Shown here: in pieces, positions 1-40,560 of the stretch
Layout: each line of letters opens with the position of its first letter
How positions within the stretch are numbered: the stretch's first letter is position 1
Source: Bordetella parapertussis
GTDB taxonomy: Bacteria > Pseudomonadota > Gammaproteobacteria > Burkholderiales > SG8-39
Length of the DNA stretch: 40,560 bases
Assembly: GCA_945897475.1 (NCBI GenBank)
Contig: CAMDFL010000020.1
Span: forward strand, 1-40,560
Direction of reading: 5' to 3'
Notes under the pieces: generated by a model
The model's database searches: none
The model's input: the letters and a program-made list of their open reading frames with translations, nothing else
Told to the model about the DNA's origin: nothing
Made by a program: the position numbers and the translations under genes

Positions 1-53
1 GAGCGGTGCATGCCCCGCTTTGAGGGAGACTTCTTGTTCTGCTGTACTGCCAT
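1..53 (-). CDS. rpmF: 50S ribosomal protein L32, N-terminal part only
   Basis: Read leftwards from an ATG at 53, the protein begins MAVQQNKKSPSKRGMHRS, the conserved N-terminus of bacterial ribosomal protein L32 of the large subunit. A good Shine-Dalgarno (AAGGAG) lies 7 nt before the ATG. The gene runs off the left edge, so about 17 of the usual 57-60 residues are present. It lies 45 bp downstream of yceD on the same strand, the usual yceD-rpmF operon order of proteobacteria. Confidence 0.95.
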   Translation of the reverse strand, partial: MAVQQNKKSPSKRGMHR

Positions 54-98
54 GGTGGCACTCCTTCAGGTCTTTAACTTATCAATATGCGCGATGAA

Positions 99-584
99 TT
101 ATCGATCATCGCGTTTTTTTAATGATGCCAGCACGCCAAAAGGGGAAGCCTTTCGCGGCTGCGCAAGCAATTTTTCAACGCCACAACTCTTATGTCTGGG
201 TATCTGGGGTAGAACCAGGATCAATTCGTCTTCTACCAGGCCCGATACACTCATTTCCGATTCAGCAAGCACACGATCAACCTCATCCTCAGCCCCGGCG
301 ATAACGTCAAGATCTGCGCACAACTCAAGGTTCACATCCACATCCACTTCAAATACGATCGGTTCCAGGCAACGCTGGCAAACCAACTCCAGACTGCCTG
401 TAACCTTGACCTCAATACTAGCCTTGCCGGCCGGATTCAAACCGCCACGAAGAAAATAGCTGAATCCTGAGGTTTTACAAGGCGTCTGTGCAAGACGCGG
501 AAGCAGATCCAAACCGAGCGTTCCGCGCAATTCGCCGCCAACGCGCGCGAAATGGAGACCGTCGATAACCCCCGCTAGCAACAT
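99..584 (-). CDS. yceD: YceD/DUF177 family protein (23S rRNA accumulation protein)
   Basis: This 161-residue protein matches the DUF177/YceD family, which is needed for normal 23S rRNA accumulation and is almost always encoded just before rpmF. The diagnostic CxxC pair is in the segment LVCQRCLEP (Cys69, Cys72), followed by an acidic C-terminal half rich in Asp and Glu. The start is the ATG at 584; no other in-frame ATG lies nearby upstream. rpmF follows 45 bp downstream, so the two are probably one transcript. It diverges from maf at 692, as yceD and yceF do in E. coli. The length is normal for the family. The molecular mechanism is not known from sequence. Confidence 0.9.
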   Translation of the reverse strand: MLLAGVIDGLHFARVGGELRGTLGLDLLPRLAQTPCKTSGFSYFLRGGLNPAGKASIEVKVTGSLELVCQRCLEPIVFEVDVDVNLELCADLDVIAGAEDEVDRVLAESEMSVSGLVEDELILVLPQIPRHKSCGVEKLLAQPRKASPFGVLASLKKRDDR

Positions 585-691
585 AGGGCGCGCATGATAT
601 TATGTTCGGCTCTAACTGTCAAAAGAAATTCCAAGCTGTTCAGGGTGTTACCTCACTTTTTCACACTCGAAACCGCGACCGATTCCAACTC

Positions 692-1267
692 GTGAAACTC
701 ATTCTCGCATCCACCTCGCGCTATCGCAAAGAGCTGTTATCCCGCCTGGGCATCCCCTTCGAAACGGCCGCACCGGATGTCGACGAAACGCCGCATCCAG
801 GAGAACTGCCAGACGCTCTGGCGCTTCGACTCGCACGCGCCAAAACCTTGAAAGTTGCCGCGAATTATACCGATGCCTTGGTGATCGGCTCGGACCAGGT
901 CGCCAGTTGCGGGTCTGAGTTGCTTGGCAAACCCGGGAACCATGAAAATGCCACGCGCCAACTTCTCCTGCTCTCGGGGCGCGAGGCTGTTTTTCATACG
1001 GCCTTGTGCGTGCATAGCACCGCTACACATCGAACCCTGGTTCGATGTGTGAGCAACGCTGTTGTGTTTCGCTCGCTCACTCCAGATCAAATCGATCGCT
1101 ATTTGCACCAGGAAAAACCTTATGACTGCGCCGGCAGCGCCAAATCCGAAGGATTGGGTATCGCGTTGATTCAAAAACTGGGCGGCGACGATCCCAACGC
1201 TCTAATTGGTTTGCCGCTGATTGCCCTGGTCGATTTACTCCTGGAGCACGGATTGGAGGTGCCCTAG
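692..1267 (+). CDS. maf: Maf-family nucleotide pyrophosphatase (YceF type)
   Basis: The product is a 191-residue Maf/HAM1-superfamily NTP pyrophosphatase. Members hydrolyse non-canonical or modified nucleoside triphosphates to the monophosphate; the YceF subgroup prefers 7-methyl-GTP. The N-terminus KLILASTSRYRKELL carries the SxxR motif (Ser9, Arg12), and the catalytic Asp is in VIGSDQVA (Asp68). The start is taken as GTG at 692 because homologues begin right at this K-L-I-L-A-S motif and the 30 in-frame residues upstream resemble nothing conserved. No clear Shine-Dalgarno precedes it. The YceF subtype is inferred from ETAAPDVDETPHPGE and from the divergent neighbour yceD. The stop codon overlaps the next start by one base (TAGTG), suggesting coupling. 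Confidence 0.88.
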   Translation: MKLILASTSRYRKELLSRLGIPFETAAPDVDETPHPGELPDALALRLARAKTLKVAANYTDALVIGSDQVASCGSELLGKPGNHENATRQLLLLSGREAVFHTALCVHSTATHRTLVRCVSNAVVFRSLTPDQIDRYLHQEKPYDCAGSAKSEGLGIALIQKLGGDDPNALIGLPLIALVDLLLEHGLEVP

Positions 1268-2007
1268 TGACCGCGGGAACCTTGTGGTTGCTACCCACGA
1301 CCCTGGGTGGAGACCAAGTTGCCGAAGTTATTCCCGAAGCGATCCTCGATCGCATCCGCCAATTGCGTTGCTTTCTTGCCGAGGCCCCAAAATCCGCACG
1401 CGCGTTTTTGAAGCTTGCAAGGCATCCGGGCCCAATTGCGTCATTGAGAATTGAATGTCTCACCAACGACACAAAACCTGAAGAACTTGCCGCGATGATC
1501 GATATCCTGCGTGGCGGCATCGACGCGGGTGTTCTCTCCGAAGCAGGTTGTCCCGCGATTGCCGATCCTGGCGCAACATTGGTTCGACTCGCACACGCCG
1601 CCGGCATTCGCGTGGCTCCACTGACCGGGCCTTCGTCCATTACCCTTGCGCTGATGGCCTCTGGGCTTGAAACGCAAAGATTCGCGTTTCATGGATATCT
1701 ACCAATCAAGGAACCGGCACGCGGCCGCGCCATCAAAAATTATGAGGCGCGCTCCCAGAGCGAACGCGAAACGCAAATTTTTATTGAAACACCTTATAGA
1801 AACAACGCATTGCTCGCGGCCTTGATCAACAACTGCCACGCTGGCACTTTACTATGCCTCGCCTGCGATTTAACGCTGCCAACGGAGATGATCGCGACCT
1901 TAAGTGTCGCTGCGTGGCGCGAACGAACCGTTGATCTCGACGGCAGGCCCTGTGTGTTTCTCCTGTTATCGCAAGCCGAACTGGCTCGAAACCAGCACGC
2001 CAGATAG
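1267..2007 (+). CDS. SAM-dependent methyltransferase, tetrapyrrole-methylase fold (RsmI-like)
   Basis: This 246-residue protein belongs to the tetrapyrrole (corrin/porphyrin) methylase superfamily and resembles RsmI, the 16S rRNA 2'-O-methyltransferase, but it is shorter and divergent. Visible family features are the glycine-rich SEAGCPAIADPG segment and the LTGPSSITLALMASG motif that contact S-adenosylmethionine, and FHGYLP after them, typical of RsmI relatives. It starts at GTG 1267, overlapping the maf stop by one base, so translation is probably coupled. Its last 42 bp overlap the 3' end of sppA on the other strand. The substrate is unproven: an rRNA or other RNA methylase is the best guess, and the true rsmI may lie elsewhere in the genome. 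Confidence 0.82.
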   Translation: MTAGTLWLLPTTLGGDQVAEVIPEAILDRIRQLRCFLAEAPKSARAFLKLARHPGPIASLRIECLTNDTKPEELAAMIDILRGGIDAGVLSEAGCPAIADPGATLVRLAHAAGIRVAPLTGPSSITLALMASGLETQRFAFHGYLPIKEPARGRAIKNYEARSQSERETQIFIETPYRNNALLAALINNCHAGTLLCLACDLTLPTEMIATLSVAAWRERTVDLDGRPCVFLLLSQAELARNQHAR

Positions 2008-2913
2008 AGATTCGGCGAGCACCGCGCCGAATCGCCTCGCGAATCGCTCAGCGAGATTCTGTTTTTCCGTGAAATCAACAATCTGTTCGGCCTTTACAAC
2101 CTCGCGCGCGACCCACTCCAGACTGCCCAGGCCATCCGCCAAACCCACTTCGACGCTTGTGGCACCCGTCCATATCAGGCCAGAGAACATATCTGGCGTT
2201 TCCTTCAGGCGCGTACCGCGGCCCTTGCGAACCACGTCGATGAACTGAGCGTGGATATCCGCAAGTAAGGTCTGAGCGTGCTTTTTGTGGTTCTCCTCCA
2301 AGGGAGAAAACGGGTCGAGGAAGGCCTTGTTCTCACCCGCCGCAAGCACCCGCCGCTCCACACCCAATTTCTGCATCACCCCGGTAAATCCCCAACCATC
2401 CATGATGACGCCTATGGATCCGACAATGCTCGCCTTATCGACATAAATTCGGTCGGCGGCGGCGGCGATGTAATACCCGCCAGAGGCGCAGATATCCTCG
2501 ACCACCGCGTACATCGGAATGCTCGGATTAGCCAAGCGCAATCGGCGTATTTCGTCGTAGATGATTCCGGCCTGAACCGGACTGCCTCCCGGCGAATTGA
2601 TTCGCAAGATCACACCCTGCGTATTCTTGTCCTTGAACGCGGCTTGCAAAGCCGAAGTCACCCGCTCCGCGCTGGCATCGCCGCGCGCGGCGATCACACC
2701 GGCAATGTCCACCAGCGCCGTGTGCTTGCCGCTGGACATGGGATCTCCATCCACTCGCCAGCCCATGGCCATCACCAGCACCACAGCAAGGTAGGCAAAC
2801 GTGAGTAGCTTGAAAAATATCCCCCACCGCCTGCCGCGGCGCTGCTCCTTGAGAGCCTCTGTGGCCAATTTTTCGATCACACCGCGCTCCCAGTTTTCAC
2901 CGTTCTCAGCCAT
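1966..2913 (-). CDS. sppA: Signal peptide peptidase SppA, short (S49) form
   Basis: A 315-residue S49-family serine protease of the inner membrane that degrades leftover signal peptides. A single transmembrane segment spans about residues 33-50 (FFKLLTFAYLAVVLVMAM), after a charged cytoplasmic N-terminus. The protease domain follows. The nucleophile is Ser144 in ICASGGYYIAAAADRIY, and the probable general-base Lys196 is in AGENKAFLDPF, the Ser-Lys dyad arrangement of short SppA proteins. The gene ends tail-to-tail inside the methyltransferase gene (42 bp overlap at 1966-2007). Upstream on the same strand are the Rieske, HAD and rluC genes, so it may be the last gene of that run, after a 93-bp gap holding a possible stem-loop (2950-2965). 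Confidence 0.93.
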   Translation of the reverse strand: MAENGENWERGVIEKLATEALKEQRRGRRWGIFFKLLTFAYLAVVLVMAMGWRVDGDPMSSGKHTALVDIAGVIAARGDASAERVTSALQAAFKDKNTQGVILRINSPGGSPVQAGIIYDEIRRLRLANPSIPMYAVVEDICASGGYYIAAAADRIYVDKASIVGSIGVIMDGWGFTGVMQKLGVERRVLAAGENKAFLDPFSPLEENHKKHAQTLLADIHAQFIDVVRKGRGTRLKETPDMFSGLIWTGATSVEVGLADGLGSLEWVAREVVKAEQIVDFTEKQNLAERFARRFGAVLAESLSGVLVSSQFGLR

Positions 2914-3006
2914 TTTGCATTCCTATTTAGTATTCCCAAAAACCATGTCCGCCTTTAGTGAGGCGTGTATTGGGGATGATTTATGAATTTCTCGATCGTG
3001 AATCCA

Positions 3007-3348
3007 TCATTCCCTCAGAAACACCGCACCCTCGAGTTCCTCGACAGGCAGCTTGGTCAGCCCCTGATAGCAAGGCCCGCCCACGCATTGCCCGGTCGAG
3101 GCGTCGTAGCTGGCGCCGTGTACCGAGCATATCAAAACAAGTCCCTCACTATCGAAGAACTTGCCCGGACTCCAGTCAAGTTCATAAGGTATGTGCATGC
3201 AACGATTGATATAGGCATGTACTTCACCCATAAAGCGCACCACGAAAGCGGGTTCGCGATGTCCACCATGATCAATTTCAAAGCGCACGCCATCGCCGCA
3301 TTCAAGCAGCTCAGCACCACGACAGATCAGGCGTTTTGATTCAGCCAC
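3007..3348 (-). CDS. Rieske [2Fe-2S] ferredoxin-like protein
   Basis: A small 113-residue Rieske-fold protein. The cluster-binding motif is complete: Cys50-x-His52 (RCMHIPYELDW) and Cys74-x-x-His77 (ICSVHGASYD), followed by the GGPCYQGLTKLPV loop usual in soluble Rieske ferredoxins. There is no signal peptide or membrane anchor, so it should be cytoplasmic. It starts at a GTG (3348) and overlaps the 3' end of the HAD gene by 22 bp, suggesting translational coupling. The electron-transfer partner is unknown, since no oxygenase subunit is adjacent. In betaproteobacteria similar small Rieske proteins are often found in this rluC-HAD-Rieske-sppA arrangement (recalled, not checked). Confidence 0.9.
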   Translation of the reverse strand: MAESKRLICRGAELLECGDGVRFEIDHGGHREPAFVVRFMGEVHAYINRCMHIPYELDWSPGKFFDSEGLVLICSVHGASYDASTGQCVGGPCYQGLTKLPVEELEGAVFLRE

Positions 3349-3980
3349 AGTGATAGTTCTTCTGTCCCCGAGACGCAGGCAAGCGGTCGCATCGCTTCCA
3401 ATGTTTCGCGTGGATGAGCGCCGTGACAGATCGCCAGCGCTGCTACCCCAGCATTCGCCGCCATTTGCAAATCATGGGTGGTGTCACCGATCATCAACAT
3501 TCTGGCCACGTCGACATCGAATTCATCCCTTAATTCGGTCAACATTTCCGGTGCAGGTTTGGGCGCGCATTGATCGGCACAGCGCCAAGCCGAAAAATAC
3601 CTCGCTATTCCCAAATCCGCCAATGACCGTTCAAGCCCACGATGGCTTTTACCGGTGGCTATTGCCAGTCTATGACCACGCTCGATCAGTTCAATCAACA
3701 AGGCTTCAGTACCTGGATACAGGGCGGTGGTTTGTTTTAGATAATGCACACGATATCGATCAGCGAGTCGCCCGTAGTCGCCGCGTGCAAGACCCGGCGC
3801 GATGAAAGCCAGGCTATCCTCCAGACCCAGTCCGATGACGTACCGCGCCCGTTCCGGGTCTGGTACCGGCAAATTCAAATCAACGCACGCTTGCTGCAGG
3901 CATGCAACGATAGCCCCGGTCGAATCAGAGAGCGTGCCGTCCCAATCGAATACCAGAAGTTCAAATCGGCGCAGGATCAT
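3327..3980 (-). CDS. HAD-superfamily hydrolase, phosphoglycolate-phosphatase-like
   Basis: A 217-residue HAD hydrolase. Motif I is FDWDGTLSDSTG (nucleophile Asp and acid/base Asp), motif II is IATGKSHRG, motif III has the Lys in CAPKPAPEM, and motif IV is MIGDTTHDLQMAANAG. A helical cap between motifs I and II fits subfamily IA, such as phosphoglycolate phosphatase. The start is taken as ATG 3980 because homologues begin a few residues before the FDWDGTL motif; an in-frame ATG at 4007 would add nine unusual residues. It overlaps rluC by 20 bp and the Rieske gene by 22 bp, so the three are probably translated in a coupled chain. The physiological phosphate ester cannot be told from sequence. 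Confidence 0.88.
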   Translation of the reverse strand: MILRRFELLVFDWDGTLSDSTGAIVACLQQACVDLNLPVPDPERARYVIGLGLEDSLAFIAPGLARGDYGRLADRYRVHYLKQTTALYPGTEALLIELIERGHRLAIATGKSHRGLERSLADLGIARYFSAWRCADQCAPKPAPEMLTELRDEFDVDVARMLMIGDTTHDLQMAANAGVAALAICHGAHPRETLEAMRPLACVSGTEELSLWLNQNA

Positions 3981-4911
3981 CGGCCACCGAATCCAGGCGC
4001 GCGACAAACGCCGACAACGCCTCGGGAAGAGGCGAATCCAGCGTCAATTTAGTTCCCAGAGTTGGATGCTCAAAACTTAAGCGCGCGGCATGCAAAAACA
4101 TTCGCTTCAGTCCTTGTTTTGCCAGTTCCCTGTTCCAATCAAAGTCACCGTATTTGGTATCTCCTGCAACCGGAAACCCCAAATGCGCGAGGTGCACTCT
4201 TATCTGGTGCGTCCGCCCGGTTCGCAATTCCGCAGAAAGCAGCGTGTAGGGACCGGTGGCACGCTGCTTGCGAAAAATGGTGATGGACTCCTTGCCTTCG
4301 GCCTCAACACTCACTCGCCGTTCACCCGCGCCATTAACGTATTTGTGCAGGGGCAGATTGACGGTCCGCTTGACGTCGCTCCACTTGCCATTGACCAGGG
4401 TCGTGTAATGCTTTTCGGTTTTCCCTTCGCGAAGCAGCGCATGCAGGGCGGTCAGCGCCGATCGCTTTTTGGCGAGCAGCAAGACACCCGAAGTCTCACG
4501 GTCAAGACGATGCACCAATTCCAGAAACGCCAGTTCCGGGTGGCTGGCGCGCAGTCGCTCGATGACACCAAAGGAGATGCCGCTGCCGCCGTGAACCGCA
4601 ATCCCGGAGGGTTTGTCAACCGCCAGGAATTGCGCATCTTCGTACAATATGGGCAGCTTCAATTCCGGTGCCGGCGCACGAACGGAGGCTTGCGCGGTTC
4701 GAATCGGTGGAACCCGTACCTTGTCCCCTGCTTTGACCCGGTAGGTGGCGTCGACGCGGCGGCTGTTTACCCGCACCTCACCGGTTCGCAATATTCGATA
4801 GATGTGGCTGCGCGGCACCCCCTTACAGTGGCGCATCAGAAAGTTGTCGATTCGCTGTTCGCCCGAGTCCAGATCCACCTCGAGCGCCGCTACTTTGCTT
4901 AAATCATTCAT
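3961..4911 (-). CDS. rluC: 23S rRNA pseudouridine synthase RluC
   Basis: A 316-residue RluA-family pseudouridine synthase. An N-terminal S4 RNA-binding domain covers about residues 15-75 (QRIDNFLMRHCKGVPRSHIYR, then a segment with VNSRRVDATYRVKAGDKVRVPP), and the catalytic domain has the signature HRLDRETSGVLLLAK with the nucleophilic Asp. The C-terminal part has RTHQIRVHLAHLGFPVAGD, also typical. RluC modifies U955, U2504 and U2580 in E. coli 23S rRNA. It lies head-to-head with rne, the same arrangement as in E. coli, which supports RluC over RluD. No obvious Shine-Dalgarno precedes the ATG at 4911, and a TATAAG on this strand lies only a few bases upstream, so a very short leader is possible. 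Confidence 0.92.
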   Translation of the reverse strand: MNDLSKVAALEVDLDSGEQRIDNFLMRHCKGVPRSHIYRILRTGEVRVNSRRVDATYRVKAGDKVRVPPIRTAQASVRAPAPELKLPILYEDAQFLAVDKPSGIAVHGGSGISFGVIERLRASHPELAFLELVHRLDRETSGVLLLAKKRSALTALHALLREGKTEKHYTTLVNGKWSDVKRTVNLPLHKYVNGAGERRVSVEAEGKESITIFRKQRATGPYTLLSAELRTGRTHQIRVHLAHLGFPVAGDTKYGDFDWNRELAKQGLKRMFLHAARLSFEHPTLGTKLTLDSPLPEALSAFVARLDSVADDPAPI

Positions 4912-4923
4912 TTTGCTTATAAT
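4895..4923 (+). promoter_or_regulatory. Probable sigma-70 promoter of rne
   Basis: A perfect -10 box TATAAT (4918-4923) is preceded after 17 bp by TTGCTT (4895-4900), which matches the first three bases of the -35 consensus. Transcription would start near 4930, giving a 5' leader of about 350 nt before the rne start. The -35 lies inside the first codons of rluC on the other strand. Confidence 0.6.
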
Positions 4924-4929
4924 TAGTCG

Positions 4930-5282
4930 TTGCCCGCACTTTCGGGCAGTTTGACGGTCCGTTATTTATCGAAGCTTAATGGTACGTCACTGCCCTGCCA
5001 CGGCCCCACGCCGCGATTCAAAAATCCGTATTCTGGATATTTAAACTGAATAACTGAGGTGGAAAACCGAGATCTAGGCCGGCAACGGGTGGGTCAAATA
5101 ATGACCCGACGTCTCGATGATACAAGCGCGCCGAAAAATTAGAGGCAGAATTTAAGGCTCCGGTAAAAACCTAGGCCTCCAAACAAGTCAGAACCCATCG
5201 TCCATGAAAACTTTATATACGATGTCGTAAGCCCCAAAAAAGCTAGGACTTGTGCTGCCCGCGCGCGCGGGAGAATAAAACA
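4930..5282 (+). promoter_or_regulatory. Long structured 5' leader of rne, with Shine-Dalgarno in a GC hairpin
   Basis: No gene was found in this 353-bp stretch, but it holds several inverted repeats. One stem lies at the predicted 5' end (TGCCCG 4931-4936 with CGGGCA 4943-4948). A second has an A/U loop (GGGTCA 5091-5096, TGACCC 5102-5107). A third is a 14-bp perfect palindrome CCCGCGCGCGCGGG at 5258-5271, which takes in the first bases of the GGGAG ribosome-binding site (5269-5273), nine bases before the ATG at 5283. In E. coli the rne leader is of similar length (361 nt) and RNase E acts on it to control its own mRNA. A comparable autoregulatory role here is inference from position and structure. 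Confidence 0.55.
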
Positions 5283-8096
5283 ATGAAGCGCATGTTATTC
5301 AATGCAACCCAGGCCGAAGAACTCCGGGTTGCCATTGTCGATGGACAGAAATTACTTGACCTCGACATTGAATCGGCCGGTAAAGAGCAGAAAAAAAGTA
5401 ATATTTACAAAGGCATCGTCACTAGGGTTGAACCCAGTCTCGAAGCTGCCTTCATCGAATACGGCACTGACCGTCACGGCTTTCTTCCGTTCAAGGAAAT
5501 TGCCCGCGCATATTTTAAGCCCGGCGTTGATGTCGGTCGTGCGCGCATCCAGGACGCGATCTTCGAAGGCCAGGAACTGATTGTCCAGGTCGAAAAGGAC
5601 GAACGCGGCAACAAAGGCGCGGCGCTGACCACGTTTATCAGCCTCGCCGGGCGTTATCTGGTGTTAATGCCGAATAATCCCCGAGGTGGCGGCGTATCGC
5701 GTCGCGTCGAAGGCGAAGATCGTCATGAACTTCGCGAGACCATGGATAAGCTGGAATTCCCCCAGGGCATGAGCATCATTGCCCGCACTGCCGGCATCGG
5801 CCGAGGCCTAGAGGAACTCCAGTGGGACCTGAACTACCTGCTCAAAGTCTGGGAGGCCATCGAGGGGGCCGCTCAAACACAGCGCGATGATGCCGGCAAG
5901 ATCCAGAATCCCGCGCCCTACCTGATCTATCTCGAGTCGAATCTGGTGGTGCGTGCCATACGCGACTATTTCCACGACGAAATCGGTGAAATTCTCATCG
6001 ATACCGAGGATATCTATGAGCAGGCTTGCGCGTTCATGTCCGCGGTCATGCCCAACAAGGTGCAACTGGTCAAGCACTACAAGGACAATGTGCCCTTGTT
6101 CTCGCGCTTCCAGATCGAACATCAGATAGAGACAGCCTATTCACGCCAGGTTTCGCTTCCCTCCGGCGGAGCAGTAGTGATCGACCATACCGAAGCATTG
6201 GTTGCAATAGATGTCAACTCCGCACGCTCCACGCGCGGCAGCGATATCGAGGAAACCGCATTTCGGACCAATATGGAGGCCGCAGAAGAAGCAGCGCGCC
6301 AACTGCGCCTGCGCGATCTCGGCGGTCTGATCGTCATCGACTTTATCGACATGGAAAACCAGCGCAATCAGCGCGATGTCGAAAACTGTCTGCGCGAATC
6401 CATGCGCCACGACCGCGCCCGGGTTCAACTGGGCAAGATCTCGCGCTTTGGTTTGATGGAGTTGTCAAGGCAACGGCTGCGACCATCGCTGGGTGAAACT
6501 GCCCACCAACCCTGCCCGCGCTGCAGCGGTACGGGCTTCATCCGCGGCACCGAATCCACGGCGCTACACGTTCTGCGCATCATCCAGGAAGAGGCGATGA
6601 AGGAGAATAGCGCCACTATCCACGTCCAAGTGCCTGTGGATGTCGCTACCTTTCTGCTGAATGAAAAGCGAGTGGATATTGCATCGGTGGAATCGCGCCT
6701 GAAGGTCAATGTGATTCTGATTCCGAACATTCATCTGGAAACGCCAAATTACACGATTACCCGCCTGCGTCATGACGATCTGAATCACGAAGGCATCCAG
6801 CCGGCATCCTATAACATGGTAAATGTGCCTGCGGATGCGGAACATGCGCCGACGTCTCAGGAAGCCAAACCCGCGAAACCACAGGCAGCGGTTCAGAATG
6901 TCACACCTGAGATGCCCGCGCCGGCGCCGCTGGAAAAAACGAAACCTGCGCCAGTACAACCACCGGGCGCTGCCTCGGCGAGCGATGGCGCTGGAATCAT
7001 CGGCCGAATACTGGGGTGGTTCCGCGCCCCACCGTCACCCAAGGCAGTCAATACGGAGGCTGCCACGACCCATGCGCCACACCCGAATCGCGAGCGAGAA
7101 AATAGCGAAGGACGTGGCCGCGGCCAGCAACGTGGTGCTCGCGGTGGCGAGCGCCAGGATCGCGGCGAAGGCCGCGGAGGACAACGAGGCGACCGAAATC
7201 GTCAAGGTCAGCCTCGTGGAGATCGCCCGGATCGCGGCGACCGCAATGCGCCGCGCCAAGGGGAGAAAGCACGTGAAGACCGCGGAGAGAAATCGCGTGA
7301 AGACCGTCCGGATCGTGGCCAGCCTCAGGAAAACTTGCAGAATGGCGCGCCACGGCAGGAAGGACGCACCGAAGGCCGTCGCGATGGTCGCAGCGGTCGT
7401 CGCCGCGACGCAGAGCCACGCGAGCACAACAATGGCGAACAGCAAAATGCCGAAAACCAGCTCCAACTGGAACATGGACAGGCACTGGCTGATGCTGAAC
7501 GCTCAAGCGATACACCCCAGACCGGTGACCAACAATCGCCTAGGCCTGAAGGTGAACGCGGTGAGCGCGGTGGCCGTCGGCGCGGGGGACGCAATCGCAA
7601 TCGCGATGGTCGCCCGGCTATCGATCGAGCCGCGAATACCGAAGACACCAACCAGCCAACATCGACCCTGCCGCCTCCCATAACCATTGCGCAAGCCATG
7701 GCGCCGGTAGCCGAACGGGTCGAATCTGTTGCCGCGATTGCTAAGGAGGCCACCGCGACGGTTGAACCGCAAGAAAGCAAGCTTGCGTCGATGCCAACGT
7801 CGAGCGTGAACATATCATCCGAAGCACAGGTAAGCGTGAACAATGCGGCCACTGTCGAAGTCTCAGTGGCGCCTGTCATTAAAAAGCTTGAAGTCGCACC
7901 TGCCCCAGTCATTGAAAAAATCGATCTTGGTAAATCGCTGCAAGCCAGCGGACTGCAATTGGTGGAAACCCGAATCAAGGCGGAGATAGTCATCGAGCCC
8001 GAATTCGTTCCAGCCAAGCGCGAACGTCGCCCGCCACCTTCGTCGATGAGCGAGCCGCTGCAACAGGTCGAGACTGGCGTCAAGGACGCGGCGTAA
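5283..8096 (+). CDS. rne: Ribonuclease E
   Basis: A 937-residue RNase E, the endonuclease that starts most mRNA decay and processes rRNA and tRNA. The start ATG 5283 is fixed by the family N-terminus [17 protein letters not shown] and by GGGAG upstream. An S1 RNA-binding domain lies at about residues 35-125. The RNase H-like/DNase I-like core carries the metal-binding aspartates in VAIDVNSAR (about 308) and IVIDFIDM (about 351), and the zinc-link CPRCSGTG is near 410. After about residue 520 the protein is low-complexity: a Pro/Ala linker, then a long Arg/Gly/Asp/Glu-rich stretch (about 600-740), a second Arg-rich patch near 760-780, and a Val/Glu/Ala tail ending in EPLQQVETG. The tail is the presumed degradosome and membrane scaffold. 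Its GC-rich coding produces long spurious ORFs on the other strand. Confidence 0.97.
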
Positions 8097-8120
8097 CCAC
8101 CCGTCTGATACGGATGGTGT

Positions 8121-8161
8121 CGATCGGAGCGCCGTGGGCTTTGTTCCACTTGCTCCGATCG
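8121..8161 (+). terminator. Strong stem-loop after rne
   Basis: A perfect 10-bp stem CGATCGGAGC (8121-8130) pairs with GCTCCGATCG (8152-8161). The 21-nt loop itself contains GTGG/CCAC. It starts 25 bp after the rne stop. Only a short T run (GTTTG) follows, so it may terminate weakly or act as a 3'-end stabiliser. Confidence 0.55.
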
Positions 8162-8273
8162 TTTGAAATTCTCCGACAATCTCGACGGAATGGATTTCTT
8201 GCTTAGTGCGTTAGCCCGCTGCAAGGGATACTATGCCTGCGGGTACACGACTAAGCTCAAAAGAGGAATGGCA

Positions 8274-8867
8274 ATGAAAAACCTTGGCCTCGGTCTGATA
8301 GTCGGATTGCTGGTGTGCGTGAGCGGCACGGCGCTGGCGCAAAAAGTCATCAACATCAGAGGGACTGTGACCGCCTTTGACGGCAAAACCATATCGGTCA
8401 ATTCCCGTGAAGGTGGCCAGGTGCAGGTCGAATTGCCTGATAACGTCAATGTGGCGGGAACTAAGGGCATCACCCTGGCCGACGTGAAACCCGGCATGCC
8501 ACTTGGCGTGACCACCATCAAGCGCGCCGACGGCGAGATCGTTGCGATCGACGTGCGTCCGATCCCCCCCACCGCTCCACAAGGACTTTCCCCATACGAC
8601 CTGCAGCCAGGATCGACCATGACCAACGCGGTGCTTGAAGGCCAGGTTCAGTCCGCTGGAGGTTCCGAACTAATCCTGAACTACAAAACAGGAATGGTGA
8701 AAGTGTTGGTACCACCAGGCACGCCGATGTCGGCAACCATTCCCGGCAATCGTTCAGATATCAAGCCAGGTGAAACCGTTTCCATATCGACCCGGGTCGG
8801 CGCGGACGGTAAATTCGTCGCGACGAGGATTCAGGTAAGCACGGGCGGCGTCAAGCCAACCTGGTAA
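8274..8867 (+). CDS. Exported protein of unknown function with repeated beta-rich segments
   Basis: A 197-residue protein with a clear Sec signal peptide, MKNLGLGLIVGLLVCVSGTALA, probably cut after Ala22-Leu-Ala before QKV, so it should be periplasmic. The mature part has two related beta-rich segments, one starting at IRGTVTAFDGKTISV and the other at LEGQVQSAGGSELILNY. Each is followed by a V-x-V strand, a proline-containing turn and an IKPG/VKPG motif, which suggests a duplicated OB-like or DUF5666-type barrel (inference). The start ATG 8274 is chosen because AGAGGA lies 7 nt upstream and the signal peptide starts there; ATG 8268 is too close to that site. It faces uvrB across a bidirectional terminator. 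No catalytic residues could be recognised. Confidence 0.75.
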   Translation: MKNLGLGLIVGLLVCVSGTALAQKVINIRGTVTAFDGKTISVNSREGGQVQVELPDNVNVAGTKGITLADVKPGMPLGVTTIKRADGEIVAIDVRPIPPTAPQGLSPYDLQPGSTMTNAVLEGQVQSAGGSELILNYKTGMVKVLVPPGTPMSATIPGNRSDIKPGETVSISTRVGADGKFVATRIQVSTGGVKPTW

Positions 8868-8890
8868 TTGCGCTTTCTGGCAATCCGATT

Positions 8891-8912
8891 AAAGGGGCCG
8901 CGCGGCCCCTTT
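8891..8912. terminator. Bidirectional rho-independent terminator
   Basis: A perfect 22-bp palindrome, AAAGGGGCC-GCGC-GGCCCCTTT, flanked by A and T runs on either side, sits between the convergent exported-protein gene and uvrB. It should stop transcription from both sides; the uvrB stop codon begins one base beyond. Confidence 0.85.
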
Positions 8913-8913
8913 T

Positions 8914-10965
8914 TCATGTCGAAGCGCGCTTTGGCATTTCGTGGTCCGGCGAGGCGCCAAAGAAATTTTTCCTCAAAGTCGCCAAACGATCGCGCGCCTG
9001 CGCAGCCTTCTCGAACTCCAGATTGCGTGCGTGCTCGAGCATTTGCTTCTCCAGTTTCCGAATTTCCCGCGCCATGTCCTTTTCCGACATGATGTCGTAA
9101 CGCGCCTGGTCTTGGGCAGCGCGCAGTTCCAACTGTGCCTGTTGTGGGTCGTAGACGCCACCGATCATGTCGCGCACCTGTTTGATAATGCCTTTGGGCG
9201 TGATGCCGTTTTGTGTGTTGAACTCGACCTGGCGGCTGCGACGCCTGTTGGTTTCGCCGATGGCTTTTTTCATCGATTCGGTCATGCGATCAGCGTACAG
9301 AATGGCCTTGCCATTGATATGCCGCGCGGCGCGGCCTATGGTTTGGATCAGCGAGCGCTCCGAACGCAGGAAACCTTCCTTATCCGCGTCAAGAATGGCC
9401 ACCAGCGATACCTCAGGCAAGTCCAGTCCCTCGCGCAGCAGGTTAATGCCGACCAGAACGTCGAATACCCCAAGGCGCAGATCGCGAATAATTTCCACGC
9501 GTTCAACGGTGTCCACTTCAGAATGAAGATAACGAACTTTCATTCCGTGCTCGGATAGATACTCGGTCAATTCCTCGGCCATGCGTTTGGTCAGTGTGGT
9601 CACCAGCACCCGCTCTTTGAGCGCGACGCGCAAGCTAATCTCCGACATCAAGTCATCCACCTGCGTGGACGCGGGGCGCACCTCCAGTTCCGGATCGATC
9701 AAACCGGTCGGCCGCACCAGTTGCTCCACCACCTGTCCGGCATGTTGCTGCTCGTAATTCGCAGGTGTCGCCGAGGTAAATATCGTCTGGCGCATCACTT
9801 TTTCGAACTCCTCGAAGCGAAGCGGCCGGTTATCCAAGGCCGAAGGCAGGCGAAAACCAAAGTTGACCAGATTTTCCTTGCGTGATCGGTCGCCCTTGTA
9901 CATCCCGCCCAGTTGCCCGATGGTGACGTGACTCTCGTCGATGATCATCAGCGCATTGGCGGGCAGATAATCGATCAGGGTAGGCGGCGGTTCTCCCGGC
10001 TGCCTGCCTGACAAATGCCGCGAATAGTTTTCGATTCCCTTGCAGAATCCCAGCTCCACCATCATTTCTAGATCGAAGCGCGTGCGCTGCTCTATGCGTT
10101 GCGCCTCCACCAACTGGCCGGCTTCCTGGAAACTTTTGATGCGTTCAGCCAGTTCTATTTTAATTGCCTCGATAGCGCGCAAGGTAGTTTCACGCGGCGT
10201 GACGTAGTGGCTCGAAGGATAGACGGTAAATCGCGGCACGCGTTGATGCGCATGCCCGGTCAATGGATCGAACAGGGTGAGACTCTCCACCTCGTCGTCG
10301 AACAGTTCCAGGCGCAAGGCGATCTCGGAGCTTTCCGCCGGAAACACATCGATGACATCGCCGCGCACACGAAACGTGCCGCGCCGGAAATCCATGTCGT
10401 TGCGATCGTATTGCATCGCCACCAAACGGGCGATCACATCGCGTTGCGAAAATTTCTCCTTCTCGCGCAGGTGCAGGATCATGCCGTGGTAATCCACCGG
10501 ATCGCCGATGCCATAAATGCACGAGACCGTCGCGACAATGATCGAGTCCTCGCGCTCCAGTAGTGACTTGGTGGCCGACAGCCGCATCTGCTCGATATGC
10601 TCGTTGATAGAGGAGTCTTTTTCGATAAAAAGATCCCGCGACGGCACGTAGGCTTCCGGCTGGTAGTAGTCGTAATAGGAGACGAAATACTCGACCGCGT
10701 TTTCCGGGAAAAATTCGCGGAACTCCCCGTACAACTGCGCCGCCAGCGTCTTATTGGGCGCGAGCACCATGGCCGGCCGCCCCAAACGCGCAATCACGTT
10801 GGCTATGGTAAATGTCTTGCCAGAGCCGGTTACGCCGAGCAGGGTCTGATAGGACAAACCGTCGTTAATTCCCTCTATCAGTTTTTCTATGGCCTGAGGC
10901 TGATCGCCAGCCGGCTTGAAATTCTGGTGGAGCTTGTATGGGCTGTTGGGGAAAGTGATAGGCAA
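8914..10965 (-). CDS. uvrB: Excinuclease ABC subunit B (UvrB), TTG start
   Basis: A 683-residue UvrB, the damage-verifying helicase-like subunit of nucleotide excision repair. Walker A is GVTGSGKT (residues 44-51). The beta-hairpin that inserts between DNA strands is in [15 protein letters not shown] and following residues. DEAD-like and helicase C motifs follow ([41 protein letters not shown]), and the UVR/UvrC-binding domain is at the C-terminus (EMARE-like [23 protein letters not shown]). The only plausible initiation codon is TTG at 10965. No in-frame ATG or GTG lies between it and an upstream stop at about 11001, and homologues start close to ITFPNSPY. No good Shine-Dalgarno is visible. 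It is divergent from the aminotransferase, whose promoter lies within its first codons. Confidence 0.95.
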
Positions 10966-10974
10966 GGGTACAAT
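10946..10974 (+). promoter_or_regulatory. Probable promoter of the aminotransferase gene
   Basis: TTGGGG (10946-10951) and TACAAT (10969-10974) are separated by 17 bp. Transcription from about 10981 would give a leader of some 25 nt to the ATG at 11007. It lies inside the 5' end of uvrB on the other strand, so the two promoters must overlap. Confidence 0.5.
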
Positions 10975-11006
10975 GTGCAGTGCAACAAACCTCGCATCCT
11001 AACACT

Positions 11007-12224
11007 ATGAACGCAGCACGCTCGCCCTCCCCCCTTGCCGCCGTGCCGATGGCGCCAAAAGACCCCATTCTTGGCGTCACTGAAACTTACAACAGCGATC
11101 CCAATCCCCAAAAAGTCAATCTGGGCGTGGGTATTTATTACGATGACAACGGAAAAGTGCCGGTGCTGGAGTGCGTACGCCGGGCCGAGCGCCAATTGGT
11201 GGAAACCGCCGCACCTCGCGCCTACCTGCCCATAGACGGGCTGGCCGCTTACGACTCTGCGGTGCAATCGCTGGTATTCGGCGCAGATTGTCCCGCCATC
11301 CAGGAAAAGCGCATCATCACCGTACAGGCTTTGGGCGGGACGGGTGGCCTTAAACTGGGGGCGGATTTTCTTCGGCGCATCGCACCGAATGCCCAAGTGT
11401 GGATCAGCGACCCTAGCTGGGAGAACCACAAGGCACTATTCGAAGCCGCGGGCTTCGTCGTCAACAGCTACCCTTATTACGATGCCGCCAGCCACGGGCT
11501 GAATTTCACGGCAATGATCGCGTCTCTGCGGTCCCTGCCTGCGGGTTCCATCGTGGTATTGCATGTTTGCTGCCACAACCCTACCGGAGCTGATATCACC
11601 CCTGCACATTGGCCAGAGGTAATCGATGCGGTGCGCTCGCGTGGTCTACTGCCGTTTCTCGATATCGCCTACCAGGGCTTTGCCGACGGCATCCAGGAAG
11701 ACAACCTGGGCGTGCGCCTGTTCACGCAATCGGGCGGTCCTACATTTGTGTCCAGTTCGTTTTCAAAATCTCTGTCTTTATATGGAGAACGCGTCGGCGC
11801 CTTGTCCATTGTCGCGGAAAGCACCGATGAGGCCGCGCGCGCCCTGTCGCAACTGAAGAGGGTGGTACGTACTAATTATTCCAACCCACCGACGCATGGT
11901 TCCAAGACCGTGGCGGCGATCTTGGGATCACCAGAGCTGCGTACATTGTGGGAAACCGAGTTGAGCGGCATGCGCGAACGAATCCGCGAAGTGCGCGGCC
12001 AATTCGTCGCCAAACTAAAAGAACGTTTGCCCGGATTGGATTTCAGCTTCGTGATCAATCAACGTGGCATGTTTTCATACTCAGGACTGAACAAAGACCA
12101 GGTCGATCAATTGCGCGACAAATACTCGGTATATACCATTGACACGGGTCGAATCTGCGTCGCCGCGCTTAATTCAAAAAATATCGATTATGTGGTGGAC
12201 GCGATCGCCGACGTCATTGCTTGA
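11007..12224 (+). CDS. Aromatic/aspartate aminotransferase (class I, AspC/TyrB family)
   Basis: A 405-residue class-I aminotransferase that moves the amino group between aspartate or aromatic amino acids and 2-oxoglutarate, using pyridoxal phosphate. Family features are APKDPILGVTETYNSDPNP at the N-terminus, the VNLGVGIYYDDNGKVPVL segment, and CCHNPTGADIT. The Schiff-base lysine is in SSFSKSLSLYGERVG, near residue 253. The substrate-carboxylate Arg is in YTIDTGRICVAALN near the C-terminus. The start is ATG 11007. A GTG at 10980 is in frame but would lie at the predicted transcription start. Whether it prefers aspartate (AspC) or aromatic substrates (TyrB) cannot be settled from sequence, so no symbol is given. 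Confidence 0.92.
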   Translation: MNAARSPSPLAAVPMAPKDPILGVTETYNSDPNPQKVNLGVGIYYDDNGKVPVLECVRRAERQLVETAAPRAYLPIDGLAAYDSAVQSLVFGADCPAIQEKRIITVQALGGTGGLKLGADFLRRIAPNAQVWISDPSWENHKALFEAAGFVVNSYPYYDAASHGLNFTAMIASLRSLPAGSIVVLHVCCHNPTGADITPAHWPEVIDAVRSRGLLPFLDIAYQGFADGIQEDNLGVRLFTQSGGPTFVSSSFSKSLSLYGERVGALSIVAESTDEAARALSQLKRVVRTNYSNPPTHGSKTVAAILGSPELRTLWETELSGMRERIREVRGQFVAKLKERLPGLDFSFVINQRGMFSYSGLNKDQVDQLRDKYSVYTIDTGRICVAALNSKNIDYVVDAIADVIA

Positions 12225-12320
12225 TCATTTCCAAACTAGATACTCGGCACTCTGGATACGCAGAAATTCCGCATCCAATTGAATTTTTAGCGTTTCCGGA
12301 CATTTTCTGGCATCTCCAGA

Positions 12321-12350
12321 TTGACCGGGAGAGGCTGCTTGGCTTACAAT
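12321..12350 (+). promoter_or_regulatory. Promoter of tRNA-Asn
   Basis: TTGACC (12321-12326) and TACAAT (12345-12350) with an 18-bp spacer form a near-consensus sigma-70 promoter. It is about 57 bp upstream of the mature tRNA 5' end, leaving a leader of some 50 nt to be removed by RNase P. Confidence 0.7.
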
Positions 12351-12406
12351 GGCTGGCTCGCGCTAATGGCTTTGTGGCCCTAATTGTGGATCGCCATCCA
12401 CCCAAT

Positions 12407-12482
12407 TCCCCGATAGCTCAGCTGGTAGAGCGACGGACTGTTAATCCGCAGGTCCCAGGTTCGAGCCCTGGTCGGGGAGCCA
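12407..12482 (+). tRNA. tRNA-Asn (anticodon GTT)
   Basis: A complete 76-nt cloverleaf. The acceptor stem is TCCCCGA paired with TCGGGGA (12472-12478), then discriminator G and an encoded CCA. The D arm is GCTC...GAGC, the anticodon loop is CTGTTAA with GTT at 12440-12442, and the T arm is CCAGG-TTCGAGC-CCTGG. The first pair of the anticodon stem is an A-C mismatch. No good terminator follows, and no second copy of the tRNA 3' end (an att site) was seen in the window. Confidence 0.97.
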
Positions 12483-12608
12483 ATATATTCAAATACTTAC
12501 GGTGTAACCTTAAGTTAAGCTATTGAAATAATGGTTGTATTTGGCGCGTTTTGAACGGTTTTCGTGATTTATCCGGCCCCACTTCCATCCTAACAAGGAG
12601 TTTGTGAC

Positions 12609-12854
12609 ATGTATGACGCCCCAATCCTGCTGCACTTGAAAAAAAATGGCCAGCAACTCGACCATGAAATCGCCGCGGCAACCGGGATTCCGCTCAAAAA
12701 GGTTCGCCTTTCATTGTCGGAATTGTCAGCACGCGGGGAGATTTCCCGCTGCAGCGTCACTCAGTTCCCTAACGGAAAACCCGTTGAAGGCTTTCTTTGC
12801 CGTATCGCCGGCACAATTCCGCCCAAAACACCGGGCAGAAAGCCGGGCAGTTAG
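12609..12854 (+). CDS. Small predicted winged-helix DNA-binding protein
   Basis: An 81-residue protein with an AAGGAG Shine-Dalgarno nine bases before the ATG, so it is very likely translated. Residues 6-50 (LLHLKKNGQQLDHEIAAATGIP, then KKVRLSLSELSARGEI) read as a winged helix-turn-helix: a helix, a turn, a recognition helix that starts after GIPLKK, then a short wing around ISRCSVTQFPNGKPVEGFLCRIAG. The tail is basic (PGRKPGS). The fold is my reading of pattern and length; no close family is recognised. It is the only candidate DNA-binding protein near the accessory block that begins next to it, so it could be a local regulator, but nothing in the sequence proves this. Confidence 0.6.
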   Translation: MYDAPILLHLKKNGQQLDHEIAAATGIPLKKVRLSLSELSARGEISRCSVTQFPNGKPVEGFLCRIAGTIPPKTPGRKPGS

Positions 12855-12906
12855 CCTGCGGACCAAGGCGTAGCCGCTTCACCGGTTTTAATCGGCGGCG
12901 GCAATT

Positions 12907-13794
12907 TTAAGCGGCGGCGGCGATTATCTGGTGCCGATGTGTGGGCACCGCCAAGCCGTCCAGATTCGGCAATCCGATATAAAAGAGCTCGCTTTGCTCC
13001 ATCGCGCAAATTTCCGCGCTCTCGTGCCTATCCAGATGGAGTGCCGACTCGGCGTGCCAGGACTCACCCGCTGCACTGCCTTTGCCGGTTAGGACAAAAT
13101 AAAGGGTGCCTCCCGGCAATTGACTGGTGTTCACGCCGGCATCGAGGCGCACCAATCCCACATGTACTTCGCGCTCGCTGAATGTACCCAAGCGTTTAAA
13201 TGCGACGCCCGCTTCATCCGGGGAGGATTGCCAAGAAAAATTCTCCGGACGCATAAAAATCGGTTTTTCATAGCGCGGCTTCGGATAGTTCAAATCGGTT
13301 TGACGTGATTCTTCCCAAACAGCTTCGTAGCCGTCCTTGTTATGCTTTTTGCCGGTGCTATCAAGCCAGGTGTAAATGCCATCGTGGAAGCTGCCGCGTT
13401 GACTTAACGACGCCAGACCTTGCGCATACTCGTCGTACGACATATATCCTCTGCCGCTCGCCCCGCCGAATTGCAACAGCAGGATGACGCTGCCATCCCC
13501 TGAACGGGAAGGGCCATAGAACGCCCCCTCCGGGAAATAGCCGACCGTGCCCTCAGTCATCTTGCCGTCGCGCTCGTAGTCAAACTCCCCGCGAAGTTGA
13601 ACGCGGATCTGCTCAAAATTATGGCGATGGCGCGGCGTGTGGTAATCCGACTGGGTGCTGCCCAGCGTGAAATAGAAATTACCGGGAGTACCTGGCGTTC
13701 CCACCATGAGCTGGGTGACTTCCAACGAGCCCGGGCGCGCACGCTTTCTTTCCGCGCCTATGGATTTGAGATCTTCCTTGCGAACAACTTTCAT
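12907..13794 (-). CDS. Cupin-domain protein (bicupin-like)
   Basis: A 295-residue protein with one clear cupin domain at about residues 40-110. It has the metal-binding pattern His56-x-His58 in YHTPRHRHNFEQIR, and the second cupin motif is in GTVGYFPEGAFYGP. The second half (about 195-285, from EVHVGLVRLDAGV to a GTLYFVLTGKGSA turn and GLPNLDGL) looks like another cupin barrel that lacks the histidine pair, apart from the terminal HRH. There is a strong GGAGG before the ATG at 13794. It is downstream of the FAH-family gene and the Bug remnant on the same strand. Function (isomerase, dioxygenase or binding protein) is unknown. The C-terminal four-alanine codons are part of a GGC-rich run at the stop. 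Confidence 0.75.
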   Translation of the reverse strand: MKVVRKEDLKSIGAERKRARPGSLEVTQLMVGTPGTPGNFYFTLGSTQSDYHTPRHRHNFEQIRVQLRGEFDYERDGKMTEGTVGYFPEGAFYGPSRSGDGSVILLLQFGGASGRGYMSYDEYAQGLASLSQRGSFHDGIYTWLDSTGKKHNKDGYEAVWEESRQTDLNYPKPRYEKPIFMRPENFSWQSSPDEAGVAFKRLGTFSEREVHVGLVRLDAGVNTSQLPGGTLYFVLTGKGSAAGESWHAESALHLDRHESAEICAMEQSELFYIGLPNLDGLAVPTHRHQIIAAAA

Positions 13795-13902
13795 GGGCTT
13801 GCCTCCCTGGCGATGTGTTGCGGAAACTCATGCTCTGCGGCACGGTAACAATTTTTCCGCTTCGATTCAATTTTCTTTGATGCCAGTCCTGGCTTTTCCT
13901 GG

Positions 13903-14115
13903 CTAATCGTATTTAAGCTGGGCAATTCTGGTCAATTCAGCCGCGACCTTGCCCTGGGCCACCGCGCGACCGACCACGTCAGTCAACGATCCAGCCGGGA
14001 TGGGGATAAGCATCCTGATGGGTTTGCTCGGATAGGATTGCGCCAACGCGCTGGTGGCGATTACCGCAGCGCATAACGCCGTTACCCCGACGGCCTTACT
14101 CAACATTTTTTTCAT
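13903..14115 (-). pseudogene. Internally deleted Bug/TctC substrate-binding protein
   Basis: This 70-codon ORF starts with an intact signal peptide (MKKMLSKAVGVTALCAAVIATSALA) and the typical Bug-family opening YPSKPIRMLIPIPAGSLTDVVGRAVAQ. It then jumps directly to a short helix, KVAAELTRIAQLKYD, that looks like the C-terminus of the same family. Bug receptors are normally about 325 residues, so roughly 250 residues are missing; the join remains in frame. A GGAGG eight bases before the ATG overlaps the end of the FAH-family gene, the arrangement expected of a functional operon member. It is best read as a deletion remnant. A secreted short peptide is possible but less likely. Confidence 0.75.
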
Positions 14116-14118
14116 TTC

Positions 14119-14901
14119 TCAAACCTCCGCGACAATGTAATTGCGCAAAGTACCGATGCCCGTGATCTCGATCTCGATGGTGTCGCCCACTTTCATGTTC
14201 TGCGGCGCGCCATCGGTGCCCATCCACATCACATCGCCCGCCTGTATGGTGCAGTAGCGGCTGGTTTCGCTGATGAAAGTCTCAGCGCTGAAAATCATGT
14301 CGCCGGTATTAAAACTATCCACCACCTTGCCGTTCAAACGAATGTTGGTGCGCATGTCGCGCGGATTAAGCCCGGTTACGATCCACGGACCCATAGGTTT
14401 GAAGGTATCGGCATTTTTGCCGCGCCAGAAGGTGCGATCGCCACGTTGCCAGGTCCGCTCGCTGACGTCATTGCCTATGGTCCAACCCAATACATGGTCG
14501 AGGGCTTGTTCCTTTGAAATATGCTTACCCGATTTGCCGAAAACCGCCACCAGCTCGCCTTCGTACTGAAATAACTCGCCCGAGTCTTTCGGTTTAATGA
14601 TATTGCCTTCGTGCTCCAGCAACGCGCTATTGGCGCGGTAGCCGATTTCCGCGCGCGCAGGCAATTTGGGTTCTTCACCGCGTTTTTGCGCCATCTTGGT
14701 GATGTGATCGCTGTAATTGACACCGGCGCAGTAGAAGGTGCCGGGAATAATCGGAACCAACAACTTGACCGAGGAAAGCGCTAGTTTTTCTGCGGTGCGA
14801 CGATGCTCGCCGATGAGACTGCCCTCCACAGGAATGACATTGTCACCTTCGATAATTCCATAGCAAATCCGGCCTGCAGCCTCAAAGCGGCACCAAATCA
14901 T
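14119..14901 (-). CDS. Fumarylacetoacetate hydrolase (FAH) family protein
   Basis: A 260-residue FAH-fold enzyme. Members hydrolyse, decarboxylate or hydrate 2-oxo acid intermediates of aromatic and sugar-acid breakdown. The metal site is visible in FQYEGELVAVFGKSG (Glu114, Glu116) and TIGNDVSERTWQ (Asp145). Other family blocks are FYCAGVNYSDH, PMGPWIVTG and the C-terminal GDTIEIEITGIGTLRN. The start is ATG 14901, with GGAG eight bases upstream; the longer in-frame reading from 14958 adds residues unlike the family. It is divergent from the 2OG oxygenase gene and heads a leftward unit with the Bug remnant and cupin. The exact substrate is not predictable. Confidence 0.9.
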   Translation of the reverse strand: MIWCRFEAAGRICYGIIEGDNVIPVEGSLIGEHRRTAEKLALSSVKLLVPIIPGTFYCAGVNYSDHITKMAQKRGEEPKLPARAEIGYRANSALLEHEGNIIKPKDSGELFQYEGELVAVFGKSGKHISKEQALDHVLGWTIGNDVSERTWQRGDRTFWRGKNADTFKPMGPWIVTGLNPRDMRTNIRLNGKVVDSFNTGDMIFSAETFISETSRYCTIQAGDVMWMGTDGAPQNMKVGDTIEIEITGIGTLRNYIVAEV

Positions 14902-15083
14902 CTTGTTTTCTCCGTGGGATGTCAGATCAAGGCGGCAATGGTACATTTCCCTTGCCAAAGCAACAACGCGGCGTGCTCGGCGCGGCGTACTTCGCAGCGT
15001 ACTTCACTCGGCATCCTTTGTGCGGCGTACTTTTTAATGTGCTTGGATATTTTTGCCGGCAAAGCTGGGCAGGAGGCAAGTCG

Positions 15084-16214
15084 ATGACAAACATCATTTC
15101 CGAAGGCAGTATCGAAAAGTTTCTCGACTTCGACAGCAGCGCAGGCGAGGTCAAACGCATCCCGCTGAAAAATCTTCCCTTGATTGACCTCACGCCTATC
15201 GTGCAAGGGCACGAGCTCTCTGCCCGGCAACGCGTCGGCAGCCAGATTCGCGATGCCTGTGTCAACATCGGCTTTTTCTACCTGACTGGCCATGGCATTC
15301 CCGTCGCCGAGTTGGAGGACACCATCACCTGGGGCCATCGCTTCTGGGCTCTGCCCCTGGATGAACGCCTGAAACTGCAAAAGACACCGGATTCCAAGGG
15401 GCTGGGTTTTTTTCCCTCTGGTGGCGCAAACCCCGGCGCCGATACCGCGGTTGACACCCGCGAGGTATTCTCAATGAGCCGCGAGGTAATGGATCAGGAA
15501 CCCGAGGAAGGCCGGCATGCCGCGGGTCACACACGCTGGCCAAGTGACTCGCTGCTGCCGGGATTCAAGGCCTTCATGCAGGCGCATACCCTGAAACGCC
15601 AGCGGCTCACCCAACAGTTATTGCAGGGTTTTGCCCTGAGTCTGGAGTTGCCTGAAGATTATTTCGAGGCTTCGCACCATTTTGTTGGCTGCAACCTGGT
15701 CTACAACTACTACCCGGCCACCGATTCTACAAACACCGGACCCGTGAACACCGATTCTACAAACACCCAACCCTCGAAAACAAGCCGTACACAATGGGGC
15801 ATTTCACCGCACACCGATTACGGCAGCTTGACGATCCTATGGCAGGACAAACTCGGGGGGCTGGAAATACGCAATGCCGCCGGAGATTGGATTGGCGCGC
15901 CACCGCTGGAGAATGCGTTCGTTATCAATATTGGCGACCTGTTCGCGCGCTGGACCAATGACCTGTACTCATCGAACCTGCATCGGGCCGTCCATACCAA
16001 CAAGGGCGCGCGCATCTCAGTGCCGTTTTTTGTTTATCCACGCGCCAATTTCGAAGTGGAATGCCTTGAAACCTGCCAGAGCGCCTCGCGGCCAGCGCGC
16101 TATGAAAAAGTGCGCACCGACACCTACGTCATGGCGCTCCTGGAGCAATCGCGCCGCACCGGCCGCGCGGGGATTTCGATGCAGGCGGCAGTGCGAATGA
16201 AATCCGGCGAATGA
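15084..16214 (+). CDS. 2OG-Fe(II) oxygenase, isopenicillin N synthase-like
   Basis: A 376-residue non-heme iron, 2-oxoglutarate-dependent oxygenase of the isopenicillin-N-synthase/plant-type family. The N-terminal DIOX_N part has LPLIDLTPI and FYLTGHGIP. The jelly-roll core has the iron ligands His243-x-Asp245 (SPHTDYGSLTILWQ) and His300 (NLHRAVH), and the 2OG-binding R-x-S (Arg310, RISVPFF). The start ATG 15084 has GGAGG upstream. Just before the HTD motif is a low-complexity insert made by a 30-bp tandem duplication, which encodes two copies of DSTNT. The next gene is a creatininase-family protein 58 bp on, and a Bug receptor follows, so these three form one rightward unit. The substrate is unknown. 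Confidence 0.9.
   Translation: MTNIISEGSIEKFLDFDSSAGEVKRIPLKNLPLIDLTPIVQGHELSARQRVGSQIRDACVNIGFFYLTGHGIPVAELEDTITWGHRFWALPLDERLKLQKTPDSKGLGFFPSGGANPGADTAVDTREVFSMSREVMDQEPEEGRHAAGHTRWPSDSLLPGFKAFMQAHTLKRQRLTQQLLQGFALSLELPEDYFEASHHFVGCNLVYNYYPATDSTNTGPVNTDSTNTQPSKTSRTQWGISPHTDYGSLTILWQDKLGGLEIRNAAGDWIGAPPLENAFVINIGDLFARWTNDLYSSNLHRAVHTNKGARISVPFFVYPRANFEVECLETCQSASRPARYEKVRTDTYVMALLEQSRRTGRAGISMQAAVRMKSGE
15721..15780 (+). repeat. 30-bp tandem duplication inside the oxygenase gene
   Basis: Two 30-bp units (15721-15750 and 15751-15780) share the identical first 17 bases CCGATTCTACAAACACC and then diverge. The unit length is a multiple of three, so the reading frame is kept, adding a Thr/Asn/Ser-rich stretch before the iron-binding HTD motif. 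Confidence 0.85.
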
Positions 16215-16224
16215 AATCCGGCGA
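16197..16224 (+). repeat. 14-bp tandem duplication at a gene junction
   Basis: ATGAAATCCGGCGA occurs twice in direct tandem (16197-16210 and 16211-16224), followed by a third ATGAAA. Because 14 is not a multiple of three, the second copy places the oxygenase stop codon TGA (16212-16214) and makes a chain of ATG codons ahead of the creatininase gene. Confidence 0.85.
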
Positions 16225-16272
16225 ATGAAAACAAGCTGCCTCGCCCCATCATTGCCATTCTTGAGGTGCGAC

Positions 16273-17061
16273 ATGCGCACGTTTATCTGTTTTATTTTCA
16301 TACAATTTTTTGCCATTCCGGCGCATGCCCAAGCACGCTCGCTCTTGATCGAAGATCTCACCTGGACCGAGGTCCGGGACGCCATTGCCTCGGGCAAGGA
16401 CACCGCGATTATTTACGCCGGAAGCACCGAGCAGAACGGCCCGCACATGGTTCTGGGCAAGCACAATTTCATCGCCCGGCACGTCGCGCAACGCATCGCC
16501 GCAACCCTGGGCAATGCGCTGGTCTACCCGGTGTTGCCGATCGCGCCGACCGGAGATGCAACGGCAAAAACAGAGCACATGCGATTTCCAGGAAGCATCA
16601 GCGTTTCGGAGGCAACGTTTGCCGCGGTCACGCGCGATGTCTGCATGAGCGCCATAGCGGCAGGATTTAAAAACATCGCGCTAATGGGCGATCACGGCGG
16701 CGGGCAGGAAGCGCTTGGGAGAACGGCTCGCGAACTCAGCACTGAATGGAGCGCCAAAGGTATTCGCATCCACTATGTAGCGGATGTCTACATCAAGTCC
16801 AATGAGCTGGTGACGCAATACCTTGCCAAACGAAATTTGACGCCGGGCGCGCATGCAGGCCTCGCCGATACCGCCGAACTGATGGCCATCGATTCCAAGC
16901 GGCGCTGGATAAGGCGCGGCAAATTATCATCTAGCAGCCCAGACAACGGTGTCGATGGCGACCCGCGACCTGCCAATGCCGAATTGGGACGACGTTTTCT
17001 TCAATTCAAGGTCGATAGCGCGGTCACGCAGATTCGCGCCTTGCTCGCGCAGCCAAGGTAA
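16273..17061 (+). CDS. Exported creatininase-family protein with altered metal-ligand positions
   Basis: A 262-residue protein of the creatininase (creatinine amidohydrolase) family with a signal peptide, MRTFICFIFIQFFAIPAHA, so probably periplasmic. The start ATG 16273 is chosen for that signal and a GAGGTG upstream; ATG 16225 is in frame but lies in the duplicated 14-bp sequence. Family blocks are YAGSTEQNGPHMVLGKHN, PTGDATAKTEHMRFPGS, ALMGDHGGGQEALG and GAHAGLADTAEL. In Pseudomonas creatininase the first metal site uses Glu34, His36 and Asp45; aligned by eye, this protein has Glu, Asn and His at those places. It may be a conserved subfamily rather than a dead enzyme. It sits between the oxygenase and a Bug receptor. 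Confidence 0.85.
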   Translation: MRTFICFIFIQFFAIPAHAQARSLLIEDLTWTEVRDAIASGKDTAIIYAGSTEQNGPHMVLGKHNFIARHVAQRIAATLGNALVYPVLPIAPTGDATAKTEHMRFPGSISVSEATFAAVTRDVCMSAIAAGFKNIALMGDHGGGQEALGRTARELSTEWSAKGIRIHYVADVYIKSNELVTQYLAKRNLTPGAHAGLADTAELMAIDSKRRWIRRGKLSSSSPDNGVDGDPRPANAELGRRFLQFKVDSAVTQIRALLAQPR

Positions 17062-17104
17062 TTCCCCCATCAATCGCGCTCTGATCAGAGCAGGAGAGAA
17101 TCAC

Positions 17105-18082
17105 ATGCATTTTCGGCACGTTCTACTCGCGGCGACTGCGCTGTCTTTCGCCAACTCTGCGGCAACGCTGGCGCAAACCTATCCTGCAAAACCTATTCGG
17201 ATGATCGCCGAGTTCGGCGCCGGCAGCGGCGGCGATCTGGTGTTGCGCTCGATTCAGGGACCGATCGGCGAAGCCCTCGGGCAACCGGTGATCATCGAGA
17301 ATCGCCCCGGTGCGAGTGGCGTGCTCGCCGCTGACCAGATTTCCAAGGCAGCGCCAGATGGGTATGTGATCGGCGCCTTAACGCCCAATGGACTGATCAG
17401 CCGCCGTTTTTTAGCCAAAGGCGGCGCACCTATCGACGTCTTGAAAGATCTCACGCCGCTCTCAGCCGTCGGTGAGACCGTCACGCTGGTGCTCGCCAGC
17501 CAGACCTCGCCGGTGAAGACCTTGAGGGAAATGATCGACTACAGCAAAGCCAATCCCGGCAAATTGAGCTATGGCACATCGGGCTTTGGCACGACGCACC
17601 ATCTTTCGCAAGAGCAGGTGCGAATGATCACGGGCGCCGATCTGATGCACATACCCTACAAAACCGGCGTCGAGGCAGTTCAGGGCTTACTGTCCAACCA
17701 GATCCCGATAGCCTATGCGATCCTGGGATCGATAGGCTCCCACTTGAGAGCCGGCAAGGTGATTGCGTTGGCACGGGTTGGATCAACGCGTTATGACGCC
17801 CTGCCCAACGTGCCCGCCCTGGCCGAATTGGCGCCGGGGTTTCAAGCCCCGCCTTCCTGGACCGGTCTTTTCTCACCGCCGAATTTGTCAGCGGCGGTTC
17901 TGGGCCGCCTGGGCGGGGATATCGCCAAAGCGTTGCAACTGCCCTCCACCAAAACCCGATTGCTGGAAACCGGCTTCGAGGTAATTGGCAATACGCCGAC
18001 AGAGTTCGCAGCGCTGATCAGGACGCAGATTGAATTGACCGGAAAAATTGTCAAGGCGGCGAATATTCAGCCAATCGAGTGA
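17105..18082 (+). CDS. Bug/TctC-family periplasmic substrate-binding protein
   Basis: A 325-residue tripartite-tricarboxylate-transporter receptor of the Bug family. These proteins catch carboxylated ligands in the periplasm. Features are the signal peptide MHFRHVLLAATALSFANSAATLA, the opening YPAKPIRMIAEFGAGSGGD, IIENRPGASG and LSYGTSGFGTTHHLSQE, and HIPYKTGVEAVQGLLSNQI. The start ATG 17105 has AGGAGAG upstream. It is the third gene of the oxygenase-creatininase unit. No TctA or TctB membrane components are in the window, so it must use components from elsewhere or act as a sensor or scavenging protein, as proposed for many orphan Bug proteins. Confidence 0.93.
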   Translation: MHFRHVLLAATALSFANSAATLAQTYPAKPIRMIAEFGAGSGGDLVLRSIQGPIGEALGQPVIIENRPGASGVLAADQISKAAPDGYVIGALTPNGLISRRFLAKGGAPIDVLKDLTPLSAVGETVTLVLASQTSPVKTLREMIDYSKANPGKLSYGTSGFGTTHHLSQEQVRMITGADLMHIPYKTGVEAVQGLLSNQIPIAYAILGSIGSHLRAGKVIALARVGSTRYDALPNVPALAELAPGFQAPPSWTGLFSPPNLSAAVLGRLGGDIAKALQLPSTKTRLLETGFEVIGNTPTEFAALIRTQIELTGKIVKAANIQPIE

Positions 18083-18170
18083 CGATCCTCTAGGTATATC
18101 AAATATAGAATTTAAAATTACCTATGATGCCCATCATACAATCCAATTGTCATCATAAAGTTTGCAATTT

Positions 18171-18266
18171 TCAGCCGGCTTTAATCCGCTTGCCGGGTTT
18201 CACCGAGAGGCAGTTGGCGAACACACAGCCCGCCGACACGCCGCCGACGATGATGTAATCAAACAC
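18171..18266 (-). pseudogene. Remnant of a GMC-family oxidoreductase N-terminus
   Basis: Read leftwards from GTG 18266, 31 codons give VFDYIIVGGVSAGCVFANC and then LSVKPGKRIKAG before a stop. This matches the N-terminal FAD-binding start of GMC oxidoreductases such as choline dehydrogenase ([20 protein letters not shown]...). The GxGxxG motif is damaged (GGVSAG instead of GAGSAG) and the remaining 500 or so residues are absent. The fragment starts 2 bp after the RND gene stop. The rest of this gap (18083-18170) is AT-rich with no recognisable gene. Confidence 0.7.
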
Positions 18267-18268
18267 TA

Positions 18269-21200
18269 TCAATCGGAAGTGTTGTCTGTGCTCAATTTTG
18301 GAAGCGGCGATAGCGCAACCGGCGGGCTCTTCTTCTTGCTGCTACCCAACCAGGACTGCAACTTCTCGAAGTAGATGTAGACCACAGGTGTGAGATACAA
18401 AGTCAGAAACTGCGACACCAACAAGCCGCCGACCACGGCCAGGCCCAGGGACTGGCGCGCCACACCGCTCGCACCTAGAGCCATCGCGATCGGCAAGGTG
18501 CCCACCAGCGCAGCAAAGGTGGTCATCATGATCGGGCGAAACCGAACCAGACACGCTTCATGAATCGCATCTGCCGCCGCCTTTCCTTGGCTGCGCCCCG
18601 ACTCGATGGCGAAGTCAATCATCATGATGGCGTTCTTCTTGACTATCCCTATCAGCATGATGATGCCAACGAACGCGTACATGTCCAGTTCCCGGCCGAA
18701 AATCATCAGCGTAATTACCGCGCCCAAGGCCGCGGTGGGCAGGCCCGAAAGAATGGTGATCGGGTGGATAAAACTCTCGTAGAGAATGCCCAGCACCAGA
18801 TAGATCACGATGATGGCCAGAATCAACAGCGTTCCCATACCCGCCAGCGACTTCTGGAAGGCCTGCGCCGTGCCCTGAAAACTACCGGTGAGCGAAGCGG
18901 GCGCTTGAATCTCCAGCACTGCCGCGTTGATCGCCGCGATGCCATCCGACAGTGAAACCCCGTCGCGCAGGTCGAACGAAAGATTGACCGAGGGCAATTG
19001 GCCCTGATGGCTTACCGTCAACGGACCCACGCCATAGGAAAGCTTGGCCACCGAACCCAGGGGAATAATATTGCCGTTCGTTGAGCGCACATAGAGTTGC
19101 GACAAGGCCGAAGGATCACGCTGATACTCGGGCGCCAATTCGAGAATCACGAAGTACTGGTTGGTCGAGGTGTAGATGTTGGAGATGTTGACCGAACTGA
19201 ACGCATTGTTCAGCGCCACCTGTATCTGCTGCACCGACACATTGAGCGAGGACGCCTTCTCGCGATCGATTTCCACGCTCACCTGCGGGCGCGAAATCTG
19301 CAAATCACTCGATAAGTTGAACAGCGAGGGCACCGCCTTCAGTCTCTGCTCGATCTTGGGCACCCACTCGGTCAACTCGGACAGACTCGGCCCTTGTATG
19401 GTGTAGGTGTATTGACTCTTGGTGATGCGCGCGCCAATACGGATGGGGGGCAGGTTCTGCACGAATACCGACATACCCACCAGCCCGGCAAACTTGGGGC
19501 GTAACTGCCGCACCACTTCGTCGGCGGGCAGACGCTCGCCCAAGGGTTTCAAAGCAACCACCACACGGCCATTGTTCATTGATGCATTGCCGCTGCCCGC
19601 GCCCACGAAGCTCATGTAGGCGGCCACGTTCGGGTCTTTGCCAACGATCGCCATGACTTCCTTCTGGCGCTCCAGCATCGCATCAAAGGATATGTCCTGG
19701 GCAGCTTCTGTCAGGATCACGATCTGGCCGCTGTCGTCGTTGGGCAGGAATCCCTTAGGCGCTTTATCGAATAAATACCACGTCAAACCAATGATGGCAA
19801 AAAACACCACCATGGTCAGGCGCGAATGGCGGATCACCCAGGCGAGGCTGCTGCCATAGGCGCCTCGGGTGGCGTTAAAAGCATTCTCGAACAACATGAA
19901 GAGCCAACCGTGCTTTTGATTGGGATCGTGGGGTTTCAAAACCCGGCTGCACATCATTGGCGTCAAAGTTTGCGAGACAAAACCCGATATCAGCACAGCG
20001 ATAATGATGGTGACCGCGAACTCCTGCAGCAAGCGGCCAAGAATTCCGCCCATAAAGAGCACCGGTATAAACACCGCGACGAGCGACAGCGTCATGGAAA
20101 GAATGGTGAAGGTCACCTCTTTGGATCCGTCGAGTGTCGCCTGCATCGGCGTTTTGCCCATCTCTATATGTCGCGTGATGTTCTCCAGCATCACAATTGC
20201 ATCGTCCACCACGAAACCCACAGCGAGTGTCAAGGCCATGAGCGATAGCATATTGATGCTATATCCCCCCACATACATGAAGGCGAAGGAGCCGACAATG
20301 GCAATAGGCAGCGAACAGGCCGGAATGATGGTGGCCCAGACGTTGCGAAGAAACAGAAATATCACCCCGATCACCAGCACCAGCGCGATGAGCAGTGTTT
20401 CCTCAACGTCCTTCACCGAATTGCGGATGGTGATGGAGCGGTCATAGAGCACGTCAATATTGATGCCAACCGGCACTTCGGCGCGAAAGGTCGGCAGCAA
20501 CTCTTTAATGCGGTCCACCATTTCGATGGTGTTGGTGCCCGGTTGTCGTTGTATCGCGAGAATCACGCCACGCTTGCCGTTGAACCAAGCCGCCAGCTTG
20601 TTGTTCTGCACCCCATCGACTGCGCTGCCGATCTCGCGCAATCGTATCGGCGAGCCATTGCGGTAGGAAACGATCACAGAGTCGAACGCCGCGGCATTGA
20701 ATAGTTGCCCGGTGGACTGTATGGCGAACAGGCGATCCTTGCCATGGAGGGTGCCTGTGGCCAAGTTCTGATTGGCCTGCGACACTGCCTGCTGAACTTC
20801 ATTGATGCCAACGCCGCGCGAGGCCATCGCCTTGGGGTCGAGCTGCACGCGCACCGCGTATTTCTGTTGCCCGTACACCTGCACCTGCGCCACGCCATTG
20901 ATGGTGGCAATGCGCTGCGCCAGAAATGTCTCGGCGTATTCATTGACCGAGGAAAGCGGCAGGGTGTCGGAGGTCAAGGCCAGAAAATAAACCGGCGCGT
21001 CGGCGGGATTCACTTTGCGAAACGAGGGGGGCGAAGTCATTGCCGGAGGCAACTGGCGAGCGGTGGCGGCAATGGCGGAGTTCACGTCCTGCGCCGCCGC
21101 GTCGATACTGCGATCTAGGGAAAACTGAATGGTGATTTGCGTCGTACCCTGCCCGCTTTGCGAGGTCATGGAATCGATGCCGGCAATGGTGGAGAACTGT

Positions 21201-21409
21201 TTCTCCAGCGGCGTGGCCACCGCCGCGGCCATGGTCTCGGGACTCGCCCCTGAGAGCTCCGCGGTAACTTGAATGGTGGGAAAGTCGATGCTGGGCAGCG
21301 CATTGACCGGCATCAGCTTGAATCCGACCACGCCAAAAATCAGGAAGGCCGCCATGACCAGCGTGGTCATGACAGGACGGCGCACAAACGGTTCGGCCAG
21401 ATTACTCAT
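18269..21409 (-). CDS. RND-family efflux permease, HAE1/MdtB-MdtC type
   Basis: A 1046-residue resistance-nodulation-division inner-membrane pump driven by protons. It has the usual 12-helix layout with two large periplasmic loops. The N-terminus is FVRRPVMTTLVMAAFLIFG. The proton-relay aspartate pair is in VGFVVDDAIVMLENITRH of TM4, and the C-terminal half repeats it as IGIVKKNAIMMIDFAIE. The sequence pattern (VNALPSIDFPTIQV, SMTSQSGQGTTQITIQF) is closest to the MdtB/MdtC/MuxB group. The adaptor gene is upstream, 125 bp away on the same strand. No outer-membrane factor gene is present. It interrupts the row of catabolic genes, so it may export a toxic substrate or intermediate (inference). 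Confidence 0.94.
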   Translation of the reverse strand: MSNLAEPFVRRPVMTTLVMAAFLIFGVVGFKLMPVNALPSIDFPTIQVTAELSGASPETMAAAVATPLEKQFSTIAGIDSMTSQSGQGTTQITIQFSLDRSIDAAAQDVNSAIAATARQLPPAMTSPPSFRKVNPADAPVYFLALTSDTLPLSSVNEYAETFLAQRIATINGVAQVQVYGQQKYAVRVQLDPKAMASRGVGINEVQQAVSQANQNLATGTLHGKDRLFAIQSTGQLFNAAAFDSVIVSYRNGSPIRLREIGSAVDGVQNNKLAAWFNGKRGVILAIQRQPGTNTIEMVDRIKELLPTFRAEVPVGINIDVLYDRSITIRNSVKDVEETLLIALVLVIGVIFLFLRNVWATIIPACSLPIAIVGSFAFMYVGGYSINMLSLMALTLAVGFVVDDAIVMLENITRHIEMGKTPMQATLDGSKEVTFTILSMTLSLVAVFIPVLFMGGILGRLLQEFAVTIIIAVLISGFVSQTLTPMMCSRVLKPHDPNQKHGWLFMLFENAFNATRGAYGSSLAWVIRHSRLTMVVFFAIIGLTWYLFDKAPKGFLPNDDSGQIVILTEAAQDISFDAMLERQKEVMAIVGKDPNVAAYMSFVGAGSGNASMNNGRVVVALKPLGERLPADEVVRQLRPKFAGLVGMSVFVQNLPPIRIGARITKSQYTYTIQGPSLSELTEWVPKIEQRLKAVPSLFNLSSDLQISRPQVSVEIDREKASSLNVSVQQIQVALNNAFSSVNISNIYTSTNQYFVILELAPEYQRDPSALSQLYVRSTNGNIIPLGSVAKLSYGVGPLTVSHQGQLPSVNLSFDLRDGVSLSDGIAAINAAVLEIQAPASLTGSFQGTAQAFQKSLAGMGTLLILAIIVIYLVLGILYESFIHPITILSGLPTAALGAVITLMIFGRELDMYAFVGIIMLIGIVKKNAIMMIDFAIESGRSQGKAAADAIHEACLVRFRPIMMTTFAALVGTLPIAMALGASGVARQSLGLAVVGGLLVSQFLTLYLTPVVYIYFEKLQSWLGSSKKKSPPVALSPLPKLSTDNTSD

Positions 21410-21448
21410 TGTTTATTGACTCCGCGAATGATTCGAATTGCCCGATAG

Positions 21449-21490
21449 AACCTGGTACTGCCACACCGAAAACCTGGTACTGCCTCACCG
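21449..21490. repeat. 22-bp imperfect tandem repeat between the two RND genes
   Basis: AACCTGGTACTGCC-A-CACCG (21449-21468) recurs as AACCTGGTACTGCC-T-CACCG (21471-21490) with a 22-bp period and one mismatch. It lies in the 125-bp gap between the adaptor and permease genes. Confidence 0.75.
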
Positions 21491-21534
21491 CACCATGACG
21501 CCGTTAATCATTGCCGAGGCTCAAGTTTGAAATT

Positions 21535-22743
21535 TTATTTTTCCTGCCTTACCGCTACCTTAGTGCCATTGGTAAGGCGCAATTGCCCCTGGGTGACTAC
21601 CTGTTCGTCCTTACTCACGCCTTTGGCAACAATCGATTTATCGCCATCGGTACGGGTAATCGTCACCGGCCTGACTTCCACCGTTTCATCAGACTTGACC
21701 ACGAACACAAATTGTCCGTTTGGTCCGTTCTGCACCGCCTGAGCCGGAATAACCAAGGCATCGCCTTGGTCGTACAAACGCATGCTCACCTGTGCGAACT
21801 GTCCGGGCCACAAAGCGTTGTCGGCATTCTCAAATTGCGCCTTGAGCTTGATCGTTCCAGTAGAAAGATCGACGGCGTTGTCGATAAATACCAGCTTGCC
21901 CAAAGCGCGCTTGCCATCTTTCGCGTCGCTCGGCGTCGCTTCGACCGCGAGCATTGATGATCCCATGCGGCTGCGCACTTCGGCCAGGCGTTGCTCCGGC
22001 ACCGCGAAAGTGACGTAGATGGGGCGCACCTGATTAAGGTTGGCGATAGGACTGGGATCTGCGGCGCGCGCGATATTGCCGCGTTGTAACAGTATTTTTC
22101 CCGCGAACCCGTTGATCGGCGATCGGATGGTGGTGTATTCGAATTGAACTTTCGCGTTTTCCACCGCGGCCTGGCTGGCGTCGGCGACGGCCTGCGCGGT
22201 CTCCGCGTTGGTCTTGAACTGCGAATACCCGTCCTGGGAAACGAAATTTTTCTCCAGTAACTCTTTATAACGGTCATCCTGCTGCTTTGCCCGTTGGAAA
22301 GACGCGCGATCACGCGCAGCGGTGGCTTCCGCCTGCCTCAGCACCGCCGAATACGGGCCCGGATCGATTTTGAACAGGATCTCGCCCTGCTTGACTTCCT
22401 GGCCTTCGCGAAAATTCACCTCGGTAATTTGACCGTCGACACGCGCCTTGATCGCTACCGCGGTAAATGCCTCGACATTACCGATGGCATCCAGCTTGAC
22501 CGGCATACTGCGTTGCTCGACCAATGCTGCGGTTATCGGAACCGCAGCGCCTTTGCCGGCACCGCCCTTGCCCGCACCACCTTTGCCGGCACCACCCTTG
22601 CCCGCACCGCCTTTAGCGCCGTCCGCCGATTGCGCCGTGGCGCCGTTACTCGGATCCAGTACATCGCGATATAAATACAGCCCTACTCCAAGACCCACAA
22701 TCAGGACCAGAAAAACCAAACGCTTCACTGTAATCACGCCCAT
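21535..22743 (-). CDS. RND efflux adaptor (membrane fusion protein), MdtA type
   Basis: A 402-residue periplasmic adaptor that links the RND permease to an outer-membrane channel. An N-terminal membrane anchor (VKRLVFLVLIVGLGVGLYLY) is followed by a Gly/Ala/Lys repeat linker at about residues 43-66. Then come the lipoyl-like half (KARVDGQITEVNFREGQEVKQGEILFKIDPGPY), a coiled-coil hairpin (about 130-195), the second lipoyl half and beta-barrel (VRPIYVTFAVPEQRLAEVR), and a membrane-proximal end. The start ATG 22741-22743 has GGGGAAG upstream; the in-frame extension to 22953 has no family similarity. It is the first gene of the leftward pair with the permease. Confidence 0.93.
   Translation of the reverse strand: MGVITVKRLVFLVLIVGLGVGLYLYRDVLDPSNGATAQSADGAKGGAGKGGAGKGGAGKGGAGKGAAVPITAALVEQRSMPVKLDAIGNVEAFTAVAIKARVDGQITEVNFREGQEVKQGEILFKIDPGPYSAVLRQAEATAARDRASFQRAKQQDDRYKELLEKNFVSQDGYSQFKTNAETAQAVADASQAAVENAKVQFEYTTIRSPINGFAGKILLQRGNIARAADPSPIANLNQVRPIYVTFAVPEQRLAEVRSRMGSSMLAVEATPSDAKDGKRALGKLVFIDNAVDLSTGTIKLKAQFENADNALWPGQFAQVSMRLYDQGDALVIPAQAVQNGPNGQFVFVVKSDETVEVRPVTITRTDGDKSIVAKGVSKDEQVVTQGQLRLTNGTKVAVRQEK
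22549..22608 (-). repeat. 15-bp minisatellite encoding a (GGAGK)n linker
   Basis: Four in-frame 15-bp units (22549-22563, 22564-22578, 22579-22593, 22594-22608) encode the Gly-Gly-Ala-Gly-Lys repeat of the adaptor. Units 1 and 3 are nearly the same, and units 2 and 4 are nearly the same, so the array looks like a doubled 30-bp unit. Degenerate flanking units extend it on both sides. Confidence 0.88.
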
Positions 22744-22968
22744 TGCTTCCCCGTGGAAAAATGCAGGCCGCAAGGATAGAGTATTTTGCACAGAAAATCC
22801 CGGGCGCGAGGCGAGGCCTGACGGATAGGAAATTGCCAGGTAGAAAAAGCCATCGTAAGGGCATGCGGGCTGATCAAGCCAAACATTGACACTGTGCAGC
22901 GCGCCAAGTGATTGCGTTTGGAGCCCGAGCCCCACATACTCCGGTCGCACCACGACAGGAGAAATACC

Positions 22969-23949
22969 ATGCCAAGTATTTATCGCACCTGCGTTTCGAC
23001 TGCACTTGTGTTCGCGCTGGCCGTGCCTGTGGCCTTCGCACAGACCCCAAACTACCCGATCCGGTCAATCCGGATTCTGGTTGGTTACCCACCAGGGGGC
23101 GCCACCGATATCGTGGCGCGCGTAGTCGGCAGCGCGCTTTCGGTGCGCCTCGGGCAGCCTATCGTGATCGAGAACAGAGCCGGGTCGGCCAGCAATATTG
23201 CGGCGGCCGAGGTCGCTCGCGCCGAGCCCGACGGCTACCTGCTGCTGCACGGACCCGACAATCTATTCCTCACCAATCCGCACATTTACCGCGACAATAT
23301 GCCGCTTGATCCACTGCGTGATCTGGCGCTGGTATCGAGCCTGACCGCGAACCAGCTGACTCTCGCCGCGCACCCCTCGGTCAAGGCCAACAACTTGCGC
23401 GAGTTCGTTGAACTGGCCCGCACGAGCAAGCCGCCGCTGTTCTACGCGTCCATCGGCAATGGCAGCATGCATCACATCGGCATGGAAATTCTGAAACAAC
23501 ACCTGAATATTGACCTGACCCATGTTCCGTATAAAGGCGGCGGACCCGCCGGCGCAGGGCTGCTCGCCGGTGACGTCCAGGTGATGTTTGGCGGAGGATC
23601 GGTGTTGCCAATGATCAACGCGGGCAAAGTGCGCGCGCTTGGCACCACCGGCGCCAAGCGCTCGTCGATTCTTCCTGACCTGCCGACCATCGGCGAAATC
23701 TTTCCCGGCTACGAAGTGTTCATCTGGCACGGCACATTCGCGCCGGCAAAGACGCCACCGCCCATCCTCGATCGCCTCCACAGGGAAATCACGGCCGCCC
23801 TGCAGCAACCCGAAGTGGGCGAACGCCTGATCAAATCCGGTGCGGGCGAACCCTATATCACCGCGCGCGAGGAGTTCTCAGCACGCATTCGCAGCGACAG
23901 CGCTAAATTCGGCAAGGTGATCTCCACACTTGGCATCAAGAGCGAGTAA
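22969..23949 (+). CDS. Bug/TctC-family periplasmic substrate-binding protein
   Basis: A 326-residue Bug receptor, distinct in sequence from the one at 17105. Signal peptide MPSIYRTCVSTALVFALAVPVAFA is followed by YPIRSIRILVGYPPGGATDIVAR, IVIENRAGSASNIAAAEVA, LFYASIGNGSMHHIGMEIL and HVPYKGGGPAGAGLLAGDVQ. The start ATG 22969 has AGGAG eight bases upstream. It diverges from the RND adaptor gene across 225 bp and is the first of a rightward unit with the MDR oxidoreductase (43 bp on) and the FAD monooxygenase. The pocket sequence suggests a carboxylate or carboxamide ligand, as for the family, but the ligand is not predictable. Confidence 0.93.
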   Translation: MPSIYRTCVSTALVFALAVPVAFAQTPNYPIRSIRILVGYPPGGATDIVARVVGSALSVRLGQPIVIENRAGSASNIAAAEVARAEPDGYLLLHGPDNLFLTNPHIYRDNMPLDPLRDLALVSSLTANQLTLAAHPSVKANNLREFVELARTSKPPLFYASIGNGSMHHIGMEILKQHLNIDLTHVPYKGGGPAGAGLLAGDVQVMFGGGSVLPMINAGKVRALGTTGAKRSSILPDLPTIGEIFPGYEVFIWHGTFAPAKTPPPILDRLHREITAALQQPEVGERLIKSGAGEPYITAREEFSARIRSDSAKFGKVISTLGIKSE

Positions 23950-23992
23950 CAATCGTGCCGGGCAGCCGAGGGCTATCCAGAGAGGGCCAGTC

Positions 23993-24982
23993 ATGACCAA
24001 AGCTATCGGAATTTTCAAATTCGGAGGTCCTGAGGTTTTGCAGGTGCTAGATCTACCGCAGGCGCATGCCGCAGCCGGCGAGGTGCGCATCCGCGTGCAT
24101 GCAGCGACGGTCAACCCGACCGATACCAGCCTTCGCAACGGCGCCAGAGCGGCAATGCTGCGTGAGGTTCCGCCACCATACGTTCCTGGAATGGATATCG
24201 CTGGGGTCATCGACGAAATCGGCGCTGGCACCAAAACAGAGTTTGCGATCGGCGAGGCGGTGATGGCAATGGTCGTCAACAGCGCCAGCCATGGCGCCTA
24301 CCGGGCAAGCATTGTGCTGTCAGTCGATTGCGTTGTGCGAGCACCGAAAGGCCGGACCTTGATCGAGGCCGCGACCCTGCCAATGAATGGCCTAACCGCA
24401 CGACGCTCGCTCGATTTGCTCGCACTGCGGCCCGGCCAGACGCTGGCGGTCACCGGCGCGGCAGGGTGCTACGGTGGCTACGTGGTACAGCTTGCCAAAG
24501 CGGATGGGCTTCGCGTCATTGCCGATGCATCGGAGGCCGACCGCGAGCTTGTTCGTTCGCTGGGGGCGGATATTGTCGTCCCGCGAGGCAATGATATCGC
24601 CGCACAAGTTCGCAAGCTCGCACCTAACGGAGTAGATGGACTCGCTGACGGCGCCGTCCAGAGCGAGCTCGCCGTCGGCGCGGTTCGGGATGGGGGCAGC
24701 TTTGCGTCGGTGCGCGGCTGGAGTGGCGAGGAGCGCGGGATCAGATTTCACAAGACATTTGTCCGTGATTACGACCACAGGGCGGATCTGTTGGATTGCT
24801 TACGTCAACAAGTCGAGAGTGGGGTCATCACGCTTCGCGTCGCCGAGACATACCCGCCAGAACAGGCGGCCGAAGCGCATCGCCGCCTAGAGGCAAAGGG
24901 CACCCGCGGCCGGCTGGTGATCGTATTCTCATCGGCAAGCAGCGACGCGCGATTGCCCAATGAGCGCGATACAAGCAACTAA
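23993..24982 (+). CDS. Medium-chain dehydrogenase/reductase, quinone-oxidoreductase-like
   Basis: A 329-residue zinc-independent MDR protein of the NADPH:quinone oxidoreductase/enoyl reductase type. The N-terminal catalytic domain has [16 protein letters not shown] and [16 protein letters not shown]. The nucleotide-binding Rossmann segment is [20 protein letters not shown], about residues 150-170. No structural-zinc cysteines are visible. The start ATG 23993 follows AGAGGG. It lies between a Bug receptor and an FAD monooxygenase, with 43 and 20 bp gaps, so all three are probably one transcript. Reduction of a quinone or an alpha,beta-unsaturated carbonyl intermediate is the likely chemistry (family knowledge); the substrate is unknown. 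Confidence 0.88.
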
Positions 24983-25002
24983 GCCGCAGGGGCGGATATT
25001 TC

Positions 25003-26619
25003 ATGACTGAAGTTCCCGTTCTCATCGTCGGCGGCGGTCCTGTCGGCCTCGCACTCGCCGCCGACCTCGGCTGGCGCGGCATAGACTGCATGCTGGTCGA
25101 ACAGGGCGACGGCATTATCCGCACGCCCAAGATGAATGAAGTCAATATCCGCACCATGGAATTCTGCCGCCGCTGGGGGATTGCCGATTGGGTGCAGAAC
25201 TGCCCCTTTCCCGCCGACCATCCGATGGACGTGGTGTTCGTCACCGCCATGGACGGCTATGAACTGGCGCGCATGCCGCGACCGGCGCGCCGCGATGACC
25301 TTGCGGGGCCCTACAGTCCGATGGTGATGCAGGCCTGTTCGCAGACCTGGTTCGACCCGATGCTGCAAAACCTCGCGCGTTCGTTTGCTGGCGTAAAACT
25401 GCTTCACCGATGCCGTATGGAGTCTTTCGATGCCGACGCGGATGGCGTGACTGCGCAGATTACGCATCTGGACAGCGGCAAACAGGAGACCGTGCGGGCA
25501 CGCTACCTGGCCGCTTGCGACGGCGCGGGAAGTCCCGTGCGCAGAAAACTTGGCATCCGCCTGCAGGGCAAGATGGAACTCAGCCGCCCGCTGCATATGT
25601 ATTTCAAAACACCGGATCTTTTTGCACAACTGGGTATTGCGCGCGGCACCTTTTATCTGGCCATAGACAATAACGGCCTGTGGGCCAATGTGCGCGTGAT
25701 CGATCCAGGCGCGGGTCTGTGGCGGCTGATGTTGCTCGATACCCCTACGGATTTCGATGCCGGCAATATTGATTGTGATGCTTACCTGCGCCGCGTCATC
25801 AAGCGCCCGATCAGTGTCGAGTGGGTCGGACACAGCGTCTGGGTGCGCCGTGGCGTGGTCGCCGAGCGCTACTCCGAGGGCCGGGTGCATCTCTTGGGCG
25901 ATGCGGTGCACCAGGTCTCGCCCACCGGGGCGTTGGGAATGAATACCGGCATCGCCGATGCTGTCGATCTGGCATGGAAGCTCGAAGCGGTCGAAAAAGG
26001 CTGGGGCGGCACGCAATTGCTCGCAAGCTACGATGCTGAACGCCGTCCGGCGGGAACACGCAATGTGCGTCACGCCACCGGGTTTTATCAGGGCCATCTC
26101 GACTTGGACAAAGGCATCGCCGCGATTGAAGACGCCACCAGCGAAGGCGATGCATTACGGGAAAAGCTTGGGCCACAACTCATAAACGGCGTGGGTGCCA
26201 TGTTCCGCACCCATGGCGTGCAACTGGGCTACCGCTACGATGACTCGCCCATATGCATACCCGATGGCACACCTGCCCCGGCTGACCAAGCCGCCGAATA
26301 TATCGCTACAGCGCGACCAGGCGCGCGCGCGCCGCACGCATGGCTTGCAGACGGTCGCTCGACACTCGATCTGTACGGGCGCGGGTATACGCTATTGCGG
26401 CTTGGAACCGATGCTCCCGAGGTGACTGCGCTCATCGCCGCGGCAAGCGCGCGCGCTATGCCACTGAACCCGGTCGCGCTGGCCGACCCTGCAATCGAAA
26501 AGCTCTACGAAAAAAAACTAGTGCTGGTACGCCCCGATGGCCATGTCGCCTGGCGCGGCGATGTTGTTCCCAGTGAGGTATCGAATCTGCTCGACTGCGT
26601 TCGCGGCGCCACGCAATGA
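25003..26619 (+). CDS. FAD-dependent aromatic-type monooxygenase (PHBH fold, MhpA-like)
   Basis: A 538-residue class-A flavoprotein monooxygenase. The FAD-binding GxGxxG is at residues 10-15 (VLIVGGGPVGLALA), the NADPH/FAD DG motif is LAACDGAGSPVRRKLG near 172, and the GD motif is RVHLLGDAVHQVSPTGALGMNTGI near 297. The C-terminal 150 residues resemble the thioredoxin-like domain found in phenol hydroxylase and MhpA-type enzymes (TLLRLGTDAPEVTALIA, LVLVRPDGHVAWRGD). Such enzymes hydroxylate phenolic rings or similar compounds with NAD(P)H and oxygen. It follows the MDR gene by 20 bp. The ring substrate cannot be told; a hydroxylated aromatic acid is the most common for the family. Confidence 0.92.
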   Translation: MTEVPVLIVGGGPVGLALAADLGWRGIDCMLVEQGDGIIRTPKMNEVNIRTMEFCRRWGIADWVQNCPFPADHPMDVVFVTAMDGYELARMPRPARRDDLAGPYSPMVMQACSQTWFDPMLQNLARSFAGVKLLHRCRMESFDADADGVTAQITHLDSGKQETVRARYLAACDGAGSPVRRKLGIRLQGKMELSRPLHMYFKTPDLFAQLGIARGTFYLAIDNNGLWANVRVIDPGAGLWRLMLLDTPTDFDAGNIDCDAYLRRVIKRPISVEWVGHSVWVRRGVVAERYSEGRVHLLGDAVHQVSPTGALGMNTGIADAVDLAWKLEAVEKGWGGTQLLASYDAERRPAGTRNVRHATGFYQGHLDLDKGIAAIEDATSEGDALREKLGPQLINGVGAMFRTHGVQLGYRYDDSPICIPDGTPAPADQAAEYIATARPGARAPHAWLADGRSTLDLYGRGYTLLRLGTDAPEVTALIAAASARAMPLNPVALADPAIEKLYEKKLVLVRPDGHVAWRGDVVPSEVSNLLDCVRGATQ

Positions 26620-26643
26620 GACCCGCTCACAAGAGGAAGCGCC

Positions 26644-26859
26644 TTGCAATTTGACGTCTTCGCCATGGAATGCCGCGCCCTGCGCGCCGATGGAAGCTTC
26701 ATACCCGGATTGTTCGCCCCGGGCATCACGGTTGCCGGTCTCGAAGGCGGCAGACAAATGGCCTATATGGGAGAACTATCGAAAGCGTTCATTCTTGGTT
26801 TGCTGGCAGGCGAAGGAATTGGCCGTGGCGTGGGATCGGGTATCGGAATCCAAAAATAA
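26644..26859 (+). pseudogene. C-terminal remnant of a fumarate-reductase/KstD-type flavoprotein
   Basis: Seventy-one codons from a TTG at 26644 read ALRADGSFIPGLFAPGITVAGLEGG and then an A-Y-M-G-E-L-S-K-A-F-I-L-G helix and a GEGIG tail. This matches the C-terminal FAD-binding end of fumarate-reductase/3-ketosteroid-dehydrogenase-type flavoproteins, in which a GLYAAGE...GG...G...AL..G..A pattern closes the protein. About 400 or more N-terminal residues are missing. An AGAGGA stands upstream of the TTG, so a short product could be translated. It is followed at once by a 20-bp tandem repeat. Confidence 0.65.
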
Positions 26860-26860
26860 T

Positions 26861-26920
26861 TCCTTATGTCGCCCCACAACTCCTCATGTCGCTCCACAAC
26901 TTCTTATGTCGCTCCACATC
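26861..26920. repeat. Three 20-bp tandem repeats
   Basis: Units 26861-26880, 26881-26900 and 26901-26920 share the core TCNTCATGTCG/TTATGTCGC(T/C)CCACA with two or three changes between copies. They lie between the flavoprotein remnant and the convergent cupin gene. With three short units and no spacer, this is not a CRISPR array. Confidence 0.85.
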
Positions 26921-26974
26921 TGTCCGGTAGATTGCCATGTCACCTGGCTTCAATCCAAGCACGATATATCTGCT

Positions 26975-27532
26975 CTATCGAGTCGCTTCGACCAGCACAA
27001 ACGCCACCCGGCAATACTCACTCGATCGATTGCTCCAACCGTGGCTGGTGCCGCGCTGCATAAGGATGTCGCCAGTCTTTAGCAGCGTCTCGCCCTTGTC
27101 CATGATGGCCCAGATCTCACCCGACATGACGATAGCGTAGTCAATGGTGTCGGTTTCGTGCATGCCCGGATGCGGACCATCGGGATAGCGCCGCACGCCA
27201 GGCTCTGGCGCGCGCTCCACTTTTTTTACACGCTCGCGCATTTCATCCAGATATTTTTTTCGCTCCACGGGATCGGCCGGCTCCGGTGGATAGTCGACGA
27301 CATGAAGTACCGACCCATTTTTTGGCGGCATGATGCCGTGCACTGTTCCACTCTGATCAGACTCCCGCATCGGGCATGGAATTGCGGTGGTGCCCCATGC
27401 GTTATACGAGCGCATTGCGGGACGCAGTGGATTGACATGTGGCTCGGCGAGCGAGTCCGATTCGAATATCGATTGGCCGGATGCGTCAAATCCGGTGATT
27501 ACGCGCCGTGGCGCGGGCAATTGATTAGCCAT
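26975..27532 (-). CDS. Cupin-domain protein, paralogue 1
   Basis: A 185-residue single-cupin protein. The metal-site pattern is GPHPGMHETDTIDYAIVMSGE (His121, His125, with an acidic residue after), and the second motif is KTGDILMQRGTSHGWSNRS (His164). The start ATG 27532 has GGAGAG upstream. It is about half identical in its core blocks to the next upstream cupin (27610-28152): shared segments include RR-V/L-I/V-TG-F/L-DASG, PPEPxDPxER, PHPGMHET and RGTxHxWxNRS. It is 77 bp downstream of that paralogue on the same strand, so the pair probably arose by tandem duplication and is co-transcribed. Function is unknown; some such proteins are ring-opening or isomerising enzymes. Confidence 0.85.
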   Translation of the reverse strand: MANQLPAPRRVITGFDASGQSIFESDSLAEPHVNPLRPAMRSYNAWGTTAIPCPMRESDQSGTVHGIMPPKNGSVLHVVDYPPEPADPVERKKYLDEMRERVKKVERAPEPGVRRYPDGPHPGMHETDTIDYAIVMSGEIWAIMDKGETLLKTGDILMQRGTSHGWSNRSSEYCRVAFVLVEATR

Positions 27533-27609
27533 TTGTACTCTCCTTCAATATCAGTGAAATGATTCTTGGTCGGGAAACGATTATTAAACCGACCTGCCTG
27601 CTATGGGGC

Positions 27610-28152
27610 TCATCGCTTGCCGTCGATCAACACAAAACAAATACGGCATGGGGCATCGGAGCGATTGGCCCAGGCGTGATTGGTGCCGCGCTGGATCAGG
27701 ATGTCACCGGTCTTCATAAGGCGCTCCTCACAGTCCATGACCGCGACGATCTCCCCCGACAACACAATGGCGTAATCCAGCGTTTCGGTCTCGTGCATGC
27801 CAGGATGCGGCGAGTTCTCGGGTTTGTGATCCGCGTCCTTGTAGAGTTTGGCGAAGGTCGCACGCATGCCGTGCTCGCGCTCGGCCGGATCTTTTGGTTC
27901 CGGCGGAAAATCGATGACACGCAGGATCGTGCCGCCATTGCCAGGCGCGACCGTCTTCACCTGCCCGGTCATGTCGTCTGCGTTAATGCTCGCCGGCGAG
28001 GACGTCGATATCCACACTTCATGTGCGAAATAGCCGGGACGCTCTGGCACCGAGCGCACCGATTGGGGCGCGGAATCCTCGGTAAAGCAGGACTTTCCGG
28101 AGGCATCAAGGCCGGTCACGAGCCGCCGCACTGGTTTCATTTCATGGGACAC
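27610..28152 (-). CDS. Cupin-domain protein, paralogue 2
   Basis: A 180-residue cupin protein and close paralogue of the downstream gene. It opens RRLVTGLDASGKS, then has a Pro/Glu segment (VIDFPPEPKDPAER), the metal-binding HPGMHETETLDYAIVLSGE, and KTGDILIQRGTNHAWANRS. The start is either GTG 28152, which has GAGG eight bases upstream, or ATG 28140; GTG is preferred. It is divergent from the ThDP-enzyme gene across 231 bp, in which a TATACT box (28304-28309) faces right. A stem GGTCGG/CCGACC (27568-27594) lies in the gap to paralogue 1. Confidence 0.83.
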   Translation of the reverse strand: MSHEMKPVRRLVTGLDASGKSCFTEDSAPQSVRSVPERPGYFAHEVWISTSSPASINADDMTGQVKTVAPGNGGTILRVIDFPPEPKDPAEREHGMRATFAKLYKDADHKPENSPHPGMHETETLDYAIVLSGEIVAVMDCEERLMKTGDILIQRGTNHAWANRSDAPCRICFVLIDGKR

Positions 28153-28383
28153 GGTTGGGGCCTCAGGTAGGATCGATCGGATCGCATGCCAGATTTCGCA
28201 CGCTGGTTTTGAAATATGCCGGAATCATAGCCGAACGCGGAATATTCGGAATAGACATTAAAATTTTTACGGCCTGCAATAAGCGAAATTCTCGATGAAT
28301 GACTATACTGTCCGCAAAGCTTGGGTACGGTGACGATCGAGGTCCCTGCCTTACTTTTTCATTCACAGCCACCCGGGAACCCC

Positions 28384-30141
28384 ATGAACGCCAAAAACGA
28401 TCTGCCGCGCGAACTCGCCCTTGAACTGCCAGCCAATCATCAAGGCACGCCCACTGAAACCTGGGGTAGTGACGCGATCGCCGCGATGTTGAAGGCGCTC
28501 GACATCCCCTATATCACCTTGAATCCAGGCGCCAGCTACAAGGGGTTTCACGACAGCCTGGTCAATTATCTGGGCAATGCCAATCCCAAGATGATGGTTT
28601 GCCTGCACGAAGAAAGTGCCGTGGCGATCGCGCACGGTTATGCCAAAGCCTCAGGGAAAATGATGGCGGTGGCGCTGCACAGCAACGTAGGCCTGTTGCA
28701 TGCCAGCATGGCGATCTTCAATGCGTGGTGCGCGCGTGTGCCGATTCTGATGCTGGGCGCCACCGGCCCCATGGACGCCGAGCAGCGCCGCCCATGGATC
28801 GAATGGATACACACCTGCGCCGATCAGGCGAGCCTGGTTCGCGACTTTGTAAAATGGGATAACCAGCCAAGCTCGGTGCCCGCGGCTTATGAAGCCTTGC
28901 TACGCGCCGCGCAGATCGCGCAGACTTCCCCGCAGGGTCCGGTCTATATAAATCTCGATGTCGGTCTGCAAGAGCAGAAACTCGGCGCATTGCCACCACT
29001 ACCCGATGTCAAACGTTACGCGCCTCCTGCACCAGCCGGGCCCTCCACCCAAGCGCTGCACGAAGCGGCGAATTTGCTCTCGAACGCCAAGCGTCCCCTG
29101 ATTCTTGCTGGCCGCAGCTCGCTATCCATGGAAGACTGGAATCGCCGCGTCGCTTTAGCGGAAAAACTTAACGCCTACGTGCTCACCGACCCGCGTGTGG
29201 GCGCGTCCTTCCCCACCGATCACCGCCTGCACCCGGCCGCGCCGGTACCTATGCGCCCCAGCGCCGCCGCGGTGCAACTGATCAAAGAGGCAGATGTGAT
29301 CCTGTCCCTTGACTGGGTGGATCTGGGCGGCTTATTCAAACAGGCAACCGGCCAAGCCACGGTTTCGGCCAAAGTCATCAACGCCTCCTGCGATGTCTAC
29401 AGCCATCGCGCCACCACTATGGAGTATCAGATTCTGCCGCCAGCCGATGTCGCGCTCTTGTGCGATCCCGATGTCGCCGTCGCGGCATTGCTCGACGTGG
29501 TCAAGGCGCGCCCTGAAGCTGCGCCCGCGCCCAAGGAAACGCCGGTCAAGCGTCCGGAAACCAAGGAAATCGCGATCTATGACATCGCGCAAGCGTTCAA
29601 CAAAGCCACTGAAGGCATGGACATTTGTCTGGCGCGCCATCCGATCGGATGGAATTCCCGTTACCGCCATTTCCGTCATCCGCTGGATTATCTGGGCGGG
29701 GACGGCGGCGGCGGACTGGGTGCAGGCCCAGGAACCACGGCTGGCGCGGCTCTTGCGCTGAAAGGCACAAATCGTATTGTCGCCGCGGTGCTGGGCGACG
29801 GCGATTTCCTGATGGGCGTGACCGCCATCTGGACCGCGGTACGCTACGACATGCCTTGCCTCATGATCATCTCCAACAATCGCGGCTACTACAACGACGA
29901 AGTCCATCAATCCAATGTGGCCAAAACGCGTTCACGCCCGGTGGAAAACAAATGGATCGGTCAGCGCATCATCGGGCCGGATGTGGATCTGGCGATGATG
30001 GGACGAGCTCAAGGGGCGATTGGCATCGGCCCGATTATCGATGTCAAGGATCTGCAACCCGCCATCGAGCAGGGCTTGAAGCACGTGCGTGAAGGCAAGG
30101 TATGCGTGATCGACGTGCATGTGGCGCCGGGGTACGAATAA
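28384..30141 (+). CDS. ThDP-dependent enzyme, acetolactate-synthase/benzoylformate-decarboxylase-like
   Basis: A 585-residue thiamine-diphosphate enzyme with the three usual domains. The N-terminal pyrimidine-binding domain has the activating glutamate in VCLHEESAVAIAHGYAKA (about residue 75). The middle domain follows (AANLLSNAKRPLILAGRSS). The C-terminal PP-binding domain has LGDGDFLMGVTAIWTAVRY and IISNNRGYYND, the GDG...NN magnesium/diphosphate motif. A conserved second half runs to the stop. The start ATG 28384 is preferred over the longer reading, since no family similarity lies ahead of it; the ribosome-binding site is weak. It might decarboxylate or ligate a 2-oxo acid. It stands alone, divergent from the cupin pair; the terminator after it reads for bktB. 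Confidence 0.85.
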   Translation: MNAKNDLPRELALELPANHQGTPTETWGSDAIAAMLKALDIPYITLNPGASYKGFHDSLVNYLGNANPKMMVCLHEESAVAIAHGYAKASGKMMAVALHSNVGLLHASMAIFNAWCARVPILMLGATGPMDAEQRRPWIEWIHTCADQASLVRDFVKWDNQPSSVPAAYEALLRAAQIAQTSPQGPVYINLDVGLQEQKLGALPPLPDVKRYAPPAPAGPSTQALHEAANLLSNAKRPLILAGRSSLSMEDWNRRVALAEKLNAYVLTDPRVGASFPTDHRLHPAAPVPMRPSAAAVQLIKEADVILSLDWVDLGGLFKQATGQATVSAKVINASCDVYSHRATTMEYQILPPADVALLCDPDVAVAALLDVVKARPEAAPAPKETPVKRPETKEIAIYDIAQAFNKATEGMDICLARHPIGWNSRYRHFRHPLDYLGGDGGGGLGAGPGTTAGAALALKGTNRIVAAVLGDGDFLMGVTAIWTAVRYDMPCLMIISNNRGYYNDEVHQSNVAKTRSRPVENKWIGQRIIGPDVDLAMMGRAQGAIGIGPIIDVKDLQPAIEQGLKHVREGKVCVIDVHVAPGYE

Positions 30142-30160
30142 GCCACAGGAAATTTGTCTC

Positions 30161-30198
30161 GCAAAAACTGGACCCGCCCTTCGTCGCGAGGCGGGTCC
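30161..30198 (-). terminator. Rho-independent terminator of bktB
   Basis: A 9-bp perfect stem, GGACCCGCC (30170-30178) with GGCGGGTCC (30190-30198), is followed on the minus strand by AGTTTTTG. It lies 11 bp after the bktB stop. On the plus strand there is no T run, so it should act mainly on leftward transcription. Confidence 0.75.
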
Positions 30199-30209
30199 GC
30201 CTTAAACTG

Positions 30210-31394
30210 TTACATCCTCTCGAATATCGCCGCGATCCCCTGCCCGCCGCCAATGCACATGGTGACCAGGGCATAGCGCTTCTGAACGCGCTGCAATTCG
30301 TAGATCGCTTTGACGGTGAGGATTGCGCCGGTCGCGCCAATCGGGTGACCCAATGCCACCGCGCCGCCATTGACGTTCACCTTCGCTGGATCGAGGCCCA
30401 GATCGCGCGTCACGGCCATGGCCTGCACCGCAAAAGCCTCATTGGATTCAATCACGTCAATTTCCGCGGGTTTCAGGCCTGCAATTTTCAACAGTCGCTG
30501 CACTGCGGGTATCGGCCCCAATCCCATCAGTTGCGGCTCGACACCGGCGTGTGAATAAGCCACCAGTCGCGCCAGCGGTTTAGCGCCCTGCCTCTTTGCT
30601 TCGCCCGCTTCCATCAACACGACTGCTGCCGCGGCATCGTTGATCCCGGAGGCATTACCCGCGGTTACGGTGCCGTCCTTCTTGAACACCGTTTTCAATT
30701 TTTGCAGATCTTCGATTTTCAGGTCCCGGCGCACGTGCTCGTCTGTCTCGAATTGCACCGCACCCTTGCGCGACTTGATTTCCACAGAAACTATTTGAGA
30801 CTTGAAATGACCGGCTGCCAGCGCCGCAGTCGCGCGTCGGTGGCTCTCCAAGGCATAGGCATCCTGCTGTTCACGCGTGATAGCGTACTTCGCCGCGATG
30901 TTCTCCGCGGTGATGCCCATGTGGCCATGGCCGAAGGGGTCATGCAATGCGGAGGTCATCGCATCGACTACCTGCGCATCACCCATGCGCTGCCCCCAGC
31001 GCGCCGCAGGCATGATGTAGGCGGCGCGACTCATACTCTCGGCGCCACCGGCCAGAGCGACATCGCAATCACCGAGCAGGATGTGTTGCGATGCCGATAC
31101 CACGGCCTGAAGGCCGCTGCCGCAAAGTCGATTAACTGTCAGGCACGGAGTGCTGACCGGCAAGCCTGCGTCAATCGCCACAACGCGAGACAGGTACATG
31201 TCGCGCGCTTCGCCGAACACCACGCTGCCGAACACCACGTGTCCTACTGAAGCCGGATCGATGTTCGCTCTTGCAAGCGATTCCTTGACGCAGATGGCAC
31301 CCAACTGCGTGGGCGGCACGTCCTTCAAGGATGCGCCGTATCCGCCGATCGCAGTGCGAACCGCGCTGACTACCACTACTTCGCGTGCGGCCAT
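30210..31394 (-). CDS. bktB: Beta-ketothiolase (acetyl-CoA acyltransferase), BktB type
   Basis: A 394-residue thiolase. The acylated Cys91 is in NRLCGSGLQAVVSA, and the catalytic His350 ([10 protein letters not shown]) and Cys380 (TMCIGGGQG) complete the active site. The N-terminal pattern REVVVVSAVRTAIG, the DMYLSRVVAIDAGL region and the C-terminal CIGGGQGIAAIFER follow Ralstonia BktB closely. BktB makes or cleaves longer 3-ketoacyl-CoA, and so supplies C5 monomers for polyhydroxyalkanoate. AGGAG stands nine bases before the ATG at 31394. It is 51 bp downstream of rimO on the same strand, in the PHA gene region, and it is the second thiolase there beside phaA. Confidence 0.9.
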   Translation of the reverse strand: MAAREVVVVSAVRTAIGGYGASLKDVPPTQLGAICVKESLARANIDPASVGHVVFGSVVFGEARDMYLSRVVAIDAGLPVSTPCLTVNRLCGSGLQAVVSASQHILLGDCDVALAGGAESMSRAAYIMPAARWGQRMGDAQVVDAMTSALHDPFGHGHMGITAENIAAKYAITREQQDAYALESHRRATAALAAGHFKSQIVSVEIKSRKGAVQFETDEHVRRDLKIEDLQKLKTVFKKDGTVTAGNASGINDAAAAVVLMEAGEAKRQGAKPLARLVAYSHAGVEPQLMGLGPIPAVQRLLKIAGLKPAEIDVIESNEAFAVQAMAVTRDLGLDPAKVNVNGGAVALGHPIGATGAILTVKAIYELQRVQKRYALVTMCIGGGQGIAAIFERM

Positions 31395-31445
31395 GAGGAA
31401 AATCTCCTGTCAATACCAGCATTGGAATCACGAAAATAGACGGTT

Positions 31446-32822
31446 TTATATCATTCTGGCCCAGAGATCATGCTTGCCGGCGCGGGTGATTTTCACCTGC
31501 GCCCAGTCGCCCGATTTCAAATCACCGGGCTTCGCGATGATGACGCGCCCGTCGATCTCCGGCGCATCCGCAGTTGAGCGCGCTATGGCACCCTCCTCGG
31601 TGATTTCGTCGACAAGTACTTTCATGCTGGCGCCGACCTTCGCCTTCAATCGACGGGTGCTGATTTTTTCCTGCAGCGTCATCAAGCGCCCACGTCGCTG
31701 CTCGCGCACCCGATCGGGCACTGGATCGGGCAGATCGTTCGCCTTGGCGCCTTCAACCGGGGAATAGGCAAAGCATCCGACGCGGTCCAGTTCGGCTGCT
31801 TCGATGAACTGCAACAATTCTTCGAATTCGGCCTCTGTCTCGCCTGGAAATCCGGCAATAAAGGTCGAGCGAATGGTCAGATCCGGGCAGATTTCCCGCC
31901 AGGCGCGAATACGTTCCAGATTGTTCTCCGCGCTAGCCGGCCGTTTCATGAGCTTCAAAATGCGCGGGCTGGCGTGTTGAAACGGCACATCCAGATACGG
32001 CAGCACCCGGCCCTCGGCCATCAAGGGAATCACTTCGTCGACATGCGGATAGGGATAGACGTAATGTAGGCGTACCCATGCGTTGCCGTAACGCGCGCAT
32101 AGCTCGCCCAAGGCCCTGCAAAGCTCAGTCATACGGGTTTTCAGCGGCCGGCCATCCCAGAATGCGGTGCGATATTTGATATCCACGCCATAGGCGCTGG
32201 TGTCCTGCGAAATTACCAGGAGCTCTTTCACGCCCGATTTCAACAGCGACTCCGCCTCGCTCATCACCTCGCCTATCGGCCGCGATACCAAATCGCCACG
32301 CATCGAAGGAATAATGCAGAAAGTGCAACGATGATTGCAGCCTTCGGAGATTTTCAGGTAAGCATAATGGCGCGGCGTCAACTTGATGCCTTGCGGCGGC
32401 ACCAGGCTGGTGAAGGGATTGGCGGTGTCGGCGAGCGGCTGAGGCAAATGGAGATGCACCGCGCGCATCACCTCGTCTGCCGCATGCGGGCCGGTTACAG
32501 CGAGCACCTTGGGATGGGTTGCACGAACGACGTCGCCTTTGGCACCCAGACACCCGGTAACGATCACCTTGCCGTTCTCGGCCAGCGCTTCGCCGATGGC
32601 ATCGAGTGATTCCTCCACCGCGCTGTCGATGAATCCGCAGGTATTGACGATCACCAATTCGGCGTCTTTATAATTCGCCGCAGTGAGATAGCCCTCGGTG
32701 CGAAGCTGCGTGAGTATGCGCTCCGAATCGACCAGGGCCTTGGGACAGCCCAGAGAAACGAAACCGACTTTTGGAGGTTTTATCAAGTTGGCGTCAACAT
32801 GTGTGTCCTTACCCACGGGCAC
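31446..32822 (-). CDS. rimO: Ribosomal protein S12 methylthiotransferase RimO
   Basis: A 458-residue radical-SAM enzyme that adds a methylthio group to Asp89 of ribosomal protein S12. The N-terminal UPF0004 domain carries Cys26 ([12 protein letters not shown]), Cys62 (NTCGFIDSA) and Cys91 (TGCLGAKG) for an auxiliary cluster. The radical-SAM CxxxCxxC is Cys162, Cys166, Cys169 ([13 protein letters not shown]). The C-terminal TRAM domain is at about residues 385-450. The start is GTG 32822 or a later GTG/TTG; homologues begin near [12 protein letters not shown], and no good Shine-Dalgarno distinguishes them. It is 32 bp downstream of phaR, the same order as in Ralstonia. Confidence 0.95.
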
Positions 32823-32854
32823 TCTGGCCGAGGCGACATCGGATTGTGTGGACT

Positions 32855-33460
32855 TCAGGATTTTTTCTCGCCTTCATGCGCATTGTTAGCCATGGACTCT
32901 TTCTCTGCAACGCCCTCTGGCGAGGCCGCTTGAAATCCGGGGAAACTAAAGCCTGAGAACATATTACGCGTCTGGTTCTGCACCTTTTCCTGCATCTGCA
33001 GGAACATGCTTCCGCTCTGATCCATGTAGGAGGACACCAGGCTTTGCATCGCCGGCCCCTGAAAGGCTATAAATTTATTCCAAAGATCTTGGCTCGCCTT
33101 GTTGTCACCGTGCAGAGAATGTGACTGCTCCTGCATTTTCTTCTGCAACTCGCTGAAAAGCTGAACGTTGCGTTCCAGATATGAACCCATCATTCCCTGC
33201 ATAGCATTGCCATAGGAACGAATGAATTGAGTGAGAACGTCGCAGGAGAACATCGGTGTCCCGCTGGACTCTTCCTCCAGTATTATTTGCAAAAGAATAG
33301 CGCGCGTCAGGTCCTCGGCTGATTTGGCGTCAAGCACCTGGAATTTCTCGTTTTTTAACACCAGCTCTTTCACATCCGCGAGCGTGATGTAGGCGCTGGT
33401 CTGGGTATCGTAGAGCCTGCGGTTAGGATACTTCTTGATCAGACGTATCGAATCAGCCAT
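32855..33460 (-). CDS. phaR: Polyhydroxyalkanoate synthesis repressor PhaR
   Basis: A 201-residue PhaR. Its N-terminal domain ([29 protein letters not shown]) is the PHB accumulation regulator DNA-binding domain, and the rest ([38 protein letters not shown]) is the PHB-binding domain. PhaR represses phasin and its own gene and lets go when it binds PHB granules. The C-terminal 60 residues are Gln/Met/Ser/Phe-rich and end in a charged tail. An AGGA stands eight bases before the ATG 33460. A 29-codon ORF upstream ends at TGA 33455-33453, overlapping the first codons, so translation may be coupled. The phaC and phaR upstream regions share a palindrome described under that feature. Confidence 0.94.
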
Positions 33461-33542
33461 TAAATTTTCCTGCCTGTGAACCGCCGGTGATGCGCGCGAA
33501 TGGGTTTAACGATTGTTGCGACGCAGTGAACAACGAGGGCAT
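33453..33542 (-). CDS. Short leader ORF (29 codons) overlapping the start of phaR
   Basis: ATG 33542 follows AAGGAGGACA, one of the strongest Shine-Dalgarno sequences in the window, though only three to five bases away. The peptide starts MPSLFTASQQSLNPFARITG and ends in GSQAGKFNG before TGA, which overlaps the phaR start (bases 33453-33455 lie inside its second and third codons). No family is recognised. A predicted promoter lies just upstream, so this ORF would be first on the phaR transcript. It may act through coupling or as a leader peptide, or be a gene remnant; none of these is shown. Homologues need checking. Confidence 0.5.
   Translation of the reverse strand: MPSLFTASQQSLNPFARITGGSQAGKFNG
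33517..33525. promoter_or_regulatory. Candidate PhaR operator upstream of phaR
   Basis: TGCGACGCA, a 9-bp palindrome (TGCG-N-CGCA), stands 57-65 bp before the phaR start. The same 9 bp lies in the phaC promoter. PhaR is known in other bacteria to bind TGC/GCA-rich inverted repeats and to repress its own gene, so this is a reasonable site by inference. It also lies within the leader ORF, so chance cannot be excluded. Confidence 0.4.
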
Positions 33543-33564
33543 TGTCCTCCTTAGAACCAGCACT

Positions 33565-33594
33565 GTCATATCACACTGCTACGGGCGCGAGCAA
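33565..33594 (-). promoter_or_regulatory. Predicted promoter of the leader ORF and phaR
   Basis: On the minus strand TTGCTC (33594-33589) and TATGAC (33570-33565) stand 18 bp apart, and the -10 has the extended motif TGA just before it. Transcription would start about 15-18 nt before the AAGGAGG of the leader ORF. Matches are moderate (three and four of six bases). Confidence 0.4.
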
Positions 33595-33620
33595 CTTTGC
33601 TCTGGGGTTCAATGCCTTCC

Positions 33621-34364
33621 TTATTGCATGTGCTGGCCGCCGTTGATGGCGATATTGGCGCCATTGACGAAGGCAGCCTCTTCGGAACACAGGTAAATAA
33701 TCAAACCGGCGACCTCCTCGGGCTGGCCAAGCCTGCCTACCGGGATCTGCGGAATAATCTTGGTGTCGAGAATTTCCTTGGGAATCGCGGTCACCATCTT
33801 GGTGCCGATATAACCCGGCGAGATGGTATTGACGGTGACCCCTTTGCGCCCGACCTCCAGCGCCAGTGACTTGGAAAACCCGTGCATTCCGGCCTTGGCC
33901 GCAGAGTAATTAGTCTGTCCGAAAGCCCCCTTAGAGCCGTTTACGGAGGACACGTTGATGATACGGCCCCAGCCGCGCTCCACCATGGAATCGCAGACCT
34001 GCTTTGACATATTAAATACCGAATCCAGATTGGTGTGCATAACCGCGTCCCAATCCGACTTGGTCATTTTTTTAAAAGTCACATCACGCGTGATACCGGC
34101 GTTGTTCACAAGAATGTCCACCAGCCCCACCTCCTTGCTCACCTTCTCCACACACGCCTTGCAGGAGTCGAAATCAGCGACATCGCAGGCATAGGCATGA
34201 AAATCGTAGCCGCTGGATTTCATTAAGGCCATCCACTGGTCGGCGGTCTTATTGCTCGGGGAATAAGTAACAACCACCTTGTATCCCGCAAAAGCCAATT
34301 TGGTGCTGATGGTCTCGCCCAGCCCCCCCATGCCGCCGGTAATCAATGCCACTCGACCTGTCAT
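33621..34364 (-). CDS. phaB: Acetoacetyl-CoA reductase (NADPH)
   Basis: A 247-residue short-chain dehydrogenase that reduces acetoacetyl-CoA to (R)-3-hydroxybutyryl-CoA for PHB synthesis. The cofactor motif is TGGMGGLG (residues 9-16). The catalytic set is Ser140 (NVSSVNGSKG), Tyr153 and Lys157 (TNYSAAKAG), in the same positions as the Ralstonia enzyme. The C-terminal NGANIAINGGQHMQ is the PhaB ending. It is between phaA (168 bp upstream on the same strand) and phaR (160 bp downstream). The start ATG 34364 follows a GGGGTGATAA stretch. The gap to phaA contains a small stem (GTGCCT 34486-34491 with AGGCAC 34498-34503). Confidence 0.96.
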   Translation of the reverse strand: MTGRVALITGGMGGLGETISTKLAFAGYKVVVTYSPSNKTADQWMALMKSSGYDFHAYACDVADFDSCKACVEKVSKEVGLVDILVNNAGITRDVTFKKMTKSDWDAVMHTNLDSVFNMSKQVCDSMVERGWGRIINVSSVNGSKGAFGQTNYSAAKAGMHGFSKSLALEVGRKGVTVNTISPGYIGTKMVTAIPKEILDTKIIPQIPVGRLGQPEEVAGLIIYLCSEEAAFVNGANIAINGGQHMQ

Positions 34365-34532
34365 TTATCACCCCAAGAAATGCTTGAATCATTAGAGAAA
34401 ATGGTATCGCAACGTGAACTGTAGTATAGCCTGCGTAATACAAGCTCAGGTAGTGCAGCCCACGAAGTACAGCCCGGTCTGCCTCGTGCCTCACCACAGG
34501 CACCCTCACCTCACGCATGCCATTCTTGACAA

Positions 34533-35711
34533 TTACCGCTCAACGGCGATCGCTACCCCCATGCCGCCGCCTATACAAAGCGAAGCGAGGCCTTTCTTGG
34601 CATCCCGGCGAAGCATTTCATAGAGCAGGGTCACTAATACCCGGCATCCGGATGCACCAATCGGATGACCCAGGGCTATCGCACCACCATTCACGTTGAT
34701 GCGGCTGGCATCCCAGCCCATCTGCTTGTTGACCGCCAAAGCCTGGGCCGCAAATGCCTCATTGATTTCCATCAAATCGAGATCGGCTGCGCTCCAGCCC
34801 GCCTTGGCAAGACACAATTGCGATGCCGGCACCGGCCCCATACCCATGATCTTGGGATCGACACCTGCGCAGGAATAAGCCTTGATTTTCGCCAGCGGTT
34901 TCAAGCCCAATGCCTGCGCTTTTTTCGCCGACATCATCACCACGGCCGCCGCGCCGTCATTGATTCCCGAGGCATTACCCGCGGTGACCGTACCCGCCTT
35001 GTCGAACGCCGCTCGCAGGCCCGCAAGCGATTCGGAGGTGGTGCCATGCTTGGGATACTCATCCACGTCAAATTTCAACGGATCGCCCTTGCGCTGTGGA
35101 ATTTCCAAAGTCAAAATTTCGTCCTTGAAGCGACCCGCGTTCTGCGCGGCTTCGGCTTTTTGCTGCGAGTTTGCCGCAAATTCGTCCTGCGCCTGGCGGG
35201 AGATGCCGAACTCTTTGGCGACGTTTTCAGCGGTGACGCCCATGTGGTAATTGTTGAATACGTCCCACAACCCATCGTTGATCATGGAGTCGATGAGTTT
35301 CGCATCGCCCATACGCACTCCATCTCGAGAGCCTTGCATCAGGTGAGGCGAGAGACTCATGTTTTCCTGGCCGCCGGCAACCACGATTTCCGAATCGCCC
35401 GCCATGATTGCCTGGGCCGCGAGGTGAGTCGCGCGCAAACCGGAGCCGCACACCATGTTGATTGTCATCGCCGGCACCGTGTTGGGCACACCTGCCCGCA
35501 GCGAGGCCTGGCGCGCGCCATTCATGCCGATACCCGCAGTCAACACCTGCCCCATGAATACCTCCGATACCTGATCAGGCGCAAGGCCGGCACGAGCCAA
35601 AACGCCCTTGATCACATGCGCACCTAAATCAGCGCCGGAAATTTTTGCAAGCGTTCCGCCGAACTTTCCGATCGCCGTGCGACCTGCCGCAACTATGACC
35701 ACGTCATTCAT
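34533..35711 (-). CDS. phaA: Acetyl-CoA C-acetyltransferase (biosynthetic thiolase)
   Basis: A 392-residue thiolase that condenses two acetyl-CoA to acetoacetyl-CoA. The active site has Cys88 ([13 protein letters not shown]), His349 (LGHPIGASG) and Cys379 (SLCIGGGMG). The N-terminus [18 protein letters not shown] and the [19 protein letters not shown] region are those of PhaA. The start ATG 35711 has AAAGGAAATCAAC upstream. It lies between phaC and phaB in the usual phaCAB order. The 123-bp gap to phaC holds a four-unit 22-bp tandem repeat, which is the most unusual thing about the operon. Confidence 0.96.
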
Positions 35712-35725
35712 GTTGATTTCCTTTT

Positions 35726-35813
35726 AGGTTGCTTATGCTCTTATTTCAGGTTGCTTATGCGCTTATTTCAGGTTGCTTATGCTCTTATTTCAGCTTGCTT
35801 ACGCTCTTTTTAG
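35726..35813. repeat. Four 22-bp tandem repeats between phaC and phaA
   Basis: Units 35726-35747, 35748-35769, 35770-35791 and 35792-35813 have the form AGGTTGCTTATGCTCTTATTT plus C. Units 1 and 3 are the same, unit 2 differs by one base, and unit 4 by several. They fill most of the phaC-phaA gap and are AT-rich with TTGC/TGC elements. On the coding (minus) strand each has GCATAAGCAA. Confidence 0.92.
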
Positions 35814-35834
35814 AGTTACGCCCCATGAGGCATG

Positions 35835-37568
35835 CTAGACAATATTTTTCCTGACGTAACGTCCAGGCGCGGGTTCGATGGGCCGATACGCCTTGTTGCC
35901 CAATTGACTCTTCGCACGAACCTTGGCGCCGCCCCACTTTGCCAGCCACTGCGCCCAATCATTCCACCAACTGCCCGGCACTTGTTTCGCCGCATCGAAC
36001 CAGGCCTGTGAATCAAGGACAGCTTGCTCGGAACGTTTGTTTCCAGCCGCTGTGTCTTCTATCCAGTGGCTGCGAAGGTTCTTCGCTGGCGGATTGACAA
36101 TTCCCGCAACATGCCCACTTGCGCCCAGGACGAAGCGTCTATCACCGCCCAACAAGCCACGCGACAGATAAGCGGCTTTCCACGGAACGATATGGTCTTC
36201 GCGCATCGCCAGAATATAGGCAGGCAGGTCGATCCGTCCGAGATCCACCTTTTGCCCCAGCATACTTAGTTTGCCGGGCACACGTAAGTTATTCTCAAGA
36301 TAGGTGTTGCGAAGGTAATAGCAATACATAGGACCTGGCAAACTGCTCGAATCGGCATTCCAGTAAAGCAGATCGAAGGCGGCCGGCTGCTTGCCCTTAA
36401 GGTAATTATTCACAACGTAGGCCCACACCATGTCATTGGCGCGCAATGACGAAAACACAACGGAAAGCTCCTTGCCGGGCAAGACGCCACCGCTGCCTAT
36501 AGACGCCTCGCGCGTGGCGACATGCTGCTCGTCGATGAACATGCCCAGTTCGCCTGGATCGGAATAATCAAGCAGGGTTGCAAGCAATGTGACGCTGGCC
36601 ACGCGATCATCGCCTTTTGCGGCGAGTACCGCGAGCACCGAAGCGAGCAGGGTGCCGCCGACACAAAAACCAAGCACATTGATCTTGTCAGCACGCGAGA
36701 TAGCGTGTGCCGCCGCTATGCCTTCCATCAAACCCAGACGCAGGTAGTCGTCCCAGACAAGGTGACCCTGCTCCGCCTCGATGTTGCGCCAGGACACCAT
36801 GAAAACAGTGTGCCCCTGTTCAACCGCGAAGCGCACCAAAGAGGTTTCAGGGGTCATATCCAGGATGTAGAACTTGTTGATGCAGGGCGGCACCATCAAC
36901 AAGGGGCGCTTGTACACCTGCGTCGTCGCCGGGGCATATTGAATCAGCTGAATCAGTTCGTTCTCGAAAATCACCTGACCCGAGGTGACGCCCAAGTTGC
37001 GGCCGACTTCAAATTCCGACTCGTCGGTAGTGGAGAGGCGGCCTTTGGACAGGTCGTCGATCAGGTTTTGTATTCCGTGGGCAAAGTTTTCGCCCTTGGA
37101 TTCCAGCGCGAGTTTGAGCACCTCAGGGTTGGTCGCAGCGAAATTTGCGGGGCTCATCGCATCGACGAACTGGCGGGTGGCGAACTCCAATCGCTCCTTG
37201 GCTTTTCCCTCTAACTGAACCGAATGCGCCATTTCGGTCAGATAGTTCGCGGAGAGCAAATAGGACTTGCGGATGAAATCAAAATAAGGGCTGGTGGACC
37301 ATTCGGCGCAGGTAAAACGCCTATCACTTTTGGCTGGCTGGCCTTCCTGCAAATCAGCGCTCTCGCCACGAAGAAATGCCTTCCACATTACCAATTGCTT
37401 TTGATAATAATCAGCTTGCAGAGATACCAGCTTCGCGGCTGGTTCGCCCTGCCCGCCATCGGCCCCAGGAGCCCCCGGTTGCGGCGCCCAACCAGTGCGA
37501 CATTGTTGCAAAGCAGCCTCAGCGGCCTTATACAAGACGTCAAAAGGTGGATTGCTATTTTCAGACAT
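35835..37568 (-). CDS. phaC: Class I poly(R)-hydroxyalkanoate synthase
   Basis: A 577-residue PHA synthase that polymerises (R)-3-hydroxyacyl-CoA into polyester granules. The lipase-like box is GFCVGG with catalytic Cys302; Asp458 (MREDHIVPW) and His486 (LGASGHVAGIVNPP) complete the triad. The N-terminal 180 residues are variable, with a Gly/Pro/Ala-rich stretch at about 28-45, and the rest aligns with Ralstonia PhaC over the PPCINKFYILD and SWRNIEAEQG regions. The C-terminus ends in RYVRKNIV. It is the first gene of phaCABR, with its own strong promoter upstream. The ribosome-binding site before ATG 37568 is weak. Confidence 0.97.
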   Translation of the reverse strand: MSENSNPPFDVLYKAAEAALQQCRTGWAPQPGAPGADGGQGEPAAKLVSLQADYYQKQLVMWKAFLRGESADLQEGQPAKSDRRFTCAEWSTSPYFDFIRKSYLLSANYLTEMAHSVQLEGKAKERLEFATRQFVDAMSPANFAATNPEVLKLALESKGENFAHGIQNLIDDLSKGRLSTTDESEFEVGRNLGVTSGQVIFENELIQLIQYAPATTQVYKRPLLMVPPCINKFYILDMTPETSLVRFAVEQGHTVFMVSWRNIEAEQGHLVWDDYLRLGLMEGIAAAHAISRADKINVLGFCVGGTLLASVLAVLAAKGDDRVASVTLLATLLDYSDPGELGMFIDEQHVATREASIGSGGVLPGKELSVVFSSLRANDMVWAYVVNNYLKGKQPAAFDLLYWNADSSSLPGPMYCYYLRNTYLENNLRVPGKLSMLGQKVDLGRIDLPAYILAMREDHIVPWKAAYLSRGLLGGDRRFVLGASGHVAGIVNPPAKNLRSHWIEDTAAGNKRSEQAVLDSQAWFDAAKQVPGSWWNDWAQWLAKWGGAKVRAKSQLGNKAYRPIEPAPGRYVRKNIV

Positions 37569-37625
37569 TTTCAGTGTGGCGATTCAAAGTGTTCAATTAG
37601 GCGGAATCCGCCAGAAGTCCCCAGA

Positions 37626-37654
37626 ATTATTGCGTCGCACAATAAACCTGTCAA
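37626..37654 (-). promoter_or_regulatory. Strong sigma-70 promoter of phaC
   Basis: On the minus strand a perfect TTGACA (37654-37649) and AATAAT (37631-37626, five of six bases) stand exactly 17 bp apart, about 58 bp before the phaC start codon. It is the best promoter match seen in the window. Confidence 0.75.
37630..37642. promoter_or_regulatory. Candidate operator within the phaC promoter spacer
   Basis: TTGCGTCGCACAA is an imperfect inverted repeat around TGCG-N-CGCA (37631-37639) lying between the -35 and -10 boxes, so a bound protein would block RNA polymerase. The 9-bp core TGCGTCGCA is the same as the one upstream of phaR. PhaR is the obvious candidate (inference). Confidence 0.45.
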
Positions 37655-37740
37655 GCACGTCTTAAGCGACAGCACTTCTTAATCGACTAGAAGTTGTGCC
37701 ACAGCCTAATCTGGCTAGCCTCCTGCATGAAACGCAGCGC

Positions 37741-37762
37741 AAAACCCTCCAGAATGGGAGGG
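37741..37762 (-). terminator. Rho-independent terminator, 270 bp after clpB
   Basis: On the minus strand a 6-bp GC stem CCCTCC-CATTCT-GGAGGG is followed by TTTTG (37745-37762 plus the T run at 37741-37744). It is the first terminator downstream of clpB. It is some 270 bp after the clpB stop, so it ends either a long clpB 3' region or a small RNA from the gap. Confidence 0.7.
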
Positions 37763-38034
37763 AAATGGATCATTCGCCTCGCATGAGACCCTGGCAGCCT
37801 GTCGGACTTGAATCGGAATTACACGTCATAGCGACCATGTAATTTGGAGTGGGCACAAGGCAGATTGTTGGCGGACTGAGCCGCGAATCCACGCGCGACA
37901 AGCGATTTCCTGCGCTTTTCGCGTGTCGTGCCGAACCAGTCTTCGCTTTTCGCGTGTCGTGCCAAACCAGTCTTTAATCAATCAACCCAGCACGAATTCA
38001 TCCAAAACCCGAATACAGTTTTATTGGTGACTAT
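37763..38034. other. Gene-free stretch between clpB and the terminator
   Basis: No convincing protein gene lies here. It holds a 7-bp perfect stem AATTACA/TGTAATT (37817-37823 and 37838-37844) and a two-copy 31-bp repeat (37913-37974). It could be a clpB 3' untranslated region or encode a small RNA; the sequence does not decide. Confidence 0.45.
37913..37974. repeat. 31-bp tandem duplication after clpB
   Basis: Two adjacent 31-bp units, 37913-37943 and 37944-37974, contain CGCTTTTCGCGTGTCGTGCC followed by GAACCAGTCTT or AAACCAGTCTT; only one base differs. It is a recent duplication by its high identity. Confidence 0.9.
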
Positions 38035-40560
38035 TCAGGCTGCCGCCTTTTCTTCGACCTTCTCGAATCGAATCGCACCGCGTTGCCATTCGGCGCTGAT
38101 CGTGTCCTTGGCCGCGAAACGTCCTTCGAGAATAAGCTTTGCCAGCGGATTTTCGATGGCAGTTTGAATCGCGCGCTTCAATGGCCGCGCGCCATACACC
38201 GGGTCGAAACCGATTTCGGCAAGTTTAGCCAATACCGTATCGCTCACCTCCAGTTTCATCTCCAACTTGGTAAGCCGTTGCTGCAGATAGCGCATTTGTA
38301 TTTTCGCGATATTGCGAATGTTTTTTTCATCCAGCGCATGAAACACCACGATTTCGTCGATTCGATTGACGAATTCCGGCCGCAGTTGCGTTCTTACTTC
38401 GGCCATCACCGCCGTCTTGATGAGACCGGGATCGCTGCCCGACAATTGCTGGATCATTTGCGAACCGAGGTTGGATGTCATCACCACCACGGTATTCTTG
38501 AAATCCACGGTGCGACCCTGACCATCGGTCATGCGGCCATCGTCCAACACTTGCAACAGGACATTAAACACATCGGGGTGCGCCTTCTCCATTTCATCGA
38601 GCAAAATCACGCTGTAGGGTTTGCGGCGTACCGTTTCGGTCAGATGCCCGCCTTCCTCATAACCGACATATCCCGGCGGCGCACCGATCAGGCGAGCCAC
38701 CGAGTGCTTCTCCATAAATTCGGACATGTCGATTCGGATGAGATGATCTTCTGAATCGAACAGGAACGAGGCCAAGGCCTTGCAAAGCTCGGTTTTACCA
38801 ACACCGGTAGCGCCAAGAAAGAGAAACGAGCCATAAGGCTTATTGGGATCGGCCAAGCCTGCTCTCGATCGACGGATGGCATCAGCAACCAGACGCACCG
38901 CCTCGTTCTGGCCGACGACGCGCTCGTGCAGGCGATCTTCCATTTTCAACAACTTATCGCGTTCGCCCTGCATCATCTTCGACACCGGGATGCCGGTGGC
39001 GCGCGACACTACTTCGGCGATTTCCTCGGCGCCGACTTCGGTGCGTAACAGCTTGGGTTTGCCGGTCGCCTGCATGCCGCCGCCCGCCCCCTCGACTTTC
39101 TTGATCTGGGCTTCAAGTTGAGGAATCCGGCCATACTGAATCTCCGAGACCACTCGCCAGTCCCCTTTGCGCTTGGCGGCATCCATTTCGAGTTTTAACT
39201 TCTCCAACTCTTCCTTGATGTGCTGTGAGCCCTGCACATTGGCTTTCTCCACCTTCCAGACCTCTTCCAGATCAGCGTATTCACGCTCCAATCTGGCGAT
39301 TTCCTCTTCAATAAGCGCCAGTCGCTTTTGCGAGGCTTCGTCCTTTTCCCGTTTTACCGCCTCTCGCTCGATCTTCAATTGAATGGTGCGTCGATCGAGT
39401 TTGTCCATCACCTCGGGCTTGGAGTCGATTTCCATCTTGATCTTGGCGGCGGCTTCGTCGATCAAGTCGATCGCCTTGTCCGGCAGGAATCGGTCGGTGA
39501 TATAACGATGCGAGAGTTCCGCTGCGGCAACGATCGCCGGATCGGTGATATCAACGCCGTGGTGCACTTCGTATTTCTCCTGCAGGCCGCGCAGAATGGC
39601 GATGGTGGCCTCCACCGTGGGCTCGCCCACCAACACCTTCTGGAAGCGACGCTCAAGAGCCGCGTCTTTTTCGACGTATTTGCGATATTCGTCGAGTGTC
39701 GTAGCGCCCACACAATGCAACTCGCCGCGCGCCAGCGCCGGCTTCAACATATTGCCCGCGTCGATGGCGCCTTCGGCCTTGCCCGCCCCCACCATGGTAT
39801 GCAACTCGTCAATGAAGACGATGGTCTGGCCCTGGTCCTGGGAGAGTTCCTTTAATACCGATTTGAGCCGCTCCTCGAACTCCCCGCGATATTTGGCCCC
39901 GGCCAACAACGAGGCCATGTCAAGGGACAAAACCCGCTTGCCTTTCAATGTATCGGGCACTTCATCGTTGACAATGCGCTGCGCCAGCCCTTCAACTATC
40001 GCGGTCTTGCCCACGCCGGGTTCGCCGATCAGCACCGGATTGTTCTTGGTACGCCGCTGCAGAATCTGGATAACGCGGCGAATTTCATCGTCGCGTCCGA
40101 TCACCGGATCGAGCTTTCCCGATCGCGCCCGCTCGGTGAGATCAAGAGTGTATTTCTTCAAGGATTCACGCTGGCCCTCGGCCTCGGCATTGGCGACCGG
40201 CTCGCCACCGCGCACCGCGGCGATCGCATTTGCCAACGCAGCGCGATTGCCACCGGCATCCTTGAACAGGCGCCCTGCCTCGCCTTTATCATCGGCCAAG
40301 GCAAGGAAAAACAATTCCGCAGCAATGAACTGATCGCCGCGTTTCTGCGCTTCGCGATCGGTGATATTGAGCAGTCCGGTGAGTTCCCTTGAAATCTGAA
40401 TTTCACCACCACCGCCTTCGACCTTGGGCAAGCGATCAATGGTTTTTTTTGCAGCTTCTTTGAGGCCTGGCAATTTAACGCCAGCGCGCGCCAGCAGCGC
40501 GCCACCATCCTCCAGCGCTAGCAGCGCCGCAAGCACGTGTACCGGTTCCACGTAGGGATT
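38035..40560 (-). CDS. clpB: Disaggregase ClpB, 5' end beyond the window
   Basis: About 841 codons of the Hsp100 disaggregase that rescues aggregated protein with DnaK; the reading frame is open to the right edge, and about 20 N-terminal residues of the usual 860 are missing. The frame continues upstream of the GTG at 40551 as N-P-Y, matching the [12 protein letters not shown]-domain. NBD1 has GEPGVGKT, with the Walker [12 protein letters not shown] long charged coiled-coil M domain (about residues 390-520, [24 protein letters not shown] and following) separates NBD1 from NBD2, which has [15 protein letters not shown] and [16 protein letters not shown]. The M domain marks it as ClpB rather than ClpA or ClpC. 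It is upstream of the PHA operon on the same strand. Confidence 0.97.

Follow-up and report, generated by a model that had tools for sequence, protein, structure and literature searches.

The leader of the betaproteobacterial RNase E gene, rne, may act in cis as a translational switch that controls RNase E synthesis, with RNase E as the likely operator, a reading to which we give a probability of about one half. In the proposed order of parts, a sensor element (an H-type pseudoknot, replaced by a plain hairpin in the sequence studied here) would be followed by an anti-anti-Shine-Dalgarno (anti-anti-SD) strand, then by an anti-SD arm and finally by the SD. This modelled switch architecture is well supported, and the stems, the covariation, the long-range complementarity with its computed effect and the restriction to rne are supported by computation. 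The sequence studied, hereafter the window, is a stretch of 40,560 nucleotides from a genome with betaproteobacterial relatives (Nitrosospira, Rhodocyclaceae, Methylophilaceae and environmental MAGs).

The rne leader and its putative promoter

The outline of the locus is given by the following features:

4895-4923, + strand: putative rne promoter, TTGCTT, 17-nt spacer, TATAAT (from sequence, alignment and a comparison of 97 loci)
4930-4949, + strand: 5'-terminal stem-loop of the leader, genus-level only (from the fold of 4930-4990; no enrichment over 97 loci)
5283-8096, + strand: rne, the RNase E coding sequence (open reading frame with homologues in 41 of 41 genomes)

The gene rluC is divergent to rne and starts at 4911; the putative -35 hexamer (TTGCTT, 4895-4900) lies inside this start and the TATAAT (4918-4923) lies 6 nt outside it. 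A simple sigma-70 scan called no rne promoter in the window because the -35 is weak. Most relatives nevertheless have a -10-like hexamer next to rluC, which over 97 loci lies a median of 6 nt (interquartile range 6-12) outside the start of that gene, and this supports a predicted transcription start near 4930. The long leader proposed by the first-pass annotation, which would reach the ATG at 5283 after about 353 nt, therefore appears to be real. Long rluC-rne intergenic leaders are also the norm among the loci compared (296-789 nt at the 5th-95th percentile), and the whole leader of the window folds with a z of -2.4, four of 100 shuffles being equally stable. A 5'-terminal stem had been proposed as well: 4930-4990 does fold in the window (z -4.6, with none of 200 shuffles as stable), but over the 97 loci the first 36 nt of the leader hold no more structure than shuffles (mean z -0.35), and we therefore treat the stem as a genus-level feature and reject it as a feature of the family.

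A pseudoknot family upstream of rne

Most betaproteobacterial rne leaders examined (61 of 100 loci) carry an H-type pseudoknot, located 137-509 nt upstream of the rne ATG. The locus set counted 109 loci once L105, which has no start, had been dropped, and 100 after de-duplication; the figure of 61 was reached after removal of L048 from the element set as a chance regex match. Stem S1 of the pseudoknot is (N)NGGU/ACCN(N) and stem S2 is UCGCU/AGCGA, the UCGCU lying within the S1 loop and the AGCGA further 3'. In a plain MAFFT alignment of the 61 loci, 90.2% of the pseudoknot cells pair (86.5 in shuffles), 24 cells are two-sided (8.3 in shuffles) and the covariation score is 0.130 (0.081 in shuffles). 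None of 500 shuffles reaches any of these three values, and sliding the partners out of place gives far lower ones. When the alignment is restricted to 39 in-register loci of the 61, omitting out-of-register S1 rows, near-duplicates and Methylophilaceae rows, 98.3% of the cells pair. Another 26 loci, in an alignment that was fitted to the model, also uphold S1 and add 3 two-sided cells, and RNAalifold, which cannot draw pseudoknots, recovers S2 only. The S2 change from G-C to A-U is found in 8 loci on few independent branches; independent contrasts on the tree amount to 5 for S1 and 2 for S2, too few for significance. Covariation, by which the first-pass annotation proposed to judge the leader stems, is two-sided in the pseudoknot of the 61 loci; in the SD hairpin described below, sought among the 15 closest loci, it gave zero two-sided changes.

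The element also shows a G.U asymmetry (22 G.U versus 2 A.C) that fits the rne strand, and on this ground we reject the idea that it forms part of an antisense rluC leader. A leader peptide was likewise considered and rejected: the three + strand open reading frames wholly within the leader encode 21-39 aa and are unsupported, and differences in the length of the S1-S2 spacer are not multiples of three. In the Azonexus group (L040, L046, L047, L055, L072, L081 and L082), a further block, GGAUUGCCCGUUGCAGGAAUUUUCAGG, is strongly conserved 3' of the pseudoknot tail, and this conservation suggests an extra element in the group.

Of 300 genomes of the order, 165 match R2, a covariance model of the pseudoknot, at E<=0.001, and almost all of these hold a single match; rne lies beside the match in 29 of the 30 best loci, the remaining one being at a contig end. 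Across a sample of the class, weak matches (E 7e-4 to 0.01) occur in 9 of 369 genomes, none of the 9 having rne nearby, and the E. coli rne region gives no match. Cultured laboratory betaproteobacteria that have the canonical element include Azospira oryzae, Nitrosospira multiformis and Methylovorus. The canonical element was not found in the leaders of Ralstonia, Cupriavidus, Bordetella, Achromobacter, Pusillimonas and Limnobacter. One record titled as a Bordetella parapertussis MAG (L032) does carry the element; in the RNase E tree this record clusters with the environmental MAGs L031 and L033, well away from Bordetella, and the Bordetella label looks wrong. In five Bordetella, Pusillimonas and Achromobacter loci (L092, L096, L097, L104 and L106), two conserved palindromic hairpins, for example GUGACC..GGUCAC and GCGCCGAUAUCGGCGC, stand directly 5' of the SD in the last 60 nt before rne and replace both the pseudoknot and the SD hairpin; judging by sequence, they possibly constitute a third type of leader.

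The window belongs to a lineage in which the element seems to have been remodelled:

5091-5107, + strand: hairpin GGGUCA-AAUAA-UGACCC, apparent S1 remnant, S2 missing (z -2.9; agrees with the canonical element of relatives in location and in the sequence that follows)

The stem with an A/U loop seen here in the first pass is indeed present, none of 200 shuffles being as stable. This S1-like hairpin alone is left in the window, which has no S2 and no R2 match; the closest relatives (L002-L004) have no R2 match either, and the hairpins of L006 and L013 match R2 weakly (24.5 and 20.2 bits). Plain hairpins with differing complementary stems occupy the same place in the window and its relatives (GGGUCA/UGACCC, GGUUG/CAACC, UGGUC/GACCA and GGUCC/GGACC) and are followed by a UGAU-like conserved stretch and GCGCG. 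The hairpin is thus an apparent remnant of S1, S2 having apparently been lost in the lineage of the window. S2 loss may have happened twice, because the leaders L001-L004 and L006/L011/L013 fall in different clades of a quick protein tree with moderate support.

The proposal that this architecture differs from that of the E. coli leader is supported by the comparison with known families. No Rfam family, rne5 (RF00040) and rne-II (RF01756) included, reaches its gathering score around rne in the window or in any of 20 betaproteobacterial loci; E. coli rne, the positive control, matches rne5 at 235.3 bits, and at E<=10 Rfam gives nothing but an ES003 match below threshold on the opposite strand. 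Like the leaders described here, rne5 is a long cis element upstream of rne, and we know of no pseudoknot or anti-anti-SD strand in it. Feedback by RNase E is a feature of rne5, which senses the enzyme through a stem-loop, as described in the accessible text of PMC3997798. rne-II resembles our element in being a computationally found structured rne leader; unlike it, rne-II has no match in betaproteobacterial leaders and is listed for Pseudomonadales only in the accessible part of its report (PMC2864571).

The closest precedent within the class is a 2011 Bordetella paper suggesting that a transcript beside rne, BprA of B. pertussis, might be a 5'UTR element, and so already treating an rne leader of this class as a candidate cis element; its accessible part gives no structure (PMC3110155), and Bordetella leaders, again, are without the canonical pseudoknot. 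The same work invites another explanation, namely that our element belongs to a separate small RNA from the leader region: BprA flanks rne in the same orientation and, except for transcript B, independent transcription is reported in the accessible text (PMC3110155). We regard this as very improbable, given that the authors themselves propose that BprA may be the rne 5'UTR (PMC3110155), that Bordetella lacks the canonical element and that the tail of the element is complementary in cis to the SD hairpin. Apart from this Bordetella suggestion, we found no paper on a betaproteobacterial rne leader structure in a search of openly accessible main texts, and the RNA family, the pseudoknot and the long-range strand are absent from Rfam 15. 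The functional kind, a cis-regulatory rne leader, is already known; the family, the pseudoknot and the strand appear to be new, as judged from Rfam 15 and the literature searched.

The Shine-Dalgarno hairpin and the strand that competes with it

The switch proper would be formed by the following parts:

5116-5132, + strand: conserved strand GAUGAUACAAGCGCGCC 3' of the hairpin (from sequence comparison; lowers the SD opening energy)
5125-5132, + strand: AGCGCGCC, segment 1 of the anti-anti-SD strand, complementary to 5261-5268
5144-5148, + strand: GGCAG, segment 2, complementary to CUGCC at 5255-5259 in the anti-SD arm
5148-5153, + strand: GAAUUU, possible RNase E site of the RNWUU type (from sequence; between the anti-anti-SD strand and the SD hairpin; not in all relatives)
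5250-5278, + strand: SD-sequestering hairpin UUGU/AUAA, CU/AG, CCCGC/GCGGG, GCGC loop (from fold and arm-swap test; rne-only in 41 genomes)
5269-5273, + strand: Shine-Dalgarno GGGAG, wholly within the hairpin (from sequence and fold)

The palindrome at 5258-5271, first reported as 14 bp, is present and sequesters the SD, but it measures 14 nt: it forms a stem of 5 bp around a GCGC loop, and CU/AG and UUGU/AUAA lengthen this stem. Its stability is ordinary for its composition (z -0.6 and -1.0), and opening the SD of the window costs 4.8 kcal/mol in the local fold, a value equalled or exceeded by 41 of 126 genes of the same genome; we therefore reject extreme SD occlusion in the window itself. 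As a group, rne SDs are more closed, with a median of 6.5 over 99 rne starts versus 3.8 in the background (Mann-Whitney 3e-13), a comparison that rests on 126 genes of one genome, from which the relatives differ in composition, because rluC starts could not serve as a control, an SD being present at the start of that gene in just 3 loci.

Among the 100 non-redundant relatives, the SD is usually in or against a hairpin, in forms that include CCCGC/GCGGG, CUCCUGC/GCAGGAG and CCCGUG/CGCGGG. Swapping the 5' arm among these loci weakens the duplex (native -11.0 versus permuted -10.15, sd 0.15; 0 of 5000 as low), relatedness among the loci contributing to this figure, and a model of the SD hairpin, R1, matches once per genome and solely at the rne start in 15 of 41 genomes. 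The occlusion of the ribosome-binding site proposed in the first pass is thus kept by relatives with both arms changing together, even if the palindrome of the window is unexceptional, and on the sequence comparison the weight of the hairpin comes from its conservation, not from its energy. A test of the base at SD -1 and its partner was left unused; it is biased because fold-derived partners must pair. A small hairpin in the first rne codons (CGCAU...AUGCG, 5289-5306 in the window) also recurs in many predicted folds and is broken in some relatives. That the palindrome and the leader stems are ordinary GC-rich sequence with no regulatory role would be in keeping with the unremarkable energy of the window palindrome and with the 41 genes whose SD is at least as closed; conservation across the family, and most strongly the covariation, make this explanation hardly credible.

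Just 3' of the pseudoknot, a strand is complementary to the SD hairpin: CGCGCUCAAG with CUUGAGCGCG in L036, CGAUCAAG with CUUGAUCG in L027, L053 and L063, and GCGCGCGCAGG with CCUGCGCGCGC in L019. The pairing is stronger in native than in permuted combinations (-23.8 versus -20.7 kcal/mol, sd 0.42; 0 of 5000 as low) and the longest perfect helix is longer (7.0 versus 5.8; 0 of 5000 as good), although most long-range columns are invariant, so that a GC-rich constraint could inflate this complementarity. One helix column beside the invariant core does vary (C-G 38, G-C 2, A-U 1, mismatch 1): it is paired in 41 of 42 loci versus 35.5 permuted (maximum 39 in 5000), the test taking the 42 of 82 tails that hold GCGCU and AGCGC. 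The window retains the strand at 5125-5148, where AGCGCGCC and GGCAG match GCGCGC and CUGCC of the SD hairpin in a duplex of -25.9 kcal/mol. The second match is kept in L004 (GGCGG opposite CCGCC) and broken in L002 and L003.

The strand has a marked computed effect on the SD, in thermodynamic calculations made without pseudoknots and on structures that are all predicted. Over 67 loci (L016, too short, being excluded), opening the SD costs 4.07 kcal/mol with the native strand versus 6.44 without; the cost is lower with the strand in 54 and shows no drop in 13. Swapped strands change it by -0.69, versus -2.37 kcal/mol for native ones. In the 49 loci whose strand lies 200-360 nt from the start, a 50-nt deletion raises the cost by 2.42 when it removes the strand versus 0.21 for other blocks (108 blocks; Wilcoxon 4e-7), and strand deletion has the largest effect in 38 of the 49. 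The effect was repeated in 18 previously unused loci (+2.67, positive in 16). When the fold is constrained to leave the SD open, pairing between the strand and the anti-SD region is predicted in all 63 loci, and in some loci the tail pairs with the beginning of the coding region as well. The strand lowers the opening cost from 4.56 to 2.34 kcal/mol in the window, from 7.73 to 1.06 in L003 and from 8.57 to 1.64 in L002, the last value being rough owing to masked bases; the full fold of the window still favours the closed hairpin. The window hence contains what we take to define the switch: an SD within a hairpin and a 3' strand complementary to it that lowers the cost of opening.

Translational riboswitches follow an anti-SD/anti-anti-SD logic, in which an upstream strand competes with an SD-occluding hairpin. 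The rne leader is alike in this competition and differs in that it has no ligand candidate and that the gene product is the ribonuclease itself. SD occlusion is probably one state of a two-state switch, because the upstream strand competes with the occluding hairpin beside a family-wide pseudoknot. A simpler mechanism would dispense with the two states: the element would be a site at which RNase E docks or cleaves to speed the decay of rne mRNA, the SD hairpin merely weakening translation. The leader hairpin of E. coli rne offers a precedent (PMC3997798, accessible text) and the element and the SD hairpin are each conserved independently; nonetheless, covariation links the SD hairpin to the strand next to the element, and the presence of that strand specifically reduces the cost of opening the SD, so that we consider this mechanism rather unlikely.

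RNase E as the likely operator

The two-state switch may be outlined as follows. In an intact and unbound leader, the strand would pair with the anti-SD arm and loop, leaving the SD open. Plentiful RNase E would bind the sensor element and/or cut between the strand and the SD hairpin, where the window has GAAUUU and its relatives have possible, though not universal, RNWUU sites, RNWUU being what we take to be the consensus of RNase E sites. With the strand removed or occupied, the hairpin would close over the SD, translation would stop, and the untranslated, unprotected rne mRNA would then decay. We infer the identity of the effector, the cut site and the existence of both states in cells.

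Three points make RNase E a fitting operator: the element goes with rne; in E. coli the enzyme recognises a hairpin in the leader of its own message (PMC3997798, accessible text); and when RNase E is mutated in B. pertussis, rne is one of the genes with the strongest upregulation, according to the accessible part of PMC8386462. By analogy, the mutant result favours rne autoregulation in the class, even though Bordetella leaders are without the canonical element. The switch might alternatively be governed by some other input, be it temperature, a small RNA or a protein of the ribosomal or RNA-binding kind; riboswitches and thermometers commonly use an anti-SD/anti-anti-SD layout, and the computations are neutral as to the effector of the leader. 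Such an input seems improbable to us, the element being restricted to rne and RNase E genes being autoregulated elsewhere (PMC3997798 and PMC8386462, accessible parts).

If RNase E is the operator, it is tempting to go further and to propose, tentatively and with less confidence than the switch itself, a class-wide RNA family through which RNase E would gauge its own abundance, removing by cleavage the strand that opens the SD, in a manner unlike rne5; the lineage of the window would have swapped the pseudoknot for an A/U-loop hairpin while keeping the switch.

The bulk decay of RNA is under the control of RNase E, whose feedback loop is understood mainly from work in E. coli. If betaproteobacteria use a conserved leader of unrelated structure, it would follow that different RNA sensors have evolved for RNase E homeostasis. 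The leader provides a defined and mutable system in which to study how a nuclease senses its own level, and it also lets one ask how a pseudoknot rewires to a hairpin with the switch kept.

Follow-up and report, generated by a model that had tools for sequence, protein, structure and literature searches.

Predicted PhaR operators in the core promoter of phaC and upstream of phaR

Analysis of the pha locus in a stretch of 40,560 nucleotides (hereafter the window, that is, the whole stretch of DNA that was analysed) identifies two palindromes, one in the core promoter of phaC and the other upstream of phaR, which we interpret, with a probability of roughly 0.87, as operators of a single PhaR, with repression that would be relieved by PHB and restored by phasin coating. 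The sequence, the identity of the motif, the geometry of the promoter, the conservation and the presence of one PhaR gene are direct observations made here. The 17-mer at phaC is very probably a PhaR operator because no other position in the window scores as high against a motif derived from phasin promoters of other species, because it shows two mismatches to the published PhaR consensus and resembles the operator of the genome's best-scoring phasin gene, and because its position is kept in most relatives. The top score, the likeness to the phasin operator and the kept position all support the proposal, made in a preliminary description of this DNA, that phaC is a direct target of PhaR. The 17-mer upstream of phaR is probably a weakened operator.

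The pha locus and its promoters

The features under consideration are as follows:

32855..33460, minus strand: phaR (PF07879, 1.2e-29, and PF05233, 1.4e-31; ATG at 33460)
33513..33529, no strand assigned: predicted phaR operator, 17-mer TTGTTGCGACGCAGTGA (plus strand), core TGCGACGCA at 33517-33525, 12.85 bits
33541..33546, minus strand: -10-like hexamer GACAAT of phaR (promoter scan)
33564..33569, minus strand: -35-like hexamer ATGACA of phaR (promoter scan; kept in the genus alignment)
33621..34364, minus strand: phaB-type acetoacetyl-CoA reductase, a short-chain dehydrogenase (PF00106, 1.6e-62)
34533..35711, minus strand: phaA-type thiolase, downstream of phaC on the same strand (PF00108, 2.9e-103)
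35835..37568, minus strand: phaC, class I PHA synthase (PF07167, 6.3e-65)
37626..37631, minus strand: -10 hexamer AATAAT of phaC (promoter scan), which shares bases with the right operator arm
37627..37643, no strand assigned: predicted phaC operator, 17-mer ATTGTGCGACGCAATAA (minus strand), core TGCGACGCA at 37631-37639, 20.3 bits
37649..37654, minus strand: -35 hexamer TTGACA of phaC (promoter scan)

The genes are arranged on the minus strand in the order phaC, thiolase, short-chain reductase, phaR. The match of the reductase is only at the family level, and the gene context points to the phaB-type function. The PhaR protein contains both the PHB_acc_N DNA-binding domain (PF07879) and the PHB_acc domain (PF05233); it is the product of the single PHB_acc_N protein gene found in the genome, which therefore has one PhaR. 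A sequence search returned no solved structure for any PhaR relative. The promoter scan predicts a phaC promoter, TTGACA-17-AATAAT (37654-37626), that agrees with the consensus at 11 of 12 positions and a weaker one for phaR, ATGACA-17-GACAAT (33569-33541), with 9 of 12.

Two repeats were seen by eye in the same region: a direct repeat, CTTTTCGCGTGTCGTGCCRAACCAGTCTT, in two copies in the clpB-phaC intergenic region (window positions ~37910-37975), and a short tandem repeat, with units resembling TTTCAGGTTGCTTATGCTCTTA, in the gap that separates phaC from the thiolase gene (~35725-35806).

A 9-bp palindrome and the 17-bp motif that contains it

The preliminary description drew attention to a 9-bp palindrome, TGCG-N-CGCA, at both promoters, and its account of the positions was accurate. 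The 9-mer TGCGTCGCA (TGCGACGCA on the minus strand) occupies 37631-37639, within the 17-bp spacer between the -35 and -10 hexamers of phaC, overlapping the latter by one base; TGCGACGCA recurs at 33517-33525, 57-65 bp before the phaR ATG (33460, minus strand); and a pattern search confirms that these are the only two occurrences of TGCGNCGCA in the 40,560 bases. The description had also stated that scattering of the motif through the genome at background frequency would count against it, and this is how the 9-mer is distributed: shuffled versions of the window are expected to contain 2.5 copies compared to the 2 observed, and there are 294 palindromic copies in the 4.6-Mb genome (this and the other genome-wide counts are pattern searches). 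By that reasoning, the 9-mer alone is no evidence. It is the extended 17-mer, at 37627-37643 and 33513-33529, that exceeds chance, so the motif had been only half described.

A scan of the window with the published 17-mer, allowing up to 3 mismatches, produced dozens of matches and was uninformative; it was therefore abandoned in favour of a motif learned from other genomes. The training set comprised stretches of at most 420 bp preceding the phasin domain in 29 other genomes, with the window and its genome excluded. Expectation maximisation was started from random fragments of the training sequences only, with no known motif supplied. The procedure converged on a 17-bp palindrome, wTKNTGCRNYGCANMAw, that fits nearly all of the training phasin promoters. 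This de novo motif matches the R. eutropha PhaR motif, YTKNTGCRNYGCANMAR (PMC12849132), and agrees with the core of the Sinorhizobium PhaR motif, YGCRNYGCR in S. meliloti (PMC12542648).

When the motif was made symmetrical and slid over the ~40,500 positions of the window, the phaC site came out on top with 20.3 bits, followed by a site before an aminotransferase gene (15.0 bits, discussed below) and the phaR site (12.85 bits); the fourth match scored 7.96 bits. Among dinucleotide shuffles of the whole 40-kb window, 20.3 bits was reached in 3%. Both pha sites contain the palindromic core TGCRNYGCA. The phaC site additionally has both outer bases, T (-7) and A (+7), and matches TNNTGCRNYGCANNA. 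The phaR site has a G in place of the near-invariant A at +7; the outer bases are a soft feature of the motif, but the site is weaker for this degenerate arm. The strict form of the motif yields 36 sites in the whole genome, compared to 13 for the reversed pattern; the phaC site ranks twelfth of the 36 by 15-mer score, or about fifteenth at worst given the unread flank bases.

Conservation of the predicted operator in the phaC promoter

The predicted phaC operator occupies the spacer between the -35 and -10 hexamers, and its right arm makes the -10. The comparison of phaC upstream regions in relatives, one of the checks suggested in the preliminary description, shows that this arrangement is widely kept. 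Of the 35 other loci of the same family, 30 contain a match scoring 12 bits or more no farther than 300 bp from the phaC start, whereas shuffled versions averaged 0.18 and the controls, three phaC coding blocks, had none. In 29 of the 32 family promoters with a site (that of the window included), the start of TTGAC precedes the operator centre by 19-21 bp, so that the operator fills the spacer and the right arm (GCAATAAT or GCAAAAT) forms the -10. The left half-site within the spacer, TTGTGC, is kept in most relatives. No second operator above 9 bits was detected near phaC at any locus of the family.

In a wider set, outside of two clades, all 36 sites found (27 in mixed Betaproteobacteria and 9 in Sulfuritalea/Sulfurisoma) have TTGAC 18-22 bp before the centre. 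The two clades are Thauera/Azoarcus/Aromatoleum/Pseudothauera, with a site at 1 of 27 phaC loci, and Paraburkholderia/Caballeronia, with a site at 1 of 9, in each case devoid of the spacer geometry; a recheck of 600 bp upstream gave the same result in both. The link between PhaR and phaC is therefore not universal. Among 150 genomes of the order, strong spacer operators were found in 18 of the 102 with PhaR and in 1 of the 48 lacking it (Fisher p 0.004, uncorrected for genome size and shared ancestry), and at least 8 of the strong spacer operators, including that of the window, have phaR no more than about 6 kb away. The spacer of the R. eutropha phaC1 promoter may hold a similar sequence, which we found neither by text search nor in 300 genomes of the order; hence, this likeness is not counted as evidence.

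The site upstream of phaR

The centre of the probable phaR operator lies 20 bp downstream of the end of the -10-like GACAAT, just past the likely transcription start. The alignment of phaR upstream regions, likewise suggested in the preliminary description, gave a mixed outcome. The genus alignment shows the TGC-N3-GCA core at the same position upstream of phaR in both same-genus genomes, each of which has a second site about 56 bp farther upstream, right before ATGACA; the window phaR lacks an upstream partner operator corresponding to this one (at -118 in a same-genus genome). Across the family, a site is found upstream of phaR in 13 of 34 relatives, compared to 0.07 in shuffles, mostly at other positions. 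Thus, the position is kept within the genus but mostly not in the family.

Predicted paired operators in phasin promoters

As the preliminary description had anticipated, motif matches occur near a phasin gene: the 17-mer marks the promoter of the best-scoring phasin gene of the genome. The operator there, TTTTTGTGCGATGCAATATT, is nearly identical to TTTATTGTGCGACGCAATAATT of phaC and directly follows TTGACT...TAAAAT; this promoter contains two sites of 21.2 and 15.2 bits that are 55 bp apart, and a third site is located farther upstream. The genome's other phasin gene, a weaker match (PF09361, 54.6 bits), has no PhaR-type site within 1.5 kb.

Two operators are present in 23 of the 29 phasin promoters of relatives, in 22 cases separated by 54-58 bp. 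In nearly all of these pairs, the upstream centre is followed 13-17 bp later by the beginning of a TTGAC, so that the pair brackets the promoter. The two layouts accordingly differ: phaC has a single operator embedded in the promoter, whereas the phasin genes have a pair, about 56 bp apart, around it. The 54-58 bp spacing corresponds to about five helical turns and suggests that one PhaR tetramer could bridge both phasin operators.

Proposed regulation and alternative explanations

Binding, repression, polymer sensing and removal of PhaR from DNA by PHB granules are extrapolated from the PhaR proteins that have been studied. By this analogy, free PhaR (a tetramer in the studied relatives) would bind the spacer operator overlapping the -10 of phaC and, from that position, shut out RNA polymerase; it would also bind the site near the phaR transcription start and the paired sites around the phasin promoter. 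Once PhaC begins to make PHB, PhaR would be drawn to the nascent polymer and off the DNA, releasing phaC, phaR and the phasin gene; coating of the granules by phasin would then free PhaR, and repression would return. To start, such a loop would need some unrepressed expression of phaC. Polymer synthesis thus probably turns on the gene for its own synthase. The feedback loop on polymer synthesis that the preliminary description envisaged is retained, with its sign specified: it would be positive at first, when the product relieves its own synthase, and negative once phasins displace PhaR.

Conceivably, although this is a tentative extension, the operator layout also sets the order of the PHB genes, with the single phaC operator set against the phasin pair (and the pair at phaR in relatives), the latter perhaps bridged by a tetramer. 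If this is the case, the synthase gene would be released by small falls in free PhaR earlier than the phasin gene, resulting in a positive-feedback start and ordered granule assembly, and such ordered release would apply to many Betaproteobacteria with the same layout.

Several alternatives to this scheme were considered. The phaC site could be a true PhaR operator and the phaR site a decayed relic or a chance match, with no autoregulation left here. The low score (12.85 bits against 20.3 for phaC), the G at +7 and the loss of the -118 partner seen in a same-genus genome all fit such a scenario, and sites reaching 12.8 bits turn up in shuffles at about 0.011 per kb, that is, with a chance of roughly 1 in 300 to 1 in 200 per 300-500 bp. 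We nevertheless find it unlikely, given that both same-genus genomes keep the TGC-N3-GCA core in place and that the family has more sites upstream of phaR than shuffled sequence does (13 of 34 vs 0.07). Far less plausible is the possibility that a chance 9-bp palindrome in a GC-rich genome is kept at phaC merely through its overlap with the core promoter. The 9-mer alone is indeed at background frequency, and those bases of the right arm that belong to the -10 hexamer would be kept anyway; the left half-site, however, is kept in most relatives even though it lies in the spacer, and promoter spacers need no fixed sequence. Furthermore, the same 17-mer marks phasin promoters, and promoters with spacer operators are concentrated in genomes with PhaR.

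The identity of the bound protein is not given by motif matching, and R. eutropha PhaR activates phaP3 (PMC12849132), so that another DNA-binding protein with the same target, or PhaR acting as an activator of phaC, also has to be weighed. Either appears improbable: in R. eutropha, footprinting and gel shifts with PhaR used this very motif, there is one PhaR in the genome, and a protein covering the spacer and the -10 is in a blocking position. Activator sites are normally located upstream of the -35. Repression of phaC, phaR and the phasin gene by a single PhaR remains our preferred reading. Several observations weigh against it: the modest score and missing partner of the phaR site, the near-absence of phaC sites in the two clades named above, the second phasin gene that has no site nearby, and the description of pha synthesis genes in R. 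eutropha as constitutive (PMC7204398).

Relation to known PhaR systems

PhaR operators, autoregulation and phasin control are already known. In R. eutropha, the palindrome common to the regulon (phaP1, phaP3, phaR) is the same as that recovered here, and phaP1 has one site upstream of the -35 and one around the transcription start, similar to the phasin promoters of relatives in this analysis (PMC12849132). The pha synthesis genes of this bacterium are described as constitutive and outside direct control by PhaR (PMC7204398); reviews describe PhaR as a phasin regulator that does not act directly on PHA synthesis, and R. eutropha phaC as constitutive (PMC7204398, PMC9049629). R. eutropha phaC, described as constitutive (PMC7204398) and not a reported PhaR target in the literature searched, thus differs from the phaC examined here, which carries a predicted operator.

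Another parallel is PhbF, the betaproteobacterial PhaR of Herbaspirillum seropedicae, which recognizes the motif TG[N]TGC[N]3GCAA, acts as a repressor of phaP1 and of its own gene, and in EMSA binds eleven PHB promoters including the dskA-phbC region; at phbC, binding is in vitro only (PMC3206438). Direct contact of PhaR with a synthase promoter is therefore not new: the contention of the preliminary description that PhaR targets extend beyond phasin genes is supported for phaC but without the novelty. In S. meliloti, AniA/PhaR has a YGCRNYGCR core with AT-rich arms and two-site phasin promoters, as here (PMC12542648), although its phasin sites flank the -35 element, whereas those of the relatives in our set bracket the whole promoter. 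The Bradyrhizobium PhaR represses some phaC paralogs, and the main synthase gene, phaC1, was free of PhaR control in a 2024 study (PMC10888616).

The H. seropedicae PhbF study contains no report that we found of an operator filling the spacer or of the conservation of one, nor did we find either feature, the conservation being wide here, in the literature searched, which included few subscription papers. The predicted phaC operator is an addition to an established regulatory system and does not define a new one. Much of the Betaproteobacteria apparently has PhaR wired into the core promoter of phaC, an arrangement in which PHB would induce the enzyme that makes it and which bears on the engineering of PHB yield and granule number. 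Thauera/Azoarcus and Paraburkholderia differ, and the rules of one model should therefore not be transferred to another.

Other PhaR-type sites

The second-best match in the window lies outside the pha locus:

10972..10988, no strand assigned: predicted PhaR-type operator AATGTGCAGTGCAACAA before an aspartate-type aminotransferase gene, 15.0 bits

Additional strong PhaR-type sites in the same genome are located in L139 (~2466-2482), L128 (~2514-2530), L147 (~363-379), L136 (~1758-1774) and L141 (~1401-1417); the neighbouring genes encode a K+ transporter together with an mnmC-like protein, glutamate synthase, a DEAD helicase, and hydantoinases. Judging by the motif, strong sites beyond the pha genes could possibly represent a wider PhaR regulon; this was dropped as a claim, given that glutamate synthase, the K+ transporter, hydantoinases and the helicase form no clear functional set. 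The site on the aminotransferase side follows a -10-like GTACAAT, and the gene is divergent from uvrB; this site is missing in most other genomes, but a near-identical one occupies the same place in one same-genus genome, and L283 and L291 also have sites.
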